DNA from: Gordonia hongkongensis
GTDB lineage: Bacteria > Actinomycetota > Actinomycetes > Mycobacteriales > Mycobacteriaceae
Assembly (NCBI RefSeq): GCF_023078355.1
Contig: NZ_CP095552.1
Span: 3,162,001 to 3,226,000 of the forward strand
DNA length: 64,000 bases
Direction: 5' to 3'
The translations under genes and the position numbers were made by a program. The notes under the pieces were generated by a model that was not told where the DNA came from, searched no databases, and was given only the letters and a program-made list of their open reading frames with translations. How positions within the stretch are numbered: position 1 is the stretch's first letter; every line of letters starts with the position of its first letter. Below are positions 1 to 64,000 of the stretch, piece after piece.

Positions 1-15
1 TCGGCACCAGACGAG

Positions 16-47
16 AGAAGCCCTCCCGGTTTCCCGGGAGGGCTTCT
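16..47. terminator. Hairpin terminator downstream of rpsA
   Basis: A perfect 14-bp stem (16-29 with 34-47) closes on a TTTC loop. It lies 27 bases beyond the rpsA stop codon on the minus strand. No long U tract follows on either strand, as is common for actinobacterial hairpin terminators, so the call rests on stem strength and position. Confidence 0.7.
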
Positions 48-73
48 TCATGGTGCTCGGTGAGCGAGGCGTG

Positions 74-1552
74 TCAGGCGTTGCCCGACAGCTTCTCACG
101 CAGTGCGGCGAGCTGCTCGTCGCTGGCCAGCGAACCGCCGGCCGACGATCCGCCGGTCGAGCTGCTGCTCGACGACGATCCGCCGCGGCTCTCCGACGCC
201 GACGAGTAGTCGGTCGGGGCGTTGGCGGCCTCGGCGGCAGCAGCGGCGAACTTCTCCATCTGGGCGGTGTGCATCTTGTGGCGACGCTCGGCCTCGGCGT
301 ACCGGGCCTCCCATGCCTCACGCTGCTTCTCGAAGCCTTCGAGCCACTCGTTGGTCTCGGCGTCGAAGCCCTCGGGGAAGATGTAGTTGCCCTGCTCGTC
401 GTAGCTGTCGGCCATGCCGTACTTCGAGGGGTCGAACTCCTCGGTGTAGTCCTCGTTGGCCTGCTTCAGGCTCAGCGAGATCCGACGACGCTCCAGGTCG
501 ATGTCGATGACCTTGACCATCGCGTCGTCACCGACGGCGACGACCTGATCCGGCACCTCGACGTGGCGCTCGGCCAGCTCGGAGATGTGGACCAGACCCT
601 CGATGCCCTCGTCGACCCGGACGAACGCACCGAACGGCACCAGCTTGGTGACCTTGCCCGGCACGATCTGGCCGATGGCGTGGGTGCGGGCGAACTGGCG
701 CCAGGGATCTTCCTGAGTTGCCTTGAGCGACAGCGACACACGCTCGCGGTCCAGATCGACGTCGAGGACCTCGACGGTGACCTCGTCGCCGACGGCGACG
801 ACCTCGGACGGGTGATCGATGTGCTTCCAGGACAGCTCCGAGACGTGGACCAGACCGTCGACGCCGCCGAGATCGACGAACGCACCGAAGTTGACGATCG
901 AGGACACGACGCCCTTGCGGACCTGGCCCTTCTGCAGCTGGTGCAGGAACTCGCTGCGGACCTCGGACTGGGTCTGCTCGAGCCATGCGCGACGCGACAG
1001 GACCACGTTGTTGCGGTTCTTGTCGAGTTCGATGATCTTGGCCTCGATCTCCTTGCCGATGTACGGCTGCAGATCGCGGACGCGGCGCATCTCCACGAGC
1101 GATGCCGGGAGGAAGCCGCGCAGGCCGATGTCCAGGATCAGGCCGCCCTTGACGACCTCGATGACGGTGCCCTTGACGGCCTCGTCCTTCTCCTTGAGCT
1201 CCTCGATGGTGCCCCAAGCCCGCTCGTACTGCGCACGCTTCTTGGAGAGGATCAGACGGCCTTCTTTGTCCTCCTTGGTGAGGACCAGGGCTTCGACCTC
1301 GTCACCGACGTTGACGACCTCATTGGGGTCGACGTCGTGCTTGATCGACAGTTCGCGAGAAGGGATGACGCCTTCGGTCTTGTAACCGATGTCGAGCAGA
1401 ACCTCGTCCCGGTCGACCTTGACGATGGTGCCTTCCACGATGTCGCCATCGTTGAAGTACTTGATCGTGGAGTCGATGGCGGCGAGAAAGTCCTCGGCAG
1501 TGCCGATGTCATTGACGGCTACTTGCGGCGAGGTGATCGTGGGGGACGACAT
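74..1552 (-). CDS. rpsA: 30S ribosomal protein S1
   Basis: RpsA helps the 30S subunit bind and unfold mRNA. The 492-residue product has four consecutive S1 (OB-fold) repeats, roughly residues 32-105, 120-190, 205-275 and 292-362. They are recognisable by phrases such as VDRDEVLLDIGYKTEGV and VNFGAFVDLGGVDGLVHVSEL. An acidic linker follows, then a low-complexity Ser/Gly/Ala tail, as in actinobacterial RpsA, which has fewer S1 repeats than the six-repeat E. coli protein. The reading frame is open 28 codons further upstream, but the ATG at 1552 (MSSPTITSPQ) is chosen because the upstream residues do not resemble the family. The gene appears monocistronic here, with a strong hairpin after it. Confidence 0.97.
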   Translation of the reverse strand: MSSPTITSPQVAVNDIGTAEDFLAAIDSTIKYFNDGDIVEGTIVKVDRDEVLLDIGYKTEGVIPSRELSIKHDVDPNEVVNVGDEVEALVLTKEDKEGRLILSKKRAQYERAWGTIEELKEKDEAVKGTVIEVVKGGLILDIGLRGFLPASLVEMRRVRDLQPYIGKEIEAKIIELDKNRNNVVLSRRAWLEQTQSEVRSEFLHQLQKGQVRKGVVSSIVNFGAFVDLGGVDGLVHVSELSWKHIDHPSEVVAVGDEVTVEVLDVDLDRERVSLSLKATQEDPWRQFARTHAIGQIVPGKVTKLVPFGAFVRVDEGIEGLVHISELAERHVEVPDQVVAVGDDAMVKVIDIDLERRRISLSLKQANEDYTEEFDPSKYGMADSYDEQGNYIFPEGFDAETNEWLEGFEKQREAWEARYAEAERRHKMHTAQMEKFAAAAAEAANAPTDYSSASESRGGSSSSSSSTGGSSAGGSLASDEQLAALREKLSGNA

Positions 1553-1777
1553 ATGTTGAGTTGCTCCGGACAGGTGTGTAGTAGGTACGATTCTGCAAAG
1601 CTCTGTTGATCGACACCACCTGGACCGGCCTGTCACCGGTCAGGGCAGGTGCGAACCGCGCGTCATCGGGCACACGCGCGTGTAGAAGCCTACTCTAGCG
1701 GCATTGTGCTGGGCAAATGGCTCGTCTCACGAGGCCGCCAGGACGTGCGGCCCGACGGGAGATGAGACGATCCCCAC

Positions 1778-2356
1778 GTGGCGCACTCACTCGAACTGCT
1801 CCTCGACGACTCGTCCGACCAGCAGGTTCGGGCCGAATGGGACGCCCTCGCCGCTGCCGGACTCCCCCATCAGGGTCGCGTCGCGTGGCCGACGAATCGG
1901 CCCCACGTGACGCTGGTGGCCGCGTCCCGGATCGACGGGAACGCCGATGCGGCACTGGCCGCGGTCGCCATGCGCCTGCCGGTGGGCATGCGGCTCGGCG
2001 CTCCGATCGTCTTCGGCGGCGGTCTACGATCCACGCTCGCGCGGCTCGTGGTGCCGTCGAGCGAACTACTGTCGGTCCACGCCCAGGTCTCGCGGCTATC
2101 CGCCGAATTCGTCGACCCCGAGCCGGCCGACACGGCGACAGCCTCGACCGATGGTCGCCGAATGCCGTTCGCGCACACCACTCCCGGGCAGTGGACCCCG
2201 CACGTCACCCTCGCGCGGCGGATGGACGCCGAACAGCTCGTCCGCGCCTTCGACATCCTCGACATACGCGCCGAGATCGTCGGCGAGTTCACCGCACTGC
2301 GACGCTGGGACCCAGATGCGGGAACCGACGTCGTGCTCGCGGGGCGGGCCTGCTGA
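1778..2356 (+). CDS. 2H phosphoesterase (2'-5' RNA ligase family)
   Basis: The 192-residue protein carries the two H-x-T motifs that define the 2H phosphoesterase superfamily: PHVTL at about residues 42-46 (His43, Thr45) and PHVTLARR at about 141-148 (His142, Thr144). The two histidines form the active site that hydrolyses or transfers 2',3'-cyclic phosphate or 2'-5' linkages. Family members act on RNA ends or small cyclic nucleotides, but the substrate here cannot be read from sequence. There is no signal peptide, so it is cytosolic. It is divergent from rpsA and convergent with the small Cys-rich gene at 2370, 13 bases away. Confidence 0.85.
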   Translation: MAHSLELLLDDSSDQQVRAEWDALAAAGLPHQGRVAWPTNRPHVTLVAASRIDGNADAALAAVAMRLPVGMRLGAPIVFGGGLRSTLARLVVPSSELLSVHAQVSRLSAEFVDPEPADTATASTDGRRMPFAHTTPGQWTPHVTLARRMDAEQLVRAFDILDIRAEIVGEFTALRRWDPDAGTDVVLAGRAC

Positions 2357-2369
2357 TCGCGCTGCGGAG

Positions 2370-2549
2370 TCAGACGGAGGAGCCGCCGTTCCCCCGTCGG
2401 CCCGGCAACGCGCCGAGTAGCCGACGAAGCCGGGAGTCCGGACGGAACCGCGGGCAGGACCGCTCGCCGCAGAGCGCGCAATCCGTACCCGTCCGGTAGT
2501 GCTCGTGAGCCGATCGGTCGTGACCGCATCGGCAAGTCTGGTCGCCCAC
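2370..2549 (-). CDS. Small Cys-rich, probably zinc-binding protein
   Basis: This is a short 59-residue protein read from a GTG at 2549. A TTG at 2567 is an alternative start. It begins with a compact metal-site-like pattern, C-x-C-G-H, followed by CALC, then a further Cys in SCPRF, and ends in a basic Arg-rich tail. The spacing suggests a zinc ribbon. I recall similar short proteins in related actinobacteria but can name no function. Support comes from conserved-looking Cys/His spacing and convergent placement against the 2H gene. The start codon is uncertain. Confidence 0.5.
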   Translation of the reverse strand: MGDQTCRCGHDRSAHEHYRTGTDCALCGERSCPRFRPDSRLRRLLGALPGRRGNGGSSV

Positions 2550-2709
2550 GGCGCTCAGGTTACCCAAGCAGGGTCTTCGGACCCGGGGTCGTCGAAGGTT
2601 GTGACCCACGTCGTCGCCACGGCGACGAGCGCGTCCCACCGGCACCGGGTGAAGAACTCCGAGATCACGATGAGAGTGACTTGAGAGCCCACGGCCCGAT
2701 GATCTGGGC

Positions 2710-3807
2710 ATGACCGAAACACTGAGATCCTCCACCGACCGACCAGCACCGAGCGCCGACGAGTTCGCCGAACGACTCTTCGGTTCGACGCTCGCCACCG
2801 CCGAGACCATGAGCGTGTACCTCGGCGAGCGCCTCGGGTGGTACCGATGCCTGGCCGAATCGGGACCCCTCACCGCCGACGGGTTGGCCGAACGAACCGA
2901 CACCAACGCACGCTATGCCCGGGAATGGCTGGAGATGCAGAGCGCCTTCGGCATTCTCGACGCGGACCTGACCACCCGGCCGCACACCTTCGCGATCTCG
3001 CCGGGCGTCGCCGAGGTACTCACCGACACCACCAGCCTGTCGTACCTCGGCGCCCTCCCCCGCATGTTCGCAGCGTCGGCACGCCATCTGCCGGAGTTGC
3101 TCGATGCCTACCGGAACGGTGGGGGCGTGAGCTGGGAAACCCTGGGCGCCGACGCGCGAGAGTGCCAGGCCGATCTCAACCGGCCCTGGTTCGACGCACG
3201 CCTCGCGCCCGCGCTGGCGGGTGTCGAAGCCCTGCACGAGCGGTTGTCCCGGCCCGGGGCGCGGATCGCCGACGTCGGGTTCGGAGCGGGCCACTCGACC
3301 ATCGCACTCGCGCGGGCCTACCCGGAGGCCACCTTCATCGGGCTCGACGTCGACGAGGCGTCGGTACGGATGGCCCGTGCGCATGCCGAGGCGGCGGGTG
3401 TCACCGACCGCGTGACGTTCCTCGTCGCCGACGGCGACGAGGCCGCGGCGCACGCCCCGTTCGACGCCGCCTTCGCGTTCGAGTGCCTACACGACATGCC
3501 GCGGCCGGTCGAGGTCCTCGCCGCGGTCCGGCGCGCACTGGCGCCCGGAGCTTCGCTGATCGTCATGGACGAAGCCGTATCCGACGAGTTCGACGGTCCC
3601 GCAGACGATCTCGACAAGATCATGTACGGGTTCTCGTTGCTGGTGTGTCTGCCGGACTCGATGAGTTCACCACCGTCCGCGGCCACCGGCACGGTGTTCC
3701 GACCGTCGACGCTGCGTCGGTACGCGCACGACGCGGGTTACGCGGGCGTGACGGTCCTACCCATCGAGGACTTCAGCTTCTTCCGCTTCTACGAGCTGAC
3801 GACCTGA
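2710..3807 (+). CDS. SAM-dependent methyltransferase with N-terminal winged helix
   Basis: This 365-residue protein has two parts. Residues about 20-110 look like a winged-helix domain of the kind found in O-methyltransferase-like proteins (LAERTDTNARYAREWLEMQ). A Rossmann class I methyltransferase domain follows, with motif I IADVGFGAGHST near residue 187 and an acidic FIGLDVDEASV strand after it. The arrangement resembles mycobacterial Rv2258c-like proteins, which are predicted SAM-dependent methyltransferases without a firm substrate. Its last 51 bases overlap, tail to tail, the end of the AfsR-like regulator on the other strand. Together with the methyltransferase at 6789, it suggests a small locus around that regulator. 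Confidence 0.85.
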   Translation: MTETLRSSTDRPAPSADEFAERLFGSTLATAETMSVYLGERLGWYRCLAESGPLTADGLAERTDTNARYAREWLEMQSAFGILDADLTTRPHTFAISPGVAEVLTDTTSLSYLGALPRMFAASARHLPELLDAYRNGGGVSWETLGADARECQADLNRPWFDARLAPALAGVEALHERLSRPGARIADVGFGAGHSTIALARAYPEATFIGLDVDEASVRMARAHAEAAGVTDRVTFLVADGDEAAAHAPFDAAFAFECLHDMPRPVEVLAAVRRALAPGASLIVMDEAVSDEFDGPADDLDKIMYGFSLLVCLPDSMSSPPSAATGTVFRPSTLRRYAHDAGYAGVTVLPIEDFSFFRFYELTT

Positions 3808-6771
3808 CCCCGCCGGTGCGCGCCCGGCCCGCAACGAGGTGACGGCGACGTCGACGACATCGGACGGAGCCGTGGCGGCACCGGTCGCGACGAGATCGTC
3901 CGTCACCGCCTCGCCCAGCGCGGCTCGGATTCGATTCTCGACGGAACCAAGTCGCCCGACGTCGTTCCCGAACGGATCGGACCCGGCCACCTCGTGTGCT
4001 CGCCGGGTGGCACCGAGGATCAGAGCGGCCTGTTCGCACCGCCCGAGATCGACCAGGACGTCGATCACAGAGCGCAGGGTCACCCACTGATTCGTCCAGT
4101 TTCCCGCTTGCCGAAAATGCTCGAGCACCTCCACGTACGACCGGGCGGCGGCGTCGGTTGCGCCGGAACGGGCCTCGATCGACGCCCGCGACGCCATCGC
4201 CACCCCGAGCAGATACCGGTCACCGTGCCGGCGCGCGGACTCGATGGCACCCTCGAGGAGTTGCCGCGCCCGCCCGGGATCGGCGTCGAGCAGACACTCG
4301 CCGGACACGTAGCGACACCAGGCCGCGACAACGTCTTCACCCGCTGTGGCACAGGCGATCTCGAGGGACCGCGCAGCCGGGTACGCGTCCTCGCCGCGGT
4401 AGGCGCGGATGAGCAGTGCACTGATGTCGGCCATGTGCGCCGCCCCCGGCATCCCGGCCGCCAGTGCGAGTTCGCGGAACGTCCGCGCGTCGTCGAGCGC
4501 AGTGTCGAGATCCCCCTGAAACAGGCCGATGTCCACGAGCATCATGTGGAGGTAGACGCGGACCGACGGGTCTGGGCCGGCGTCGAGGCCCCGGCGCGTG
4601 CACCGCCGCGCGGTCGGCAGGTCGCCATCGAAGCGGGCACCGCCGGCCGACACCGCCCACACCGCGGACCCGAGCGACGAGTCGTCGTGACGGTCGATGA
4701 GCATCCGCGCCCATGCGGTGACCTCCGGACTCATGGTCAGTTCGAGGAAGGGGATCGACCCCTGCAGGATCGTGTCGGCGAGAGCGGGATCGTGAACACT
4801 CGCATGGTCGATCGCCTGCCGCACGTCATCGAGCCGTTCATCGATCAGGCGCGCGGCGTCGAGGTGTCCGCGACCGTAGACCTCGCACCCCAACGGACCG
4901 AGCCAATCCGCGACCCACGCGGTGTGCGCACACCGCGCACCGTCGAGGGCGTCCCGACTCGCCAGTGCATCGATACCGAAGGCACGCAACGTCTCCAAGA
5001 GGAGGTAGCCCCCCGGATCGACCGACACCATGCACGCGTCGACCAGTTCGGCCATCGCATCGGCCACGTCTTCGCGGTCCAGCACTCCCGTCGCCGCGGC
5101 CAGGAACTCCGCATCGTCGAGTCCGAACCGGGAGGGGAAGATGCTGAGGACGTCGAACAGACCACGCGCCGAGTCGCTCAGCAGTCCATAGGACCAGTCG
5201 ACGAGTGCGTGCAGGCTCCGGTGCCGGGGCGCGATCCCGCGCGGACCGCGCAGGACCCGGAAACGCCAGTGCAGTCGGTCGACGAGCACTGCCGGCGGTA
5301 TCGCGCGCGCCTTCGTCGCCGCGAGCTCGACGCCGAGCGGCAGGCCGTCGAGCCGTCGGCAGATCTCCGCGATCGCCGGCGCCGTTGCTTCGTTCAGCTC
5401 GAAGCGTGGATCGCGTGCCCGGGCACGGACACAGAACAGCCGGACGGCATCCGACGACTCGATGGCGGCGGGCGCCGCATCCACGTCCGGCACCGGAAGT
5501 GGATCAAGGGAGATGATCTGTTCGGCGGCAATTCCCAGCGGCACCCGTGAGGTCGCGAGCACCGTGATATCGGGGCACCGATCCTGCAGCGCGACAACGA
5601 GTTCGACCGCTGCCTCGAGGACGTGCTCACAATTGTCGAGCACGAGCAGTCCGCGTCGACCGGTCAGCGCGCCGGTGAGTGCGTCCAGGGCCGCGACATC
5701 GCGACGCATCGACAGGCCCGTCGCCGAAGCCACCAGGTGCACCACCGCGTCGCGGCTCGCGACCGCTGCCAGTTCGGCGAACCAGACGGGACGGTCACTC
5801 GCCGACCGGACATGGTGCCGGACAAGCGCCGTCTTGCCGACACCACCGGGGCCGAGGACCGTGACGACCCCGCGTCCCCGCACGGTTGCCGTCAGGCCCG
5901 TCAGGTCGGCATCCCGGCCTATCAGCTGGCCCGAATCATGGTTCGCCGCGCCGATTTCGGTATGTGGTACCGCGACTGTTCCGGCCGGCCGCCGATCCCC
6001 GCGGACGCGGCGCGGCGGCGGGTCCCCGTCGAGGATGCGGGCATGCAGCTCGCGGACCGACGGGGCCGGGTCCGTGCCGAGATCCTCCGCGAGGCGTCGA
6101 CGCAACCGTTGGTAGGCATCGAGCGCCTCGGCCGCACGATCCGTCCGCCACAGCGCCGCCATGACCCGGAGGTGGAGCCCCTCGCGATAGGGATGATCAT
6201 CGACGAAGGGCAGCAGCCGGACATAGGCGTCTTCCGGACGGCCGAGGGTGACCAGGGCATCGGCAGCTGTCTCCGCGGCCAGGACACGCCGTTCGAGGAG
6301 CGCCCCGACCTCCGGCTGCGCCCAGGCACAGTCGGCGAACTCGCCGTATGGCGTTCCATGCCACAGACTCTCGGCCTGGTCGAGCAGATCGACAGCCAGC
6401 TGGGGCTCGGCATCGACGACGGCGACGGCCCGTGCCACGGTGTCGTCGAAGAGCAGTGTGTCGACATCGGTCCGATCGACGATGAGCGTGTACCCGGGCG
6501 CGGTCGTGACGACTCGCAGACGGCCGTCGACCTGACGTCGCCGCAAGGTGGTTCGTAGTCGGAAGACGAGGTTGTGCAGGGCCGACTCCGGGGTGGCCGG
6601 CGGCGCGTCGGGCCACAGGATGTCGGTCAGCCAGTCCACATCGGCCACCGCATTCGCGCGCGATGCCAGGGCGGCGAGCAGACAGCGGAGGCGAGGCGTG
6701 CCGAACTGCGGTCGGGACACACCCGCGTCATCCGGTGTGTCCACCGGACCCAGCAGAGTGAGACAGACCAT
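3757..6771 (-). CDS. AfsR/SARP-type regulator with BTAD, NB-ARC and TPR-like domains
   Basis: The 1004-residue protein has the AfsR layout. An N-terminal OmpR-like winged helix (residues about 1-95) is followed by a bacterial transcriptional activation domain (about 100-245, ending GTDPAPSVRELHARIL). Next comes a P-loop NB-ARC ATPase with Walker A GPGGVGKT near 310 and Walker B LLVLDNCEH near 375, and then a long helical TPR-like C-terminus. Such proteins are ATP-dependent activators, often of secondary metabolism, but no biosynthetic cluster is visible here. The ATG at 6771 is chosen because VCLTLLGPV begins the DNA-binding domain. This start lies only 17 bases from the divergent methyltransferase start at 6789, so the two promoters must overlap or lie within the coding regions. 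Confidence 0.93.
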   Translation of the reverse strand: MVCLTLLGPVDTPDDAGVSRPQFGTPRLRCLLAALASRANAVADVDWLTDILWPDAPPATPESALHNLVFRLRTTLRRRQVDGRLRVVTTAPGYTLIVDRTDVDTLLFDDTVARAVAVVDAEPQLAVDLLDQAESLWHGTPYGEFADCAWAQPEVGALLERRVLAAETAADALVTLGRPEDAYVRLLPFVDDHPYREGLHLRVMAALWRTDRAAEALDAYQRLRRRLAEDLGTDPAPSVRELHARILDGDPPPRRVRGDRRPAGTVAVPHTEIGAANHDSGQLIGRDADLTGLTATVRGRGVVTVLGPGGVGKTALVRHHVRSASDRPVWFAELAAVASRDAVVHLVASATGLSMRRDVAALDALTGALTGRRGLLVLDNCEHVLEAAVELVVALQDRCPDITVLATSRVPLGIAAEQIISLDPLPVPDVDAAPAAIESSDAVRLFCVRARARDPRFELNEATAPAIAEICRRLDGLPLGVELAATKARAIPPAVLVDRLHWRFRVLRGPRGIAPRHRSLHALVDWSYGLLSDSARGLFDVLSIFPSRFGLDDAEFLAAATGVLDREDVADAMAELVDACMVSVDPGGYLLLETLRAFGIDALASRDALDGARCAHTAWVADWLGPLGCEVYGRGHLDAARLIDERLDDVRQAIDHASVHDPALADTILQGSIPFLELTMSPEVTAWARMLIDRHDDSSLGSAVWAVSAGGARFDGDLPTARRCTRRGLDAGPDPSVRVYLHMMLVDIGLFQGDLDTALDDARTFRELALAAGMPGAAHMADISALLIRAYRGEDAYPAARSLEIACATAGEDVVAAWCRYVSGECLLDADPGRARQLLEGAIESARRHGDRYLLGVAMASRASIEARSGATDAAARSYVEVLEHFRQAGNWTNQWVTLRSVIDVLVDLGRCEQAALILGATRRAHEVAGSDPFGNDVGRLGSVENRIRAALGEAVTDDLVATGAATAPSDVVDVAVTSLRAGRAPAGSGRQLVEAEEAEVLDG

Positions 6772-6788
6772 GGCCTTATCATCGCAGG

Positions 6789-7652
6789 ATGTCCCCCAAC
6801 CAGGCGGAATCCGAACAAACGACATCGAACGGCCCGGGGTCGAGCCGTCCCCCGAGGATCCTCGGCGACGTGGACTCCGCGACCAGCGACCGTGCCAGCC
6901 GGTGGTGGTGGGATCACGACGCGGAGAACTATCACGTCGAGCACGGCGACTTTCTCGGTGCCCATGCCGCAGGCGGGGATTTCGTATGGTGTCCGGAGGG
7001 TTTACGCGAGGCCGATGTCGGGCTCCTGGGGGACATCGAGGACCAGGACATCCTCGAAATCGGCTGCGGTTCGGCGCCCTGTGCCCGGTGGCTGGCCGCG
7101 CACGGCGCGCGCGCAGTCGGCGTCGACCTGTCGCGGCGGATGCTGGGCATCGGACTCGACGCGATGGCGGCGGAAGGCGTGCGGGTCCCGCTCGTCCAGG
7201 CGACCGCCGAGACCCTGCCCTTCGCGGCCGCGTCGTTCGACGCCGCCTGTTCGGCCTTCGGCGCGGTACCGTTCGTCGCCGACTCGGCCGGGGTGATGAA
7301 CGAGGTCGCACGGGTGCTGAAGCCCGGTGGGCGTTGGGTTTTCGCCGTCAATCATCCGATGCGCTGGATGTTCCTCGACGATCCCGGGCCGGAGGGCCTG
7401 ACCGTACGGATCCCCTATTTCAACCGCACGCCGTACACCGAGACCGATGCCGACGGAACGTTGACCTACGTCGAGCACCACCGCACCATCGGTGACCGTG
7501 TTCGCGAACTCCGGGCCGCCGGGTTCATTCTCGACGACGTCATCGAACCCGAGTGGCCGGACGGTTTCGACCGCACCTGGGGGCAATGGAGCCCGTTGCG
7601 CGGCAGCTACTTTCCGGGAACAGCCATATTCTGCAGCCACAAGGCCGACTAG
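6789..7652 (+). CDS. Class I SAM-dependent methyltransferase
   Basis: The protein has 287 residues. After a polar N-terminal 35 residues comes RWWWDHDAENYHVEHGDF, then the SAM-binding motif ILEIGCGSAPCARWLA at about residues 85-100, the acidic VGVDLS loop, and a methyltransferase 11-type core with FDAACSAFGAVPFV. The family phrase WCPEGL resembles the mycobacterial Rv3030 group, which is associated with methylglucose lipopolysaccharide. The neighbouring genes of that pathway are absent here, so the substrate is unknown. It is divergent from the AfsR-like gene and converges on the ABC transporter, 6 bases after its stop. Confidence 0.9.
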   Translation: MSPNQAESEQTTSNGPGSSRPPRILGDVDSATSDRASRWWWDHDAENYHVEHGDFLGAHAAGGDFVWCPEGLREADVGLLGDIEDQDILEIGCGSAPCARWLAAHGARAVGVDLSRRMLGIGLDAMAAEGVRVPLVQATAETLPFAAASFDAACSAFGAVPFVADSAGVMNEVARVLKPGGRWVFAVNHPMRWMFLDDPGPEGLTVRIPYFNRTPYTETDADGTLTYVEHHRTIGDRVRELRAAGFILDDVIEPEWPDGFDRTWGQWSPLRGSYFPGTAIFCSHKAD

Positions 7653-7658
7653 CGGCGC

Positions 7659-8465
7659 TCACAGCAGCTTCGACAAGAACTCCCGGGTCCGCTGTTCTCT
7701 CGGATCGGCGAGGACCTGACGAGGGTTCCCCTTCTCCACGACGACGCCGCCGTCCATGAACACGAGCTGGTCGGCGACTTCCCGGGCAAAACCCATCTCG
7801 TGCGTGACGACCAGCATGGTCATGCCCGACGCAGCCAGCTCACGCATCACCTTCAGGACATCGCCGACGAGTTCGGGGTCGAGCGCCGAGGTGGGTTCGT
7901 CGAACAACATGAGTTTGGGGTCCATCGCGAGCGCACGCGCGATGGCGACACGCTGTTGCTGGCCACCCGACAGCTGGGCCGGATAGGCGTCGGCCCGGTC
8001 GGACAGGCCGACCCGGTCCAGCAGGTAGCGGGCTTTGTCGACCGCCTCCGAACGCGACTGACGCTTTACCTGCATCGGCGCCTCGATCACGTTCTCGAGG
8101 GCCGTGCGGTGCGGGAACAGATTGAAATGCTGGAACACCATGCCGATGTCGCGTCGCTGGGTCGCCGCGTCCTTGGCACTCATCTCGTGGAGCTTGCCGT
8201 TGCGTTCCCGGTAGCCGATCAGATCACCGTCGACGTAGAGCCGGCCGGCGTTGACGACTTCGAGGTGGTTCACACAGCGGAGGAACGTGGACTTCCCCGA
8301 TCCCGACGGACCGATGAGACACAGCACCTCGCCGCGCGCCACCTCCAGCGAGATCCCCTTGAGGACCTGGACCGAACCGAAGCTCTTGCAGACCCGGTCG
8401 GCCACCACCATCGGCGGCGGCGATCCGCCGGCGGCCGGTGCGGCCGTGTCTTCTGCGGGACTCAT
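7659..8465 (-). CDS. Polar amino-acid ABC transporter ATP-binding protein
   Basis: This GlnQ/HisP-type ATPase has 268 residues. Walker [10 protein letters not shown] is at residues 52-60, the Q-loop [10 protein letters not shown] near 115, the signature LSGGQQQR near 162, Walker [14 protein letters not shown] near 183, and the switch His in VVTHEMGF. The ATG at 8465 is preferred because it overlaps the permease stop by four bases (ATGA), giving a coupled three-gene operon read from binding protein to permease to ATPase. The substrate is probably a polar or charged amino acid, inferred from family only. Confidence 0.95.
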
Positions 8466-9424
8466 GCCTTCTCTCCCCCTGCCGGCCCGGCGGCGCCGCC
8501 GGGCGCAGTGGCCGCGCCGTCGGCCATCGTCTTGAGTTGCCGCGCCGTGAGCTGTCGGGTCGCGCCCTTCGCGTAGTAGCGCTCCACGTAGTACTGGCCC
8601 ACCATCAGGACGCTGGTGATGACGAGGTACCACGTGGACGCGACGAGAAGCAGCGGGATCGGCTCGAAGATCACGCCCGAGATGTCCCGCTGTCGTCCGT
8701 AGAGGTCGAGGGTGAGCGGCACCGCCGCCACCAGGCTCGTGGTCTTGAGCATGCTGATCAGCTCGTTGCCGGTGGGCGGGATGATCACCCGCATGGCCTG
8801 GGGCAGCACCGTTCGTCGCATGGTCTGCGCCCACGACATACCCAGTGCCACCGACGCCTCGGTCTGTCCTTCACCGACCGAGGACACACCGGCGCGGACG
8901 ATCTCGGCCATGTACGCGGCCTCGTTCAGGCCGAGTCCGATGACCGCGAAGAGGAACGCGGCGTTGAGCGTCTGGATGTCGAGCGACACGAACTGGTGCA
9001 CGAACGGGATGCCGAGGTCGATCTGCTTGTAGATCGCCGGGAACAGGCCCCAGAAGACCAGCTGCACGTACACGGGGGTGCCGCGGAACACCCACAGATA
9101 CACCCACGAGGTCCCGCGCAACACCGGGTTCGGGCTCAGCCGCATGATCGCGAGGACGACGCCGAGCACGATGGCGATGGTCATCGACAGCAGGGTCAGC
9201 GCGAGCGTGTAACCGACCCCCGACAGGATCCGCGAGTCGAAGAGATAGTTGCCGTACGTGCCCCAGCTGTAGGCCTCGTTGGTGGCGGCACCGTAGACGA
9301 ACAGTGCACCCAGCACGACTATGATCACCGCCGCGACCCACTGTCCGGGACGACGGAGCGGAACCGCCTGGATCGGTTCGGGTTCGTCCGGCGGGGAGGC
9401 GGCGGTGCTGTGCGGTGACGTCAT
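8462..9424 (-). CDS. Polar amino-acid ABC transporter permease (HisM/GlnP family)
   Basis: The 320-residue integral membrane protein has a cytoplasmic N-terminal tail of about 27 residues, then several membrane segments starting at [16 protein letters not shown]. It carries the permease signature for binding the ATPase, [16 protein letters not shown] followed by [12 protein letters not shown]. Only one permease is present, so it probably works as a homodimer. The C-terminus is a polar Ala/Gly-rich tail. One base separates it from the upstream lipoprotein gene, and its stop overlaps the ATPase start. Confidence 0.95.
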
Positions 9425-9425
9425 G

Positions 9426-10325
9426 TCAGCTCACCGCGCCGTTGATGACGGAGACATCGATCATGCCCTCCTCGAGGCCCCAGTTGGCCGCGATCTCTTC
9501 GTACTGTCCGTTGTCCATCAGGTACTGCACGGCCCGCTGCAGTGCGGGCGCGAGCGGTGAGCCCTTCCGCACCGGCCACCCGTACGGCGCGGAGTCGAAG
9601 ACCCCGCCAGCGGGCTTCAGACGGTCGTCGGTGCGTTTGATCGCGTAGGCCGTGACCGGTGAGTCGGCCGACATCGCGTCCACCCGACCCAGGATCAGTG
9701 CGTTGACGGCCTCGTCCTGGCTGTCGAACCGGACCTTGTCGATCGCCGGTTTCCCCGCAGCGACACACGCCGCGCTCTTGGCGGGAACCTCGTCGGTGTC
9801 CTCGTAGGTGGTGGTCTGCACCGCGACTCGGAGGCCGCAGGCGTTGTCGGGGTCGATCTCGTCGTCGTTGTCGCTCGCCTGCGCCCACTGCACGCCCGCG
9901 CTGTAGTAGGTCACGAAGTCGACCTGCTTCTCGCGCTCGAGGGTGTCGGTGAACGACGACATCCCCAGCTGGTAGGTCCCGGCCTGCACCGAGGGGATGA
10001 TGGTGTCGAACTGGGACTCCTTGTAATCGGGTACGAGTCCGAGCACCTTGCCGACGGCGTTCATCAGGTCGACGTCGTAGCCGATGATCTTTCCCGATGC
10101 GTCCTTGAACTCATTCGGCTGGTACGGGATGTTGACCCCGACGATGAGGCGTCCGGTGCGCGCGATCTCCGGTGGGACCAGCGCGGCGATCTCCGGCACC
10201 GTCGCGACGTCGACGTCGATCGGGACGACCTGACCGGCGCGCTCCCGCGCCTCGTTGTCCACGCATCCGGTCACGACGACCAGGACGGCGAGCAGGACGC
10301 CGAGCCAACGAGCCACCCGCGTCAC
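9426..10325 (-). CDS. Extracellular solute-binding lipoprotein, family 3
   Basis: The 299-residue precursor has a short signal peptide ending in the lipobox VVTGC, with the lipidated Cys at residue 21. The mature protein is an SBP_bac_3 domain (GRLIVGVNIPYQPNEF, then IIGYDVDLMNAVGKVLGL), the periplasmic-binding fold for polar amino acids. It would be anchored outside the membrane and deliver substrate to the permease and ATPase encoded directly downstream. It is the first gene of the operon. The 190 bases before it, up to the repeat at 10518, presumably hold the promoter, though I could not fix the hexamers. Confidence 0.93.
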   Translation of the reverse strand: MTRVARWLGVLLAVLVVVTGCVDNEARERAGQVVPIDVDVATVPEIAALVPPEIARTGRLIVGVNIPYQPNEFKDASGKIIGYDVDLMNAVGKVLGLVPDYKESQFDTIIPSVQAGTYQLGMSSFTDTLEREKQVDFVTYYSAGVQWAQASDNDDEIDPDNACGLRVAVQTTTYEDTDEVPAKSAACVAAGKPAIDKVRFDSQDEAVNALILGRVDAMSADSPVTAYAIKRTDDRLKPAGGVFDSAPYGWPVRKGSPLAPALQRAVQYLMDNGQYEEIAANWGLEEGMIDVSVINGAVS

Positions 10326-10517
10326 ACCACTACCCTTCGTCCGGCCGATCGCACCAACTCACTGTAGTTCGCCCGCCGCACCCCGGCTCGCCACCCACCG
10401 TTCACGCGTGTGCGCGCCCGTTTTCGGTCCTCAATCCGAGAGTCCCGCAAACCATTGCTCCCGAGACCGAAAGAACAACAAACCGCTGGTCTATGTTGTG
10501 CAAGCGATGCCCCCCTC

Positions 10518-10654
10518 TGCTCCCTGAGGTGCGAGGAGCGCTAGCGACGAGCCACGAAGGGTTGGCGACGCATCTCACCAAGACCCTTCGTGACGGCCTC
10601 CGCAAGCTCCGGCCTCCTCAGGGAGCAGTAATCGGACCCGCTCCGAGCACAACG
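10518..10654. repeat. Dispersed inverted-repeat element, copy 1
   Basis: This 137-base element fills most of the 356-base gap between 10326 and 10681. Its ends are inverted (CTCCCTGAGG at the left, CCTCAGGGAG at the right), with an inner inverted pair CACGAAGGG and CCCTTCGTG. A near-identical copy lies at 55105-55243, including the flanking CGCTCCGAGCACAACGA. No protein is encoded in it. It looks like a REP/BIME-type or small MITE-like element. It sits between the ends of two minus-strand transcription units and could act as a transcription barrier. Confidence 0.85.
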
Positions 10655-10681
10655 AATTGTTTCGTAGTCCGCTCGCAGAGC

Positions 10682-11767
10682 TCACCCCTCGACTATCCGC
10701 CGGACCACCGCGTCGGCGAACTCGGCGGTGCTCGCCTCGCCGCCCAGGTCGCGGGTCGCGGTGTGCGCGAGCGTCTCGGCAACCGCCGCGTCGATCCGGG
10801 CACCGGCCGCGACGAGGGCCGCGTCGTCGGTCATCTGCCCGTACCTCTGAAAACCCATTGCCACCGAGGCGATCATCGCGACCGGGTTCGCGATGCCGCG
10901 CCCGGCGATGTCGGGTGCGGCACCGTGCGACGCCTGCGCCATCACGCGGGACTCCGAGCTGTTGACCGAACCGGCGATGCCCAGCGAACCGGCAAGCTCG
11001 CCGGCGAGGTCGGACAGCACGTCGCCGAAGAGGTTCTCGGTGACGAGGACGTCGAAGTCCGCGGGACGCCGAACCAGCAGCGCCGCCATGGCATCGACGT
11101 GTTGCTCGGACACCTCGATCTCGGGGAACCCGGCGGCGATGTCGCGGCATGCATCCCGGAACAGGCCGGTGGTCATGCGCAGGACGTTCGCCTTGTGCAC
11201 GATGGTCAACCGCGGCTGCCGGTCGGAACCCGCACGCTCGATCGCGGCGGCGCATGCGACTCGCGCGATTCGCTCCGACGCCGCGCGTGTGACGAGCCCG
11301 ACCGCCAGTGCCACGTCGGGTGTCGGCATGAATTCGCCGCTGCCGACCGCCATGTTGCGATCGGCGTAGAAGCCCTCGGAATTCTCCCGCACGACCAGGA
11401 CGTCCATGTCCGGCCGGAGCGCCGGAACACCCGGAAATGCCCGGGCGGGACGGAGATTGGCGAACAGGTCGTACCGGGTTCGCAGGACCGCTCCCGGCGT
11501 GCGGTCCCCATGACCCGGCGGGTACGCCGCCGAGTCGTGGGGGCCGACGATCCAGAAGCCGAGCTCGTCGAGGGCCGTCAGCGTCTCCGCCGGCACCGGA
11601 TCGCCGTGCGAGGTGATCGCAGACAGCCCGAAAGGTAAGTGCTGCCAACTGATCTCGATCGATTCCGCACGAGCGGCAGCCTCGGCGATCGTCACCGCCG
11701 CCGGCACGATCTCGGGTCCGATCCCGTCCCCGACGAGGACTCCGAACTCTCTGTCCCGGTCACCCAT
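10682..11767 (-). CDS. Isocitrate/isopropylmalate dehydrogenase-family enzyme
   Basis: The 361-residue protein belongs to the beta-decarboxylating NAD(P) dehydrogenase family. GDGIGPEIVPAA is near residue 13, the substrate-loop motif VVRENSEGFYADR lies mid-protein, KANVLRMTTGLF carries the catalytic Lys, and SDLAGELAGSLGIAGS is the metal-site region. The RENSEG loop differs from a typical LeuB and is nearer isocitrate, homoisocitrate or tartrate dehydrogenases, so the substrate (an alpha-hydroxy acid) is open. The start ATG overlaps the polA stop by one base, so the two genes are probably co-transcribed, an unusual pairing. Confidence 0.85.
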   Translation of the reverse strand: MGDRDREFGVLVGDGIGPEIVPAAVTIAEAAARAESIEISWQHLPFGLSAITSHGDPVPAETLTALDELGFWIVGPHDSAAYPPGHGDRTPGAVLRTRYDLFANLRPARAFPGVPALRPDMDVLVVRENSEGFYADRNMAVGSGEFMPTPDVALAVGLVTRAASERIARVACAAAIERAGSDRQPRLTIVHKANVLRMTTGLFRDACRDIAAGFPEIEVSEQHVDAMAALLVRRPADFDVLVTENLFGDVLSDLAGELAGSLGIAGSVNSSESRVMAQASHGAAPDIAGRGIANPVAMIASVAMGFQRYGQMTDDAALVAAGARIDAAVAETLAHTATRDLGGEASTAEFADAVVRRIVEG

Positions 11768-14547
11768 CAGTGAGCTGCGTCGTCCCAGGAGCGTCCGAAC
11801 CCGACCGACACCTCCAGCGGGACGGACAAGGTGATGGCATTACCCATCTCTTCCCGGACAACGGCCTCGACGGCCTCCCGCTCACCCGAGGCGACCTCGA
11901 TCACGAGTTCGTCGTGGACCTGGAGAAGTGTTCGCGACGTGAGCCCTTCAGCTGCGAGGCGCTTGTGGACGTTGATCATCGCGACCTTGATGATGTCGGC
12001 GGCGGTGCCCTGGATGGGAGCGTTGAGCGCCATCCGTTCTGCGGCCTGCCGGCGCTGCCAGTTGTCGCTGTTCAGATCGGGCAGATACCGCCGGCGACCG
12101 AACAGTGTTGCGGTGTACTCGTTTCGGCGGGCCTCGGCGACCACGTCGTGCAGATAATCGCGCACCCCGCCGAACCGCGCGAAGTACGCCTCCATCTGCT
12201 CCTTGGCCTCGTCGCGGCTGATCTTGAGCTGGGCGGCGAGCCCGAATGCGCTGAGCCCGTAAGCGAGTCCATACGACATGGCCTTCACCCGGTGGCGCAT
12301 CTCGGTGGTGACCTCGTCGATCGGCACCCCGAAGGCCCGTGACCCGACGAAGTTGTGGAGGTCTTCCCCGGTGTTGAAGGCCTCGATGAGGCCGGCGTCC
12401 TCCGACAGGTGTGCCATGATCCGCATCTCGATCTGGCTGTAGTCGGCGGTCATGAGGCAGTCGTAGGGCACACCGGTCGCGGTGTCGGCGCCGACGATGA
12501 AGCCGCGCCTGATCTCGCGGCCCGCCTCGGTACGCACCGGGATGTTCTGCAGATTCGGTTCGGTGGACGAGAGGCGTCCCGTCGCGGCGATCGTCTGATT
12601 GAACGTCGTGTGAATACGTCCGTCGGCCGCGACCGACTTCAGCAGCCCGTCGACAGTGACCTTCAGCCGCGTCGCGTCGCGGTGCTCGAGGAGGTGTGCG
12701 AGAAAGGGATGCTCGGTCTTCTCGTACAACGACTGCAACGCGTCGGCGTCGGTGGTGTAGCCGGTCTTGGTCTTCTTCGTCTTCGGCATGTCCAGCTTGT
12801 CGAAGAGAATGGTCTGCAACTGTTTCGGCGAACCGAGGTTGATCTGTTCTCCGATGACCTCGTAGGCCGCCTCGGCCGCGGCGCGGATCCGGTCGGCGAA
12901 CATCCGCTCGAGGGCACCGAAATGATCGACGTCGACGGCGATGCCCGCGGCCTCGGCATCGGCGAGCACGAACGACAGCGGCAGTTCCATCTCGGTGAGC
13001 AGCGGTTTGGAGTCGATCCGGTCCAGTTCCGTGTCGAGCGTGTCGGCGAGTTCCTGGACCGCCCGCGCCTCGAGCATGTGCTGTTCGGCCACCCGCCCGT
13101 CCGAATCGTCGTCGAGCAACGACATCTGGCCGTCGCCCGGGCCGCCGTCGGCGCGCAGTTCACGACGCAGGTAGCGCAGCGCGAGGTCGTCGAGGTTGAA
13201 CGTCCGTTGTCCCGGTCGGACCAGGTAGGCCGCGAGCGAGGTGTCGCTGGTGACACCGTCGAGCTTCCAGCCGCGTGAGCGCAGCGCGTGTACGGCCCAC
13301 TTCGCCTCGTGAACCGCCTTCGGCGCGGACGGGTCGGCGAACCAATCCCCCAGTGCCGCCTCGTCTTCGGGATTCAGCGCGGTCACATCGACATAGGCGG
13401 AGGTCCCATCGGCGGCCGCGATCGCCACCCCGGTCGGGTCCGCCCCGACCACGACATGCGGGGCGGTGACGGCGAGACCGACGCGACCGGTGCGCGCATG
13501 CTCGGTCAGCCATCCGGCGACCTCACCGGCACCCAGGACCGCGCCGTCGAGATCGAAACCTGCTTCCGCCTCGGGTTCGACCGAACTCAACGTCGAGAAG
13601 AGACGGTCCCGCAACACCCGGAATTCCAGGTCGTCGAACAGCTGGTGGATACGGTCCCGGTCCCACCCGACCATGGCCAGGTCGTCGGGGGACGTCGGCA
13701 GCTGCATGTCCCGGACGAGTTCGGTGAGCTGTCGGTTGGTCTGTACCGACGCCAGATGAGCGCGCAATGCGTCGCCGACCTTGCCCTTGACCTCGTCGAC
13801 GTGATCGACGAGGGCCGCGAGCGACCCGTACTCGCGGATCCACTTCGAGGCGGTCTTCTCCCCGACTCCGGGGATACCCGGCAGGTTGTCGCTGGGGTCG
13901 CCGCGCAGCGCGGCGTAATCGGGGTACTGGGTGGGGGTGAGACCGTACTTCTTCTCGACCTCCTCGGGCGTGAACCGCGTGAGGTCCGACACGCCTTTGC
14001 GCGGATAGAGCACCGTGGTGGAGGCGTCGACGAGCTGCAGCGAGTCGCGGTCACCGGTGACGATCAGGACCTTGTATCCGTCCTCCCGGGCCCGCGTCGC
14101 CAAGGTCGCGATGATGTCGTCGGCCTCGTAACCCTCGATGGCCAGCACCGAGACACCCAGCGCGTCCAGGACCTCTTTGGTGAGATCGACCTGGCCGTTG
14201 AACTCGTCCGGGGATTTGGACCGCTGCGCCTTGTACTCCGGATACATCTCCGACCGGAACGTCTTGCGTGAGACGTCGAAGGCCGCGGCGATGTGCGTGG
14301 GCTCCTCATCGCGCAGCAGGTTGATCAGCATCGAGGTGAAGCCGTAGACGGCGTTGGTCGTCTGACCCGAATGGGTTTTGAAGTTCTCCGCCGGGAGCGC
14401 GAAAAACGCCCGGTACGCCAGGGAGTGCCCGTCGAGCAGCATCAACACCGGCTGCTTGGTCTTGCCCTTGGCTCCGGGTGCCGCCTTGCCCGTCGATCCG
14501 GTGGCCTTGGCTGGGGTCGTTGCCGGGGAACTCTGCGCTGGACTCAC
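11767..14547 (-). CDS. polA: DNA polymerase I
   Basis: The 926-residue protein has the full PolA architecture. The 5'-nuclease domain (about 33-310) contains LLDGHSLAYRAFFAL and a helix-hairpin-helix LPGIPGVGEKTASKWI. A 3'-5' exonuclease-like region (about 330-510) has no recognisable DxE proofreading triad, as is usual in actinobacterial PolA. The polymerase domain (about 520-926) carries motif A DYSQIEMRIMAHLS near 702, motif B MSYGLAYG, and motif C QVHDELVIEV near 877. It fills gaps and removes primers in replication and repair. A Lys/Ala-rich 30-residue leader precedes the first domain. Confidence 0.97.
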   Translation of the reverse strand: MSPAQSSPATTPAKATGSTGKAAPGAKGKTKQPVLMLLDGHSLAYRAFFALPAENFKTHSGQTTNAVYGFTSMLINLLRDEEPTHIAAAFDVSRKTFRSEMYPEYKAQRSKSPDEFNGQVDLTKEVLDALGVSVLAIEGYEADDIIATLATRAREDGYKVLIVTGDRDSLQLVDASTTVLYPRKGVSDLTRFTPEEVEKKYGLTPTQYPDYAALRGDPSDNLPGIPGVGEKTASKWIREYGSLAALVDHVDEVKGKVGDALRAHLASVQTNRQLTELVRDMQLPTSPDDLAMVGWDRDRIHQLFDDLEFRVLRDRLFSTLSSVEPEAEAGFDLDGAVLGAGEVAGWLTEHARTGRVGLAVTAPHVVVGADPTGVAIAAADGTSAYVDVTALNPEDEAALGDWFADPSAPKAVHEAKWAVHALRSRGWKLDGVTSDTSLAAYLVRPGQRTFNLDDLALRYLRRELRADGGPGDGQMSLLDDDSDGRVAEQHMLEARAVQELADTLDTELDRIDSKPLLTEMELPLSFVLADAEAAGIAVDVDHFGALERMFADRIRAAAEAAYEVIGEQINLGSPKQLQTILFDKLDMPKTKKTKTGYTTDADALQSLYEKTEHPFLAHLLEHRDATRLKVTVDGLLKSVAADGRIHTTFNQTIAATGRLSSTEPNLQNIPVRTEAGREIRRGFIVGADTATGVPYDCLMTADYSQIEMRIMAHLSEDAGLIEAFNTGEDLHNFVGSRAFGVPIDEVTTEMRHRVKAMSYGLAYGLSAFGLAAQLKISRDEAKEQMEAYFARFGGVRDYLHDVVAEARRNEYTATLFGRRRYLPDLNSDNWQRRQAAERMALNAPIQGTAADIIKVAMINVHKRLAAEGLTSRTLLQVHDELVIEVASGEREAVEAVVREEMGNAITLSVPLEVSVGFGRSWDDAAH

Positions 14548-14607
14548 AATCGCCGAGTCTAGTGACCGCCCCCGACACAGCCTGCCGGACTCCTCACACT
14601 CGGCCGC

Positions 14608-15180
14608 TCACGGGAGGGGCCGGTACATGGACCACACCTTGGGGCCGTCGAGCGGCAGTTCGAACTCCTCGGTCACGCTGAACCCGAAACGCTCGTAGAG
14701 GGGCACGTTGCGGACGTTCGAGCACTCGAGATAGGCGGGTCCGTCGATCTGCTCGAGTCGATGCCCCAGGAGAGACGTGCCCACCCCGACCCCGTGCACC
14801 GGCGCCCCGATCTGACCGAGGTACCAGTGCGGCTCCTTGGGACGTCGTTTGCCGAACTCCTCCTCGAGCTTCATCCCGCGGCTCATCCGCGAGCCCATCG
14901 CCCGGAAGAAGCCGACCATCGACACCATCTGCGACAGGGCCGAGACCTTGTGGCCCGGGGGATCCCAGGCGGCGGCACCGACCGGTTGCCCGTCACGCAT
15001 CGCGAGATCGAGCGTCGAATTCGGGCCGTGGCTGTACTTGAGCAGGGTGCGGAACATGATGAGGTGCCGCGCCGTGTCGGGCTGCATCCAGACCGTCACC
15101 GGGTCGTCGGCGAAGGCCTGCGCCAGGAGCGATGCGGCGAGTTCGACGTCTGAGGTGGTGGACACGCTGACCGGGACCAT
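14608..15180 (-). CDS. GNAT-family N-acetyltransferase
   Basis: The 190-residue protein has the GNAT fold signals. The acetyl-CoA loop GVGVGTSLLGHRLEQI is near residue 135, preceded by the strand HWYLGQIGAPV and followed by YLECSNVRNVPLYERFGF, the beta6-beta7 region typical of the family. The start ATG at 15180 is chosen over an in-frame start 13 codons upstream because MVPVSVSTTSDVEL fits a GNAT N-terminus. The substrate is unknown. It lies upstream of polA in the same orientation, 60 bases away. Confidence 0.88.
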   Translation of the reverse strand: MVPVSVSTTSDVELAASLLAQAFADDPVTVWMQPDTARHLIMFRTLLKYSHGPNSTLDLAMRDGQPVGAAAWDPPGHKVSALSQMVSMVGFFRAMGSRMSRGMKLEEEFGKRRPKEPHWYLGQIGAPVHGVGVGTSLLGHRLEQIDGPAYLECSNVRNVPLYERFGFSVTEEFELPLDGPKVWSMYRPLP

Positions 15181-15419
15181 CGGACCAGCGTACGACCCGG
15201 ATCGGGTCTCCGACAGCACATCGCGACTTCCCGACTGGGCAGCGTCGAGGAGAAGTTACCTCCGGGAAACGTCGTTGTCGCCACGTGGTGACGACGCTGG
15301 CGCTAATGTCCCGCAGGGTGACATCGCAACGCGCCGGCACCGCGCCGCAGACGCCGCCACGATGCGCTCTCGACGACCGTCCCGATCGCGAGAGCCATCC
15401 GCCTGGCCACCTTCCACCG

Positions 15420-16694
15420 ATGCGCCGGTCGGCGATCGCGATGCTGGTGTTTCTCGCCGCGTCGATGCTGTTCGGGCTGTTCGGCGCCTCCCCGGCCGCG
15501 GCCGCGCCCGGCGACTCGGTCCGCGTCTTCGGCGTGCTGCGCAACGGTACGGACAAGGTCGCCGGCGTCGAACTCGAGGCCAAGGACGCATCCGGAACCG
15601 TTGTCGGCACCGCGACCTCGTCGGCCACGGGTGCGTGGTCCATCAACGTGCCACCCGGCCAGTACACGATCGTCATCAACACCGACTCACTCCCCGACGG
15701 CGTCGAGGTCCAGAAGGCGGAGCTGCCCGTCGACGTCAGTGGGGGCACCGCGCGACCGGTCATCTTCTCCTTCGGCGACGTCCGCACCGGCACCGAGGTG
15801 TCGGCGGTCTCCGAGCTGACACGGCTGGCCATCGACGGCATACGGTTCGGCCTGATCATCGCGATCACCGGCGTCGGTCTCAGCCTCATCTTCGGCACGA
15901 CCGGGCTGACGAACTTCGCGCACGGCGAGTTGGTGACACTCGGCGCGGTGATCGCATGGGTGATCAACGTCAAGCTCGGCGTCCAGCTGATCCCGGCGAC
16001 GATCCTGGCGGTGATCGTCGGGATCGGTATCGGCATCCTCAACGAGCTCGGTCTGTGGAGACCGTTGCGAAGACGACGAACCGGGCTGATCGCCATGCTC
16101 GTCGTGTCGATCGGCCTGTCGCTGGTGCTGCGCTACCTGATCCTGATCTTCTTCTCCGATCGCGCCGAACCGTTCGACGACTATCAGGCGCAGACCCAGA
16201 TCGGCTCGGGCCCCTTCGCGATCACACCGGTCAACCTGGCCTGCATCATTATCAGTATCGTGGTCCTACTCGGCGTCGCACTGCTGTTGCAGCGCACCAG
16301 GATCGGCAAGGCCATGCGAGCGGTCGCCGACAACAAGGACCTCGCCGAGTCGTCGGGTATCGACGTCGACCGGGTCATCCTGTTCGTGTGGGCACTGGCC
16401 GGCGGTCTGGCGACGCTCGGCGGCGTGATGTTCGCGCTCTCCGAGCTCGGCGGCCGGGTGCAGTGGGAGATGGGCTTCAAACTGCTCCTGCTGATGTTCG
16501 CCGGCATCACACTCGGCGGTCTCGGCACGGCCTACGGCGCACTGCTCGGGTGTGTCATCGTCGGTCTGCTCGTCCAGTTGTCGACCTACATCCTCAGTCC
16601 GGACCTGAAATACATCGGCGGGCTGCTGATCCTGATCATCATCCTGACCATCCGGCCCCAGGGCATTCTCGGATCTCGAGCGAGGATCGGCTGA
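15420..16694 (+). CDS. livH: Branched-chain amino-acid ABC permease LivH with signal peptide and extracytoplasmic beta domain
   Basis: The 424-residue protein begins with a classical signal peptide (MRRSAIAMLVFLAASMLFG, cleavage probably in PAAAAPG). A beta-rich domain of about 85 residues follows that resembles a carboxypeptidase-regulatory or Ig-like module (VFGVLRNGTDKVAGVELEAK, GAWSINVPPGQYTIVINT). From about residue 130 comes a standard LivH permease with GLSLIFGTTGLTNFAHGEL and the ATPase-contact loop AMRAVADNKDLAESSGID. Ordinary LivH proteins lack the first 125 residues. ATG 15420 is chosen because an in-frame start 45 codons earlier would bury the signal peptide. It is first in livHMGF. 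Confidence 0.93.
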   Translation: MRRSAIAMLVFLAASMLFGLFGASPAAAAPGDSVRVFGVLRNGTDKVAGVELEAKDASGTVVGTATSSATGAWSINVPPGQYTIVINTDSLPDGVEVQKAELPVDVSGGTARPVIFSFGDVRTGTEVSAVSELTRLAIDGIRFGLIIAITGVGLSLIFGTTGLTNFAHGELVTLGAVIAWVINVKLGVQLIPATILAVIVGIGIGILNELGLWRPLRRRRTGLIAMLVVSIGLSLVLRYLILIFFSDRAEPFDDYQAQTQIGSGPFAITPVNLACIIISIVVLLGVALLLQRTRIGKAMRAVADNKDLAESSGIDVDRVILFVWALAGGLATLGGVMFALSELGGRVQWEMGFKLLLLMFAGITLGGLGTAYGALLGCVIVGLLVQLSTYILSPDLKYIGGLLILIIILTIRPQGILGSRARIG

Positions 16695-16697
16695 CCC

Positions 16698-17679
16698 ATG
16701 GACATCATCTCAGCGCTCCAGATCGCGATCGCCCAGCTGATCGGCCCGTCGGCGATCTTCTACGCCCTGCTGGCCATCGGCCTGAACCTGCACTTCGGCT
16801 ACGCCGGCCTGCTCAACTTCGGCCAGATCGCCTTCGCACTGCTCGGCGGATACGGCGTCGGCATCATGGCGGTGAACTACGACCAGCCGTTGTGGCTCGG
16901 CGCCCTCATCGGCATCGCCGCGGCCGGGATGCTGGCCGTGGTGCTCGGCCTGCCGACCCTGCGTCTGCGCGCGGACTATCTGGCGATCGTCACCATCGCC
17001 GCATCGGAGATCCTGCGTCTGGTCTTCCGTTCGACGTCGACCGACGATTTCACCCGCTCCACCAACGGCATCTACGGATACGCGGGCAGCTTCTTCTCCA
17101 TCAGCCCGTTCGACAACGGCAAGCAGTACTCGTTCCTCGGGGTCAAGTTCCTCGGCGGCGACCTGTGGTCGATGGTGGTCGGCTGGATCGTCGTCGGCCT
17201 GCTGTGTGTGATGGTGTATCTGCTGGTCCGCAGTCCGTGGGGCCGCGTCCTCAAGGCGGTGCGCGAGGACGAGGACGCCGCCCGCTCGCTGGGTAAGAAC
17301 GCCTACTTCTACAAGATGCAGGCCCTGGTACTCGGCGGTTGCATCGGCGGCCTCGCGGGTGTCTTCAATGCCTTTGCGACGCAGTCGATCAATCCCGACT
17401 TCTACTCGACCGCACAGACGTTCTTCGCCTACGGCGCGCTGATCCTCGGCGGGGCGGCGACGGTGTTCGGTCCGGTGCTCGGTGCCATGTTGTTCTGGTT
17501 CCTCCTCGCCGTGCCCGACGCACTGCTGCGGCAGGCCACGTCCGGCGACGACCCGCTGTTGAATCTGTCCGCGCAGCAGGTCGGCGCATTCCGCTACGTT
17601 CTGCTCGGTCTGGCGATCATCCTGATGATGGTGTTCAGACCGCAGGGCCTGCTCGGGAACAAGAGGGAGGTGCAGCTCG

Positions 17680-17687
<8 letters not shown>
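16698..17687 (+). CDS. livM: Branched-chain amino-acid ABC permease LivM
   Basis: The 329-residue multi-spanning membrane protein has the LivM signature GLNLHFGYAGLLNFGQIAFALLGG near its N-terminus, VLGLPTLRLRADYLAIVTIA, and the cytoplasmic coupling loop VREDEDAARSLGKNAYFYKM. The end HPQG-type motif VFRPQGLLG is also typical. It pairs with LivH to form the membrane channel of a hydrophobic amino-acid (or short amide/urea) importer. It starts 3 bases after livH and overlaps livG by 8 bases. Confidence 0.95.
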
Positions 17688-18728
<1,041 letters not shown>

Positions 18729-18732
<4 letters not shown>

Positions 18733-19541
18733 GCACCGACCCCGGTCCCGGACAGCTGACGCCCGCGCAACTCGCGGCCACCGCCGAGGAGCACCGCAAG
18801 CTGGCCGGCGACGCCCTGATGCGGGCCGACGACATCACCGCCGGCTACCTGCCCGGCATCAACATCCTCGAGGAATGCAACTTCTACCTCGGTGACGGGG
18901 AGATCGTCGGGATCATCGGCCCCAACGGTGCCGGGAAGTCGACGCTGTTGAAGACCCTGTTCGGACTGATCCCGGTGCGCAAGGGTTCGGTGACCCTCCG
19001 TGGCGACGACATCACCTCGGCAAAGGCCCATGTTCTCGTCGACAAGGGTGTCGGTTACGTCCCGCAGACACAGAATGTGTTCTCCGCGTTGACGATCGAG
19101 GAGAATCTCGAGATGGGCGTCTATCTGCGGCCCAAGACCTTCGCCAAGCGATTCGACTTCGTGTCCGAACTCTTCCCGCTGCTCTCGGAACGGCGAAAGA
19201 TCAAGGCGGGTGCGCTGTCCGGCGGCGAACGGCAGATGGTCGCGATGGGCCGTGCGCTGATGATGGACCCGGCGGTACTGCTGCTCGACGAGCCGTCGGC
19301 CGGTCTGTCCCCGATGTTCCAGGACGAGGTGTTCATCCGCTGCAAGGCCATCAACGCGACCGGCGTCTCGATCATCATGGTCGAGCAGAACGCCCGGCGG
19401 TGCCTGCAGATCTGCGACCGCGGGTATGTCCTCGACCAGGGCCGCAACGCCTATACGGACACCGGCCGCAACCTGGCCACCGACCCCAAGATCATCGAGC
19501 TCTACCTCGGCACGCTCGCGGGCAGCTCCGAGAAGAACTGA
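18729..19541 (+). CDS. livF: Branched-chain amino-acid ABC ATPase LivF
   Basis: The 270-residue ATPase has Walker A GPNGAGKSTLLKTL near residue 64, GYVPQTQNVFSALTIEENLEMG, signature LSGGERQMVAMGRALM near 163, Walker B LLLDEPSAGLSP, and IIMVEQNARRCLQICDRGYV, the LivF form of the switch region. The ATG at 18729 overlaps the livG stop by four bases. The reading frame is open further upstream but that part is antisense-like sequence within livG. A bidirectional hairpin terminator follows. Confidence 0.95.
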
Positions 19542-19587
19542 GGTCATAGGCCCGTCCCGACGGCACTTCCCCCGCCGACCGCACCGA

Positions 19588-19623
19588 CGACGAGACCCCC
19601 GGCCGAAGCCGGGGGTCTCGTCG
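19588..19623. terminator. Bidirectional terminator between livF and the liv binding protein
   Basis: A 16-bp GC-rich stem (19588-19603 with 19608-19623) closes on a CGAA tetraloop. It sits between the convergent ends of livF (plus) and the binding-protein gene (minus), 10 bases before the latter's stop codon, and can serve both transcripts. Confidence 0.85.
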
Positions 19624-19633
19624 TGTGCGGGTC

Positions 19634-20998
19634 TTACTGCGCCGCGACCGAGACGTACTTGCGCGTCGGGGTGAGCAGCTTGTTGGCGTCGTCGAACTCC
19701 AACACACCGTACGAGCCGACACTCGGCTCACCGGCTGCGTTGAACGCCAGGTTGCCGGTCTTGCCGACGTAGGCGATCGTCTTGCCACCGTTCAGCAGGT
19801 CCAGGCAGGCCTGGTAGGAGTCGCAGTTCTCCTCGCCGTTGGTCACCCCGATGATGTTTGCCGCGATCGCGCGGCCGTCGGTCGACTTGGCCGCGGTGGC
19901 CGCGAGTGCACTCAGCACCGTGGCGTCGTAACTCTCACCCGAGTAGTTGAAGTCGATGAGATCGCCGTCGACCTCCTTCAGGGCCGCCTGGAAGTCACCG
20001 CTGGTCTGGGTGAGCGGCGTGGTGCCCTTCATACCGGCGAGCAGGCCCGGACCGACGGCCTCACCGAGGGCGTTGCCCATGTTGCCGTCGACACCGTAGA
20101 CGAGCTTGCCGTCGCTCGGGCCGATGCCCACCTCGTGCATACGTGTGATGATCTTGGCGCTCTCCTCGAAACCGATGACCGCGATGCCGTCTGGGTTGAA
20201 GTTCTTCACCTGATCGACCTCGGCGTTGAACGACTGGGCGTTCGGGTCGTAGATGATCTTCTGGATCTGGTCGGCCGGGACACCCGCGGCCTCGAGATCG
20301 CGAACGGTGTTGTCGGCCAGTCCGGTTCCGTACGGGTCGTTGAGCGCGAGGATCGACACGCGCTGCACGCCGTCTTCGGCCATCGTCTGCGAGAGCGCCT
20401 GCGCCTGGAGGGTATCCGCCGGTGCGGTGCGGAAGTACTGCCCCTTGTCCTCGTAACAGGTGAATTCGTCGGAGGTGTTGGCGGGCGAGAACATGACCGC
20501 ACCCGCATTGGCGACCTTGTCGATCACCTTCAACGACACCGAGGACGACGCGGCACCGATGATCACCTGCGTTCCGGCGCTGAGTTCGCGGTCGACGGTG
20601 GCGTTGGCCGTGTCTGTCGTGGTGTCTCCAGAGTCACCGGTGACGAGCTCGACGGGTTGGTCGAGAACCCCGCCGGCGGCATTGATGTCCTTGATCGCGA
20701 GCTCCACGCCCGCCTCCATGGGCGGTCCGAGGAAGGCCAGCGAACCGGTCGCCGGGAGCAGGGTGCCGACCTTGAGTGCGGCCGTGCTCGCCGGGCCGGG
20801 GACAGCCTTGGGCGGGTTGCACGCCAGCTTCTGTGCGAGGCCGAGGCCCGGAGGTGCGGGGGTCGACTCGACGGCGGCACTCGACGACGCCTCGGAACCG
20901 CCGTCGGAACCCGAATCTGAACTGCTACAGCCCGCGATCACCAGCGTCGCCGCCGCGGTCACGACCACTGCCCCGCTCCTCAAAAAGCGTACGGACAT
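19634..20998 (-). CDS. Branched-chain amino-acid-type ABC substrate-binding lipoprotein
   Basis: The 454-residue precursor has a signal peptide with the lipobox VIAGC (Cys24), then a Ser/Gly/Asp linker. A type I periplasmic-binding (peripla_BP_6) fold follows, with KVGTLLPATGSLAFLGPPMEAGV, IIGAASSSVSLKVID, FRTAPADTLQAQALSQTM and SYDATVLSALAA. It would supply the LivHMGF transporter encoded on the opposite strand. The ligand could be branched-chain amino acids, amides or urea. Start ATG 20998 places the positive residues and hydrophobic core correctly; an earlier in-frame start lacks this. It is transcribed towards livF, so separately controlled. Confidence 0.93.
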   Translation of the reverse strand: MSVRFLRSGAVVVTAAATLVIAGCSSSDSGSDGGSEASSSAAVESTPAPPGLGLAQKLACNPPKAVPGPASTAALKVGTLLPATGSLAFLGPPMEAGVELAIKDINAAGGVLDQPVELVTGDSGDTTTDTANATVDRELSAGTQVIIGAASSSVSLKVIDKVANAGAVMFSPANTSDEFTCYEDKGQYFRTAPADTLQAQALSQTMAEDGVQRVSILALNDPYGTGLADNTVRDLEAAGVPADQIQKIIYDPNAQSFNAEVDQVKNFNPDGIAVIGFEESAKIITRMHEVGIGPSDGKLVYGVDGNMGNALGEAVGPGLLAGMKGTTPLTQTSGDFQAALKEVDGDLIDFNYSGESYDATVLSALAATAAKSTDGRAIAANIIGVTNGEENCDSYQACLDLLNGGKTIAYVGKTGNLAFNAAGEPSVGSYGVLEFDDANKLLTPTRKYVSVAAQ

Positions 20999-21192
20999 CG
21001 ATGCTCTCCTTGCGTCTGGCCTGCGCGTTCGGCGTTCGGCCGGTGCGTTCGGCATTTGTCACGAAGGCGGCGCATCGCCGTAGGGCGAACCGCGCCTCGC
21101 AGGAGAAAAGCTAGCGCGATCTTGTTGCGGCTGCGTAAAGACAGTGAAACTGGTTTGCGCGCAGAGGCATTGCGTCGTCCAGGGGTTCTGGA

Positions 21193-21816
21193 TCAGTCGC
21201 TGCCGAGCGTCTCGACGACAACCTGCGCAACGGCTTTCATGGTGGTCCGGCGGTCCATGGCCGCGCGCTGTATCCATTTGAAGGCCTCTGGTTCGGACAG
21301 AGCCTGCTTCTCCATCAGCAGGCCCTTGGCCCGCTCCACGAGCTTGCGGGTCTCCAGCCGCTCGTTCATGGTCGCGACCTCACGCTCGAGCTGTTTGAGC
21401 TCCTGGTAGCGACTCACCGCCACCTCGATGGCCGGCACCAGATCGGCCTTCGTGAACGGCTTGACGAGGTAGGCCATGGCACCGGCGTCGCGCGCCTTGT
21501 CGATGAAGTCGCGTTGGCTGAACGCGGTCAGCATGACGACCGGGGCGAGGCGCTTCTCGGCGATCTCGGTCGCGGCATCGATACCGTCGCGCACGGGCAT
21601 CTTGATGTCCATGATCACGAGGTCGGGGGCCAGCGACTCGGTCAACTCCACGGCGACCTGCCCGTTCGGCGCCTCGCCGACGACGTCGTAGCCCTCTTCA
21701 CGCAGCATCTCGGTCAGATCCATCCGGATCAACGAATCGTCCTCGGCCACCAGCACGCGGTGTGTTGTCGTGGTCTCACCGGCTGCGGTCGTCGCACTGT
21801 CGGTCACCGTCACCAT
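21193..21816 (-). CDS. pdtaR: ANTAR-domain response regulator PdtaR
   Basis: The 207-residue protein has an N-terminal receiver domain (acidic pair Asp26-Asp27, phospho-acceptor Asp70 in LVIMDIKMPVRDG, conserved Lys in LVKPFTKAD). A C-terminal ANTAR RNA-binding domain follows (LVERAKGLLMEKQALSEPEAFKWIQRAAMDRR). ANTAR regulators bind tandem stem-loops in nascent RNA and prevent termination. Length and layout match mycobacterial PdtaR (Rv1626), whose partner kinase is PdtaS. No kinase gene is adjacent here. The ATG at 21816 is preferred over an upstream start that reads through low-homology sequence. Confidence 0.95.
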   Translation of the reverse strand: MVTVTDSATTAAGETTTTHRVLVAEDDSLIRMDLTEMLREEGYDVVGEAPNGQVAVELTESLAPDLVIMDIKMPVRDGIDAATEIAEKRLAPVVMLTAFSQRDFIDKARDAGAMAYLVKPFTKADLVPAIEVAVSRYQELKQLEREVATMNERLETRKLVERAKGLLMEKQALSEPEAFKWIQRAAMDRRTTMKAVAQVVVETLGSD

Positions 21817-21927
21817 CCCCTCCTCCGCGTCGCTGACGCCACGTCTGTGTGCACGCAGAGTACCGGTTGGCAGGCCGCTCGGCCGATCATCTAGAGTTGG
21901 TTCCCGGCGCGGGCAACCCGCGCACTG

Positions 21928-22004
21928 GCCCCCGTAGCCCAATTGGCAGAGGCAACGGATTCAAAACCCGTCCAGTGTCAGTTCGAGTCTGACCGGGGGC
22001 ACCA
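21928..22004 (+). tRNA. tRNA-Leu (anticodon CAA), short variable arm
   Basis: The 77-nucleotide cloverleaf includes encoded CCA. The acceptor stem GCCCCCG pairs with CGGGGGC, the T arm GTCAG/CTGAC closes on TTCGAGT, and the discriminator is A. The anticodon loop TTCAAAA (21960-21966) puts CAA at 21962-21964, decoding UUG leucine. The anticodon-stem closing pair is an A-C mismatch. The variable region is only five nucleotides, unlike the long arm of normal class II tRNA-Leu. I recall similarly short CAA tRNAs from other actinobacteria, so the isotype call is likely but not certain. Confidence 0.85.
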
Positions 22005-22047
22005 GAAACGACCTGATCACCGCCCGCTTTGCGGCGGCTCGGCACAC

Positions 22048-23424
22048 TCACCAGGCCAACGCCGGTTCGCAGCCGCCGACGCCGATCCCGACATCGTCGC
22101 AACGCACTGTCCGGACCCCGAACAGACGCCTCAGGAGCTCATCGGCACCCAGGTCGGTGTGCTCCGCCCAGCGTCGGACACGGTGTCGTGCACGCGACGC
22201 CGTGAGCGTGACCGACGCCGGCCGCAACCCGCCGAAGTCCACCGTCACCTGGCCACCCTCCCCCGGTGCGACGCGCGTCGCGAGGAGCGCGAGCGAATCA
22301 GCGGAGAAGACCACGGGCCCGGCAACCTCGACGACGAACCTGCACCGCGACAGCGTCGACGCGTCCGGGCCACCGATCCGGATTCGCGAATCACGGACTC
22401 CGAGCTGAGCAACCAGCGTTTCGGCGTCGTCCCCGACAAGCCAGGCGGCGGCATCGGACCCGCGCAGGGCGCTGCCGACGGTGTGCAGCAGCGAAGCCGC
22501 GGTGTGGCCGTCCGTCGACACCAGCACGACGATGTCCGGGATCGGATACAGCAGCCCGGCGGTCCGGGCCGCCGGGTCGGTGACGAGCGGGGCGAGGGCC
22601 AACGCTTCGACATTCTTCGCCGAGACCCGTTCGGACACAGCGCGTTCTGCCCAGTCGGGTCCGTCGTGCCAGGCGACGGCGTCGGGTTCGTGAGCGAACA
22701 CCGCACCCATCATGAAAGCCCGGTTCGCGAATTCCCAATCCTCTCCCCCGTACTGGACGAACGAAGGGTCGAATCCTCCCACGTCGTCGAACAGCTGTCG
22801 GCTGCAGCTCATCACCGCGCTGATCATGTACTTGTAGCCGTCCCAGCCCGGGACCAGGAGGTTGGATGTGCGGTCATAGGCGTCGACCAGCCACTCGGGT
22901 TCGTGGTCGTGCGCGGCCTCGAGATGCCGCTGGGCGGACAGCCATTCGACCACCGAGCGCGGCTCGACCTGACTCAGGTCCCCGTGCTTACGACGGCCGA
23001 CCACGAGTACATCGGGCACCGCGGCGGCCAGTCGGACCATGTGCGAGATGTAGCCGGCGGTCGGAACCGTGTCCGCGTCGAGGAAACACAGCACCGAGCC
23101 GTTCGACGCAGCGACACCCAGGTTGCGGGCGGCTGCGGCTCGAAATCCCTTGTCCTCCTGCCTGACCACGGTGATGGCCAACCGGGAGGTCCACGCGCTC
23201 ACATCCGGGGGAACTCTCGATCCGTCGTCGGCGACCACCACCTCCAGTCGATCCGGCGGATAGGTCTGCGCCGTCAACGCCTCGAGGACCAATGAGAGTT
23301 GGTGTGGCTGCTCGTAATACGGGATCACGACGCTCACCAAGGGTCTCGACGAAGTACTCCCGACCAGGTCCCAGCGATTGTCGGGCACGATGGTCCGGCC
23401 ATCGTCGAGTCCGACGATCGTCAC
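22048..23424 (-). CDS. GT-A family glycosyltransferase (GT2-like)
   Basis: The 458-residue protein has a GT2-type domain. VSVVIPYYEQPHQL (about 31-44) starts the fold, VVVADDGSR gives the nucleotide-binding aspartates, FLDADTVP near 115 is the DxD motif, and GGEDWEFANRA provides the ED catalytic segment. A C-terminal region of about 170 residues has no clear match. No signal or membrane segments are seen, so it acts at the cytoplasmic face. The GTG at 23424 is chosen because it overlaps the upstream stop by four bases (GTGA). It is third in a coupled cluster with a GT-B enzyme and a WcbI-like protein, pointing to a surface glycan. Confidence 0.87.
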   Translation of the reverse strand: MTIVGLDDGRTIVPDNRWDLVGSTSSRPLVSVVIPYYEQPHQLSLVLEALTAQTYPPDRLEVVVADDGSRVPPDVSAWTSRLAITVVRQEDKGFRAAAARNLGVAASNGSVLCFLDADTVPTAGYISHMVRLAAAVPDVLVVGRRKHGDLSQVEPRSVVEWLSAQRHLEAAHDHEPEWLVDAYDRTSNLLVPGWDGYKYMISAVMSCSRQLFDDVGGFDPSFVQYGGEDWEFANRAFMMGAVFAHEPDAVAWHDGPDWAERAVSERVSAKNVEALALAPLVTDPAARTAGLLYPIPDIVVLVSTDGHTAASLLHTVGSALRGSDAAAWLVGDDAETLVAQLGVRDSRIRIGGPDASTLSRCRFVVEVAGPVVFSADSLALLATRVAPGEGGQVTVDFGGLRPASVTLTASRARHRVRRWAEHTDLGADELLRRLFGVRTVRCDDVGIGVGGCEPALAW

Positions 23425-24431
23425 GCACTCCACCGCCGCAGCAACAGCTCGTGACTCCGACCGACATCGGCGGCGGTCGGCGACGGCGACACCGCCGCAT
23501 CGATCCGCGTGGATTCCGGCTCCGCGAACGCACTCTCGATGGCGGCCCGGAGCGCAACGTCGTTGTTGTCGTGCATCGTGAGCACGCCCGGCGACCGAGC
23601 GGCGAGTTCCTCGGTGTAGGCGGTCCGCGGAACCAGCGGACGACGTCCGGCCGAGATCCAGGAGTTGATCGAACCGGATGCCGACATGTGCCGGTGGTAT
23701 GCGACCGGAACCGTGACGTCGGCCGACGCCCGGCGGAGTTCGTCGTCCGTCAGGTAGCCGGTGATCGTGCATCGCCTCCCCGTGTCCGCGGCGAGCTTCG
23801 CGAGGTCGTCGGCGAGATCGTCGTGGCCGGGCGACGGAGTTCCGAGCGCCACGAAGCCGACCGATGGATCGAGACCGGCCATCGCTCGGAGCGTCTCGAT
23901 GTGACCCTTCCCCGGATACAGGTAGCCGAGCACACCGACGGTCAATTCGTCTGAGTCCGAGGGCTTGTGGGCACGGACGGCGTCGAACATCAGCGGCACT
24001 ACCTCCACCTCGATCGACGCGTCGACATACTCGGCGAAGAGCGACGCCTCGTGTCGGCTGGACACGATCACGCCCGCCGAAGACCGGGCCACCGCTCGGA
24101 AGAACTCGATGCGGGCCGGCATCGCCCGTCCATCCGAGGGCTGCGGCAGATCGTGCAACGTCACCGAGACCGGACGTCGGAGCCCCGCAATCATGGCGAG
24201 CAGGTTGTCGCGCGCTCGCAACGGAGTGTGTCCGAACAGACGGTCGGTCACGTGCATGTGCACGTGTGCGCACTCGGCCAGAACCGAGGACACGCCGGCA
24301 CAGCGCGTGCGGAGGTGTGCCAGTCGATGATCGCCACCCTGGGCCGTCACCGCGTCGAAGACAGACTGGGCATACCGCACCACACCGTGCGAGCGGGGTC
24401 CGACGAGGAGGTGCCCCACTGGGCTCGTCAT
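23421..24431 (-). CDS. GT-B family glycosyltransferase
   Basis: The 336-residue protein is a likely glycosyltransferase 1/4-type enzyme. The N-terminal half starts GHLLVGPRSHGVVRYAQSV (a donor/acceptor loop as in GT4), with VTLHDLP and GVIVSSRHEASLF. The C-terminal half has ELTVGVLGYLYPGKGHIETL, the usual start of the second Rossmann domain, and a late SGSINSWISAGRRPLV segment near the sugar-nucleotide site. The ATG at 24431 overlaps the wcbI-like stop by four bases. The donor sugar and acceptor are unknown. Confidence 0.85.
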   Translation of the reverse strand: MTSPVGHLLVGPRSHGVVRYAQSVFDAVTAQGGDHRLAHLRTRCAGVSSVLAECAHVHMHVTDRLFGHTPLRARDNLLAMIAGLRRPVSVTLHDLPQPSDGRAMPARIEFFRAVARSSAGVIVSSRHEASLFAEYVDASIEVEVVPLMFDAVRAHKPSDSDELTVGVLGYLYPGKGHIETLRAMAGLDPSVGFVALGTPSPGHDDLADDLAKLAADTGRRCTITGYLTDDELRRASADVTVPVAYHRHMSASGSINSWISAGRRPLVPRTAYTEELAARSPGVLTMHDNNDVALRAAIESAFAEPESTRIDAAVSPSPTAADVGRSHELLLRRWSA

Positions 24432-25372
24432 GACATTCCCAGGATCTCGATGAGATCGCCGTACCGGTCCAGCACGGCGTCGATGAACTCGGGATGCTCT
24501 GCGTACCACTGCATCTGACTGCGGTGCACCTCTTTCTCGGTCAGCACCGCACCGTCGACGTCCCAGGACGTCCGCGGGGGCGCCTGGATACCGAGCGCGT
24601 CGATCACCCGTCGTTCCAGCGGCGCCCGGATGTTGCCGAGCAGGTCGCGTGACGGCGGGACCGGCGCCGATGCCCCGAGCGCCTCGAGAATCCGACCGCC
24701 GAGGGTCAGTAGTACCCGGTTGCCGGGATGGTTGATCGTATGTGCGGCGTCGGCCCCGACGTCGAGCAGGATGTCGGAGATCCCGACGTCGCAGTGTCGC
24801 CGCTCGCGAACCTCGAGCTGGGCCACACTCCACTGTGCGGCCTCCCGGAAGCGGTCGGCGGAGACCTCGACATCCCATTCGTCGAAGCGGGTCCGGCCGG
24901 CTCTGACCGCCAGGACGGTCCGGAGATCGTGGTAGGGAACAGCAGCGGGTACTGCGGACGGTCGCGCGGGATGTCGGGCGATGACCTGAAACGGGAACAA
25001 CCCGCCGTAGCGGATGACCGGCCACACCACGACGGTCGCGGCCGGCGCTATCTCCGCGAGGTCGGGTCCACCGATCGGGAGCCCCCGGTATCGGGCACGT
25101 ACCGGCTGAGAGACGATGACCGCGGCCCGGCGGACGAGGCGTTCGACATGAGCGATGTCGGTGGACTCGAGTTCGTGGACCGGTGGGACTCGAATGGTGC
25201 GGAACGGAAGGTCCGGGGAGCTGGACAGCACGATCCGCAGCGCTTCGGCCTGGCAGTTTCCCCAGACGACGAGCAGCTGCTCGTCATCGTTCATCTGCGC
25301 CTCGGTGACGCCGTAGAACTCGCCGTAGTGTCGGGTCCGCCCGTCCACCAGCACGGTGTCACTCGACGTCAT
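24428..25372 (-). CDS. WcbI-like polysaccharide biosynthesis acyltransferase
   Basis: The 314-residue protein carries VVWGNCQAEALR at about residues 36-47, the signature of WcbI-family proteins, which are GDSL-like and proposed to acetylate capsular polysaccharide. YRGLPIGGPDLAEI and NHPGNRVLL, with a His late in the domain (HTINHPGN), are consistent with a hydrolase-type active site. It is the first gene of a coupled three-gene cluster with two glycosyltransferases. The ATG at 25372 is used; a GTG two codons earlier is possible. The function is a family-level inference. Confidence 0.75.
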   Translation of the reverse strand: MTSSDTVLVDGRTRHYGEFYGVTEAQMNDDEQLLVVWGNCQAEALRIVLSSSPDLPFRTIRVPPVHELESTDIAHVERLVRRAAVIVSQPVRARYRGLPIGGPDLAEIAPAATVVVWPVIRYGGLFPFQVIARHPARPSAVPAAVPYHDLRTVLAVRAGRTRFDEWDVEVSADRFREAAQWSVAQLEVRERRHCDVGISDILLDVGADAAHTINHPGNRVLLTLGGRILEALGASAPVPPSRDLLGNIRAPLERRVIDALGIQAPPRTSWDVDGAVLTEKEVHRSQMQWYAEHPEFIDAVLDRYGDLIEILGMS

Positions 25373-25557
25373 ACGCACTTCGCTGTGGTCGAGCGACCTG
25401 GTGGTGTGCTGTCATCGTGTGTATCGACTCCCCTCGCGGACAACCGGCCGACCCCAGCTCCTGGTATATCCGTTCGTCTCGCTGACGAATCATCGGCTTG
25501 GTCACACTGCCCCGGTCCCCAAACATTCGGAACGAACCGGAAACCGGACGGGTGAGC

Positions 25558-25590
25558 GACGGCCCCGGTGATCAGATCACCGGGGCCGTC
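25558..25590. terminator. Hairpin terminator after the acyl-CoA dehydrogenase locus
   Basis: A perfect 15-bp stem (25558-25572 with 25576-25590) closes on a CAG loop. It lies 19 bases past the stop codon of the minus-strand acyl-CoA dehydrogenase. The rest of the 237-base gap between 25373 and 25609 must also hold the promoter of the wcbI-like gene, but I could not locate it confidently. Confidence 0.8.
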
Positions 25591-25609
25591 TGCCGTACAA
25601 GAGGTGACG

Positions 25610-26754
25610 TCACAACGTCCGGGCGATGATCTCCTTCATGATCTCGTTGGTGCCCGCGTAGATCTTCTGGACGCGGTTGTCGGCCCACAGACGCGCGATC
25701 GGGTACTCGTTCATGTAGCCGTACCCGCCGAACAGCTGCAGGCACTCGTCGGCGACCACCATGGCCCGGTCACTGTTCCACCACTTCGCCATGGCGACGG
25801 TCGGGATGTCGAGCTCGCCCTTGATGTGCTTGTTGATGCAGTCGTCGACGAACACGCGCGCGATCCGTGCCTCGGTCGCCGCCTCGGCGAGTTTGAATTT
25901 CGTGTTCTGGAAGCTGAAGATCGGCCGGCCGAATGCCGTGCGGTCCTTGGTGTAGGCGATGGTCTCGGAGACGGCCTTCTCCATGCCGGCCACCGAGGCC
26001 AGCGCGATGATCAGCCGTTCCTGCGGGAGCTGCATCATCAGCTGGACGAAGCCCTGGCCCTCTTCGGGGCCGAGGAGGTTCGAGGTGGGGACGCGCACAC
26101 CATCGAAGAACAGCTCCGAGGTGTCCTGCCCTCGCTGGCCGATCTTGTCGAGTACCCGGCCGCGTCGGAAACCTTCGCGCTCGGCCTCGACCAGGATGAG
26201 CGAGATGCCCTTGGCTCCCTCGGAGACGTCGGTCTTGGCGACGACGATGATGATGTCGGCCTGACCACCGTTGGTGATGAAGGTCTTGGAGCCGTCGATG
26301 ACTTACTCGTCGCCCTGCTTGATCGCCTTCGTCTTCACATTCTGCAGATCCGATCCGGTACCCGGTTCGGTCATCGCGATGGCGCCCACCGCCTCGCCAC
26401 TGGCCATCTTGGGCAACCAGGTCTTCTTCTGCTCCTCCGAGCCGTACTCGAGGATGTAGTGCGCGACGATGCCGTTGTGCAGGCTGACGCCCCACGAGCT
26501 GTCGGCGACGCGCGCGCCTACTCCTCGATGAGCACGGCCTCGTGCGCAAAGGTGCCACCGCCGCCGCCGTACTCTTCGGGAATCGACATGCAGAGCAGGC
26601 CGAGGTCACCGGCTTTGTTCCACAGGTCGCGGTCGACATGGTGCTGCTCGATGAACTTCTCGGTGTTCGGCTGGATCTCCTTCTCACAGAAGCTACGTGC
26701 GAGATCCCGCAGCGCGGTGAGATCGTCGTCTTCCCAGGAGGACCGTTCGGTCAT
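25610..26754 (-). pseudogene. Acyl-CoA dehydrogenase, broken by a frameshift and an in-frame stop
   Basis: The intact relative would be about 381 residues of flavin-dependent fatty acyl-CoA dehydrogenase. The N-terminal part (26754-26518) ends at a TAG after [10 protein letters not shown]. Homology resumes in another frame at [14 protein letters not shown] and continues through the FAD motif [12 protein letters not shown] and TFITNGGQAD, with an in-frame TAA at 26303-26305 where family members have a residue (GDE-stop-VIDG). The C-terminal 162 residues are intact, with PQERLIIALASVAGMEKA and the end motif YAGTNEIMKEIIARTL. One missing base near 26520 would explain both TAG and frame change; the TAA needs a separate substitution. 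Either the gene is dead or these are sequence errors. Confidence 0.88.
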
Positions 26755-26780
26755 GGTGTGCGTACCTATCCACGATTGAC

Positions 26781-26817
26781 AGTGTCAACGGTGAGCGTAA
26801 CAGTCACCGTTGGCACT
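26781..26817. promoter_or_regulatory. Inverted repeat, candidate TetR-type operator of the acyl-CoA dehydrogenase
   Basis: AGTGTCAACGGTGA (26781-26794) and TCACCGTTGGCACT (26804-26817) are inverted with one mismatch and a 9-base spacer. The palindrome sits 26-63 bases upstream of the dehydrogenase start, and a TTGACA hexamer on the minus strand falls within it. Size and position fit a TetR-family repressor of fatty-acid genes, but no regulator gene is adjacent, so the binding protein is unknown. Confidence 0.55.
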
Positions 26818-26818
26818 A

Positions 26819-28192
26819 TCATGGCGGCGTCGTCATCCCTGACTGCGGAGCACGTTCTTCGTCGGTACGGCCGACCACCGCCGACTCGACGACATCGGGA
26901 TGGCTGTCGAGCACCCGCTCCACCTCGACCGACGCGATGTTCTCACCGCCGGAGATGATGACGTCCTTGCTGCGGTCCCGGATCTCGACGTACCCGTCGG
27001 CGTGCATGACCGCGAGATCACCGGTTCGCAACCAGCCGTCGACGGTGGCCGCGGCCGTCGCCGCAGGGTCGCGGTAGTAGCCGAGCATCACGTTGTTGCC
27101 GCGGACCACCAATTCACCGATGGTCTCGCCGTCGGACGGGACATCTCGTCCCTCGTCGGACACCACCCGAACCCGCCCTGCCACGATGTTCCCGATCCCC
27201 TGCCGTGCCTTGCGTACGGCGCGTTCGTCGTCCGTGGCGTCGTCCCACTGAGGCTGCCACTCGTTCACGACGATCGGGCCGAACGTCTCGGTCATCCCGT
27301 AAAGATGGGTGATCTCGATGCCGAGCCCGGCCATCCGCGAGAGCAGCGCGGGAGATGGCGGTGCACCTCCCGTCGCAGCCCGGACGACGCGGTCGAGCCG
27401 TGCCGCGGACGGGTCCTCCGCGATCATGGTGAGCACCGTGGGAGCCGCGCTGAAGTGAGTCACCCCTTCCTCGGTGAGGTGGCGCCAGATCCGTCCGGTG
27501 TCGATGCTGCGCAGGCAGAGGTTCGTACCACCCGCGGCGATGACGGCCCAGGTGAAACACCAACCGTCGCAATGGAACATGGGTAGGGTCCACAGGTATG
27601 TCGAGCCCGGTCCGAGACCGGAGTGGTACGCCATCGCCAAGGACTGCAGGTACGCGCCGCGGTGGTGGTACATCACGCCCTTCGGACGGCCCGTCGTCCC
27701 CGAGGTGTAGTTGATCGCCAGCAACCCCCGCTCGTCGGTCTCCCGCCGAATCGGCGCCCCGGCCTGCGCGAGCAGCGACTCGTACTCGTCCGCGCCGTCC
27801 GCTGAACCACCCACGACGACCCGGATCCCCACCGATTCGGCGACCGCCCGTGCACGGTCGGCGAACTCAACGGTCGCGACAAGGAGCGTCGCACCGCTGT
27901 GCTCCAGGATGTAGACGAGCTCGGGTTCGGACAGCCGGATGTTCAGCGGCACCAACACCGAACCGTGCGCGGGCACGGCGCTGTGCAGTTCGAGCATGAC
28001 CGCACTGTTCGCACAGAGGGCGGCCACGCGGTCACCCGGCCTGACGCCGAGCGCCTCCAGCGCGGCGGTGACGTGCCCGACCCGCCGATACAGGTCGGCG
28101 TAGGTGAGGCGGAGCGCACCGTCGATGACGGCGGTGCGGTCACCCCTGTAGATGTAGTGAGTCGTTGCTCTGGGCGCAACGTTGTGCGACAT
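26819..28192 (-). CDS. Acyl-CoA synthetase (AMP-binding), C-terminally truncated
   Basis: This 457-residue adenylate-forming enzyme has the core motifs intact: YTSGTTGRPKGVMYHH near residue 160, the substrate-pocket region LPMFHCDGWCFTW, LYGMTETFGP, and GWLRTGDLAVMHADGYVEIRDRSKDVIISGGENI at the hinge. Relatives are usually about 510-540 residues. Here homology stops after DVVESAVVGRTDEE and is replaced by a short unrelated tail ending PQSGMTTPP. The C-terminal lid domain with its catalytic Lys is absent, so thioester formation is doubtful. The ATG at 28192 is chosen because an upstream open frame is antisense-like sequence overlapping sdhB. Only 64 bases separate it from the broken dehydrogenase. 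Confidence 0.8.
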   Translation of the reverse strand: MSHNVAPRATTHYIYRGDRTAVIDGALRLTYADLYRRVGHVTAALEALGVRPGDRVAALCANSAVMLELHSAVPAHGSVLVPLNIRLSEPELVYILEHSGATLLVATVEFADRARAVAESVGIRVVVGGSADGADEYESLLAQAGAPIRRETDERGLLAINYTSGTTGRPKGVMYHHRGAYLQSLAMAYHSGLGPGSTYLWTLPMFHCDGWCFTWAVIAAGGTNLCLRSIDTGRIWRHLTEEGVTHFSAAPTVLTMIAEDPSAARLDRVVRAATGGAPPSPALLSRMAGLGIEITHLYGMTETFGPIVVNEWQPQWDDATDDERAVRKARQGIGNIVAGRVRVVSDEGRDVPSDGETIGELVVRGNNVMLGYYRDPAATAAATVDGWLRTGDLAVMHADGYVEIRDRSKDVIISGGENIASVEVERVLDSHPDVVESAVVGRTDEERAPQSGMTTPP

Positions 28193-28272
28193 CTGGCCTC
28201 GAGCGGGTGGCCCGCGCGCGCCGCGCACCGGGGAACGGGAGTTCGTCGAAGACGATACTGCGTATGGGTCCG

Positions 28273-28632
28273 TTAACGTCGGAAGAGCTTGTTGCCCAAC
28301 CACACCAGCGGGTCGTAGGTGCGGTCGACAACTCGCTCCTTCATGGGGATCAACGCGTTGTCGGTGATCTTGATCTGCTCGGGACAGACGTCGGTACAGC
28401 ACTTGGTGATGTTGCAGAGGCCCAGTCCGTGCTCGGTGCGCGCCGAGTCGCGGCGTTCGGCCACGTCCAGGGGGTGCATGTCGAGTTCGGCGACGCGCAT
28501 CAGGAAACGCGGCCCGGAGAAGTTCTGTTTGTTGTCCTCGTGATCGCGCACGACATGGCAGGTGTCCTGGCACAGGAAGCACTCGATGCACTTGCGGAAC
28601 TCCTGCGAACGCTGCACGTCGACCTGCTTCAT
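28273..28632 (-). CDS. sdhB: Succinate dehydrogenase iron-sulfur subunit, C-terminal half (4Fe-4S/3Fe-4S domain)
   Basis: These 119 residues form the second half of SdhB: the cluster ligands CIECFLCQDTC near residue 15 and CNITKCCTDVCP near 73, then a helical tail ending in LVWLGNKLFRR. A normal SdhB of this Rv0247c type is about 245 residues in one chain. The ATG at 28632 overlaps the TGA of the N-terminal half (ATGA), and this Met would be internal in an intact protein (GEYRMKQVDVQRS). One extra base in the GGGG run near 28643 would fuse the halves. Either this is a frameshift or a split subunit made by coupled re-initiation. Confidence 0.82.
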   Translation of the reverse strand: MKQVDVQRSQEFRKCIECFLCQDTCHVVRDHEDNKQNFSGPRFLMRVAELDMHPLDVAERRDSARTEHGLGLCNITKCCTDVCPEQIKITDNALIPMKERVVDRTYDPLVWLGNKLFRR

Positions 28633-29018
28633 CCGGTACTCCCCGGCGCCAGACCCGGTGGCGGTGTGAACGATTGCACTTCACGGGCTTTGGCGTAGTT
28701 GAACGAGACATCGGTGACCAGGTCGCGGATCACCGGGAACGTGCGCATCGGGGTCACCGTCACGACCTCGTCCTCGGTGAACGTCGACATCCTCGTCATG
28801 CACAGCAGTTTGGGACGCCCGTTCACCTCCGCCGAACACGATCCGCACTTGCCCGCCTTGCAGTTCCAGCGCACCGCGAGATCCGGAGCCTGCGTCGCCT
28901 GTAGGCGGTGGATGATGTCCAGCACCACCTCGCCCTCGTTGACGGTCACCGTGTAGTCCTCGAGACCGCCGGCGTCGGTGTCGCCGCGCCAGATCCGGAA
29001 CTTCGCGTCGTATCCCAT
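28629..29018 (-). CDS. sdhB: Succinate dehydrogenase iron-sulfur subunit, N-terminal half (2Fe-2S domain)
   Basis: The 129-residue product has the ferredoxin-like 2Fe-2S domain of SdhB: NCKAGKCGSCSAEVNG and the fourth ligand in LLCMTRM. It continues to FTPPPGLAPG, then leaves the family sequence (STG, stop) exactly at a run of four G. The start ATG at 29018 is one base after the sdhA stop, so it belongs to the sdhC-sdhA-sdhB transcript. It would receive electrons from the flavin of SdhA. Whether the two halves assemble is unknown. Confidence 0.82.
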   Translation of the reverse strand: MGYDAKFRIWRGDTDAGGLEDYTVTVNEGEVVLDIIHRLQATQAPDLAVRWNCKAGKCGSCSAEVNGRPKLLCMTRMSTFTEDEVVTVTPMRTFPVIRDLVTDVSFNYAKAREVQSFTPPPGLAPGSTG

Positions 29019-29019
29019 G

Positions 29020-30966
29020 TCAGTCCTCCGAATGCCCCTCGGCTCGCTCGCCACCGGCGCCGGGATGACCGGCTATCTCGGCCGCCGTGTAGTACTTCTC
29101 GATCTCGGGGAACTCGAACAGTTCCAAGAGGTCCGGCCGCATCGGCGTCTGTTCCGTGCGCACGACGCTGACCTCCGGCACCGCGGCGTCGTCCCCGTCG
29201 AGGTCCGCGGTGCACACAAGCAGCGCATTGCGCCAGTTCGAGTCCATGGACGGATGGTCATCGCGGGTGTGACCACCGCGGCTCTCGGTGCGCATGAGTG
29301 CGGCCTTCGCGACGCACTCGCACACCAGCAGCATGTTGCGTAGGTCGACTGCGAGATGCCAGCCCGGATTGAACTGCCGATGTCCCTCGACTTGCATGCC
29401 GCCCAGACGCTTTCGCAGGTCCGCGAGCACGCCGATCGCTTCCTGCATCTCGTCCTCTTTCCGGATGATCCCGACCAGATCGTTCATGGCCTGCTGGAGG
29501 TCGGTGTGCAGGGTGTAGGGGTTCTCCGGTTTGCCCTCGGCCGGCGGATCGAAGGGCGCCAGCACGGACGCCGCCGCCCGGTCGATGTCGTCGGCGGAGA
29601 CTGCGGGACGGGTCGTCAGCGATTCGACGTACGCCGCCGCCCCGAGGCCGGCCCGCCGTCCGAAGACCAGCAGGTCCGACAACGAGTTTCCGCCGAGCCG
29701 GTTCGAACCGTGCATCCCGCCGGAACACTCGCCGGCCGCGAACAGGCCCGGAACCCGTGACGCGGCCGTGTCCGAATCCACCTCGATCCCGCCCATCACG
29801 TAGTGACAGGTCGGCCCCACCTCCATCGGTTCGGCGGTGATGTCGACGTCGGCGAGCTCCTTGAACTGGTGGTGCATCGACGGCAGCCTGCGCATGATCT
29901 CCTCGGCGGGCATGCGGGACGCGATGTCGAGGTAGACGCCGCCGTGCTCGGTGCCGCGTCCGGCCTTGACCTCCTCGTTGATCGCCCGCGCGACCTCATC
30001 CCGCGGTAACAGGTCCGGTGTTCGCCGGGCGCTGTCGTTGTCCGCCAGCCATTCATCGGCCTCCTCTTCGGTCTCGGCGTACTGACCTTTGAAGACCGGT
30101 GGGATGTAATCGAACATGAAGCGCTTGCCCTCGGTGTTCTTGAGAACTCCACCGTCGCCGCGAACGCCCTCGGTCACGAGGATGCCCTTGACGCTGGGCG
30201 GCCACACCATCCCGGTCGGATGGAACTGGACGAACTCCATGTTGATCAGGCTCGCGCCGGCTCGCAGTGCCAAAGCGTGCCCGTCGCCGGTGTATTCCCA
30301 CGAATTCGACGTCACCTTGAACGACTTGCCGATCCCGCCGGTGGCGACGACCACCGCGGGCGCCTCGAACACGATGAACCGGCCGGACTCGCGCCAATAC
30401 CCGAACGCACCGGCGATCGCGTCGCCGTCCTTCAGCAGTTCGGTGATCGTGCATTCGGCGAACACCTTGATGCGCGACTCGTAGTCACCGGTGGCGGCGT
30501 AGTCCTCCTGCTGCAGCGAGACGATCTTCTGTTGCATCGTCCGGATGAGCTCCAGCCCGGTGCGGTCGCCGACATGAGCGAGTCGAGGATAGGTGTGGCC
30601 GCCGAAGTTGCGTTGTGAAATCCGCCCGTCCGCGGTTCGATCGAACAGGGCGCCATAGGTTTCGAGCTCCCAGACGCGATCCGGGGCCTCCTTGGCGTGC
30701 AACTCGGCCATGCGCCAGTTGTTCAGGAACTTGCCGCCTCGCATCGTGTCCTGGAAGTGCGTCTGCCAGTTGTCTTTCGAGTTGGCGTTGCCCATCGAGG
30801 CGGCACATCCGCCTTCGGCCATGACCGTGTGGGCCTTGCCGAACAGCGATTTGCACACCACGGCCACCGAGTAGCCGCGCTCGCGGGCCTCGATGACCGC
30901 CCGCAACCCGGCACCGCCCGCACCGATGACAACGACGTCGTACTCGTAGCGTTCCGGCTCGGTCAT
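29020..30966 (-). CDS. sdhA: Succinate dehydrogenase/fumarate reductase flavoprotein subunit
   Basis: The 648-residue flavoprotein has the FAD-binding VVVIGAGGAGLRAVIEA at the N-terminus, CKSLFGKAHTVMAEGG (covalent flavin His region), FVQFHPTGMVWPP at the active site, HYVMGGIEVD, and GLFAAGECSGGMHGSNRLGGNSL. It oxidises succinate to fumarate. Gene order and relatedness fit the mycobacterial Sdh1 complex (Rv0249c-Rv0248c-Rv0247c), distinct from the classical SdhCDAB. It is intact, which contrasts with the split sdhB downstream. Confidence 0.96.
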   Translation of the reverse strand: MTEPERYEYDVVVIGAGGAGLRAVIEARERGYSVAVVCKSLFGKAHTVMAEGGCAASMGNANSKDNWQTHFQDTMRGGKFLNNWRMAELHAKEAPDRVWELETYGALFDRTADGRISQRNFGGHTYPRLAHVGDRTGLELIRTMQQKIVSLQQEDYAATGDYESRIKVFAECTITELLKDGDAIAGAFGYWRESGRFIVFEAPAVVVATGGIGKSFKVTSNSWEYTGDGHALALRAGASLINMEFVQFHPTGMVWPPSVKGILVTEGVRGDGGVLKNTEGKRFMFDYIPPVFKGQYAETEEEADEWLADNDSARRTPDLLPRDEVARAINEEVKAGRGTEHGGVYLDIASRMPAEEIMRRLPSMHHQFKELADVDITAEPMEVGPTCHYVMGGIEVDSDTAASRVPGLFAAGECSGGMHGSNRLGGNSLSDLLVFGRRAGLGAAAYVESLTTRPAVSADDIDRAAASVLAPFDPPAEGKPENPYTLHTDLQQAMNDLVGIIRKEDEMQEAIGVLADLRKRLGGMQVEGHRQFNPGWHLAVDLRNMLLVCECVAKAALMRTESRGGHTRDDHPSMDSNWRNALLVCTADLDGDDAAVPEVSVVRTEQTPMRPDLLELFEFPEIEKYYTAAEIAGHPGAGGERAEGHSED

Positions 30967-31024
30967 CTATCGGGACTCCCAACGTTGAGAACGGCTGCAC
31001 CACAGGCGTTGTGTTGTCACTCGG

Positions 31025-31849
31025 TCAACCCACGAACCTCAGGTCCGAGATGGTGTTGCTGGCGACGAGCATGATGTAGAAGTCGGTGAGCACCAAAGTC
31101 CCGAGCGTGATCCAGGCGAATTGCATGTGCCGGGTGTTGAGCTTGGACACCTGACTCCAGACCCAGTACCGCACCGGATGTTTCGAGAAGTGCTTGAGCC
31201 GGCCGCCGGTCACGTGGCGACACGAGTGGCACGACACCGTGTAGGTCCAGAGCAGGAGCACGTTGACGACGAGGATCACGTTGCCCAGCCCGAAGCCGAA
31301 ACCGCCGCCTTCACCGTGGAAGGCGACGATCGCGTCGTAGGTGTTGATCACCGAGATGACCACGGCCGCGTAGAAAAAGTACCGGTGCGAATTCTGGATG
31401 ATGAGCGGTAGTCGCGTCTCGCCGGTGTAACGACTGTGGGGTTCGGCGACGGCGCAGGCAGGCGGCGACAGCCAGACCGACCGGTAATAGGCCTTGCGGT
31501 AGTAGTAGCAGGTCAGTCGGAACCCGAGCAGGAACGGCAGCGAGAGGAATGCCAGCGGAATCCACATCGGGAGTTCGGGGAAGGGGGTACCGAAATGACT
31601 CGCCCCGGGCACGCACGACTCGCTGAGGCACGGCGAATAGAACGGCGAGAGGTAGTGATAGTCCGCGGCGTAATAGGCGGTGCGCACGAAGGACCGGATC
31701 GTCGCGTAGATGACGAAGGCCGCGAGACCCACGACTGTCAGCAGCGGCGACAGCCACCACCTGTCCTGGCGGAGAGTTCGGGCCAGGATTCGCGCGCGGC
31801 CCGGAGAGAAGACCCCGACTGTGTCCCGCTCAGTCGCGGGGGCGCTCAC
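31025..31849 (-). CDS. sdhC: Succinate dehydrogenase membrane-anchor subunit (Sdh1 type)
   Basis: The 274-residue membrane protein has about five hydrophobic segments (LLTVVGLAAFVIYATIRSF; IPLAFLSLPFLLGFRLTCYYYRK; YFFYAAVVISVINTYDAIV; NVILVVNVLLLWTYTVSC; FAWITLGTLVLTDFYIMLVA), with histidines near membrane edges suitable as haem ligands (HSCRHVTG). It resembles Rv0249c, the quinone-reacting anchor of Sdh1. A cytoplasmic N-terminus of about 35 residues precedes the first segment. It overlaps the small upstream gene by four bases and precedes sdhA by 58. Confidence 0.9.
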   Translation of the reverse strand: MSAPATERDTVGVFSPGRARILARTLRQDRWWLSPLLTVVGLAAFVIYATIRSFVRTAYYAADYHYLSPFYSPCLSESCVPGASHFGTPFPELPMWIPLAFLSLPFLLGFRLTCYYYRKAYYRSVWLSPPACAVAEPHSRYTGETRLPLIIQNSHRYFFYAAVVISVINTYDAIVAFHGEGGGFGFGLGNVILVVNVLLLWTYTVSCHSCRHVTGGRLKHFSKHPVRYWVWSQVSKLNTRHMQFAWITLGTLVLTDFYIMLVASNTISDLRFVG

Positions 31850-32139
31850 TTCGTGCGCTCACGCGAATGAAAGCCCAGCCCTTCGTCTTGCGCACCCAGC
31901 CAGGCCGATTCGTCCGACTTGCAGTCAGGCACATAGATCACCTGGTCTCGCCCGACTTTCGTCTGCAGCAGCGGTGGCGGCGCGTGCTCGAAGTCGTGAA
32001 GGTCGATCTCCAGCCGATCCAGATCGTTGGACATTCGCCGAACCGCGTCTACATCGCCGTACTGCGTCTGCAGCGTGGTCATGTGATGCCGTAGCGCACC
32101 TATACTCCGATGCAGCTCCTTCAACTCGGTCGGTATCAT
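31846..32139 (-). CDS. Small conserved Sdh1-linked protein (Rv0250c-like)
   Basis: The 97-residue soluble protein starts MIPTELKELHRSIGALRHH and is predicted to be largely helical with heptad-like Leu/Ile spacing up to residue 50. A short proline-rich turn follows, then a polar end (QVIYVPDCKSDESAW). It overlaps sdhC by four bases and heads the sdh operon, the position held by Rv0250c in M. tuberculosis. I recall that link from gene order. The function is unknown; an assembly or regulatory role for the complex is only a guess from context. Confidence 0.8.
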   Translation of the reverse strand: MIPTELKELHRSIGALRHHMTTLQTQYGDVDAVRRMSNDLDRLEIDLHDFEHAPPPLLQTKVGRDQVIYVPDCKSDESAWLGAQDEGLGFHSRERTK

Positions 32140-32244
32140 GGCACATCCCTTCCTGCCTATGTGATGAAAAACACAGTACCGGCCGGGCCCGCTGAGTCAA
32201 CGATGTTGGCGGAACGTGTCTGCTCCCCGACCGGAGGCCGCCAG

Positions 32245-32919
32245 ATGAACGACGACGACCACATTCCCGCGGAGAACCTGCCCCGTGCCGAGCAGCGATG
32301 GACCGCATCGGCGTTCGTACTGGTCGCGATGGCGATCCCGTTCCTCCTGCCCGCGCGGTACGCCGCCGGTACCGCTTGGCTGCTCCCCGCGATCGAGGGG
32401 ATGGTGCTGCTGACACTCATCGTGGTGGACCCGGGCCGCATCGACCGGCCCGGCCGGTGGGTCCGCAGCCTCTCCGTGGGGCTGGTCGTCGCCATCGCCG
32501 CAGGTGCGGCGTGGGGAGCGGGACGACTCGTGTGGGACCTGCTGCACGGAGATCCGCAGACCGCGGCGGCGAACCAGTTGCTGGTCGCCGGGGCTCTCGT
32601 CTGGCTGCAGACCGTCATCGCGTTCGCATTCCTCTACTGGGAGCTCGACGGCGGCGGTCCGGTGAACCGGCACCTGCGTCCGGCCGCATACCCGGACCTC
32701 GCCTTTCCGCAACACCTCGAGCCCCGACTGGCACCGCCGGGATGGCGTCCCGTGTTCTTCGACTACCTCTATCTGGCCCTGACCAACGCGACTGCCTTCA
32801 GCCCCACCGACGTGATGCCGCTGTCGCGTCGTGCGAAGCTGGCGATGGCGTCGCAGTCGCTGTTGTCGATCGTCATCCTCAGCCTGGTGGTGGCCAACGC
32901 GGTCAACCTTCTCGATTGA
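32245..32919 (+). CDS. Conserved integral membrane protein
   Basis: The 224-residue protein has four to five membrane segments, starting SAFVLVAMAIPFLLPARYAAG and WLLPAIEGMVLLTLIVV. It ends in YLYLALTNATAFSPTDVMPLSRRAKLAMASQSLLSIV, a conserved-looking phrase I associate with actinobacterial membrane proteins carrying a pore-loop-like segment. Transport or channel function is not proven. The start at 32245 has a GGAGG ribosome site 8 bases before it, better than an in-frame start 45 codons upstream that lies over the divergent operon. It is transcribed away from the sdh operon, with pirin following 86 bases later. Confidence 0.8.
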   Translation: MNDDDHIPAENLPRAEQRWTASAFVLVAMAIPFLLPARYAAGTAWLLPAIEGMVLLTLIVVDPGRIDRPGRWVRSLSVGLVVAIAAGAAWGAGRLVWDLLHGDPQTAAANQLLVAGALVWLQTVIAFAFLYWELDGGGPVNRHLRPAAYPDLAFPQHLEPRLAPPGWRPVFFDYLYLALTNATAFSPTDVMPLSRRAKLAMASQSLLSIVILSLVVANAVNLLD

Positions 32920-33005
32920 CGACCGCGGCACGATCGCACACCGGAATAGGGTCGGCGACGTGACGGTTGTGCCGGCGGGGTCCGGAGGACCAGATCGGAG
33001 TCACG

Positions 33006-33757
33006 ATGAGCGAGCCATCTATCAGGACCGTGCCGTCGCGGCAGGTCATCCCGGGTACCGAGCGGCACATCTTCCGGAGCGGGTGGCTCGATTCCCGCCA
33101 GTCCTTCCCCGTCACGGGCAACTTCGATCTCGCGGCGAACGCCCACGGAGTCCTGCTGGTGCACAACGACGATCGCGTCGACGCCGGTGAAGGTTTCGAC
33201 GCCCACTTCCACCGGGACGCCGAAATCGTCACTTGGGTACTCGAAGGTGCTGTCACTCATCGTGATTCGTTCGGCAACACCGGCGTGATCACGCCGGGCG
33301 TCGCGCAGCGGATGAGCGCGGGCCGCGGGATCACCCACACTGAGGCGAATGCGTCACGGCGCAGCGAGAACCGGGACCTGCGCGTCGTGCAGATGTGGTT
33401 GGCGCCCGAGCACGGTGGAGGTGAACCCGGCTACGCCGAACGCGACTTCAGCGCCGATCTCGCGACCGGCGGGCTGGTCACGGTGGTCTCCGGCAGGCCC
33501 GAACACGCGGGCACAGATGCGATCTCGATCGGCAACCCGTTCGCGGCGCTGCACGTGGCCCGGATCGGTTCCGGACAGTCGGTCGCCCTTCCCCCGGCAC
33601 CGTACGGACATCTCTACGTGGCGCGCGGCGAAGTCGACCTCGACGACGGCGCGCGACTGGTCGAGGGCGATGCGCTGCGCACCATCGATCAGGGCGAGGT
33701 CACCGTGTCCGCGAGGTCTGAGGCCGAGATCCTGTTCTGGGAGATGCACACGAACAT
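33006..33757 (+). pseudogene. Pirin-family protein that has lost its own stop codon
   Basis: The reading frame covers an essentially complete pirin (bicupin). The metal ligands lie in DAHFHRDAEIVTWVLEGAV and GRGITHTEAN, and the C-terminal cupin ends at AEILFWEMH, where pirins normally end within a few residues. Here the frame does not stop. It runs on antisense to gudD as far as 35474, giving an 835-codon open frame of which only the first 250 are pirin. The start ATG follows CGGAGTCACG. The domain itself may still fold. The natural stop is absent because the 3' end is fused tail-to-tail to a truncated gudD. Confidence 0.78.
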
Positions 33758-34892
33758 CCTCGGTCTTCCACGGCCAGTGGGTGTCACAGGCGTAGGTGAG
33801 GTTCGGTGTCGCAGCCGCGAGATGCACCATCGCGGCGAGGCTGATGCCCAGGTGCGAATTGGAATGCATCGACAGGCCGAGTCCGAAAGTCTCACAGATA
33901 CCGCCGAGGAGACGCGACCGCTGCAGGCCGCCCCAGTAGTGGTGATCGGACAGGACGACCGAGACCGACCGCTTGCGCACCGCCGGTTCGAGGTGGTCGA
34001 AGGCGACCACGCACATGTTCGTCGCGAGCGGCATGGACGCCTGCTCAGCGACGCACGCCATACCGTCGAGGCCGGGGGTCGGGTCCTCCAGGTACTCGAC
34101 GATGCCCTCGAGTTCCGCCGCGACGCGCACCGAGGTCTCCACGGTCCACGCCGCATTGGGGTCCAGGCGCAACGGGATTCCGGGGAACTCCGCGTGCAGC
34201 GCCTTGATCGCCGCGATCTCTTCGTCGGGGGCGAACACGCCGCCCTTCAGTTTGATCGCGGTGAACCCGTAGCGGTCGATCATCCGGTGTGCCTGCCGGA
34301 TCAGTCCGCTCGGATCGACGGCCTCGCCCCACTCGTCCGGCAGTCCGTTGGTGCCGGCCGCCCCGGGGTGGGCCGCCCACTTGTAGAACAGGTAGGCGCT
34401 GAACGGAACTCGGTCCCGCACGCGGCCGCCGAGCAGATCGCTCACCGGTCGACCGAGGACCTTGCCCTGGATGTCGAGACAGGCGACTTCGAATGGCGAG
34501 AAGACACGATCGGTGGTGCTGGCCGTGGTGATCATGCCGGCCACTCCGTCGCCCCCGGTCACCGACAGGGTCGAGACCCACAGGTCGATGGCATCGCGCA
34601 GGTTGTGGAGCGCGAAGGCATCGAGTCCGATGATCGCCTCGGCGGCGGCCTCCATCCGCGCGAGATGAGCGGTGTCGGCATAGGTCTCGCCGAGCCCGCG
34701 GATTCCGCCGGCCGTCTCGATCACGATGATCGCCCGCAGTGCGTAGGGCTGGTGCACACCCACCGTGTTGAGCAGCGGCGGGTCGACGAAGGCGACCGGG
34801 GTGACCGTGACCTCGGTGATCGTGGTGTCGGTGTGCGGACTCGCCACGGTTCGCGTCCCGACCGGCACCGACTGGAAGGTATTCGTCGACAT
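33757..34892 (-). pseudogene. gudD: D-glucarate dehydratase, C-terminally truncated by fusion to antisense pirin
   Basis: GudD converts D-glucarate to 5-dehydro-4-deoxyglucarate (enolase superfamily). About 379 residues are recognisable: AIKLKGG with the catalytic Lys pair, LRLDPNAAW, DPTPGLDGM and other metal-ligand segments, SDHHYWGG, and LSMHSNSHLGISLAAMVHL with the catalytic His. Homology stops at CDTHWPWKTEDV. Relatives have roughly 45-50 more residues. The open frame continues to a stop at 33354, but those residues are antisense to pirin. The gene follows kdgD by 6 bases in an operon. The active-site residues remain but the missing C-terminal part probably destabilises it. Confidence 0.82.
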
Positions 34893-34898
34893 GAGTTC

Positions 34899-35831
34899 TC
34901 AGACCGTGGCCTGCGCGGCGAGCGTCGTCGCGAGGACGGCGCGCCCGGCGGCGGTGATCCGCTCGAGCTCGGCCTGGTGCTCCGGTGTCGGCTGGACCAG
35001 CGGCGCGCGCACCGGACCCGCTTCGATGCCCTCCATCGTCACACCGTGCTTCACGAGTGCGACCGCATAGCCCGGCACCCTGTTGCGCAGACGGACCAAG
35101 GGGTGGAAGAACTCTCGCAGCAGCGCCTCGGTCAGCTCGACGTCGCCGTTCTCCAACGAGTTGTAGAAGGCCAAGGCCAGTTCCGGGGCGAACGCGAACG
35201 TCGCCGACGAGTACAACGTGACACCGATGGCGCGGTAGGCCTGCTGGGTGATCTCGGCGGTGGGCAGGCCGTTGAAGAACAGGAACTCCTTGCTGTCCCC
35301 GAGTGCTTCCTTGACCGCGATCACGATGCGCGACACGTTGTCGAGGTCACCGGTGCCGTCCTTGAACCCGATGACCGTCGGCAGCTTGGCGACCTCGATG
35401 GCCGACGCCTCGTCGAACACGGCGTTGCCGCGGTTGTAGACGATGAGCGGCAGATCGGTGGAGGCCGCGACTGACCGCGTGTACTCGGCGAGGCCGGCAG
35501 GCGGCATCGTCACCAGGTACGGGGGCAGGAGCAGGATGCCGTCGGCCCCATTGGCCTTCGCGCTCACCGCGAACTCGCGGGCCTGGACGAGGGAGCCGCC
35601 GGCACCGGCGAACACCGGGACGCGGCCGGCGACGGTCTCGACCGCGCAGCGGACGATCCGCCCGAACTCCTCGAGTCCGAGGGCGTGGAATTCGCCGGTG
35701 CCGCAGGCGACGAACACGCCGCCGGGACCGGCGGCCACCCCGCGGTCGATGTGTTCGGCGAGGCGACGGTAGTTCACCTCTCCGGTGCTGTCGAAGGGTG
35801 TGACAGGAAAGAACAAGACGCCGTTGAGCAT
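34899..35831 (-). CDS. kdgD: 5-dehydro-4-deoxyglucarate dehydratase
   Basis: The 310-residue enzyme is of the DapA/NAL (TIM-barrel) family. GVLFFPVTPFDSTGEV is at the start, ACGTGEF follows, the catalytic Tyr lies in LPLIVYNRGN, and the Schiff-base Lys in TVIGFKDGTGD. It decarboxylates and dehydrates 5-dehydro-4-deoxyglucarate to 2-oxoglutarate semialdehyde, linking GudD downstream with the semialdehyde dehydrogenase upstream. The start ATG at 35831 is chosen because MLNGVLFFPVTPF is the family start. It lies 25 bases after the upstream gene. Confidence 0.94.
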   Translation of the reverse strand: MLNGVLFFPVTPFDSTGEVNYRRLAEHIDRGVAAGPGGVFVACGTGEFHALGLEEFGRIVRCAVETVAGRVPVFAGAGGSLVQAREFAVSAKANGADGILLLPPYLVTMPPAGLAEYTRSVAASTDLPLIVYNRGNAVFDEASAIEVAKLPTVIGFKDGTGDLDNVSRIVIAVKEALGDSKEFLFFNGLPTAEITQQAYRAIGVTLYSSATFAFAPELALAFYNSLENGDVELTEALLREFFHPLVRLRNRVPGYAVALVKHGVTMEGIEAGPVRAPLVQPTPEHQAELERITAAGRAVLATTLAAQATV

Positions 35832-35856
35832 TGGGACTCCTTGGATGGGGTGAGGA

Positions 35857-37467
35857 TCAGTCGCGGATGAGTTCGCCGTCGACACGGCGCCAGATCTGTT
35901 CGGGGTTTCCGTCGGCAATGGGGTTGGGCAACAGCGCCGTCGGAACGTCCTGATACGCCACCGGCCGCAGGAAACGCTCGATGGCGAGCGACCCGACGCT
36001 GGTGCTACGGCTGTCGGAAGTGGACGGATAGGGTCCGCCGTGGACCATCGCGTGTCCGACCTCGACGCCGGTGGGCCACCCGTTGAAAAGGATTCGCCCG
36101 GCCTTGAGTTCGAGTGCCTCGAGAAGCACCCGGGCGTCGTCGAGGTCGGAGTCCGCAGCATGAACGGTCGCGGTGAGCTGACCTTCGAGCTCGGCGGTCA
36201 CCTCCCGCACCTGTTTGAGGTCGCGACACCGCACCACGAGGCTCGACGACCCGAAGATCTCCTGCTGCAACGTCTCCGAAGCGAGAAAGGTCTCGGCCCG
36301 CGTGCCGAAGAGCGCGGCGGCGCAGGTGTTCGGACCCGTCGCTTCCGCCGATCGGGCGAGAACCTCCGCGGCCGAACCGAACTCCTCCACGCCGGAGGCG
36401 TAGCTCGCGGCGATCCCCGGGGTCAGCATCGGCGTCGGCGTCGAGGCGGCGATCGCCTCCGCGGCAGCGGCGATGAATGCATCGAGATCGGGACCGTCGA
36501 CCGCGATGACCAGGCCGGGATTGGTGCAGAACTGTCCCGAACCCATCGTCAGCGAGCCGACGAATGCGCGGCCGAGGCCGGCGGCATCGGCACGCAGCGC
36601 CCCCTCCAGCGGGTAGACCGGATTGATCGAGCTCATCTCTGCGTACACCGGGATGGGTTCGGCTCGCGACGCCGCAGCGGCGACGAGAGCCGTTCCGCCC
36701 GAACGCGACCCGGTGAAGCCCACCGCCTTGATGCGCGGGTCGGTCACGAGGGCGATACCCAGGTCGGGCCCGCTGCCGTAGAGCAGGGAGAAGGTGCCGG
36801 CAGGCATTCCGGTGGCGGCCACCGCCTCGGTGATCAGACGTCCCACCAGTTCTGATGTGCCGGGATGGGCGTCGTGGGCCTTCACCACCACGGGACATCC
36901 GGCGGCCAATGCCGACGCGGTGTCGCCGCCGGCGACCGAGAACGCGAGCGGGAAGTTACTGGCGCCGAACACGGCGACGGGTCCGAGCGGCACCTTGCGC
37001 TGCCGGATGTCGGCGCGCGGCAGCGGCGTCCGATCCGGCCGTGCGGGATCGATCCGGGCGCCGTGCCAGCTGCCCTCGCGCAGCACCGAGGCGAACAACC
37101 GGAGCTGACCCGACGTCCGTCCCACCTCACCGGTGATCCGCGCCGCCGGGAGTCCGGTCTCGGCCACGGCACGCTCGACGAGGACCTCGGTCGCCGCATC
37201 GAGGTTGTCCGCGATCGTCGAGAGGAACCGCGCCCGTTCTTCGGACGAGGTGGCGCGATACGGTCCGAACGCTTCCGCGGCCGCAGCGGTGGCACGGACG
37301 ACGTCGGCTGGGGTTCCGTGTGTGTACGCGGGCAGGAGACGAGTGCCTGTCGTCGGGTCCACGCCGTGGACGGCCTTCCCCGCGCCGGTCACCCGCTCAC
37401 CCGCGATGATCAGTTGTCCGGTGAGGTCCTGCGTCGTCAGCGGTGCGGGGTGCTGCGCAATGGTCAT
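35857..37467 (-). CDS. 2,5-dioxovalerate (2-oxoglutarate semialdehyde) dehydrogenase
   Basis: The 536-residue aldehyde dehydrogenase has the semialdehyde-dehydrogenase-like signals: GPVAVFGASNFPLAFS, VVVKAHDAHPGTSELVG, KAVGFTGSRSGG, the catalytic Cys in MGSGQFCTNPGLV, and the C-terminal FNGWPTGVEVGHAMVHGGPYPSTS characteristic of the KGSADH subgroup. It oxidises 2-oxoglutarate semialdehyde to 2-oxoglutarate, the last step of glucarate breakdown. ATG 37467 (MTIAQHPAPL) is used; the open frame upstream lacks family sequence. First gene of the glucarate operon. Confidence 0.92.
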   Translation of the reverse strand: MTIAQHPAPLTTQDLTGQLIIAGERVTGAGKAVHGVDPTTGTRLLPAYTHGTPADVVRATAAAAEAFGPYRATSSEERARFLSTIADNLDAATEVLVERAVAETGLPAARITGEVGRTSGQLRLFASVLREGSWHGARIDPARPDRTPLPRADIRQRKVPLGPVAVFGASNFPLAFSVAGGDTASALAAGCPVVVKAHDAHPGTSELVGRLITEAVAATGMPAGTFSLLYGSGPDLGIALVTDPRIKAVGFTGSRSGGTALVAAAASRAEPIPVYAEMSSINPVYPLEGALRADAAGLGRAFVGSLTMGSGQFCTNPGLVIAVDGPDLDAFIAAAAEAIAASTPTPMLTPGIAASYASGVEEFGSAAEVLARSAEATGPNTCAAALFGTRAETFLASETLQQEIFGSSSLVVRCRDLKQVREVTAELEGQLTATVHAADSDLDDARVLLEALELKAGRILFNGWPTGVEVGHAMVHGGPYPSTSDSRSTSVGSLAIERFLRPVAYQDVPTALLPNPIADGNPEQIWRRVDGELIRD

Positions 37468-37624
37468 CGTGGTCCCATCCGTTGTGCGTTGGCATTCCGC
37501 CGAGGTAGCCCGGCCGCGGCGGCGCCACGAGAGAGGTGTCATCTGCTCTCGATGGCGGGTCGCCGTCGGCGCGGCTGTGCGGTGAGCTCGGCCTTGCCCC
37601 GACCGTAGAACCCACGATCCATAC

Positions 37625-37647
37625 ATGTCCAAGTCAAATATGGACGT
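37625..37647. promoter_or_regulatory. Imperfect palindrome in the glucarate-operon upstream region
   Basis: ATGTCCA and TGGACGT (37625-37631 and 37641-37647) are inverted with one mismatch around a 9-base AT-rich centre, in an otherwise GC-rich 414-base gap (37468-37881) between the dehydrogenase and the divergent secreted-protein gene. This is the most AT-rich part of the gap and may hold a GntR/FadR-like operator. No regulator gene is linked. I see nothing else in the gap. Confidence 0.3.
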
Positions 37648-37881
37648 CTTCAATGCTCAGAGTGAATCGACCCAGGTGTCCGGTTCAGTCGGGACGCGCT
37701 CGCTTGTCAGCCGATACGTCATCCGGCCGGCCCACGCCGCGCCGCGTACCGGACCAACAGCAGTCGACAGTGGGACAATCACTGCGCCGAATCCGACATA
37801 CCGCACATCGCCGAGCCACGGCGAGCGGCGGCTGTCGGAGCGGGCACACCACCCATTCGACGAAAGCGGAATCCAGAACCG

Positions 37882-38481
37882 ATGAAGCGCATTCGCCTCC
37901 TCGCCGTCATGGCCCTGGCCATCACGGCACTCACCGTCTCCTACGGCACCGCACACGGCGCTCCCGCGCCCGCGGCGCCGTCCCACTTCTCCAGCGCATC
38001 CGCCGACGGGACCTCCATCACCTCCCAGCTCCGCAACGCGACGTTCGTCGCAGGCGAGCAGGAACTCCGGGTCGTCGACTCACACGGACGGACCATCGAG
38101 CGAATCGGACTGGTGCTGCCGTTCGACGGCGCCGCTGTCCCGATGCGCGCGAAGGTCTCCGCCGACCGCACCCAGGCGACGTTCACCCCGATCCTCACCC
38201 CCGAAGCCCGCGCGGCGATCGCTGCCGGCGTCCGCCCGGCCTCGGCGAAGAAGGACCGCGCCTACCAGCAGATGATCTGGCACATCACCAACGGGTGGAA
38301 CCGCGGCGGCAACGTCACCACCGCCATCGGCGCTCTCGCCGGCCTCATCATCGGCTGCATCATCATCGTCGGCTGTGTCTGGGGTGCGGGCGTCGGCGCG
38401 GCCATCGGAGCGGTCATCGGTATCAACAACGGCGACCCCCGCGCCGGGCAGTCGATCCTGAACTGGATCAACACTCCGTAA
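37882..38481 (+). CDS. Secreted actinobacterial protein with C-terminal glycine-zipper segment
   Basis: The 199-residue precursor begins with a signal peptide (MKRIRLLAVMALAITALTVS, cleavage near AHGAP). A soluble beta domain of about 100 residues (ATFVAGEQELRVVDSHG, IGLVLPFDG) follows, then a Gly/Ile-rich hydrophobic stretch GALAGLIIGCIIIVGCVWG and GVGAAIGAVIGINNG. The layout matches small exported proteins common in Gordonia and relatives (DUF8020-like). No enzymatic motif is seen. A hairpin terminator follows 45 bases later, so it is a single-gene unit. Confidence 0.8.
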   Translation: MKRIRLLAVMALAITALTVSYGTAHGAPAPAAPSHFSSASADGTSITSQLRNATFVAGEQELRVVDSHGRTIERIGLVLPFDGAAVPMRAKVSADRTQATFTPILTPEARAAIAAGVRPASAKKDRAYQQMIWHITNGWNRGGNVTTAIGALAGLIIGCIIIVGCVWGAGVGAAIGAVIGINNGDPRAGQSILNWINTP

Positions 38482-38525
38482 GTCCAGCGAGCAGGGCTTG
38501 GCTTCTCGGGTCCCAGATGCTGCAG

Positions 38526-38559
38526 AATCCCCAACTCCGCGTGCGGGGTTGGGGATTTT
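38526..38559 (+). terminator. Rho-independent terminator
   Basis: AATCCCCAAC (38526-38535) pairs with GTTGGGGATT (38548-38557), with an inner CCGC/GCGG pair, and the stem runs into TTTT. It ends the transcript of the secreted-protein gene. Confidence 0.88.
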
Positions 38560-38562
38560 CTG

Positions 38563-39729
38563 CTTCTTCCGGCCTCGTGGACGCGTTTTCGGCGCAGGAG
38601 GCCGCGTGCACCGCGCCGTGGAAGGTCGAAGGCCGTCAGTGACCGTGTCGGCAATCGGCGCCGAACGTCCGACCCCGGGTCACACTCGCGCATCTCACCC
38701 AATGCAGATGCGCGTGTTCAGTCCGGTGGCGACGTCGTAACCGGCCGCTCAGATGCAGCAGATGACCCGCCGAACCTGACCGGCCGGGGCCCGATGATGG
38801 GTTGATCGATGTACGTCACGGCTCGTTCCATCAACGAGTTCGCCGCGCGCACACTGGTGGAGGTCGGTGCGGCTCTCTCGACCCCACGTGCTCCCGCCGA
38901 CGACTCGTCGCCGAAAAGACCCCTCCGCGAACCGAGTTCGGCGCACCTCGAGACGGGGTAGCCCGGACGACTGGACATCGGCCCGACGTCTATCGACTTC
39001 AACCGACCCGAACCGTCGCCGACCTCCGGCATCGGATCGGATGGAGACCGCCGGATACATGTCTCACTACCCAGGACCCGGCGGGTCACCGCGACCGGAG
39101 AACACCGGGTCGTAACCCCGCCGCGCACCCACCCACGGGGCGCCACAAGAGTGCGTCATCGCACCAGGCCGAGAACCGCCGGCCGGCCACACCCGAGGGA
39201 TACGCCCTCAACAGCCAACGCGCCCACATCGATACCTGGACAGGGGTGTAGCCATCGCTGAAGATGCGGTAGGCGACGCCACCGCGACACAGCTGTTTCA
39301 CCTCCAGCGAGTAATGCTGACCTTGCCCCCCGGATAAGCGGCACGACGGCTCCGCCGGTCCCACGTATCGCCCGCACCATCGAGGCGACCGTTTCGACGA
39401 CCCAGTCAGTGTCTCGGCGATAGCAATTCCCGCATACTCAGCGGCATCTGAAATCGCTGAGCCGGACGATACCCTTCGGCCCCCAACATATGTCGCCGCT
39501 ACCTTCCGCACGCCGGCAACGCCAGTCCGGTCGCCGCCGGGGACGTCGAGACTGCTCCATAAGTGAACATGCACACCCGATCCGGGCGTATTCGAAAACT
39601 GGAGCGACTTGAACCAGCCACTGATCACGATCCACGCACGGTCAACGCGAATCGACGCACAGTCAACGAAATATGCTGCACAGTCGATCGATTCACGGTT
39701 CTCGGCTTGTGGAATTTCCTCGAAATCGA
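38563..39729. other. Gene-poor region of about 1.2 kb
   Basis: No protein I recognise is encoded here. Open frames exist on both strands (for example 180 codons on the minus strand at 39086-39628), but they lack family motifs. A 50-codon plus-strand frame from ATG 38809 to 38961 (MYVTARSINEFAARTLVEVG) is the best small candidate. Base composition drops towards the end, where three degenerate 20-base direct repeats occur (39631-39690). It may be decayed accessory DNA. Before the IS insertion its right end was the upstream region of the HNH gene at 41142. Confidence 0.5.
39631..39690. repeat. Three degenerate 20-base tandem repeats
   Basis: Units at 39631-39650, 39651-39670 and 39671-39690 share the core (C/T)G-CAC-(A/G)-GTC. 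The first two match at most positions (ACGCACGGTCAACG and ACGCACAGTCAACG) and the third is more diverged. They lie 40 bases before the IS insertion point, in what was the upstream region of the HNH gene, so they may bind a regulator. Confidence 0.55.
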
Positions 39730-39737
39730 ACGCATGT

Positions 39738-41116
39738 GGATCTCCTGACCTGAAAGTGGGCGGTTTTCGGTCAGTTTCGATGTTGGAGTTCCGGGCATGC
39801 GCCGCCCCTGGTGAGGTTGGCCATCGCGATCAAAGCATCGGGAGTGTGAAATCCGTATGACCGCTTTGTCAATGACCGCAGATGGCAGTTCGTCGCCTCG
39901 ACTCGAGCGTTGCTCATCTGACACGTGACCGCGTTGTAGATTTGCACCTCTCGTTTACGGATACTCGGCGCCGAGGTGCGAATCTCGGGTATATCGCAGG
40001 CCTCTGCCTTCCTCAACCAGCGCCGCAACGGCGCCCAACATGAGGAGTACGCACCTGAAAGTATGTGCCTTATTTCTTCTTTCATCTGATACGCACGGGC
40101 CAGCACACTGTTGGCATCGGCGACCACGATGGACTGCAGCCGCTCTTGACTCTCGGTGAGGTTGTCAGGATTCTTCAACAACGCCCACCTCAATCGGCCG
40201 CGTTCCACCTTTGACAAGCCAGCTATCCGGCTCATCACCCGAGACCGGCATCGATCCAGCGCCTGATTGACCCACTGCAGCACATGAAATGGGTCCATAC
40301 ACCAGTACGCTCCCGGCGCCCGCTCGGCGAGGACCGCACCGATGTACTCGGCGCCATCAGCACTGATGTGGGTGATCTCGCCGGCTCGCACATCACCCAG
40401 TTCATCGAAGAACCGCTCGATGGTCGCCTTCTTGGCGCCCTCACCAGCCCACACCAGTTGCCCTGTGTCATGGTTGACCACGACGACCAAGTACCGGCGG
40501 CCCTTGCGATAGGCGATCTCATCGATACCGATGCGCCGCAACCCGTTCAAGCGTTTGGTGAGTCCGACATGATCGTCGACCACACGCTCGACGATACGAG
40601 ACACCGTCCGCCAGGAGACCCGCAGGTAGGCGCTCACCGCGGTCATCGGGGCGTGCGCACACATCCACGCGACGGTGTCGTCAAACGCCCTGGTCATCTT
40701 CACTTCCGGACGTGCCCACGGAACCAACTCAGTCTTCACACCATGGCGAGGGCACCGCACACGCGTCGCGGGCAGCTCGAGGAAACACCGCCAGCCGCCC
40801 ATATCCAGATGCCGCCACAACCGCGGTGCCGGCGGCTGATCGTAACCCGGGCAGCGCTTCTTGCACTGCGGACACCGTGATCGTGCGTTCTTGTGCAGTT
40901 CTAGTGTCGCCACCATGACGTGCCCGCGATCATCCTCATCGAACCTGACACCCACGACACGGGCACGCTCGATTCCAAGCAACTTCTGCAGTACTCTGAC
41001 AGTGCGCAACGCCCACTCCTCTAGGTCTTTTTCTTCGCAAGTCAAAACCTAAGCGAGACTGGGCGTTGCGTGCATTAGGCTCGCTAAAAGTAGCCCACTT
41101 CAGGGTCAGAAGAGCC
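39738..41116 (-). mobile_element. ISL3-family insertion sequence with intact target duplication
   Basis: This 1379-base element has one transposase and imperfect terminal inverted repeats. The left end reads GGATCTCCTGACCTGAA and the right end, on the minus strand, GGCTCTTCTGACCCTGAA. The GGnTCT start is typical of ISL3 elements. It is flanked by identical 8-base direct repeats, ACGCATGT at 39730-39737 and 41117-41124, the target size expected for this family. The perfect duplication implies recent insertion. Removing the element and one repeat restores a continuous upstream region for the HNH gene. Confidence 0.93.
39771..41009 (-). CDS. ISL3-family transposase
   Basis: The DDE transposase (412 residues from the TTG at 41009) has the ISL3 layout. 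An N-terminal zinc finger (CPQCKKRCPGY, then CPRHG) is followed by a helix-turn-helix (SWRTVSRIVERVV) and a catalytic core with IGIDEIAYRKGRRYLVVVVNHDTG, ISADGAEYIGAVLAERAPGAYWCMDPFHVLQWVNQALD and the C-terminal NARVEATNCHLRSLTKRSYGFHTPDALIAM supplying the Glu. The TTG is preferred because a GAGGAG site precedes it and VRVLQKLLGIE is the family start. Another TTG at 41045 is in frame. The gene is complete, so the element may be active. Confidence 0.93.
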   Translation of the reverse strand: MRTVRVLQKLLGIERARVVGVRFDEDDRGHVMVATLELHKNARSRCPQCKKRCPGYDQPPAPRLWRHLDMGGWRCFLELPATRVRCPRHGVKTELVPWARPEVKMTRAFDDTVAWMCAHAPMTAVSAYLRVSWRTVSRIVERVVDDHVGLTKRLNGLRRIGIDEIAYRKGRRYLVVVVNHDTGQLVWAGEGAKKATIERFFDELGDVRAGEITHISADGAEYIGAVLAERAPGAYWCMDPFHVLQWVNQALDRCRSRVMSRIAGLSKVERGRLRWALLKNPDNLTESQERLQSIVVADANSVLARAYQMKEEIRHILSGAYSSCWAPLRRWLRKAEACDIPEIRTSAPSIRKREVQIYNAVTCQMSNARVEATNCHLRSLTKRSYGFHTPDALIAMANLTRGGACPELQHRN

Positions 41117-41129
41117 ACGCATGTTCCGG
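41117..41129 (+). promoter_or_regulatory. Right remnant of an SOS (LexA) box split by the IS
   Basis: With the IS and one target repeat removed, the junction reads TCGAAC-GCAT-GTTCCG, matching the actinobacterial LexA consensus TCGAAC-N4-GTTCGA at 10 of 12 positions. The left half remains at 39726-39737 and the right half here, 12 bases before the HNH start codon. The element therefore sits inside the box. Regulation by LexA is inferred from this match. Confidence 0.6.
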
Positions 41130-41141
41130 TACCTTGGAGTC

Positions 41142-42413
41142 ATGCCAGAGCTCGCCACTCTCCTCGATCAACTCATCGAGACCACCCCGCCCGCCGACGA
41201 CCCAACCGGCAGAGCAACATTCGACTCCCTCCACACGTGGCGCCTGATCCGCAACCTTGCCGATCACCAGATCGGCACCCACGCAGCACAACTCGACGAA
41301 CTCGGCGTCGCGCAGAAGACCGGCAGCACCACCAAGAAGCTGCTGATCGAGTCAGGACATGCGCCGGCCGCCGCCCTCCGCACCATGCGCAGTGTCGACG
41401 CGCTGCCCAACCTGCCCGCTGTGGCGCGTCACGCTGCCGACGGACGACTGTCGAGCGAGATCGTCGATGCCATCGTCCGCGGCATGAACGAGATCGATAG
41501 ACGTTGCGGGGAAGCGCTTTCCGTCGACAAGCGCTCCCGGTTTGAGATCGAACTCATCGCCCAAGCACTATCCGGTGCAACACCGACTGAAGTGCTCAAG
41601 CATGCGCAGGCCATCGGCAACGCTCTCGGCGATGCGTGTGACGCAGGAACCCCAGCGTCGGACGATGCAAGTTTGAACTCGGTGAGCGCCCACACCACCG
41701 ACGACGGCCGCGTCGAGGTGCGTGCTGATCTCACCCAGGTGGTGGGCGAGAAGTTCTTGGCCATGATCGACGAACGGTCCTGCCCACGACCCGAACCCGA
41801 CAGCACCAAGGATCGTCGCACCGCCGAGCAACGCCGCGCCGACGCCTTCGAATTGATCCTCGACCAAGCCGCGATCGGCGCGACCATCGACACCGTCGGA
41901 AGTCCACGCACGCAGCTCATGCTGACGATCCCCGCGACCGGAGACCTGGCGACGCTGCCGTGGACCGGATCGGTCAGCCAAGCGACCGCGAAACAGGCGT
42001 CGTGCGACGGATCGCTGACCCCTCGAGGCTCGCTTCGCTCGCACCTCGGGGAGCAGGGGCGACTCGACGCTGAGGGCGTACCGCTACAGATGGGCCACAC
42101 CCACCGCTTGTTCCCGGCGCACCTGCGCAAAGCAATGATCGTCCGCGACGCCTGCTGCATCAAATGCGGTGCGCCACCGTCACATACACAGGTCCACCAC
42201 GTCACCCATTGGGCCGACGGCGGCGCCACCGACCTCGACAACGGGTGTCTGCTGTGCCAGCGCTGCCACACCCAGGTCCACCACCACGGCTGGGACATCG
42301 TCATGGGATTTGACCGGCACCCCTGGCTCGTCCCACCCACCTCGATCGACCCGCACCGCCGACCACTACCCGCCTACAACCGCCGCACCATGCGCCTCGA
42401 CGACGCCGCCTGA
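41142..42413 (+). CDS. 13E12-type DUF222/HNH endonuclease-domain protein with repeat-derived insertion
   Basis: The 423-residue protein has an N-terminal DUF222 region (LIRNLADHQIGTHAAQLDELGVAQKTG). A C-terminal HNH nuclease module carries paired CxxC zinc ligands (CCIKCGAPPSHTQVHH and LLCQRCHTQVHHHGW) around the His-Asn-His active site (HHVTHWADGGATDLDNG). Relatives are repeated in mycobacterial and gordonial genomes and often LexA-regulated. The ATG at 41142 follows TTGGAG; an upstream ATG at 41121 lies in the IS target repeat. Between CDGSLTP and LDAEGVPLQMG, residues RGSLRSHLGEQGR are encoded by a copy of the dispersed repeat, apparently replacing four or five usual residues without breaking the frame. 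Confidence 0.88.
   Translation: MPELATLLDQLIETTPPADDPTGRATFDSLHTWRLIRNLADHQIGTHAAQLDELGVAQKTGSTTKKLLIESGHAPAAALRTMRSVDALPNLPAVARHAADGRLSSEIVDAIVRGMNEIDRRCGEALSVDKRSRFEIELIAQALSGATPTEVLKHAQAIGNALGDACDAGTPASDDASLNSVSAHTTDDGRVEVRADLTQVVGEKFLAMIDERSCPRPEPDSTKDRRTAEQRRADAFELILDQAAIGATIDTVGSPRTQLMLTIPATGDLATLPWTGSVSQATAKQASCDGSLTPRGSLRSHLGEQGRLDAEGVPLQMGHTHRLFPAHLRKAMIVRDACCIKCGAPPSHTQVHHVTHWADGGATDLDNGCLLCQRCHTQVHHHGWDIVMGFDRHPWLVPPTSIDPHRRPLPAYNRRTMRLDDAA
42021..42056 (-). repeat. Dispersed repeat copy inside the HNH coding sequence
   Basis: On the minus strand this reads TGCTCCCCGAGGTGCGAGCG followed by AAGCGAGCCTCGAGGG, matching the left arm of the intergenic elements at 55040 and 55281 apart from a few bases. 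It is in frame with the HNH gene and adds an Arg/Ser-rich loop before the HNH module. Confidence 0.85.
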
Positions 42414-42512
42414 CCGGCCGTCCGACAACCACTTTCGCGTAGCACCCTCCGCACCCGGGCCATACCCGGGACCGCATCCGTACTTTGACAACTCCACAGC
42501 GGAATACGACCG

Positions 42513-42548
42513 ACCCGCTCCCACTCGGCCATTCGAGCGGGAGCGGGT
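42513..42548 (+). terminator. Hairpin, possible terminator of the HNH gene
   Basis: ACCCGCTCCC (42513-42522) pairs with GGGAGCGGGT (42539-42548), with an inner CTCG/CGAG pair. No U tract follows. It lies 100 bases after the HNH stop in the 504-base gap 42414-42917, which otherwise holds the alk operator and no gene I can support. Confidence 0.5.
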
Positions 42549-42842
42549 TCCGGGCAGCCGAACCCGAACTCGGCGGCGACCACAGGAACAGGCCTCGGAC
42601 AAGCACCACGACAGCGAGCAGCGCACCGCCCGTGCGGAGCCGTGATGGGCAAGACCTCGGCCGTGGCCATGGAACAGCTCAAGGTGCTCGTGTTCACCGG
42701 TGTGCGAACCGACTGGCCGACTCGACGACCGAGATGAAGGACAGGGCGGTCTCGAAGGCCCCGGCAGCGGCGAAGCGATGTCCCTGCCGCCCAGGTCCCC
42801 GACGGACGTCCCTGAACCGGGGTCTCTTTACAAATCTCGGTG

Positions 42843-42882
42843 AATGTCTAGACAACAGACATTGTCGCGGTTAATGTCTAGT
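42843..42882. promoter_or_regulatory. Candidate TetR operator and extra half-site upstream of alkB
   Basis: AATGTCT and AGACATT (42843-42849, 42857-42863) form a perfect 7-bp inverted repeat with a 7-base spacer. The left half with two following bases (AATGTCTAG) recurs at 42873-42881, 30 bases on, closer to the start codon at 42918. The arrangement suits a dimeric repressor such as the TetR protein encoded last in the operon, blocking the alkB promoter until alkanes are present. This is inference from position. Confidence 0.6.
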
Positions 42883-42917
42883 GGCGTAGAACACAGCCCG
42901 CCCAGACAGGAGCGCGT

Positions 42918-44153
42918 ATGAGTACCGCACCGACCCCGTTCACCGCGGATGACTCCGCCGCCGAGTGGAAGGACCGCAAACGCCATCTTTGGCTGCTCGG
43001 CCTGATCCCACCGACGTCGATCTTTCTCGCAATGGGTCTCGTCGCCGGCTTCAATGCGATCGGCCATGGTTTCGACGTCGTGTCGCCGGTGTGGTGGTGG
43101 ATCGGGCCGCTACTCGTCTACGTCCTGCTCCCGATCCTCGACGTGTTTTTCGGGCCCGACGGATCGAATCCGCCCGAAGAGCTGATGGAGCAGCTGGAGA
43201 ACGACAAGTACTACCGCTACTGCACGTACGTGTACATCCCGTTCCAGCTCGCGAGTCTCGTGATGGCCTGCTACCTGTGGACGGCCGACGACCTCAGTTG
43301 GCTCGGCATCGACGGCGGGCTCGGGCTCGCGTCGAAGATCGGGCTGGCGCTGTCGATCGGCGCGATGGGCGGGATCGGAATCAACACCGCTCACGAACTG
43401 GGGCACAAGAAGGACGATCTGGAACGCTGGTTGTCGAAGATCACTCTCGCCCAGACGTTTTACGGTCACTTCTACATCGAGCACAACCGTGGGCACCACG
43501 TGCGGGTCGCGACGCCCGAAGATCCGGCCAGCTCCCGTTTCGGAGAGTCGTTCTGGCGCTTCCTCCCCCGTAGCGTCTGGGGAAGCCTCACGTCCTCCGT
43601 CGAACTCGAGCGCAAACGCCTCGAGCGGGCGGGCAAGCCCTTCTGGCATCCGAGCAACGACGTCCTCAACGCATGGGCGATGTCGATCGTGCTGTGGGGG
43701 GCGCTCACCGCGATCTTCGGCTGGGAGATCCTCCCCTTCCTCGTGATCCAGGCCGTCTACGGTTTCTCACTGCTGGAGACCGTGAACTACCTCGAGCACT
43801 ACGGTCTACTCCGCCAGAAGACGCGGACCGGCCGCTACGAGCGGTGCACGCCCGAGCACAGCTGGAACTCCGACCACATCTGCACCAACATCTTCCTGTA
43901 CCACCTCCAGCGCCACAGCGATCACCATGCGAACCCCACCCGGAGGTACCAGACGCTGCGCAGCTTCGACGGCGCGCCCAACCTGCCGAGCGGATACGCG
44001 AGCATGATCACGCTCGCCTACTTCCCGCCGATCTGGCGGCGGGTGATGGACAAGCGGGTGCTCGACCACTACGACGGAGACGTCGAACGGATCAACATCG
44101 CACCGCACCGCCGCGAACGCGTCCTGGCCGAGCACGGGGTGTCGCCGCGATGA
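42918..44153 (+). CDS. alkB: Alkane 1-monooxygenase
   Basis: The 411-residue integral-membrane non-haem di-iron enzyme hydroxylates the terminal carbon of n-alkanes. All four signature motifs are visible: HELGHKKDDLERW near residue 157, EHNRGHHVRVATPEDPAS near 186, the AlkB-specific NYLEHYGLLR near 295, and LQRHSDHHANPTRRYQTLR near 330, together giving the histidine ligands. Hydrophobic segments LWLLGLIPPTSIFLAMGLV and VWWWIGPLLVYVLLPIL precede them. An AGGAG site lies 6 bases before the ATG. It needs electrons from the rubredoxins and rubredoxin reductase encoded downstream; its stop overlaps the first rubredoxin start. Confidence 0.98.
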   Translation: MSTAPTPFTADDSAAEWKDRKRHLWLLGLIPPTSIFLAMGLVAGFNAIGHGFDVVSPVWWWIGPLLVYVLLPILDVFFGPDGSNPPEELMEQLENDKYYRYCTYVYIPFQLASLVMACYLWTADDLSWLGIDGGLGLASKIGLALSIGAMGGIGINTAHELGHKKDDLERWLSKITLAQTFYGHFYIEHNRGHHVRVATPEDPASSRFGESFWRFLPRSVWGSLTSSVELERKRLERAGKPFWHPSNDVLNAWAMSIVLWGALTAIFGWEILPFLVIQAVYGFSLLETVNYLEHYGLLRQKTRTGRYERCTPEHSWNSDHICTNIFLYHLQRHSDHHANPTRRYQTLRSFDGAPNLPSGYASMITLAYFPPIWRRVMDKRVLDHYDGDVERINIAPHRRERVLAEHGVSPR

Positions 44154-44437
44154 GCACCTTCCGTTGTCCGGTCTGCGATTACGTCTACGACGAGACCGTC
44201 GGCGCTCCCCGGGAGGGATTCCCGCCCGGCACGCCCTGGGCCACGATTCCCGACGACTGGCCGTGCCCCGACTGCGGCGTGCGGGAGAAGATCGACTTCC
44301 TCGGCGCCGGGAGCGAAGCGAGCGGGCCGGATGATCTCGGCGCCGGGAGCGAAGCGAGCGGGCCGAATGACCCCAGCGGCGCCGAGAGCGAAGCGAGCGG
44401 GCCGGATGAAATCAGCGAAGGGAACTCTGTGCGATGA
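44150..44437 (+). CDS. rubA1: Rubredoxin (first) with repeat-derived C-terminal tail
   Basis: The 95-residue protein carries electrons to AlkB. The rubredoxin fold is complete in residues 1-52, with iron ligands in [10 protein letters not shown] and CPDCGVREK and the usual DDWPCP. Normal AlkB rubredoxins end here, at about 55-60 residues. A tail of about 43 residues follows, made of three near-repeats of GxxSEASGP(D/N), acidic and probably disordered. The tail is encoded by three copies of a DNA unit containing GAGCGAAGCGAGCGGGCC, whose core also occurs in intergenic repeats of this window. It overlaps alkB and rubA2 by four bases each. Confidence 0.93.
44301..44413 (+). repeat. Three in-frame tandem units of 36-39 bases within rubA1
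   Basis: Units start at about 44301, 44337 and 44375 and share GCGCCG followed by AGAGCGAAGCGAGCGGGCCG or one-base variants. Their lengths keep the rubredoxin frame open. Only the GAGCGAAGCGAGC core is shared with the elements at 42021 and 55040. Confidence 0.85.
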
Positions 44438-44613
44438 ACTTCAAGCTCTTCCGTTGTGAGGTCTGCGGTTTCGAGTACGACGAAGAGCTCGGCTGGCCGG
44501 AGGACGGCATCGAGCCGGGCACCCGCTGGGCCGACATCCCCGACGACTGGAGCTGCCCGGACTGCGGTGCTGCCAAGGCCGATTTCGAGATGGTCGAGGT
44601 GGCCCGTCCGTGA
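44434..44613 (+). CDS. rubA2: Rubredoxin (second)
   Basis: The 59-residue rubredoxin is of normal length with both iron-binding loops, [13 protein letters not shown] and [11 protein letters not shown], and the DDWSCP signature. It starts at ATG 44434, overlapping the first rubredoxin's stop by four bases, and ends by overlapping the GTG of the reductase gene by four. The two rubredoxins probably differ in partner: in related AlkB operons the second type is the one able to transfer electrons from the reductase to the hydroxylase. Confidence 0.95.
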
Positions 44614-45806
44614 GCGCCGGCACCACCCGGGGCGGTTCGGTGGTGATCGTCGGCGCCGGCGTAGCCGGCATCACGGCTGCGGAGTCGCTGCGTTCCAACG
44701 GTTTCGACGGAACAATCACCGTGTTCGGGGACGAGCCACAACTCCCCTACCGACGAACGGCGCTGAGCAAGAACCTCGTCGACGGCGACCTGACGGACGC
44801 CAAGATCACGCTCCGTCCGCCCGGGTACTGGTCGGATCGGGGCATCGAGATCGTGACCTCGACGCGCGTCGCCGACGTCGACACCTCGTCGCGGCGGGTC
44901 TGCCTCGCCGACTCCTCCCAAGTGGATTACGACGCGCTGGTCCTGGCCACCGGAGGGCGTGCCCGGCGACTCCCCGGCACGACGTCGTCCCCGCTCGCCC
45001 TGCGCACCCGGCACGACGCGGCCGAGCTCCGGCACGCGATCCAGGACGGGCCGGTGATCGTTCTCGGCGGCGGACTGATCGGACTGGAGATCGCCGGAGC
45101 CGTGGCGTCGACCGGAGACGGTTCGCGCGTCACCGTCATCGAGCGCGAGACGTCGCTGTTGTCACGGGTCGTTCCGGCAACGGTGGCCGAGGCGGTGGCG
45201 ACCCTGCACCGGGAACGCGGGGTGCAGATCCTCACCGGCGTGGTGCCCACAACGATCACCGCCGAGTCCGTGACGTTGGCGGACGGGCGGACCTTGACCG
45301 GAACGGTGATCAGCGCGATCGGAATGGAGCCCGATCTCGAATTGCCGCGCAGCGCAGGGATTCCCGTCGATGCGGCCGGGATCGTCGTCGACGATTCGCT
45401 GCGAACCGGGGTCCCCGGCGTCTACGCGGCCGGCGACGTCGCGGCGCGGCCCCATCCGTTGACGGGCGCACCGATGCGTGCCGAGCAGTGGCTCACCGCG
45501 ACCGAGCACGGCAGACTGGTCGCCATGACGATCGCCGCCGACCTCGGGCTGGACACCGGCATCAGCACTGCGGTACCGCGTGTGCCACTGGCCTGGACGA
45601 TGCAGTACACGACCAACATCCAGATCGTCGGGTGGCCGACATCGGGAGATCGTGTGGAGGTCGACCTGGACGACTCCTGCTCTGTCGTGCGGGCTTTCGC
45701 CGGAAGTCGTCTCGTCGGCGCGGTCTGCCTGGGCAGGGGCGGCTCGGGACGATCCCTGCGCGCCGAGATCGAGTCATCTCTCCAGCCGGTCGGTGCGCAC
45801 GGATGA
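44610..45806 (+). CDS. rubB: Rubredoxin reductase
   Basis: The 398-residue flavoprotein has the FAD-binding [19 protein letters not shown] at the N-terminus, an NAD-binding [21 protein letters not shown] motif near residue 150, and the second FAD motif [12 protein letters not shown] near 273. It passes electrons from NADH to the rubredoxins. The GTG at 44610 lies in a GTGA overlap with rubA2, and its own stop overlaps the regulator start by four bases. Confidence 0.95.
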
Positions 45807-46405
45807 CGACTCGCAACTATGCGCAGGACAGCAAAGCCCTGCTGCACAATTCGCTTCTCGACGGACTGCACGACCTGCTGCTGGACCGGGACTGGGCGGC
45901 GGTGCGCATGTCCGATGTCGCCGCCGCGACGGGGGTCAGCCGCCAGACCGTCTACAACGAGTTCGGCTCCCGTTACGGCCTCGCGCAGGGCTACGCGGTG
46001 CGGTTGGCGGGCCGTTTCGCCGGCCATGTCGCAGATTCCTTGGCGAGTTCCGTCGACGACGTCACCGAGGCCCTGCACAAGGGTTTCGGTGAATTCTTCG
46101 CCGGAGTCGCCACCGACCCGCTGATCGCCTCGCTGCTGTCCGGCGAGGCCAAACCCGATCTGATGAAGCTGATCACCACCGATGCGGCACCGATCATCAC
46201 CACGGCCGCCGACCGGCTGGCCGAGGCCTTCCGCGAGTCCGAGTGGCTGTCGATGCCGGAGTCCGACGTCGTGCGGATCTCGCGCGCGATCACCAGGATG
46301 GCGCTGAGTTACATCGCGATGCCCCCGGAGGGCGATCGCGACGTCGCTTCCGACCTCGCCGAGGTCATCGCCCCCGCCATCGAGGCGGCCCGCACGCGGA
46401 TGTGA
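45803..46405 (+). CDS. alkU: TetR-family regulator of the alk operon
   Basis: The 200-residue protein has an N-terminal TetR helix-turn-helix (MSDVAAATGVSRQTVYNEFGSRYGL, residues about 36-60) and a helical ligand-binding domain. The last gene of alkB-rubA-rubA-rubB operons in Gordonia and Rhodococcus is a TetR protein called AlkU, which fits here. The likely target is the inverted repeat at 42843 before alkB, giving autoregulation. It starts in an ATGA overlap with rubB and ends 2 bases from the convergent phospholipase gene. Confidence 0.9.
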   Translation: MTTRNYAQDSKALLHNSLLDGLHDLLLDRDWAAVRMSDVAAATGVSRQTVYNEFGSRYGLAQGYAVRLAGRFAGHVADSLASSVDDVTEALHKGFGEFFAGVATDPLIASLLSGEAKPDLMKLITTDAAPIITTAADRLAEAFRESEWLSMPESDVVRISRAITRMALSYIAMPPEGDRDVASDLAEVIAPAIEAARTRM

Positions 46406-46407
46406 CG

Positions 46408-47892
46408 TCAGCGCCGCAGCAGGTTCCGCGTGCCTCGACGGATCACCGCGCGGTAGATGCGGTCGATCGTGCCGATCCGCGCGTCCTCCGGGTCCACGAG
46501 TTCGTTCTCCGCGATGACAGACTCCTCGCCGTCGATCGTCTCGTGATCGAATGCCTCGAGTGTCCGGCCCGGGCCGGTCAACCGATCGACCGCCCCGACG
46601 AGTGAGTTCTCCTGTGCCACAGTATCGTCGAACACCTCGTGGTCGACGCCCAGATGCTCGGACAACAACCGCGTGCGCATGGACAGGATCGTCTCGCGCA
46701 GGTCCCCGTCGGCAGGGTCGTTCGGATCGGCCTCGATGGCGACGTCACACTCGCTGTCGAATCCGAGCGACCGGTTGTTGAGGTTCGAGGATCCGATGCG
46801 CAGGAGGACGTCGTCGACGATGAGCACCTTGGCGTGCACGTAGATCGGGTCCCCCTCGGCCGTCACGGGGTAGAAGGCGCGGAATCTGTCGTACTTGTCG
46901 GCGCGCCACAGGAGTTGCAGCAATTTGTGCCGCGCACCGTCCATGGCGAGCCGTTCCACCGGACTGTCCGCATGCCTCGGCAGCACCAGGACGATCTCGG
47001 GCCCGTCGGGCTCGGCGAGTCGTTCCGCCAGCGCGTCCGCGACCTCGCGCGCCGCCAGGTACTGGCTCTCGATGTAGATCGTGCGGCGGGCCGCGGCGAA
47101 GGCCGCACGGTACAGGCGCCGGATCTCCTCGACCTGGGGCCGGTCGTCGTACTGCGGAATCGTCCGGGCCACCGCGACGTCGCAGTCGGTGAACGTGACG
47201 TCGAGATCCGTCGGCCAGATGTCGGGGCCGTCGGTGTCGACGAGGGGTTTGAGGCTCTCGCCGGTGGCGGCCTCCCACCGGTCGAGCGCGACAGACGCGA
47301 CCACGCGCGCGGCGTCGCCGTCGAGGGCGACCGTGACGTCATGCCAGGGCCCATGCGGCCGGTCATCGGGATCCCGGCGAAACTCGTTGTGCGACAGATG
47401 TTCCGAAGTGTCCCACCGGTTCACCGTCATGTCGATGCCGCCACAGAACGCGAACTGGTCGTCGATCACCGCGATCTTCTGATGATGCGCGGCGGAGACG
47501 GGGTGGGCGGCGTCGATCCGGTAGTGCAGACGACGGCCGGTGAGCAGATCCTGGACGAAGGGCGGCGCGACTCCGCGCAGGATTCCGGTGAACGCGCCGG
47601 TGCTCCAGCGCAGGACGTGGATCTCCAGTTCCGGACGGTTGTCGATGAGCCACCTCAGGAAGTCACCGAGCACGTCGGGGACCTCGTCGTCGGCGGTCCG
47701 CGGATCGAGCCGGATCCGGGTGTCCACGTCCCAACCGATGAGGACGATGCGGCGCCGGGCCTGCAGCAACGCCGACTTCGCGTGCAGGAAGTAGTCCGCC
47801 GCGTCGACGATGCATGCGACGCGGTCGGCGGTCGCGATCTCCCGGCACGTGTCCCCGGCACGCAGGATCGGCTCGTGATCTGACTCGTCCAC
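46408..47892 (-). CDS. Phospholipase D-family protein
   Basis: The 494-residue protein has two HKD catalytic motifs: HHQKIAVIDDQFAFCGGID near residue 140 and HAKVLIVDDVLLRIGSSNLNNRS near 365, each with HxKxxxxD followed by a GG/GS loop, the pair needed to form one active site. Substrates in this family are phospholipids or cardiolipin precursors. No signal peptide or membrane segment is evident, so the site of action is uncertain. The GTG at 47892 is chosen because AAGGAG lies 9-14 bases before it; the longer open frame to 47937 has no such site. Confidence 0.9.
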   Translation of the reverse strand: MDESDHEPILRAGDTCREIATADRVACIVDAADYFLHAKSALLQARRRIVLIGWDVDTRIRLDPRTADDEVPDVLGDFLRWLIDNRPELEIHVLRWSTGAFTGILRGVAPPFVQDLLTGRRLHYRIDAAHPVSAAHHQKIAVIDDQFAFCGGIDMTVNRWDTSEHLSHNEFRRDPDDRPHGPWHDVTVALDGDAARVVASVALDRWEAATGESLKPLVDTDGPDIWPTDLDVTFTDCDVAVARTIPQYDDRPQVEEIRRLYRAAFAAARRTIYIESQYLAAREVADALAERLAEPDGPEIVLVLPRHADSPVERLAMDGARHKLLQLLWRADKYDRFRAFYPVTAEGDPIYVHAKVLIVDDVLLRIGSSNLNNRSLGFDSECDVAIEADPNDPADGDLRETILSMRTRLLSEHLGVDHEVFDDTVAQENSLVGAVDRLTGPGRTLEAFDHETIDGEESVIAENELVDPEDARIGTIDRIYRAVIRRGTRNLLRR

Positions 47893-48021
47893 CGCGTTCG
47901 CTCCTTGAATCGCCTTGGCCCCCCGACCGGCGCCCATTGTGCCAAGCGCGCATGTCGCCCGCGCGGGCGAGGCGCCGGGCGAACGTCGGCGGGGACGAGG
48001 AACGAGGCGCGGCCACGGACG

Positions 48022-48677
48022 ATGCCTACACTCGTCGAGGTGAGCGCCGACACGACTGCCGACCGACCCGCAGACGGTGCGGGCATGCGCCCGGTGCGTC
48101 GACGCGGTCGGCGGACGGTGATCGCCGCGGCGCTGGTCGTGATCGTCGTCGCGGGCGTCGGTCTCGTCGCATGGCGGGCCGTACCCGAACGGTGGTTACC
48201 TGGGACACCGCCGAGTTCCCGCAGATCGACGCCGCGGAACTCACGCCGGCCCAGCGACGCGTCGTCGAGGCGGTGCGCCACGAACACACCGCTCAGCGTC
48301 CCGGGACGTTCTACTCCGAGGGCGTCGACGAACCGTGGTGCGCGAACTTCGTGAGCTGGATCATGCGGACGGCCGGCAATCCGCTGGTAAATCCCCACTC
48401 CGGTCACTGGCGCATCCCCGGGGTGTACACGCTGCAGGAATACTACGAGGCCGCCGGTCGGTTCGACGCGGTCGGCGAGCAACCGCCCCGAGTGGGCGAC
48501 GTCGTGCTCTACGACCGGTCGTCGGGATTCGGACAGCACACCAACATCGTCGTCGCAGTCGATGGTGAGTCCGCCGTCACCGTGGGGGGCAACGAGATGG
48601 GCCGCATCCGGGTGCATTCGCTGGACTGGCGCTCCGACGGCGGTGTCGTCGGATTCGGCCGCGGATTGCCGGGGTGA
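48022..48677 (+). pseudogene. Membrane-anchored CHAP-domain protein, frameshifted
   Basis: The N-terminal 60 codons, from ATG 48022, encode a basic stretch and one membrane anchor (RRTVIAAALVVIVVAGVGLVAWR). The following CHAP/amidase-like domain is in another frame: DTAEFPQIDAAELTPAQ, the catalytic Cys in WCANFVSWIM, the His in GQHTNIVVAV and VGGNEMG. One base added to the GGG at 48211-48213 would join the two into about 218 residues. CHAP enzymes cleave peptidoglycan cross-bridges; related actinobacterial exported forms are common. This single-base lesion could be a sequence error. The end overlaps the next gene's GTG. Confidence 0.8.
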
Positions 48678-49315
48678 CGATGACAGACTTCACCGGGTTC
48701 CCGGAGGCCGCCCTCGACTTCTACGACGATCTGGAGATCGACAACTCCAAGGTGTTCTGGGAGGCCCACAAGGCCACCTACCGTGCCGCGGTGGCCGAAC
48801 CCATCCGCGCCCTGACCGACGCGCTGGCCGACGAGTTCGGCCCGGCCAAGATCTTCCGACCGCACCGCGATGTCCGGTTCTCGAAGGACAAAGCGCCGTA
48901 CAAGACCCATCAGGGCGCGTTCGTCGCCGTGGCCCCGGCCACCGGGTACTACGTGCAGATCGGCGCACCGGGTGTTCGCGTCGGCGCGGGCTTCTACGAG
49001 GCCACCCCGGCCCGGCTCGCCGAGATTCGGAAGTCCATCGACCACGACCGCAGCGGACCCAAGCTCGAGAGCCTGCTCCGGCGGCTCACGGGGGACGGCT
49101 GGGAGATCGCCGGGGACCGGCTGAAGACCGCACCTCGCGTGTACGACGTCGCCCACCCGCGAATCGAACTGCTCCGCCACCGATCGCTGTCGGTGGGTCG
49201 GGACTACGGATTCGACGAGATCATCCATTCCGCGGAACTCGTCGATCGGGTGCGGCGGGACTGGCGGGCGACGGTCCCGTTCGTCGAGTGGATCGCGGCC
49301 CGCACCGGTAGCTGA
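48674..49315 (+). CDS. DUF2461-family protein
   Basis: The 213-residue cytosolic protein has the DUF2461 (TIGR02453) pattern: FPEAALDFYDDLEIDNSKVFWEAHK at the start, FRPHRDVRFSKDKAPYKTHQGAF in the middle, and GAGFYEATPARLAEIRKSID. No function is established for the family to my knowledge. GTG 48674 overlaps the CHAP stop (GTGA); an ATG two codons later is also possible. Confidence 0.9.
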   Translation: MTMTDFTGFPEAALDFYDDLEIDNSKVFWEAHKATYRAAVAEPIRALTDALADEFGPAKIFRPHRDVRFSKDKAPYKTHQGAFVAVAPATGYYVQIGAPGVRVGAGFYEATPARLAEIRKSIDHDRSGPKLESLLRRLTGDGWEIAGDRLKTAPRVYDVAHPRIELLRHRSLSVGRDYGFDEIIHSAELVDRVRRDWRATVPFVEWIAARTGS

Positions 49316-49508
49316 GAGCCCGCACCGACCGGTTCGCGCGCCACATGGAAACGATCAGACGGCGACTTCGACGGTTGGCGCGCGCGTGCAACGGGAGGCG
49401 GGTGATACTGGTCGCCGACCGCGTCCGAGATCCGAGGACGATCACAGGCACCCGGGTGGACCTCCGATGACGATCCGAGTTTGTGACCCCGATGCCCGAG
49501 GAGCACCG

Positions 49509-50906
49509 ATGACCGACACCGTCCACTACGGGCACATCTTCCATCTCGCCGGCAGTCCCGCGATCACCGAGGCGGTGGACGCGCTGGTATCGATACCCGA
49601 CGGAGCTCTGGTGGTCGGCGACGACGGCACGATCAAGTTCGCCGGCGAGAGATCCGAGCTCCCTTCCGAATTCGCGAGCGCGGAGGCGCACGAGCACCCG
49701 AGCGGGTATCTCATCCCGGGCTTCGTCGACACCCACATCCACTTCCCGCAGACCTACGCCGGCGACTCCTACGGCGGCGGGCAACTGCTCGAATGGCTCA
49801 ATCTGTGCATCTTCCCGTCCGAATCCAAGTTCGCCGACCACGAATTCGCCCAGGCCGCCGCGGTCGAGTTCACCAGGCGACGGGTCGCCGCGGGTACGAC
49901 GGCGATGATGGTGTTCGGTTCCGCCTTCCCCCACGCCCAGGATTCCCTGTTCACCGAGACCCAGAAGGCCGGGCTGCGTATCGTGGCCGGCCGCGGCATC
50001 CAGACCGTCGGCGGTGACACCGCCAAGCCGCTGCTGACCTCGGAGGAGGAGGCGATCCGCCTCACCCGGGCCGAGATCGACAAGTGGCATGCCGCCGACA
50101 CCGGCGACTACCGGACGGCGCTGCTCCACGTCGCGATCGTCCCGCGGTTCTCTCTCTCGGTGACCACCGAGACGCTGAAGAACCTCGGTGACCTCTACGA
50201 CGAATACCGCGAGCAGGGCGTCTACGTCCACAGCCACCTCAACGAGAACAACCGTCCCGGCACCGGAGAGGTGGACACCACCAAGGAGGTCTACCAGGTC
50301 GACTCCTACCTCGACACCTATGACGGGAAGTTCCTGCCCGGATCGCAGGTCGGCGGCAAGAGCCTGCTCGGTCCGCGGACCATCCTCGCGCACTGCGTGC
50401 ACTGCCAGGACGCCGAACTCGCGCGCATGGCCGAAACCGGTACCTCGATCTCGCATTGTCCGGTGTCTCAGTTGTTCCTCGGATCCGGCACGATGCCGTG
50501 GAAGCGCACCGTGGCGGCGGGTGTGAACATCTCCGCCGGAACCGATTTCGGCGGCGGCGACGAATGGCTCGTCCCGCGCGTACTCGGAGATGCCTTCAAA
50601 CAGCACATCACCGAGCCCGGAGACGCCGGGGTGTCGATGCACCCTGCCGAGATGCTGTTCATCGGGACCGTCGGCGGGGCCCGGGCACTCGACATGGAGA
50701 ACCGTTTCGGCAACTTCGATGAGGGCAAGGAAGCCGACTTCCTGGTCATCGAACCCGTGGACGCCCTGAAGTCCACGCTGGAGAACGCCGTCCGGTCCGA
50801 CGATGCCGATCTCGCCCGCGACCAGACCCTGTTCGGCCTGCTGATGGGCCTGCGCGAGTCGTCCATCGCCGAGGTCTACGTCCAGGGGCGTCGGGTCACC
50901 GTCTGA
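49509..50906 (+). CDS. guaD: Guanine deaminase
   Basis: The 465-residue amidohydrolase converts guanine to xanthine in purine salvage or degradation. Zinc ligands and catalytic residues are in PGFVDTHIHFPQTYAG (HxH), HSHLNENNRPG, ILAHCVHCQDAELARM and GTDFGGGDEWLV. LEWLNLCIFPSESKFAD is typical of this enzyme. The ATG at 49509 is chosen because GAGGAG lies 6 bases ahead; ATG 49467 is in frame but with a poorer site. It is followed 10 bases later by the monooxygenase-like membrane protein. Confidence 0.93.
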   Translation: MTDTVHYGHIFHLAGSPAITEAVDALVSIPDGALVVGDDGTIKFAGERSELPSEFASAEAHEHPSGYLIPGFVDTHIHFPQTYAGDSYGGGQLLEWLNLCIFPSESKFADHEFAQAAAVEFTRRRVAAGTTAMMVFGSAFPHAQDSLFTETQKAGLRIVAGRGIQTVGGDTAKPLLTSEEEAIRLTRAEIDKWHAADTGDYRTALLHVAIVPRFSLSVTTETLKNLGDLYDEYREQGVYVHSHLNENNRPGTGEVDTTKEVYQVDSYLDTYDGKFLPGSQVGGKSLLGPRTILAHCVHCQDAELARMAETGTSISHCPVSQLFLGSGTMPWKRTVAAGVNISAGTDFGGGDEWLVPRVLGDAFKQHITEPGDAGVSMHPAEMLFIGTVGGARALDMENRFGNFDEGKEADFLVIEPVDALKSTLENAVRSDDADLARDQTLFGLLMGLRESSIAEVYVQGRRVTV

Positions 50907-50916
50907 CCGGCAGCCC

Positions 50917-51918
50917 ATGAATCGGCGACCCGAGGACACGACGATCGTCACCACCCACGACGCCACAGGCACCGCGATCATCGCGGTGTCGGTCTTCCAC
51001 GCCGGCGACACCGGCGATTTCGCGGAGTGGGCCGCGACACTCGCCGCGTCGGCCACCGACTCCGACGGCTGTCTGGGTGTCGCGATCTCGGCGGTGACCG
51101 ACGGACATTTCGACCCGGCGGTCGCCACCACCTTCGTCGACGAGGACGCCCTGGACCGTTGGCTCGACAGCTCGGGTCACCGCGCGGCGCTCGATGCCGG
51201 ACGAGCGCGCGGTTGGCTACCGGCGACGCCCGTGCTCGAACTCGTCGACGGGCGGTCGCCCCCGCCCGGTGTCGGCGCGTTCCGGCACGACATCGTCACC
51301 GGAGCGGTGCCCGAATTCATTGCGGCACAACACGTGTTGACCAACTCGGCGAGCGAGTTCGGCGGTTACGAGGGCACCGCGCTGTTCGTCGATGCGCAGC
51401 AGGAGACATCGCTGTCGGTGTTGCGGTTCCGCACGGACCGTCAGCTGGCGTCCTGGGTCTCGTCGAGCCGACGCAGCGAAGCGCTCGCCGGGCTGCGTTC
51501 GAGCCTGACCCATGATTTCGAGACGATGGCCAGCACGACGGCCTTCGGCACCACGGTGCGCACCGATCGCGGCCGGATTCTGCAGACACCGAATTGGAAG
51601 TCGGCGATGATGGTGCTGCTGGTCCTGTACCCGACCGTGATGACCCTCTCCAGGTTCCTCGGCCCGACACTCGATCGTCTCGGTGCGGAGCCGTGGCTGG
51701 CACTGTGGCTGAGCCAGGTGGTCAGCGTCTCGCTCATGCAGTGGTGGCTGATGCCATGGGCCTCACGCCCGTTCCGGCGGTGGCTCGATCCGGTCGACGG
51801 AAGCAACTGGCGGAGCAACATCGCGGGAGCGGCTACGGTCCTGCTCCTCTACCTCCTGTGTCTGACGGTGTTCGCCAACGTGACGTGGCTCCAGTTCTGG
51901 GACTACGCCGACGCCTGA
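50917..51918 (+). CDS. Membrane protein with two antibiotic-biosynthesis-monooxygenase-like domains
   Basis: The 333-residue protein appears to contain two tandem ferredoxin-like ABM domains (residues about 20-105 and 120-205; AIIAVSVFHAGDTGDFAEWA and VPEFIAAQHVLTNSASEFGGYEG). About three membrane segments follow (MMVLLVLYPTVMTLSRFLG, LWLSQVVSVSLMQWWLMPW, IAGAATVLLLYLLCLTVF). Soluble ABM proteins are dimers; here a fusion may supply both halves in one chain, anchored by its C-terminus. The function is unknown. It starts 10 bases after guaD. Confidence 0.8.
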   Translation: MNRRPEDTTIVTTHDATGTAIIAVSVFHAGDTGDFAEWAATLAASATDSDGCLGVAISAVTDGHFDPAVATTFVDEDALDRWLDSSGHRAALDAGRARGWLPATPVLELVDGRSPPPGVGAFRHDIVTGAVPEFIAAQHVLTNSASEFGGYEGTALFVDAQQETSLSVLRFRTDRQLASWVSSSRRSEALAGLRSSLTHDFETMASTTAFGTTVRTDRGRILQTPNWKSAMMVLLVLYPTVMTLSRFLGPTLDRLGAEPWLALWLSQVVSVSLMQWWLMPWASRPFRRWLDPVDGSNWRSNIAGAATVLLLYLLCLTVFANVTWLQFWDYADA

Positions 51919-51925
51919 TCTCGGC

Positions 51926-52333
51926 TCACCCCACGATCCCGTCGACGTACAGCCAGCGGCCGTTCGCTCGAAGGAAGCGACTGCGCTCGTGCAGCGATCC
52001 ACGCTCCGCACCTCGCCGATAGTGGGCCGTGAACGTGACCTCTCCCTCGACCTCGAACAGTGAACCGCCACTACTCGACTCGATGTCGAGGCGGTACCAA
52101 CTCATCGACTCGTCCAGATCGAGTGCGGCGGGGCGGGTGTCGGGATGCCAGCTCGCGAGCAGATGATTCCGATCGCCGAGCGCGAAAGCGGTGAAACGCG
52201 AACGCATCAACGTCTCTGCGGTCGGCGCGGCCCGCTCACCGGCGAGAACGGGACCGCAGCAGTCGCCGAGCGACGAGCCGGACGTGCACGGGCATCTCTC
52301 GGGGACGTCCCGCATTTCCGAACCGCGTTTCAC
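51926..52333 (-). CDS. YchJ/UPF0225-family SEC-C motif protein
   Basis: The 135-residue protein has an N-terminal SEC-C zinc motif (CPCTSGSSLGDCCGPVLAG). The YchJ domain follows (LMRSRFTAFALGDRNHLLASWHPDTRP, FTAHYRRGAERGSLHERSRF, ending GRWLYVDG). The family is conserved without assigned activity. It is convergent with the ABM-domain membrane gene, 7 bases between stops. Confidence 0.9.
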   Translation of the reverse strand: MKRGSEMRDVPERCPCTSGSSLGDCCGPVLAGERAAPTAETLMRSRFTAFALGDRNHLLASWHPDTRPAALDLDESMSWYRLDIESSSGGSLFEVEGEVTFTAHYRRGAERGSLHERSRFLRANGRWLYVDGIVG

Positions 52334-52428
52334 CCCTCGATCGTAGGGTAGACAGGAGTGGCGGCCCGCCCGGGCGGCGGACCCACCGCGGACTATGCCC
52401 TGATGTTCTCACGATTGGAGCGATTACC

Positions 52429-52656
52429 TTGTCGGACAATGTGTATCGAGTCATCGAAGTGGTCGGATCGTCATCGACCGGCACCGACGACGCCATTCGT
52501 AACGCGATCGCGCGTGCCTCGCAGACCGTCAAGCATCTCGATTGGTTCGAGGTCACCGAGACCCGCGGCCACATCGAGGAAGGTCAGATCGCGCACTTCC
52601 AGGTCACGCTGAAGATCGGTTTCACGCTCGAGTCCTCTGCCGACGCGGCACAGTGA
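52429..52656 (+). CDS. Dodecin (flavin-binding)
   Basis: The 75-residue protein forms dodecameric shells that store or quench flavins. The family pattern is complete: VYRVIEVVGSSSTGTDDAI, the flavin-stacking Trp in HLDWFEVTETRGHI, and HFQVTLKIGFTLE at the C-terminus. It starts at TTG 52429 with GGAG 8 bases before it. Length is close to the usual 68-71. It is single and close to no enzyme using it. Confidence 0.92.
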   Translation: MSDNVYRVIEVVGSSSTGTDDAIRNAIARASQTVKHLDWFEVTETRGHIEEGQIAHFQVTLKIGFTLESSADAAQ

Positions 52657-52819
52657 CCCGCGACCTCACCGCCGTGAGTTCGCGGCGGTGAGGAACGCAC
52701 CGATCTCGGCCCCGACGGTGCGAGGAGACGCCCGCGTTCGGCATGCGCCCGGTCGGGTCCGAACCTAGACTTCGGGGGATCATGACGCGCACTCAGCTCC
52801 TCCCCGGCCGGTCGATCCG

Positions 52820-54229
52820 ATGAAGTACACACAGACGATCGCCGGCACCACCTATGGGTTCGACGGCCTCGTCGAACTCATGGCGAAGGCCACCCCACGC
52901 CGATCCGGCGATGAACTGGCCGGTTGCGCCGCCGACTCCGACGCCGAACGTGCCGCGGCCGCATGGCAACTCGCCGATGTGCCACTGAGCCGATTTCTCG
53001 ACGAGCCGCTGGTGCCGTACGAGTCCGACGAGGTGACCCGACTGATCGTCGACACCCATGACCGGACCGCGTTCGCCGAGATCGCCGACCTGACCGTCGG
53101 CGGGTTCCGGGACTGGCTGCTGGAGATCGCCACCCGATCCGATGCCGGTGAACGTCTCGCCCGCGTCGGCCCCGGACTGACCCCCGAGATGGTGGCCGCC
53201 GCGTCGAAGATCATGAGGAACCAGGACCTGATCCTGGTGGCGGCGGCGACCAGGGTGACGTCCGCCTTTCGCTCGACCATCGGACTGCCCGGCCGGATCG
53301 CGACGCGCCTACAGCCCAATCACCCCACCGACGACCCACGCGGCATCGCCGCGGCGACCCTCGACGGCCTGCTCATGGGCTGCGGCGACGCGGTCATCGG
53401 GATCAACCCGGCGTCGGATTCGCCGCGGGCGACCGCCGACCTGCTCCACATGCTCGATGACATCCGGCAGCGTTTCGAGATCCCGATGCAGTCGTGCGTG
53501 CTGTCGCACGTGACGACCACGGTCGACCTCATCGAGCAGGGGGTGCCAGTCGATCTCGTGTTCCAGTCGATCGCGGGCACCGAGGGCGCCAACAAGGGGT
53601 TCGGCGTGACCCTGGACATCTTGCGCGAGGCCGACGAGGCGGGACGGTCGCTGCGCCGCGGAACCGTCGGCGACAACGTGATGTACCTGGAGACCGGTCA
53701 GGGATCGGCCCTCTCGGCCGGTGCGCATCTCGGCACCGGCGGCAAGCCGGTCGACCAGCAGACCCTGGAGACGCGGGCCTACGCGGTGGCGCGGATGCTG
53801 AAACCGTTGTTGATCAACACCGTCGTCGGCTTCATCGGACCCGAATATCTCTACGACGGGAAACAGATCATCCGCGCGGGACTCGAAGATCACTTCTGCG
53901 GCAAGCTGCTCGGGCTCCCGATGGGTGTCGACGTCTGCTACACCAATCACGCCGAGGCCGACCAGGACGACATGGACACGCTGCTCACCCTGCTCGGCGT
54001 CGCCGGCGCCGCGTTCGTCATCGCCGTGCCCGGGGCGGACGACGTGATGCTCGGTTATCAGAGCCTGTCGTTTCACGACGCCCTCTATGTCCGTGAGGCA
54101 CTCGGACTGCGGCCCGCGCCGGAGTTCGAATCCTGGCTGGCGCGACTCGGCATGACCGACGGCGCCGGTCGCATCCTGCCGGTCGATCCGGGCGAATCCC
54201 CACTCCTGCCACTGGCGTCCGGGCGATGA
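52820..54229 (+). CDS. eutB: Ethanolamine ammonia-lyase large subunit
   Basis: The 469-residue adenosylcobalamin-dependent subunit converts ethanolamine to acetaldehyde and ammonia. Recognisable parts are LARVGPGLTPEMVAAASKIMRNQDL, LQPNHPTDDPRGI, GCGDAVIGINPASDSP, and VFQSIAGTEGANKGFGV in the active-site barrel. Its length is near the usual 450-465. Overlap with eutC by four bases (ATGA) suggests coupled translation. No transporter, microcompartment genes, eut regulator or B12 riboswitch were recognised around it, so this is a minimal pair, probably for nitrogen use. Confidence 0.95.
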   Translation: MKYTQTIAGTTYGFDGLVELMAKATPRRSGDELAGCAADSDAERAAAAWQLADVPLSRFLDEPLVPYESDEVTRLIVDTHDRTAFAEIADLTVGGFRDWLLEIATRSDAGERLARVGPGLTPEMVAAASKIMRNQDLILVAAATRVTSAFRSTIGLPGRIATRLQPNHPTDDPRGIAAATLDGLLMGCGDAVIGINPASDSPRATADLLHMLDDIRQRFEIPMQSCVLSHVTTTVDLIEQGVPVDLVFQSIAGTEGANKGFGVTLDILREADEAGRSLRRGTVGDNVMYLETGQGSALSAGAHLGTGGKPVDQQTLETRAYAVARMLKPLLINTVVGFIGPEYLYDGKQIIRAGLEDHFCGKLLGLPMGVDVCYTNHAEADQDDMDTLLTLLGVAGAAFVIAVPGADDVMLGYQSLSFHDALYVREALGLRPAPEFESWLARLGMTDGAGRILPVDPGESPLLPLASGR

Positions 54230-55029
54230 CGCCGAGCCAGCCCGCACCCGCGGATGACCGATCGACCCCCGACCCCTGGACCGAGCTGCGCCGGAGCACA
54301 CAGGCCCGGATCGGACTCGGACGCGCGGGCAATTCGCTTCCGTCGCAACGGGTCCTCGAGTTCCAGTCCGCCCACGCAGTCGCCCGCGACGCCGTCCACG
54401 AGCCGCTCGACGTCGAGGATCTCACGCGCGCGATCGGCGAACTCGACCTCGATCCCCCGATCGTGGTCCGGAGTCGCGCGGCAACGCGCAGCGAGTACCT
54501 GCGCCGACCCGACCTCGGCCGGCTACCCGAAGATCTCTCGCAGCTCCCGCACGCCGACGCCGAGATCGGGATCGTGCTGGCCGACGGACTGTCACCGCGG
54601 GCCCTCACCGATCACGGCGGCGGCTTGGTCGCGGCACTGTTACGTCAATTCGACGGCCGGTACTCGATCGCGCCGCCGGTCATCGCGACCGAGGCCCGCG
54701 TCGCCCTCGGTGATCACATCGGCGAGGCGCTCGGCGTCAGCACGCTCATCGTGATCATCGGCGAGCGTCCCGGCCTCTCGGTCGCCGACAGCCTGGGCGT
54801 CTATCTCACCCACCTCCCCCGGCCGGGACGCGCCGACTCCGACCGGAACTGCATCTCGAACATCCACCCGCCCGACGGTCTGCACTACGACGTCGCCGCG
54901 CGGACGACTGCCGCGCTCATCGACGGCGCCCGGAAACTCGGACGATCCGGTGTCGCACTGAAGGACATGTCGCGCACGGACGCCCTCGCGCAGATCGACG
55001 ACGCGGAGGCACTCCCGCACGAGTCGTGA
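54226..55029 (+). CDS. eutC: Ethanolamine ammonia-lyase small subunit
   Basis: The 267-residue partner of EutB has the family phrases STQARIGLGRAGNSLPSQRVLEFQSAHAVARDAVH, ADGLSPRAL, VVIATEARVALGDHIG and LIVIIGERPGLSVADSLGVYLTH, and ends KDMSRTDALA. It completes the cobalamin site. It starts within the eutB stop (ATGA). A cluster of dispersed repeats follows. Confidence 0.95.
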   Translation: MTPSQPAPADDRSTPDPWTELRRSTQARIGLGRAGNSLPSQRVLEFQSAHAVARDAVHEPLDVEDLTRAIGELDLDPPIVVRSRAATRSEYLRRPDLGRLPEDLSQLPHADAEIGIVLADGLSPRALTDHGGGLVAALLRQFDGRYSIAPPVIATEARVALGDHIGEALGVSTLIVIIGERPGLSVADSLGVYLTHLPRPGRADSDRNCISNIHPPDGLHYDVAARTTAALIDGARKLGRSGVALKDMSRTDALAQIDDAEALPHES

Positions 55030-55039
55030 GTGCGTTTCA

Positions 55040-55070
55040 CTCCCTGAGGTGCGAGCGAAGCGAGCCTCCT
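55040..55070. repeat. Dispersed inverted-repeat element, half copy
   Basis: CTCCCTGAGGTGCGAGCGAA and GCGAGCCTCC follow directly after eutC. This is the left arm of the family alone. With the two copies downstream it fills the 386-base gap (55030-55415), in which I see no gene. Confidence 0.8.
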
Positions 55071-55104
55071 TCTGCTCGCTGATCCGAAAGGACGACACAA
55101 CCAT

Positions 55105-55243
55105 TGCTCCCTGAGGTGCGAGGAGCGCAAGCGACGAGCCACGAAGGGTTTGACGACGCATCTCACCAAGACCCTTCGTGACGGCCTCCGCAAGCTCCGG
55201 CCTCCTCAAGGAGCAGTAATTGGGCCCGCTCCGAGCACAACGA
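55105..55243. repeat. Dispersed inverted-repeat element, copy 2
   Basis: This 139-base copy matches the element at 10518-10654 along its whole length, with about a dozen differences by eye, including the right flank CGCTCCGAGCACAACGA. Terminal inverted CTCCCTGAGG/CCTCAAGGAG and inner CACGAAGGG/CCCTTCGTG are conserved. Confidence 0.87.
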
Positions 55244-55280
55244 GTTCGTTCCAGTCCACGACGGCCGCCAGGTGCAGCTA

Positions 55281-55373
55281 CTGAGGTGCGAGCGAAGCGA
55301 GCCTCGAAGGACTCCATACGTGTCTCACCCGGCCCTTCGTGGCTCGTCGCTAACGCTCCTCGCACCTCAGGGA
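55281..55373. repeat. Dispersed inverted-repeat element, shorter variant
   Basis: The left arm CTGAGGTGCGAGCGAAGCGA and right arm CTCCTCGCACCTCAGGG are inverted around CTCGAAGG and CCCTTCGTGG. The left arm is the GCGAAGCGAGC type and the right arm the GAGGAGCG type, so this looks like a hybrid of the two arm types. Confidence 0.8.
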
Positions 55374-55415
55374 CCAGTTGGGTCTGTGCTTCTTTCGGAT
55401 CAGGGAGCGGAGGGG

Positions 55416-55721
55416 TCAGGTCCCGAGGATCTTCGCCTTCTGTGCGGCGAACTCGGCCTCGGTGAGGATGCCCTGCTGGTACAGGGCTCCGAGCTCCTTC
55501 AGCGCCGAGATGGTGTCCGTCGGGGTCGATGCGGGCGCCTGCTGCTGAGGCGGCGGGGCGTACTGGGGTTGTGCGTACTGTTGTTGTGCCCGTGGGTCCT
55601 GGGGAGCGGCACCCTGCTGGGCCCATCGGCTCGCCTGGCGTCGGGACACCCGGTTGCTCACCGCCGTCGCGGTGCCGGAGATGACGGCGGTGCGGGCGAC
55701 GCCGCGGAGAAGTCCTGGCAT
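55416..55721 (-). CDS. SHOCT-domain protein
   Basis: The 101-residue protein starts MPGLLRGVARTAVISGTATAV, a short amphipathic segment of the kind that precedes SHOCT in actinobacteria. A Gln/Pro-rich linker (QQQYAQPQYAPPPQQQ) leads to a C-terminal SHOCT motif (DTISALKELGALYQQGILTEAEFAAQKAKIL). SHOCT domains mediate oligomerisation. ATG 55721 is chosen because upstream codons are antisense-like. It sits 41 bases after the DUF6325-like gene and is probably cotranscribed. Confidence 0.87.
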   Translation of the reverse strand: MPGLLRGVARTAVISGTATAVSNRVSRRQASRWAQQGAAPQDPRAQQQYAQPQYAPPPQQQAPASTPTDTISALKELGALYQQGILTEAEFAAQKAKILGT

Positions 55722-55762
55722 GGTCTGTCCTTTCGGGGTTTCAGGTCGGTGGTCGCAGTGCG

Positions 55763-56233
55763 CTACGCGGTCGGAGCGGCCGGCGCCGCCTCGTCGGCCG
55801 CATCGAGTTGGGCGAGCAGTGCGTTCACCGGTATCCGGCCCGAAGCGACGAGCTGTCCGCCACCCTTTCGGACGGCCGTGGCGAACGGAGCAGCCCATGC
55901 GTTCTCCCAGACGAGGACGGCCGCGCTCGACCCCGGATCGATCACCGTGGCCGCCTCCGCGAGGTCGGAGTCGTCGAGCAGGGAGGTCGCCGCGCCGTCG
56001 AAGATCGCGAAATCAGCGCCGAGCGAGTTGATCTCGAGCCGGGCGACCGTACCGTCGGCGTCCTTGGTGATGAAGACGATGTCGATCAGTCGCACGATTC
56101 CGCGGTCGATCAGATCGATGAGATGTGGAAGTGCCTCACCGGTCGGCTGCTTGCCCGTCCACTCGACAACGATGTAGTCGATGGGTCCGAGTTCGCGGTC
56201 AGCCGTCTGGTCGACACCTGCTTGGTCGTCCAA
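55763..56233 (-). CDS. DUF6325-like protein
   Basis: The 156-residue protein, from a TTG at 56233 with AGGGAG before it, starts LDDQAGVDQTADRELGPIDYIVVEWTGKQP. It has a central alpha/beta domain (LIDLIDRGIVRLIDIVFITKD, SLLDDSDLAEAATVIDPGSSAAVLVWENAWAAPF). The pairing with a SHOCT protein is common in actinobacteria. I know no function. A longer in-frame reading to 56290 exists, but its ribosome site is weaker. Confidence 0.82.
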   Translation of the reverse strand: MDDQAGVDQTADRELGPIDYIVVEWTGKQPTGEALPHLIDLIDRGIVRLIDIVFITKDADGTVARLEINSLGADFAIFDGAATSLLDDSDLAEAATVIDPGSSAAVLVWENAWAAPFATAVRKGGGQLVASGRIPVNALLAQLDAADEAAPAAPTA

Positions 56234-56286
56234 TTCCTTCTCCCTGTCTCGTGCCGTCGATGTGACCGTCTGGCAGCGGGCCCCGG

Positions 56287-58116
56287 TCACGACCTCAGAT
56301 CCACCACCGAACGTCCCGGTTGCGCCTCGTACAGTTCGCCGATCTCACTGGCGTACTTGGTCGCAATCGGCTTGCGGCGCAACTTCATCGTGGGGGTGAG
56401 CTCGTCGCCGCCGGGATCCCAGGCGGTCGGCACGATGGTAAATCGTTTGACCTGCTCCACGCGGGACAGTGACCGATTTCCGGCACGGATTGCCACCGCC
56501 ACCTCGTCCACCACGTCGGGGTGCGAGGACAACTCGGTCAGGTCGGCACCGGACAGGTCGAGTCGCTTGGCTCGCGCGGCCGCCGCATCCGGGTCGAGAA
56601 CCACGAGCGCGGACACATAGGGCCGGCCGTCGCCGATCGCCGCGACCTGACCGATCAGCGACGACGCCGCCTTCATCGCGTTCTCGATGTTGGTGGGCGA
56701 CATGTTCTTCCCGGACTCGTTGATCATCAGTTCCTTCTTGCGGTCGACGATGGTCACGTTGCCGTCACCGTCGATCGTCGCGATGTCACCGGTCGACAGC
56801 CAGCCGTCGGCATCGATCGTCTCGGCCGTCTTGTCGGGCTGTTTGCGGTAGCCGCGCATCACGACCGGTCCGCGGACGAGGAGCTCTCCGTCGTCGGCCA
56901 GTCGCACCTCCATGCCGCGGACCGGTTTGCCGACGGTTCCGATCCGGAGGTTGTCGCTGGTCGTCATCGTCGAGACGCCGGTGGTCTCCGACATCCCCCA
57001 GACCTCGAGAACCGGGATACCGAGTCCCAGGAAGAACTTCAGCACCTCCGGTGGGATCGCGGCCGCACCCGATCCGGCGAAGGAGACTTGGTCGAGGCCC
57101 AGTGCGGAGCGGACCTTGCGCAGCACCAGGCGATCGGCGAGACCGTGTGAGAGACCGCCGGAGCCCTTGCCGTCGATCTGGGCCTGCGCCGCCGAGGCCC
57201 CGGCGCGGAACGCCCAGTCCGCGAGCGCCTTCTTGACCGGGCTGGACTCCTCGGCCAACTTCGCCTCGATCCCCGCTCGGATCTTCTGCCACACCCGCGG
57301 CACCCCGAAGAAGAACGTCGGGTGCACGTCGGGAAGGGCCGCGGCGATCTCCCGGGGATCGGGCACCGTGGTGATCTGGATGCCGCGCATCATGTTCGCG
57401 GCGTGGGAGGAGACCCGGTCGGCGATGTGCGCTGCGGGCAGATACGAGATGGCACGGTCGTCGAAGCCCGCCTGAACGATCTCGGCGAGCGCCGTCATCT
57501 CGGCGACGATGTTGCGATGGGTGATCTCGACGCCCTTCGGCGGGCCGGTGGTGCCCGAGGTGTAGATCAGGGTCGCGAGGTCCTCGGGTTCCACCGCCTG
57601 CCATGCCGCGGTGAAGTCGAATCCGGCCGGCGGCGGGGACTGTTCGAGATCGGCCAGCGACAGCGCGCCCGTCGCGACGCCGTCGACGACGATCGTGGTG
57701 GACACCCCGGTCGCCGCGGCGGTGATCGCGGGCAGAAACACCTGCTCGGTGACGACGACGGAGTTCTCCGCGTTACCGAAGAGGTACTCGATCTGTTGGG
57801 GCGAACTCGTGTTGTAGATCGAGAACGGAACCGCGCCGAGGTGCAGCGCCGCGGCGTCGACGAGGTGGAACTCGGGGCGGTTCGTCAGCATGATCCCGAC
57901 GGTGTCGCCGCGCTTGACCCCCAGGGCCGCGAGCCCCCCGGCGATGGCTTCGACGCGCGCGGCGTACTCCGTCCACGTGATCTCCTGCAGCCCACCGACC
58001 GTACGGATGGCGACGGCGTCGGGCCGTACGGTGACCGTCTGCTGGAACGCGGCGGGCAGCGTCGCCACTGCGACACCGGTCTGATGGGGGAAGGTGATGG
58101 TCTCTGCAGCGGTCAT
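56287..58116 (-). CDS. Long-chain fatty-acid-CoA ligase (FadD15-like)
   Basis: The 609-residue adenylate-forming enzyme has LIYTSGTTGPPKGVEITHRN near residue 180, WGMSETTGVSTM, YRKQPDKTAETIDADGWLSTGDI at the hinge, and the C-terminal lid LTPTMKLRRKPI with the catalytic Lys. It activates fatty acids with ATP and CoA. The length and the SSPVKKALADWAF segment fit the longer FadD15 branch. It is complete, in contrast to the truncated ligase at 26819. The frame starts at ATG 58116. Confidence 0.94.
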   Translation of the reverse strand: MTAAETITFPHQTGVAVATLPAAFQQTVTVRPDAVAIRTVGGLQEITWTEYAARVEAIAGGLAALGVKRGDTVGIMLTNRPEFHLVDAAALHLGAVPFSIYNTSSPQQIEYLFGNAENSVVVTEQVFLPAITAAATGVSTTIVVDGVATGALSLADLEQSPPPAGFDFTAAWQAVEPEDLATLIYTSGTTGPPKGVEITHRNIVAEMTALAEIVQAGFDDRAISYLPAAHIADRVSSHAANMMRGIQITTVPDPREIAAALPDVHPTFFFGVPRVWQKIRAGIEAKLAEESSPVKKALADWAFRAGASAAQAQIDGKGSGGLSHGLADRLVLRKVRSALGLDQVSFAGSGAAAIPPEVLKFFLGLGIPVLEVWGMSETTGVSTMTTSDNLRIGTVGKPVRGMEVRLADDGELLVRGPVVMRGYRKQPDKTAETIDADGWLSTGDIATIDGDGNVTIVDRKKELMINESGKNMSPTNIENAMKAASSLIGQVAAIGDGRPYVSALVVLDPDAAAARAKRLDLSGADLTELSSHPDVVDEVAVAIRAGNRSLSRVEQVKRFTIVPTAWDPGGDELTPTMKLRRKPIATKYASEIGELYEAQPGRSVVDLRS

Positions 58117-58224
58117 GACAGTCCTCGACTGGCCGAAGTGATGTGTTGCACGTCACATTAGCCAGTTCGGGCGCGCGTCACGGCCGGTTCCGGTGAATGG
58201 TGAACTGTTGACAAAAACCCCAGA

Positions 58225-60210
58225 TCAGGACCGTTTGTCGAGCGAAGGACGCTCGGTCAGCGACTCGAGATTCCAGGCGCCGCCACCGGTCAGCTCGAGC
58301 AGATCGGTGTGATGCTGGTCGGTGGTGCTGCGGTGACTCACCGACACCAGGATCGTCTCCGGCAGCTCCGTGCGGATGAGCGAGTACAGCGAGTACTCCA
58401 GCCCCTCGTCCACGGCCGAGGTCGCCTCGTCCATGAACACGGCCTGCGGCCGGGTCAGCAGGATGCGCGCGAAGGCGATGCGCTGCTGCTCGCCCGGGGA
58501 GAGCACCTTGACCCAGTCCTCCTCGTCGTGGAGCCGGTCTGCCAGATGCGGGAGGAAGACCTTCTCGAGCGCCGCCTTGATGGCCTCGTCACCGACGTCG
58601 TCGGGCAGTGCCGGGTAGGCGACCGCCGTGCGCAGATCCCCCAGCGGGATGTAGGGCATCTGCGACAGGAACAGCGTGTGCTCCCCCGGCGGCCGGGTGA
58701 ACTCGCCGTCGATGAAGGGCCACAGTCCGGCGAGGCCGCGGAGCAGTGTCGTCTTGCCCGAGCCCGACCGCCCTTTGACGACGAGAGCGGCCCCGGGTGC
58801 GAGGGAGAGGTTGAGCGCGCTGATGAGTTCGTCACCGCTCGGGGTCTTCACGTCGACGTCCGACAGAGCAACGGCGCGTTCGCGATCCACAGTCGTGACC
58901 TCGGCCATGGTCCGCGAGCGCGCATCGGCGTCGGCGAGACCGTCGAGACGGATGATCGACGCGCGCAGAGCGGTGAAATCGTCGTAGGCGTTCCGGAAGA
59001 ACGAGAGTGCGTCGTGCATCTCGCCGAAGGCGCTGGCGGTCTGCGTCATGTCACCGAGCTTGATCTGACCGTCGAAGAACCGCGGTGCCTGCACGAGAAG
59101 TGGGAACACCACCGCGAGCTGCGACGCGCTGAAGTTCCATCCGACGAACGCCAGCTGCACATGGATGATCTGCCAGAAGTTCTTCACGACCGCACGGAAT
59201 CTGGTCATGAGGTTGTTGTGTTCGACGCGCTCGCCGCTGTAGAAGGCGACGTTCTCCGCGCTGTCACGGACGCGGACGAGTGCGTAGCGGAAGTTCGCGG
59301 TGAGGCGTTCGCGCCAGAAGTTCAGTCGGATCAGCGGGCGTCCGATGGCGAACGCGACCACGCTGGCGACGAGAACGTAGACCAGGACCAGCCACATCAT
59401 CATGCGCGGGATCTCGACCCCGAACAGCGTGACCGGCCCGGACAGGTCCCAGAGCACGACCGAGAACGACACGATGGACGCACACGCCGGGAGCACACCG
59501 TTCGTCGAGACCCCACCGCCGCCCCAGAACAACGACGAGCCGACGGTGGCGATGTTGGTGATGTCGGCCTCGATACGCTGGTCCGGGTTGTCGACGCCGG
59601 GGTGGATGTCGACGGCCCGTCGCTGCGGATCCGACTTAGCGCGCCCGAATCGTCTGCGCCGCAACAGTCCAGCGCTGAGGTCGACGAATCGGTTGCGGTA
59701 GAAGGCACGGCCGGACATCCAGTCGCCCGTCGCCCCTTCGGTCAGCCAGTAGCGGAGCCGGATCTCGAAAGCCGCACCGACATAGATCTCGACCATGGTG
59801 CGGACGACGTGAGTGGCGGCGAGGATGCCGAAGATCGTGATCGAATGCCAGAACGCGTCTTTGCCGATCTGGAGCATCTCCGCTCCCTGTGGCCCGCCCG
59901 TCGCGATGCCCTCGGCCGCGGTTTGCAGGGACGTGTACAGGTCGTTGCTCCAGTAGCTGAACAGGACGCTCAGCCGCACACCGAGCAACGACAGCAGGGT
60001 GAGGACGACGACCAGCGCCCACGCCCAGACCCGGGTTCTCGGGTCGGTGAAGAACCCCCCGATCACCCGCCACAGCGGGCCGCCCCACCGGCTGAATCGC
60101 GACAGCAGGTACCCGATCACCAAGATGGCCACGGCCGAGATCGCGAACGCGATGGCCAACCACTTCAGACTGGCCCACACCTCGTTGCCCCAGTCGATGC
60201 TGTACTCCAC
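58225..60210 (-). CDS. BacA/SbmA-like ABC transporter (Rv1819c type)
   Basis: The 661-residue protein has an N-terminal membrane domain of the SbmA/BacA type. FSYWSNDLYTSLQTA, RYWLTEGATGDWMSGRAFYRNRF, VDNPDQRIEADI and EHNNLMTRFRAVVKN are typical. A C-terminal ATPase carries Walker A KGRSGSGKTTLLRG near 490, signature LSPGEQQRIAFARILL and VFMDEATSAVDEGLE. In M. tuberculosis the relative imports vitamin B12 and hydrophilic antibiotics. Between RNRFVD and NPDQR an extra stretch of about 28 residues (LSAGLLRRRRFGRAKSDPQR onward) is present. GTG 60210 is chosen as GAGGAG lies 9-14 bases before it. Confidence 0.9.
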   Translation of the reverse strand: MEYSIDWGNEVWASLKWLAIAFAISAVAILVIGYLLSRFSRWGGPLWRVIGGFFTDPRTRVWAWALVVVLTLLSLLGVRLSVLFSYWSNDLYTSLQTAAEGIATGGPQGAEMLQIGKDAFWHSITIFGILAATHVVRTMVEIYVGAAFEIRLRYWLTEGATGDWMSGRAFYRNRFVDLSAGLLRRRRFGRAKSDPQRRAVDIHPGVDNPDQRIEADITNIATVGSSLFWGGGGVSTNGVLPACASIVSFSVVLWDLSGPVTLFGVEIPRMMMWLVLVYVLVASVVAFAIGRPLIRLNFWRERLTANFRYALVRVRDSAENVAFYSGERVEHNNLMTRFRAVVKNFWQIIHVQLAFVGWNFSASQLAVVFPLLVQAPRFFDGQIKLGDMTQTASAFGEMHDALSFFRNAYDDFTALRASIIRLDGLADADARSRTMAEVTTVDRERAVALSDVDVKTPSGDELISALNLSLAPGAALVVKGRSGSGKTTLLRGLAGLWPFIDGEFTRPPGEHTLFLSQMPYIPLGDLRTAVAYPALPDDVGDEAIKAALEKVFLPHLADRLHDEEDWVKVLSPGEQQRIAFARILLTRPQAVFMDEATSAVDEGLEYSLYSLIRTELPETILVSVSHRSTTDQHHTDLLELTGGGAWNLESLTERPSLDKRS

Positions 60211-60428
60211 GCACACTCCTCGCGTCGGATGGCCCGGCGGCGGGCATCACGGTCGACAAACCCCGGTCGATCGCAGCGATGGCCCCGCCACCACGGGTCC
60301 GGGCCTCAACGATGATCCGGCGCAGTTTAACCCGGCGTTCACCCGGTGTCCGGGCAACCGCGTCGACGGAGCGCCGACCGGTCGCCGGGAGCGCGGAATG
60401 TCGGTTTTGCCGAGCGGTTCTGGTGACG

Positions 60429-60938
60429 TCAGCCCAGCGGGCGCAGCACCGCACCCTGCTGGAGCGCCGCGGTCGAGACCGACTCCGAGAAGCGACCGTC
60501 GGCATCGCCGACGCTGACGAGATAGCCCGCGTCGGTGTACTCCACGCCGCTCACCTCGAAGGTGAGTTGGCACCCGTCGTCGCCGCGGAGGAACACCGAC
60601 AGCGTGGTGGTCGCCACCTCGCCGCCGGCCGCGTCGTAGAGAACGACCGGTGCGCCGCGGGCCAACGTGCCGCCGTCTGGGAGCGCGGCGTTCTCGGTCA
60701 GACAATCCGCAACGACCCCGCCCTTGGCGGTGAACGTCGGGGTGGTCAGCAGGCCGGCGACGACCGCGACACCCACGATGACCGCGAAGACGATCAACGC
60801 GACTGCGGACGCGACGATGACCGGGACCCGCGTGCGCCGCTGCCATGTCCGGCGCGGCAGCGGCGGGCCGGGGTCCAGCCACATCTCGGGTGCGGGGCCG
60901 TACCCCGGGGTCATCGACCCGCCCGTGCCGCGATCCAT
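60429..60938 (-). CDS. Single-span membrane protein
   Basis: The 169-residue protein has a Pro-rich cytoplasmic leader and one membrane segment (VIVASAVALIVFAVIVGVAVVAGLL). An extracytoplasmic beta domain of about 95 residues follows with two Cys that may bond (VVADCLTENA and GDDGCQLTFEV). No family is recognised. ATG 60938 is used; ATG 60914 is also possible. It lies between tesB and the BacA gene on the same strand. Confidence 0.7.
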   Translation of the reverse strand: MDRGTGGSMTPGYGPAPEMWLDPGPPLPRRTWQRRTRVPVIVASAVALIVFAVIVGVAVVAGLLTTPTFTAKGGVVADCLTENAALPDGGTLARGAPVVLYDAAGGEVATTTLSVFLRGDDGCQLTFEVSGVEYTDAGYLVSVGDADGRFSESVSTAALQQGAVLRPLG

Positions 60939-60963
60939 GAGCTCCCCCTGCAGACCCGTGCGG

Positions 60964-61842
60964 TCACTTCTTGGGCGGGAAGTACTTGATGAGCGCTTCT
61001 TGCACGACCGACGTCGCGAGAGTGCCGTCGCGCATCCAGAACCGGCCCGATCCCATCCCGCGTGACCCGGTGGCGACCGGCGACCGGGTGGCGTACAGCA
61101 GCCAGTCGTCGAACCGGAACTCGCGGTGGAACCACATCGAGTGATTGACAGTCGCGGCGAACAACCGGTCCATGCCCCAAGAGAGGCCGTGGGTGGTGAT
61201 GATCGAGTCCAGCACCGTGGTGTCGGAGGCGTAACACATTGCGGCGACGTGCATCACGGGGTCGTCGGGCATCGTGCCGTCGGCCTTCATCCACACCCGG
61301 TTGTCGGTCAGCTTCTCCCCCGCCTCCTTCGCCTTCCAGCTCGGATCGTTCGCGAAACGGATGTCGATGGGGTGCAACGCATTCACGAAGGCCGCGATAC
61401 GGTCCTCGTAACCCTTGAAATGCTCACCGAGAGTGGGCAGTTCCTCCGGATAGGGCACCTGGGGGATCTCCACTGCGTGCTCGAGCCCAGAAGTGTTGTC
61501 CTGGAACGCGACCAGCATCGTGAAGATCTCTTCGCCGTCCTGCTTGGCCGTCACCTGACGATTGGCGAACGACCTGCCGTCGCGGAACCGGTCGACGTGG
61601 TACTCCAACGGTTTGGTGACATCGCCACCACGGATGAAGTGCGCGTGCAGCGCGTGGATCGGCGGGTTGCCCCGACTCAGGCTCCGGGCCGCCGCGACGA
61701 CCCCCTGGCCGAGCAGCTGACCGCCGAACGTCCGGGCGGTGACCTGCTCGGGATGGTGCCCGATGAACAGGTCGTCACCCTGACGTTCGACGTCGAGCAA
61801 CGCGAGTAGCTTGCCGAGATCCCCGGCCTGGTCCACGGTCAT
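60964..61842 (-). CDS. tesB: Acyl-CoA thioesterase II
   Basis: The 292-residue double-hotdog enzyme hydrolyses acyl-CoA. ARTFGGQLLGQGVVAAARS (first hotdog) and CYASDTTVLDSIITTHG (second, with the catalytic Asp region), then NHSMWFHREFRFDDWLLYATRSPVATGSRGMGSG, are typical of TesB. It has about the usual 285-290 residues. It fits with fadD nearby in acyl-CoA pool control. Confidence 0.94.
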   Translation of the reverse strand: MTVDQAGDLGKLLALLDVERQGDDLFIGHHPEQVTARTFGGQLLGQGVVAAARSLSRGNPPIHALHAHFIRGGDVTKPLEYHVDRFRDGRSFANRQVTAKQDGEEIFTMLVAFQDNTSGLEHAVEIPQVPYPEELPTLGEHFKGYEDRIAAFVNALHPIDIRFANDPSWKAKEAGEKLTDNRVWMKADGTMPDDPVMHVAAMCYASDTTVLDSIITTHGLSWGMDRLFAATVNHSMWFHREFRFDDWLLYATRSPVATGSRGMGSGRFWMRDGTLATSVVQEALIKYFPPKK

Positions 61843-61906
61843 GCCTCACACCCTAGAACCCGGACGCGGCTGCGTCGCGCACCGGCCCGAGCAGGAGCGG
61901 ACGCGG

Positions 61907-63331
<1,425 letters not shown>

Positions 63332-63386
63332 AAGAACACCTTAGTCCCGTCCATGGTCCATCTCCATGTCGCCGACGACATGTCAC

Positions 63387-63423
63387 CGGCTCGCCACCGG
63401 CTGTTACCGCTGGTGGCGAGCCG
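63387..63423. terminator. Hairpin after gltD
   Basis: CGGCTCGCCACC (63387-63398) pairs with GGTGGCGAGCCG (63412-63423). It lies 83 bases beyond the gltD stop on the minus strand, in the gap before pyk (63332-63505), with no U tract. Confidence 0.5.
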
Positions 63424-63505
63424 CTACCGCCGAGTATGAAATTTACTTAACTTGTTGCGGCCGCGTGTGTTCGACCGAGCCCGTCGGGTGGCGGCGAGGG
63501 CCTGC

Positions 63506-64000
63506 TCAGCGCACCGACAGGGGCAGGGACGCCGGACGGACCGGAGACGGGAGGTCGGACTCGCCGACCAGGAACTCGTCGACCGCACGCGCGGTCGAGC
63601 GACCTTCCGCGATCGCCCACACCACGAGCGACGCGCCGCGGTGGGCGTCACCGCAGACGAACACGCCCGGGGCGTCGGTCTGCCAGTCGCTCCCGCAGGA
63701 GATGACGCCGCGCCGGTTCGGCTCGATCTCGAGATCGGCGAGCAGCGCCCCACCCCGTACCCCGGCGAACCCGATCGCGAACAGGGCCAGCTCGCAGGGG
63801 ATCTCGAATTCCTCACTCACCGGCGTGATCTCGCGGCGCCCGTCGGCATCGCGCGTCACCTCCACCTCGGCGAGCACCATCGTCGTAACGTTGCCGTCCT
63901 CGTCACCCTCGAATCGCTGAACCGCAACCTGGTGCAGCCGTTCGCCGCCCTCGTCGTGTGCGCTCGAGGTCCGCATGATCAACGGCCATGTCGGCCACGG
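63506..64000 (-). CDS. gltD: Glutamate synthase small subunit, C-terminal part (runs off the window)
   Basis: This is a partial gene: its 5' end lies beyond the window. The visible 164 residues start PWPTWPLIMRTSSAHDEGGER, include NADPH-region text CELALFAIGFAG, and end with FAD-site GVFVCGDAHRGASLVVWAIAEGRSTARAVDEFLVG. GltD reduces the flavin that feeds glutamate formation by GltB. Relatives are about 470-500 residues. The end is normal. Confidence 0.92.
   Translation of the reverse strand, partial: PWPTWPLIMRTSSAHDEGGERLHQVAVQRFEGDEDGNVTTMVLAEVEVTRDADGRREITPVSEEFEIPCELALFAIGFAGVRGGALLADLEIEPNRRGVISCGSDWQTDAPGVFVCGDAHRGASLVVWAIAEGRSTARAVDEFLVGESDLPSPVRPASLPLSVR

What the first reader, a model, noticed from the sequence alone, without database searches (positions are those of the whole stretch)
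39726..41142. ISL3 element inserted inside an SOS box of the HNH gene
Removing the IS and one copy of the exact 8-base duplication ACGCATGT restores TCGAACGCATGTTCCG, matching the LexA consensus TCGAAC-N4-GTTCGA at 10 of 12 positions, 12 bases before the HNH start codon. Members of the 13E12 family are LexA-regulated in M. tuberculosis. The insertion would uncouple this putative nuclease from DNA-damage control, or put it under an IS promoter.
Basis: partly seen in the sequence, partly recalled or inferred. Interest (0 to 1): 0.72.

Follow-up and report, generated by a model that had tools for sequence, protein, structure and literature searches.

The report
Jumping gene that targets SOS switches
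A small bacterial jumping gene sits in the middle of what looks like a DNA-damage control switch beside a nuclease gene, and close relatives of it in other species have landed in the same kind of switch again and again, so this group of jumping genes appears to aim at that sequence.

Summary
A 1379-bp ISL3-family element (39738-41116) with exact 8-bp duplications splits a LexA-type box, TCGA|ACGCATGT|TCCG, before a DUF222-HNH (13E12-type) gene of a Gordonia. Unbroken boxes precede paralogs and an IS-free relative beside alkB in another Gordonia. At least 22 of 38 DUF222 matches in this genome have such a box (this one included), 15 in one layout: box, 1 nt, TAnnnT, 6 nt, ATG.

The transposase belongs to a 100/100-supported clade of 15 sampled rows from several genera. 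Of 14 insertion sites with intact duplications, 13 lie on a LexA-like palindrome whose central 8 bp are the duplication (background 0.11% per position); 0 of 26 control ISL3 sites do. Most are promoters of DUF222 genes; two lie inside other genes, so a promoter is not needed. I conclude that the clade selects TCGAACRYRYGTTCGA-like DNA, most simply by the transposase itself; LexA guidance is not excluded. Here the insertion breaks one half-site and displaces the -35 region; no outward promoter was found, so loss of SOS-induced expression is likelier than activation. Nothing was tested at the bench.

The parts
39627..39737 (+). upstream promoter region shared with DUF222 paralogs, with iterons of the type GCACAGTCRACG; the homology runs to the last base of the left duplication
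   Evidence: (matches to about 978-1088 of the left-flank query at paralog promoters)
39720..39725 (+). -35-like hexamer TCGAAA, 17 nt before TACCTT in the IS-free arrangement
   Evidence: assignment by inference
39726..39737 (+). left 12 bases of the LexA-type box (TCGA + duplication ACGCATGT)
39730..39737 (+). left target-site duplication ACGCATGT
39738..41116 (-). ISL3-family insertion sequence, 1379 bp
39738..39761 (+). left terminal inverted repeat
39771..41045 (-). transposase, 424 aa (zinc ribbon, HTH, DDE_Tnp_ISL3), coordinates with the stop codon
41093..41116 (-). right terminal inverted repeat, next to the HNH promoter remnant
41117..41124 (+). right target-site duplication ACGCATGT
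41125..41128 (+). last four bases (TCCG) of the LexA-type box
41130..41135 (+). -10-like TACCTT, 6 nt before ATG; a TAnnnT stands at this place in 15 DUF222 genes of this genome, this one included
   Evidence: assignment by inference
41142..42413 (+). DUF222-HNH (13E12-type) gene, 423 aa, open reading frame intact

Best explanation
The element is one member of an ISL3-family clade whose transposase inserts preferentially into LexA-type palindromes, consensus TCGA-ACRYRYGT-TCGA, duplicating the central 8 bp. DUF222/HNH (13E12) genes are the usual victims because they are numerous, apparently dispensable, and carry this operator-type box in their promoters. SHOWN by sequence: the insertion, the duplication, the split box, the box before many family members, and the recurrence of such insertions in one clade. 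INFERRED: that the transposase itself reads the palindrome (rather than being led there by bound LexA); that the boxes are LexA operators of leaderless-type promoters; and that at this locus the insertion, by displacing the -35 region and breaking one half-site, removes SOS-inducible expression of the nuclease.
For: 13 of 14 clade insertions with an 8/8 duplication match TCGAACN4GTTCGA with at most 3 mismatches; background 161 of 141,290 positions, binomial 8e-38. Leave-one-out scoring puts 11 of 14 sites among the best 8 of 399,700 positions of a sample of the window's genome. 0 of 26 control ISL3 insertions match; Fisher 1e-9. The tree groups the 14 rows labelled box-inserted (13 plus L151) and L145 in one 100/100 clade. 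Both IS orientations occur. The neighbours are different genes in different genomes: 7 of 10 neighbour ORFs scanned score as DUF222, besides the window's own. Further half or decayed sites agree: L151, L155, L043 in this genome. Layout box-1 nt-TAnnnT-6 nt-ATG in 15 of 38 DUF222 matches. The one lexA found here has TCGAACAAATGTTTGA upstream.
Against: One clade copy with a clean duplication (L145) is not in a box (6 mismatches), and the second copy in this very genome (L042/L156, decayed duplication, inside what reads as an ABC-transporter gene) fits with 4 mismatches only. The set is small and not fully independent: 5 of the 14 sites belong to near-identical elements of two genomes (G003, G034), and L146 and L158 have the same target sequence on opposite strands before near-identical genes; counting that pair once leaves 12 of 13. 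The genome searches drew a sample and scored few candidates per genome. No expression, binding or transposition was measured. Selection against other insertions could exaggerate the share in DUF222 promoters.
Confidence: 0.85

Rival explanations
1. LexA-guided targeting: the transposase is drawn to operators because LexA (or LexA-bent DNA) is there, so real SOS operators are hit more than look-alike sequences.
For: 8 of the 12 sites with at most 2 mismatches are DUF222 promoters (L147 by my reading, without a Pfam match), although such promoters are only about 2% of the sites of that quality in the genome (from the counts). The centre of the hit sites follows RYRY, which I recall as part of the LexA/DinR consensus.
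Against: Two 8/8-resolved insertions lie in coding sequence (L150 hydrolase-like, L163 group II intron ORF). With a weight matrix instead of mismatch counts, 13 of 15 DUF222 box sequences scored rank within about the best 125 sites of the genome, L022 and L037 much lower (the matrix was trained on the hit sites, so it leans towards such boxes). A related clade sits in another palindrome, which suggests that such transposases read palindromes themselves.
Confidence: 0.25
2. Chance: one IS happened to fall into one SOS box, and the first reader's uncoupling story is all there is.
For: Boxes with at most 2 mismatches are common (13 in the window), and one copy each in G030 and G000 is not in a convincing box.
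Against: 13 of 14 resolved clade sites are boxes, against 0 of 26 in controls.
Confidence: 0.03
3. Co-duplication: IS and DUF222 gene spread together as one unit, so the repeated association reflects few insertion events.
For: DUF222 genes are themselves multicopy (38 matches here), and L146 and L158 sit before near-identical genes with the same duplication read on opposite strands.
Against: Duplications and flanks otherwise differ between sites, the IS faces both ways, the neighbouring genes differ, and L150 and L163 are not before DUF222 genes at all.
Confidence: 0.04
4. The insertion is adaptive at this locus: the IS gives the nuclease gene constitutive expression free of LexA.
For: The reading frame is intact (423 aa), the -10-like TACCTT remains, and the box is broken.
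Against: No outward promoter was found by the consensus scan, the original -35 region is displaced by the 1379-bp element, and orientation is balanced in related insertions (5 against 6).
Confidence: 0.12

Closest known systems
ISL3 family insertion sequences (DDE transposase, 8-bp duplications)
   Same: Transposase domains, terminal inverted repeats and 8-bp target duplication.
   Different: Target preference for a LexA-type palindrome; 26 resolved sites of related ISL3 elements do not show it. The nine paper searches named in the full report listed no paper describing it.
Insertion sequences with preferred targets, such as those that enter REP palindromes or terminators (recalled, not tested)
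   Same: Recurrent entry at one kind of palindromic, multicopy genomic site.
   Different: Here the site is an operator-type box of the SOS regulon, mostly at promoters of a nuclease gene family.
13E12/REP13E12 (DUF222-HNH) genes of M. tuberculosis, LexA regulon
   Same: DUF222 + HNH protein with a LexA-type box before the gene; in M. tuberculosis several 13E12 members are in the LexA regulon (PMC5005354, PMC4181829 passages).
   Different: 38 DUF222 matches in this genome; PMC4181829 speaks of 10 HNH-domain 13E12 genes. This copy has its box split by an IS.
IscB-type RNA-guided HNH nucleases
   Same: Weak local match of the HNH part (30 bits against a cut-off of 175).
   Different: Far below cut-off; not a member.

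Membership tests
ISL3 insertion sequence | ISL3-type DDE transposase | tested here: met
   PF01610 189 bits, PF13542, PF14690; NF033550 257 bits, cut-off 180
ISL3 insertion sequence | terminal inverted repeats and 8-bp target duplication | tested here: met
LexA (SOS) operator | match to TCGAAC-N4-GTTCGA | tested here: met
   10 of 12 in the empty arrangement; identical 16-mer before L035 and L097
LexA (SOS) operator | placed in a promoter of a host with a LexA using this consensus | tested here: met
   by sequence only: box before TAnnnT and ATG; one lexA match, with TCGAACAAATGTTTGA upstream
LexA (SOS) operator | binding by LexA and DNA-damage induction | not testable with these tools
   needs EMSA/ChIP and expression data
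13E12 / DUF222-HNH family | DUF222 domain followed by HNH | tested here: met
   PF02720 47.4 bits (cut-off 24.4), PF01844 37.6 bits (cut-off 21.4)
Target-specific insertion sequence | recurrent insertion at one sequence, above background and above related elements | tested here: met
   13 of 14 against 0 of 26; background 0.00114
Target-specific insertion sequence | specificity shown in transposition assays | not testable with these tools
   bench experiment needed

The most novel reading that the evidence does not exclude
LexA itself marks the targets: transposases of this clade are guided to LexA-occupied operators, so the SOS regulon, and the DUF222 nuclease genes above all, is their landing ground and target supply varies with DNA damage. 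More broadly, ISL3 transposases would be natural readers of regulatory palindromes, each clade with its own.
Probability: 0.22. Interest if true: 0.87.

Novelty: new variant of a known kind. Interest (0 to 1): 0.75.

Why it matters
Insertion sequences with a defined target are few (recalled), and the paper searches made here listed none reported to aim at a repressor operator. If confirmed, the clade gives a compact, testable case of DNA target reading by a DDE transposase, with a sister clade in another palindrome for comparison. It would also mean that one mobile element family repeatedly rewires DNA-damage control in Gordonia and relatives by splitting operators of nuclease genes, and that 13E12/DUF222 promoters serve as landing sites.

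Tried and rejected
Outward IS promoter: none by an E. coli-type consensus scan. Start codon inside the box (ATG of GCATGT): in frame and shared by close paralogs, but other subfamilies keep the box 13 nt before ATG without it, so ATG 41142 is preferred. Ortholog with the same orientation at the alkB locus: not found. In six relatives (L198, L199, L201, L202, L203, L204) the flanking gene and alkB are adjacent with no DUF222 gene between, and G038 has an IS-free DUF222 gene there in the opposite orientation. IS relatives in viral contigs: no stretch matched the six peptide patterns used. Of eight named Gordonia homologs, L093, L094 and L096 lack a good box before the matched start (3, 5 and 5 mismatches; the matches of L094 and L096 begin inside the protein). 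The 3-mismatch hits of L013 and L020 and the 2-mismatch hit of L019 were judged chance and not counted as boxes. The first script on paralogs did not reverse-complement minus-strand loci among L001-L030; its figures for those are void and were redone. The estimate that DUF222 boxes are 2% of candidate sites overstates the case; the matrix is fairer though trained on the hits. A pattern search for IS ends in 59 Gordonia genomes gave mostly chance one-mismatch hits and was not used for the tally. The protein search scored 7997 candidates, listed 120 of 2453 hits, and shows identity of near-full-length relatives falling from 58% to 50%; it gives no insertion sites. Rows left out of the 14/26 tally: L151, L155, L156/L042 and L033/L043 (decayed, half or broken ends), L152, L154, L162, L167, L169, L173, L180, L182, L184, L186 and L195 (no credible duplication; where the script proposed a site it had 7 or more mismatches), and 14 further places for which no locus was returned. 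One control (L183) has 7 of 8 duplicated bases.
Full report
WHAT IS THERE. The window lies in a 5.41-Mb genome (G000, two contigs) of the genus Gordonia: the eight named relatives of the HNH gene found are all Gordonia. A 1379-bp element occupies 39738-41116, with inverted ends and the exact duplication ACGCATGT on both sides. Its gene is an ISL3-family transposase on the minus strand. To the right begins a DUF222 + HNH gene, 41142-42413. Taking the flanks together, the box reads TCGAACGCATGTTCCG, 10 of 12 positions of TCGAAC-N4-GTTCGA, ending 13 nt before ATG.

THE BOX IS REAL. Such a match alone would mean little: 13 sites with at most 2 mismatches in the window, 61 with 2 and 9 with 1 in a 400-kb genome sample. 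But the genome has 38 DUF222 matches, and I looked upstream of all 38. In 15 of 38, this one included in its empty arrangement, a box ends exactly 13 nt before ATG, followed by 1 nt, TAnnnT and 6 nt; three of these boxes (L022, L029, L037) have 3 mismatches. L012 has a perfect box and L035 has the very 16-mer reconstructed here. Seven more have a box 22-29 nt before ATG (six of the type TCGAACNTACATTCGC: L002, L004-L008; L009 has TCGAACATGTATTCGT). L001 and L003 are weaker cases. 11 have none within 3 mismatches (L010, L011, L016, L017, L018, L023, L026, L038-L041), and three (L013, L019, L020) have only hits judged to be chance. The homology of close paralogs runs through the junction without a break. 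L026 has a box spoiled by 3 extra bases. Outside the genome, five of eight named Gordonia homologs (L090, L091, L092, L095, L097) have an uninterrupted box of at most 2 mismatches at 13 nt. In G038 an IS-free DUF222 gene stands beside alkB with TCGAACGAATGTTCCT, though in opposite orientation, so it is not a strict ortholog of the site. The genome has one match to the LexA DNA-binding domain, with a 1-mismatch box 160 bp upstream of it; a perfect box (L098) precedes an ORF that reads like dnaE2 (my reading, no family search).

PROMOTER MODEL. In L012, L014 and L015 the layout is CTTGAC-TCGAACNNNNNTTCGA-G-TAnnnT-n6-ATG: the box fills the spacer between -35 and -10, and the start codon lies where the transcript would begin. 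Here the corresponding parts are TCGAAA (39720-39725) and TACCTT (41130-41135). This is inference from sequence. After insertion each side keeps 12 of the 16 box bases, but the outer TCGA and the -35 region are parted from the gene by the element. No promoter reading out of the IS was found by an E. coli-type scan.

THE INSERTION IS NOT A CHANCE EVENT. Looking at relatives of the element, I found the same placement elsewhere: a copy in G055 (84% DNA identity) splits TCGA|ACGTTTGA|GCGA before a DUF222 gene, and a broken copy in G000 itself (L033/L043) abuts half a DUF222-type box in the opposite orientation. A search of 401 genomes of the family, drawn from a larger group and scoring at most 4 candidates per genome in the rows shown, gave 19 places at E <= 1e-100. 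A search of 397 genomes of the order added more distant ones. Plasmid records gave further ones, of which I opened 8 of 20. For each locus fetched I looked for the ends and the duplication.

TALLY. Within the clade (53.6% identity and above) 14 sites have 8 of 8 duplicated bases: L143 (window), L144, L145, L146, L147, L148, L149, L150, L157, L158, L159, L160, L161, L163. 13 of 14 have at most 3 mismatches to the box, in the register where the duplication is the central 8 bp; L145 has 6. L150 was read by eye because the script missed it. L146 and L158 have the same target sequence before near-identical genes, so a stricter count is 12 of 13. Background: 161 of 141,290 positions have at most 3 mismatches; binomial 8e-38. 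Leave-one-out matrix scores place 11 of 14 sites among the best 8 of 399,700 positions of a G000 sample and 13 of 14 among the best 216. Controls: 26 sites of ISL3 elements outside the clade (L153; L164, L165, L166, L168, L170; and 20 loci), 0 of 26 with at most 3 mismatches, the lowest being 6; Fisher 1e-9. Twelve of the 26 are from one sister clade and several share a genome. The tree of 40 transposases has the 14 rows labelled box-inserted (13 plus L151, whose duplication is decayed) and L145 in one 100/100 clade. Not counted, but agreeing: L151 (TCGA on both sides), L155 and L043 (half boxes). Not agreeing well: L042/L156, the second copy in G000, with TCGA-CGATGTGC...GCGA (4 mismatches, decayed) inside what reads as an ABC-transporter gene.

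WHICH GENES. Of ten ORFs next to such boxes scanned with Pfam, seven are DUF222 (L144, L146, L158, L159, L161, L149, L151; four of them, L144, L161, L149 and L151, with HNH) and three gave no Pfam match (L157, L147, L160). Two of these three read like N-terminal parts of the family (L147 resembles the window protein, L157 the L096 homolog; my reading). L160 shows only a weak HNH-type match, far below cut-off. The gene at L148 is unknown (one flank is a contig end). L150 is in a hydrolase-like ORF (my reading) and L163 lies between the two annotated parts of a group II intron ORF on plasmid pRWAY02. Among the 11 sites before such genes (window, the ten scanned), the gene lies at the transposase 5' side in 5 and at the 3' side in 6, as expected for a palindrome and not for selection of one outward promoter.

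MECHANISM. The symmetrised site is T C G A A C R Y, mirrored. The simplest account is that the transposase reads this palindrome; the two coding-gene insertions show that a promoter is not needed. LexA guidance is not excluded: DUF222 promoters are hit more often than their share of sites with at most 2 mismatches (8 of 12 against about 2%). However, with the matrix 13 of 15 DUF222 box sequences already rank within about the best 125 sites of the genome (L022 and L037 do not), and insertions elsewhere are likely purged. A sister clade in another family of the order sits at the centre of a different, more or less perfect palindrome, about GAGCGRTATACCTSTGAGGC-ATAAATAT-GCCTCAGAGGTATAYCGCTC (12 of 13 loci by my reading, L180 unresolved; 7 of the 12 were in the tree), which favours direct reading of palindromes.

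LITERATURE. PMC8151990 (passages): five putative HNH endonucleases among the RecA-dependent genes of M. tuberculosis, and SOS boxes before 15 genes. PMC4181829 (passage): 10 HNH-domain genes of the 13E12 family discussed as LexA targets. PMC5005354 (passage): 13E12 members in the LexA regulon, citing Davis et al. 2002, which I did not see. Nine searches combining ISL3 or insertion sequence, LexA, SOS box, 13E12, DUF222, HNH and palindromic or target terms listed no paper, by title and abstract start, on IS targeting of LexA operators (one search listed 20 of 51 papers). The library holds open-licence papers only.

VERDICT. The finding is confirmed, its regulatory reading is plausible but untested, and it opens onto a stronger result: an ISL3 clade with a strong preference for LexA-type boxes.

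Noticed in passing
G000 (38 places); window 41142-42413: The genome carries 38 DUF222 matches; at least 22 have a LexA-type box close before the start (this one in its empty arrangement), which suggests a large SOS-controlled nuclease-like family of unknown purpose.
   Followed up: partly
L174-L179, L188-L192, L194 (G449, G528, G622, G678, G687, G696, G702): A sister ISL3 clade sits at the centre of a different, roughly 48-bp palindrome with duplications such as ATAAATAT; 12 of 13 loci, one unresolved (L180). What that palindrome is remains unknown.
   Followed up: partly
window 39627-39690; L045, L046, L061, L090, L097, L198, L199, L200: Iterons GCACAGTCRACG at 21-bp spacing stand upstream of several DUF222 genes and also directly before alkB in two relatives (L198, L199) that lack a DUF222 gene there.
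   Followed up: partly
window 38481-42822: Compared with six Gordonia genomes in which the gene at 37882-38481 and alkB are adjacent, the window has about 4.3 kb extra (decayed stretch, IS, DUF222-HNH gene); G038 has a DUF222 gene there in the opposite orientation.
   Followed up: partly
window 38992-39531: Decayed stretch 65-71% similar in pieces to places in G034 (three), G003 and G056; perhaps the remnant of another mobile element.
   Followed up: partly
G000:C1:1541000-1546500 (L042): A second copy of the IS (95-96% identical) is split by about 1.5 kb of other DNA and lies in what reads as an ABC-transporter gene.
   Followed up: partly
L026 (G000:C1:1368752-1369633): A close paralog has its box broken by 3 extra bases, a second route by which a DUF222 gene may lose the operator.
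   Followed up: no
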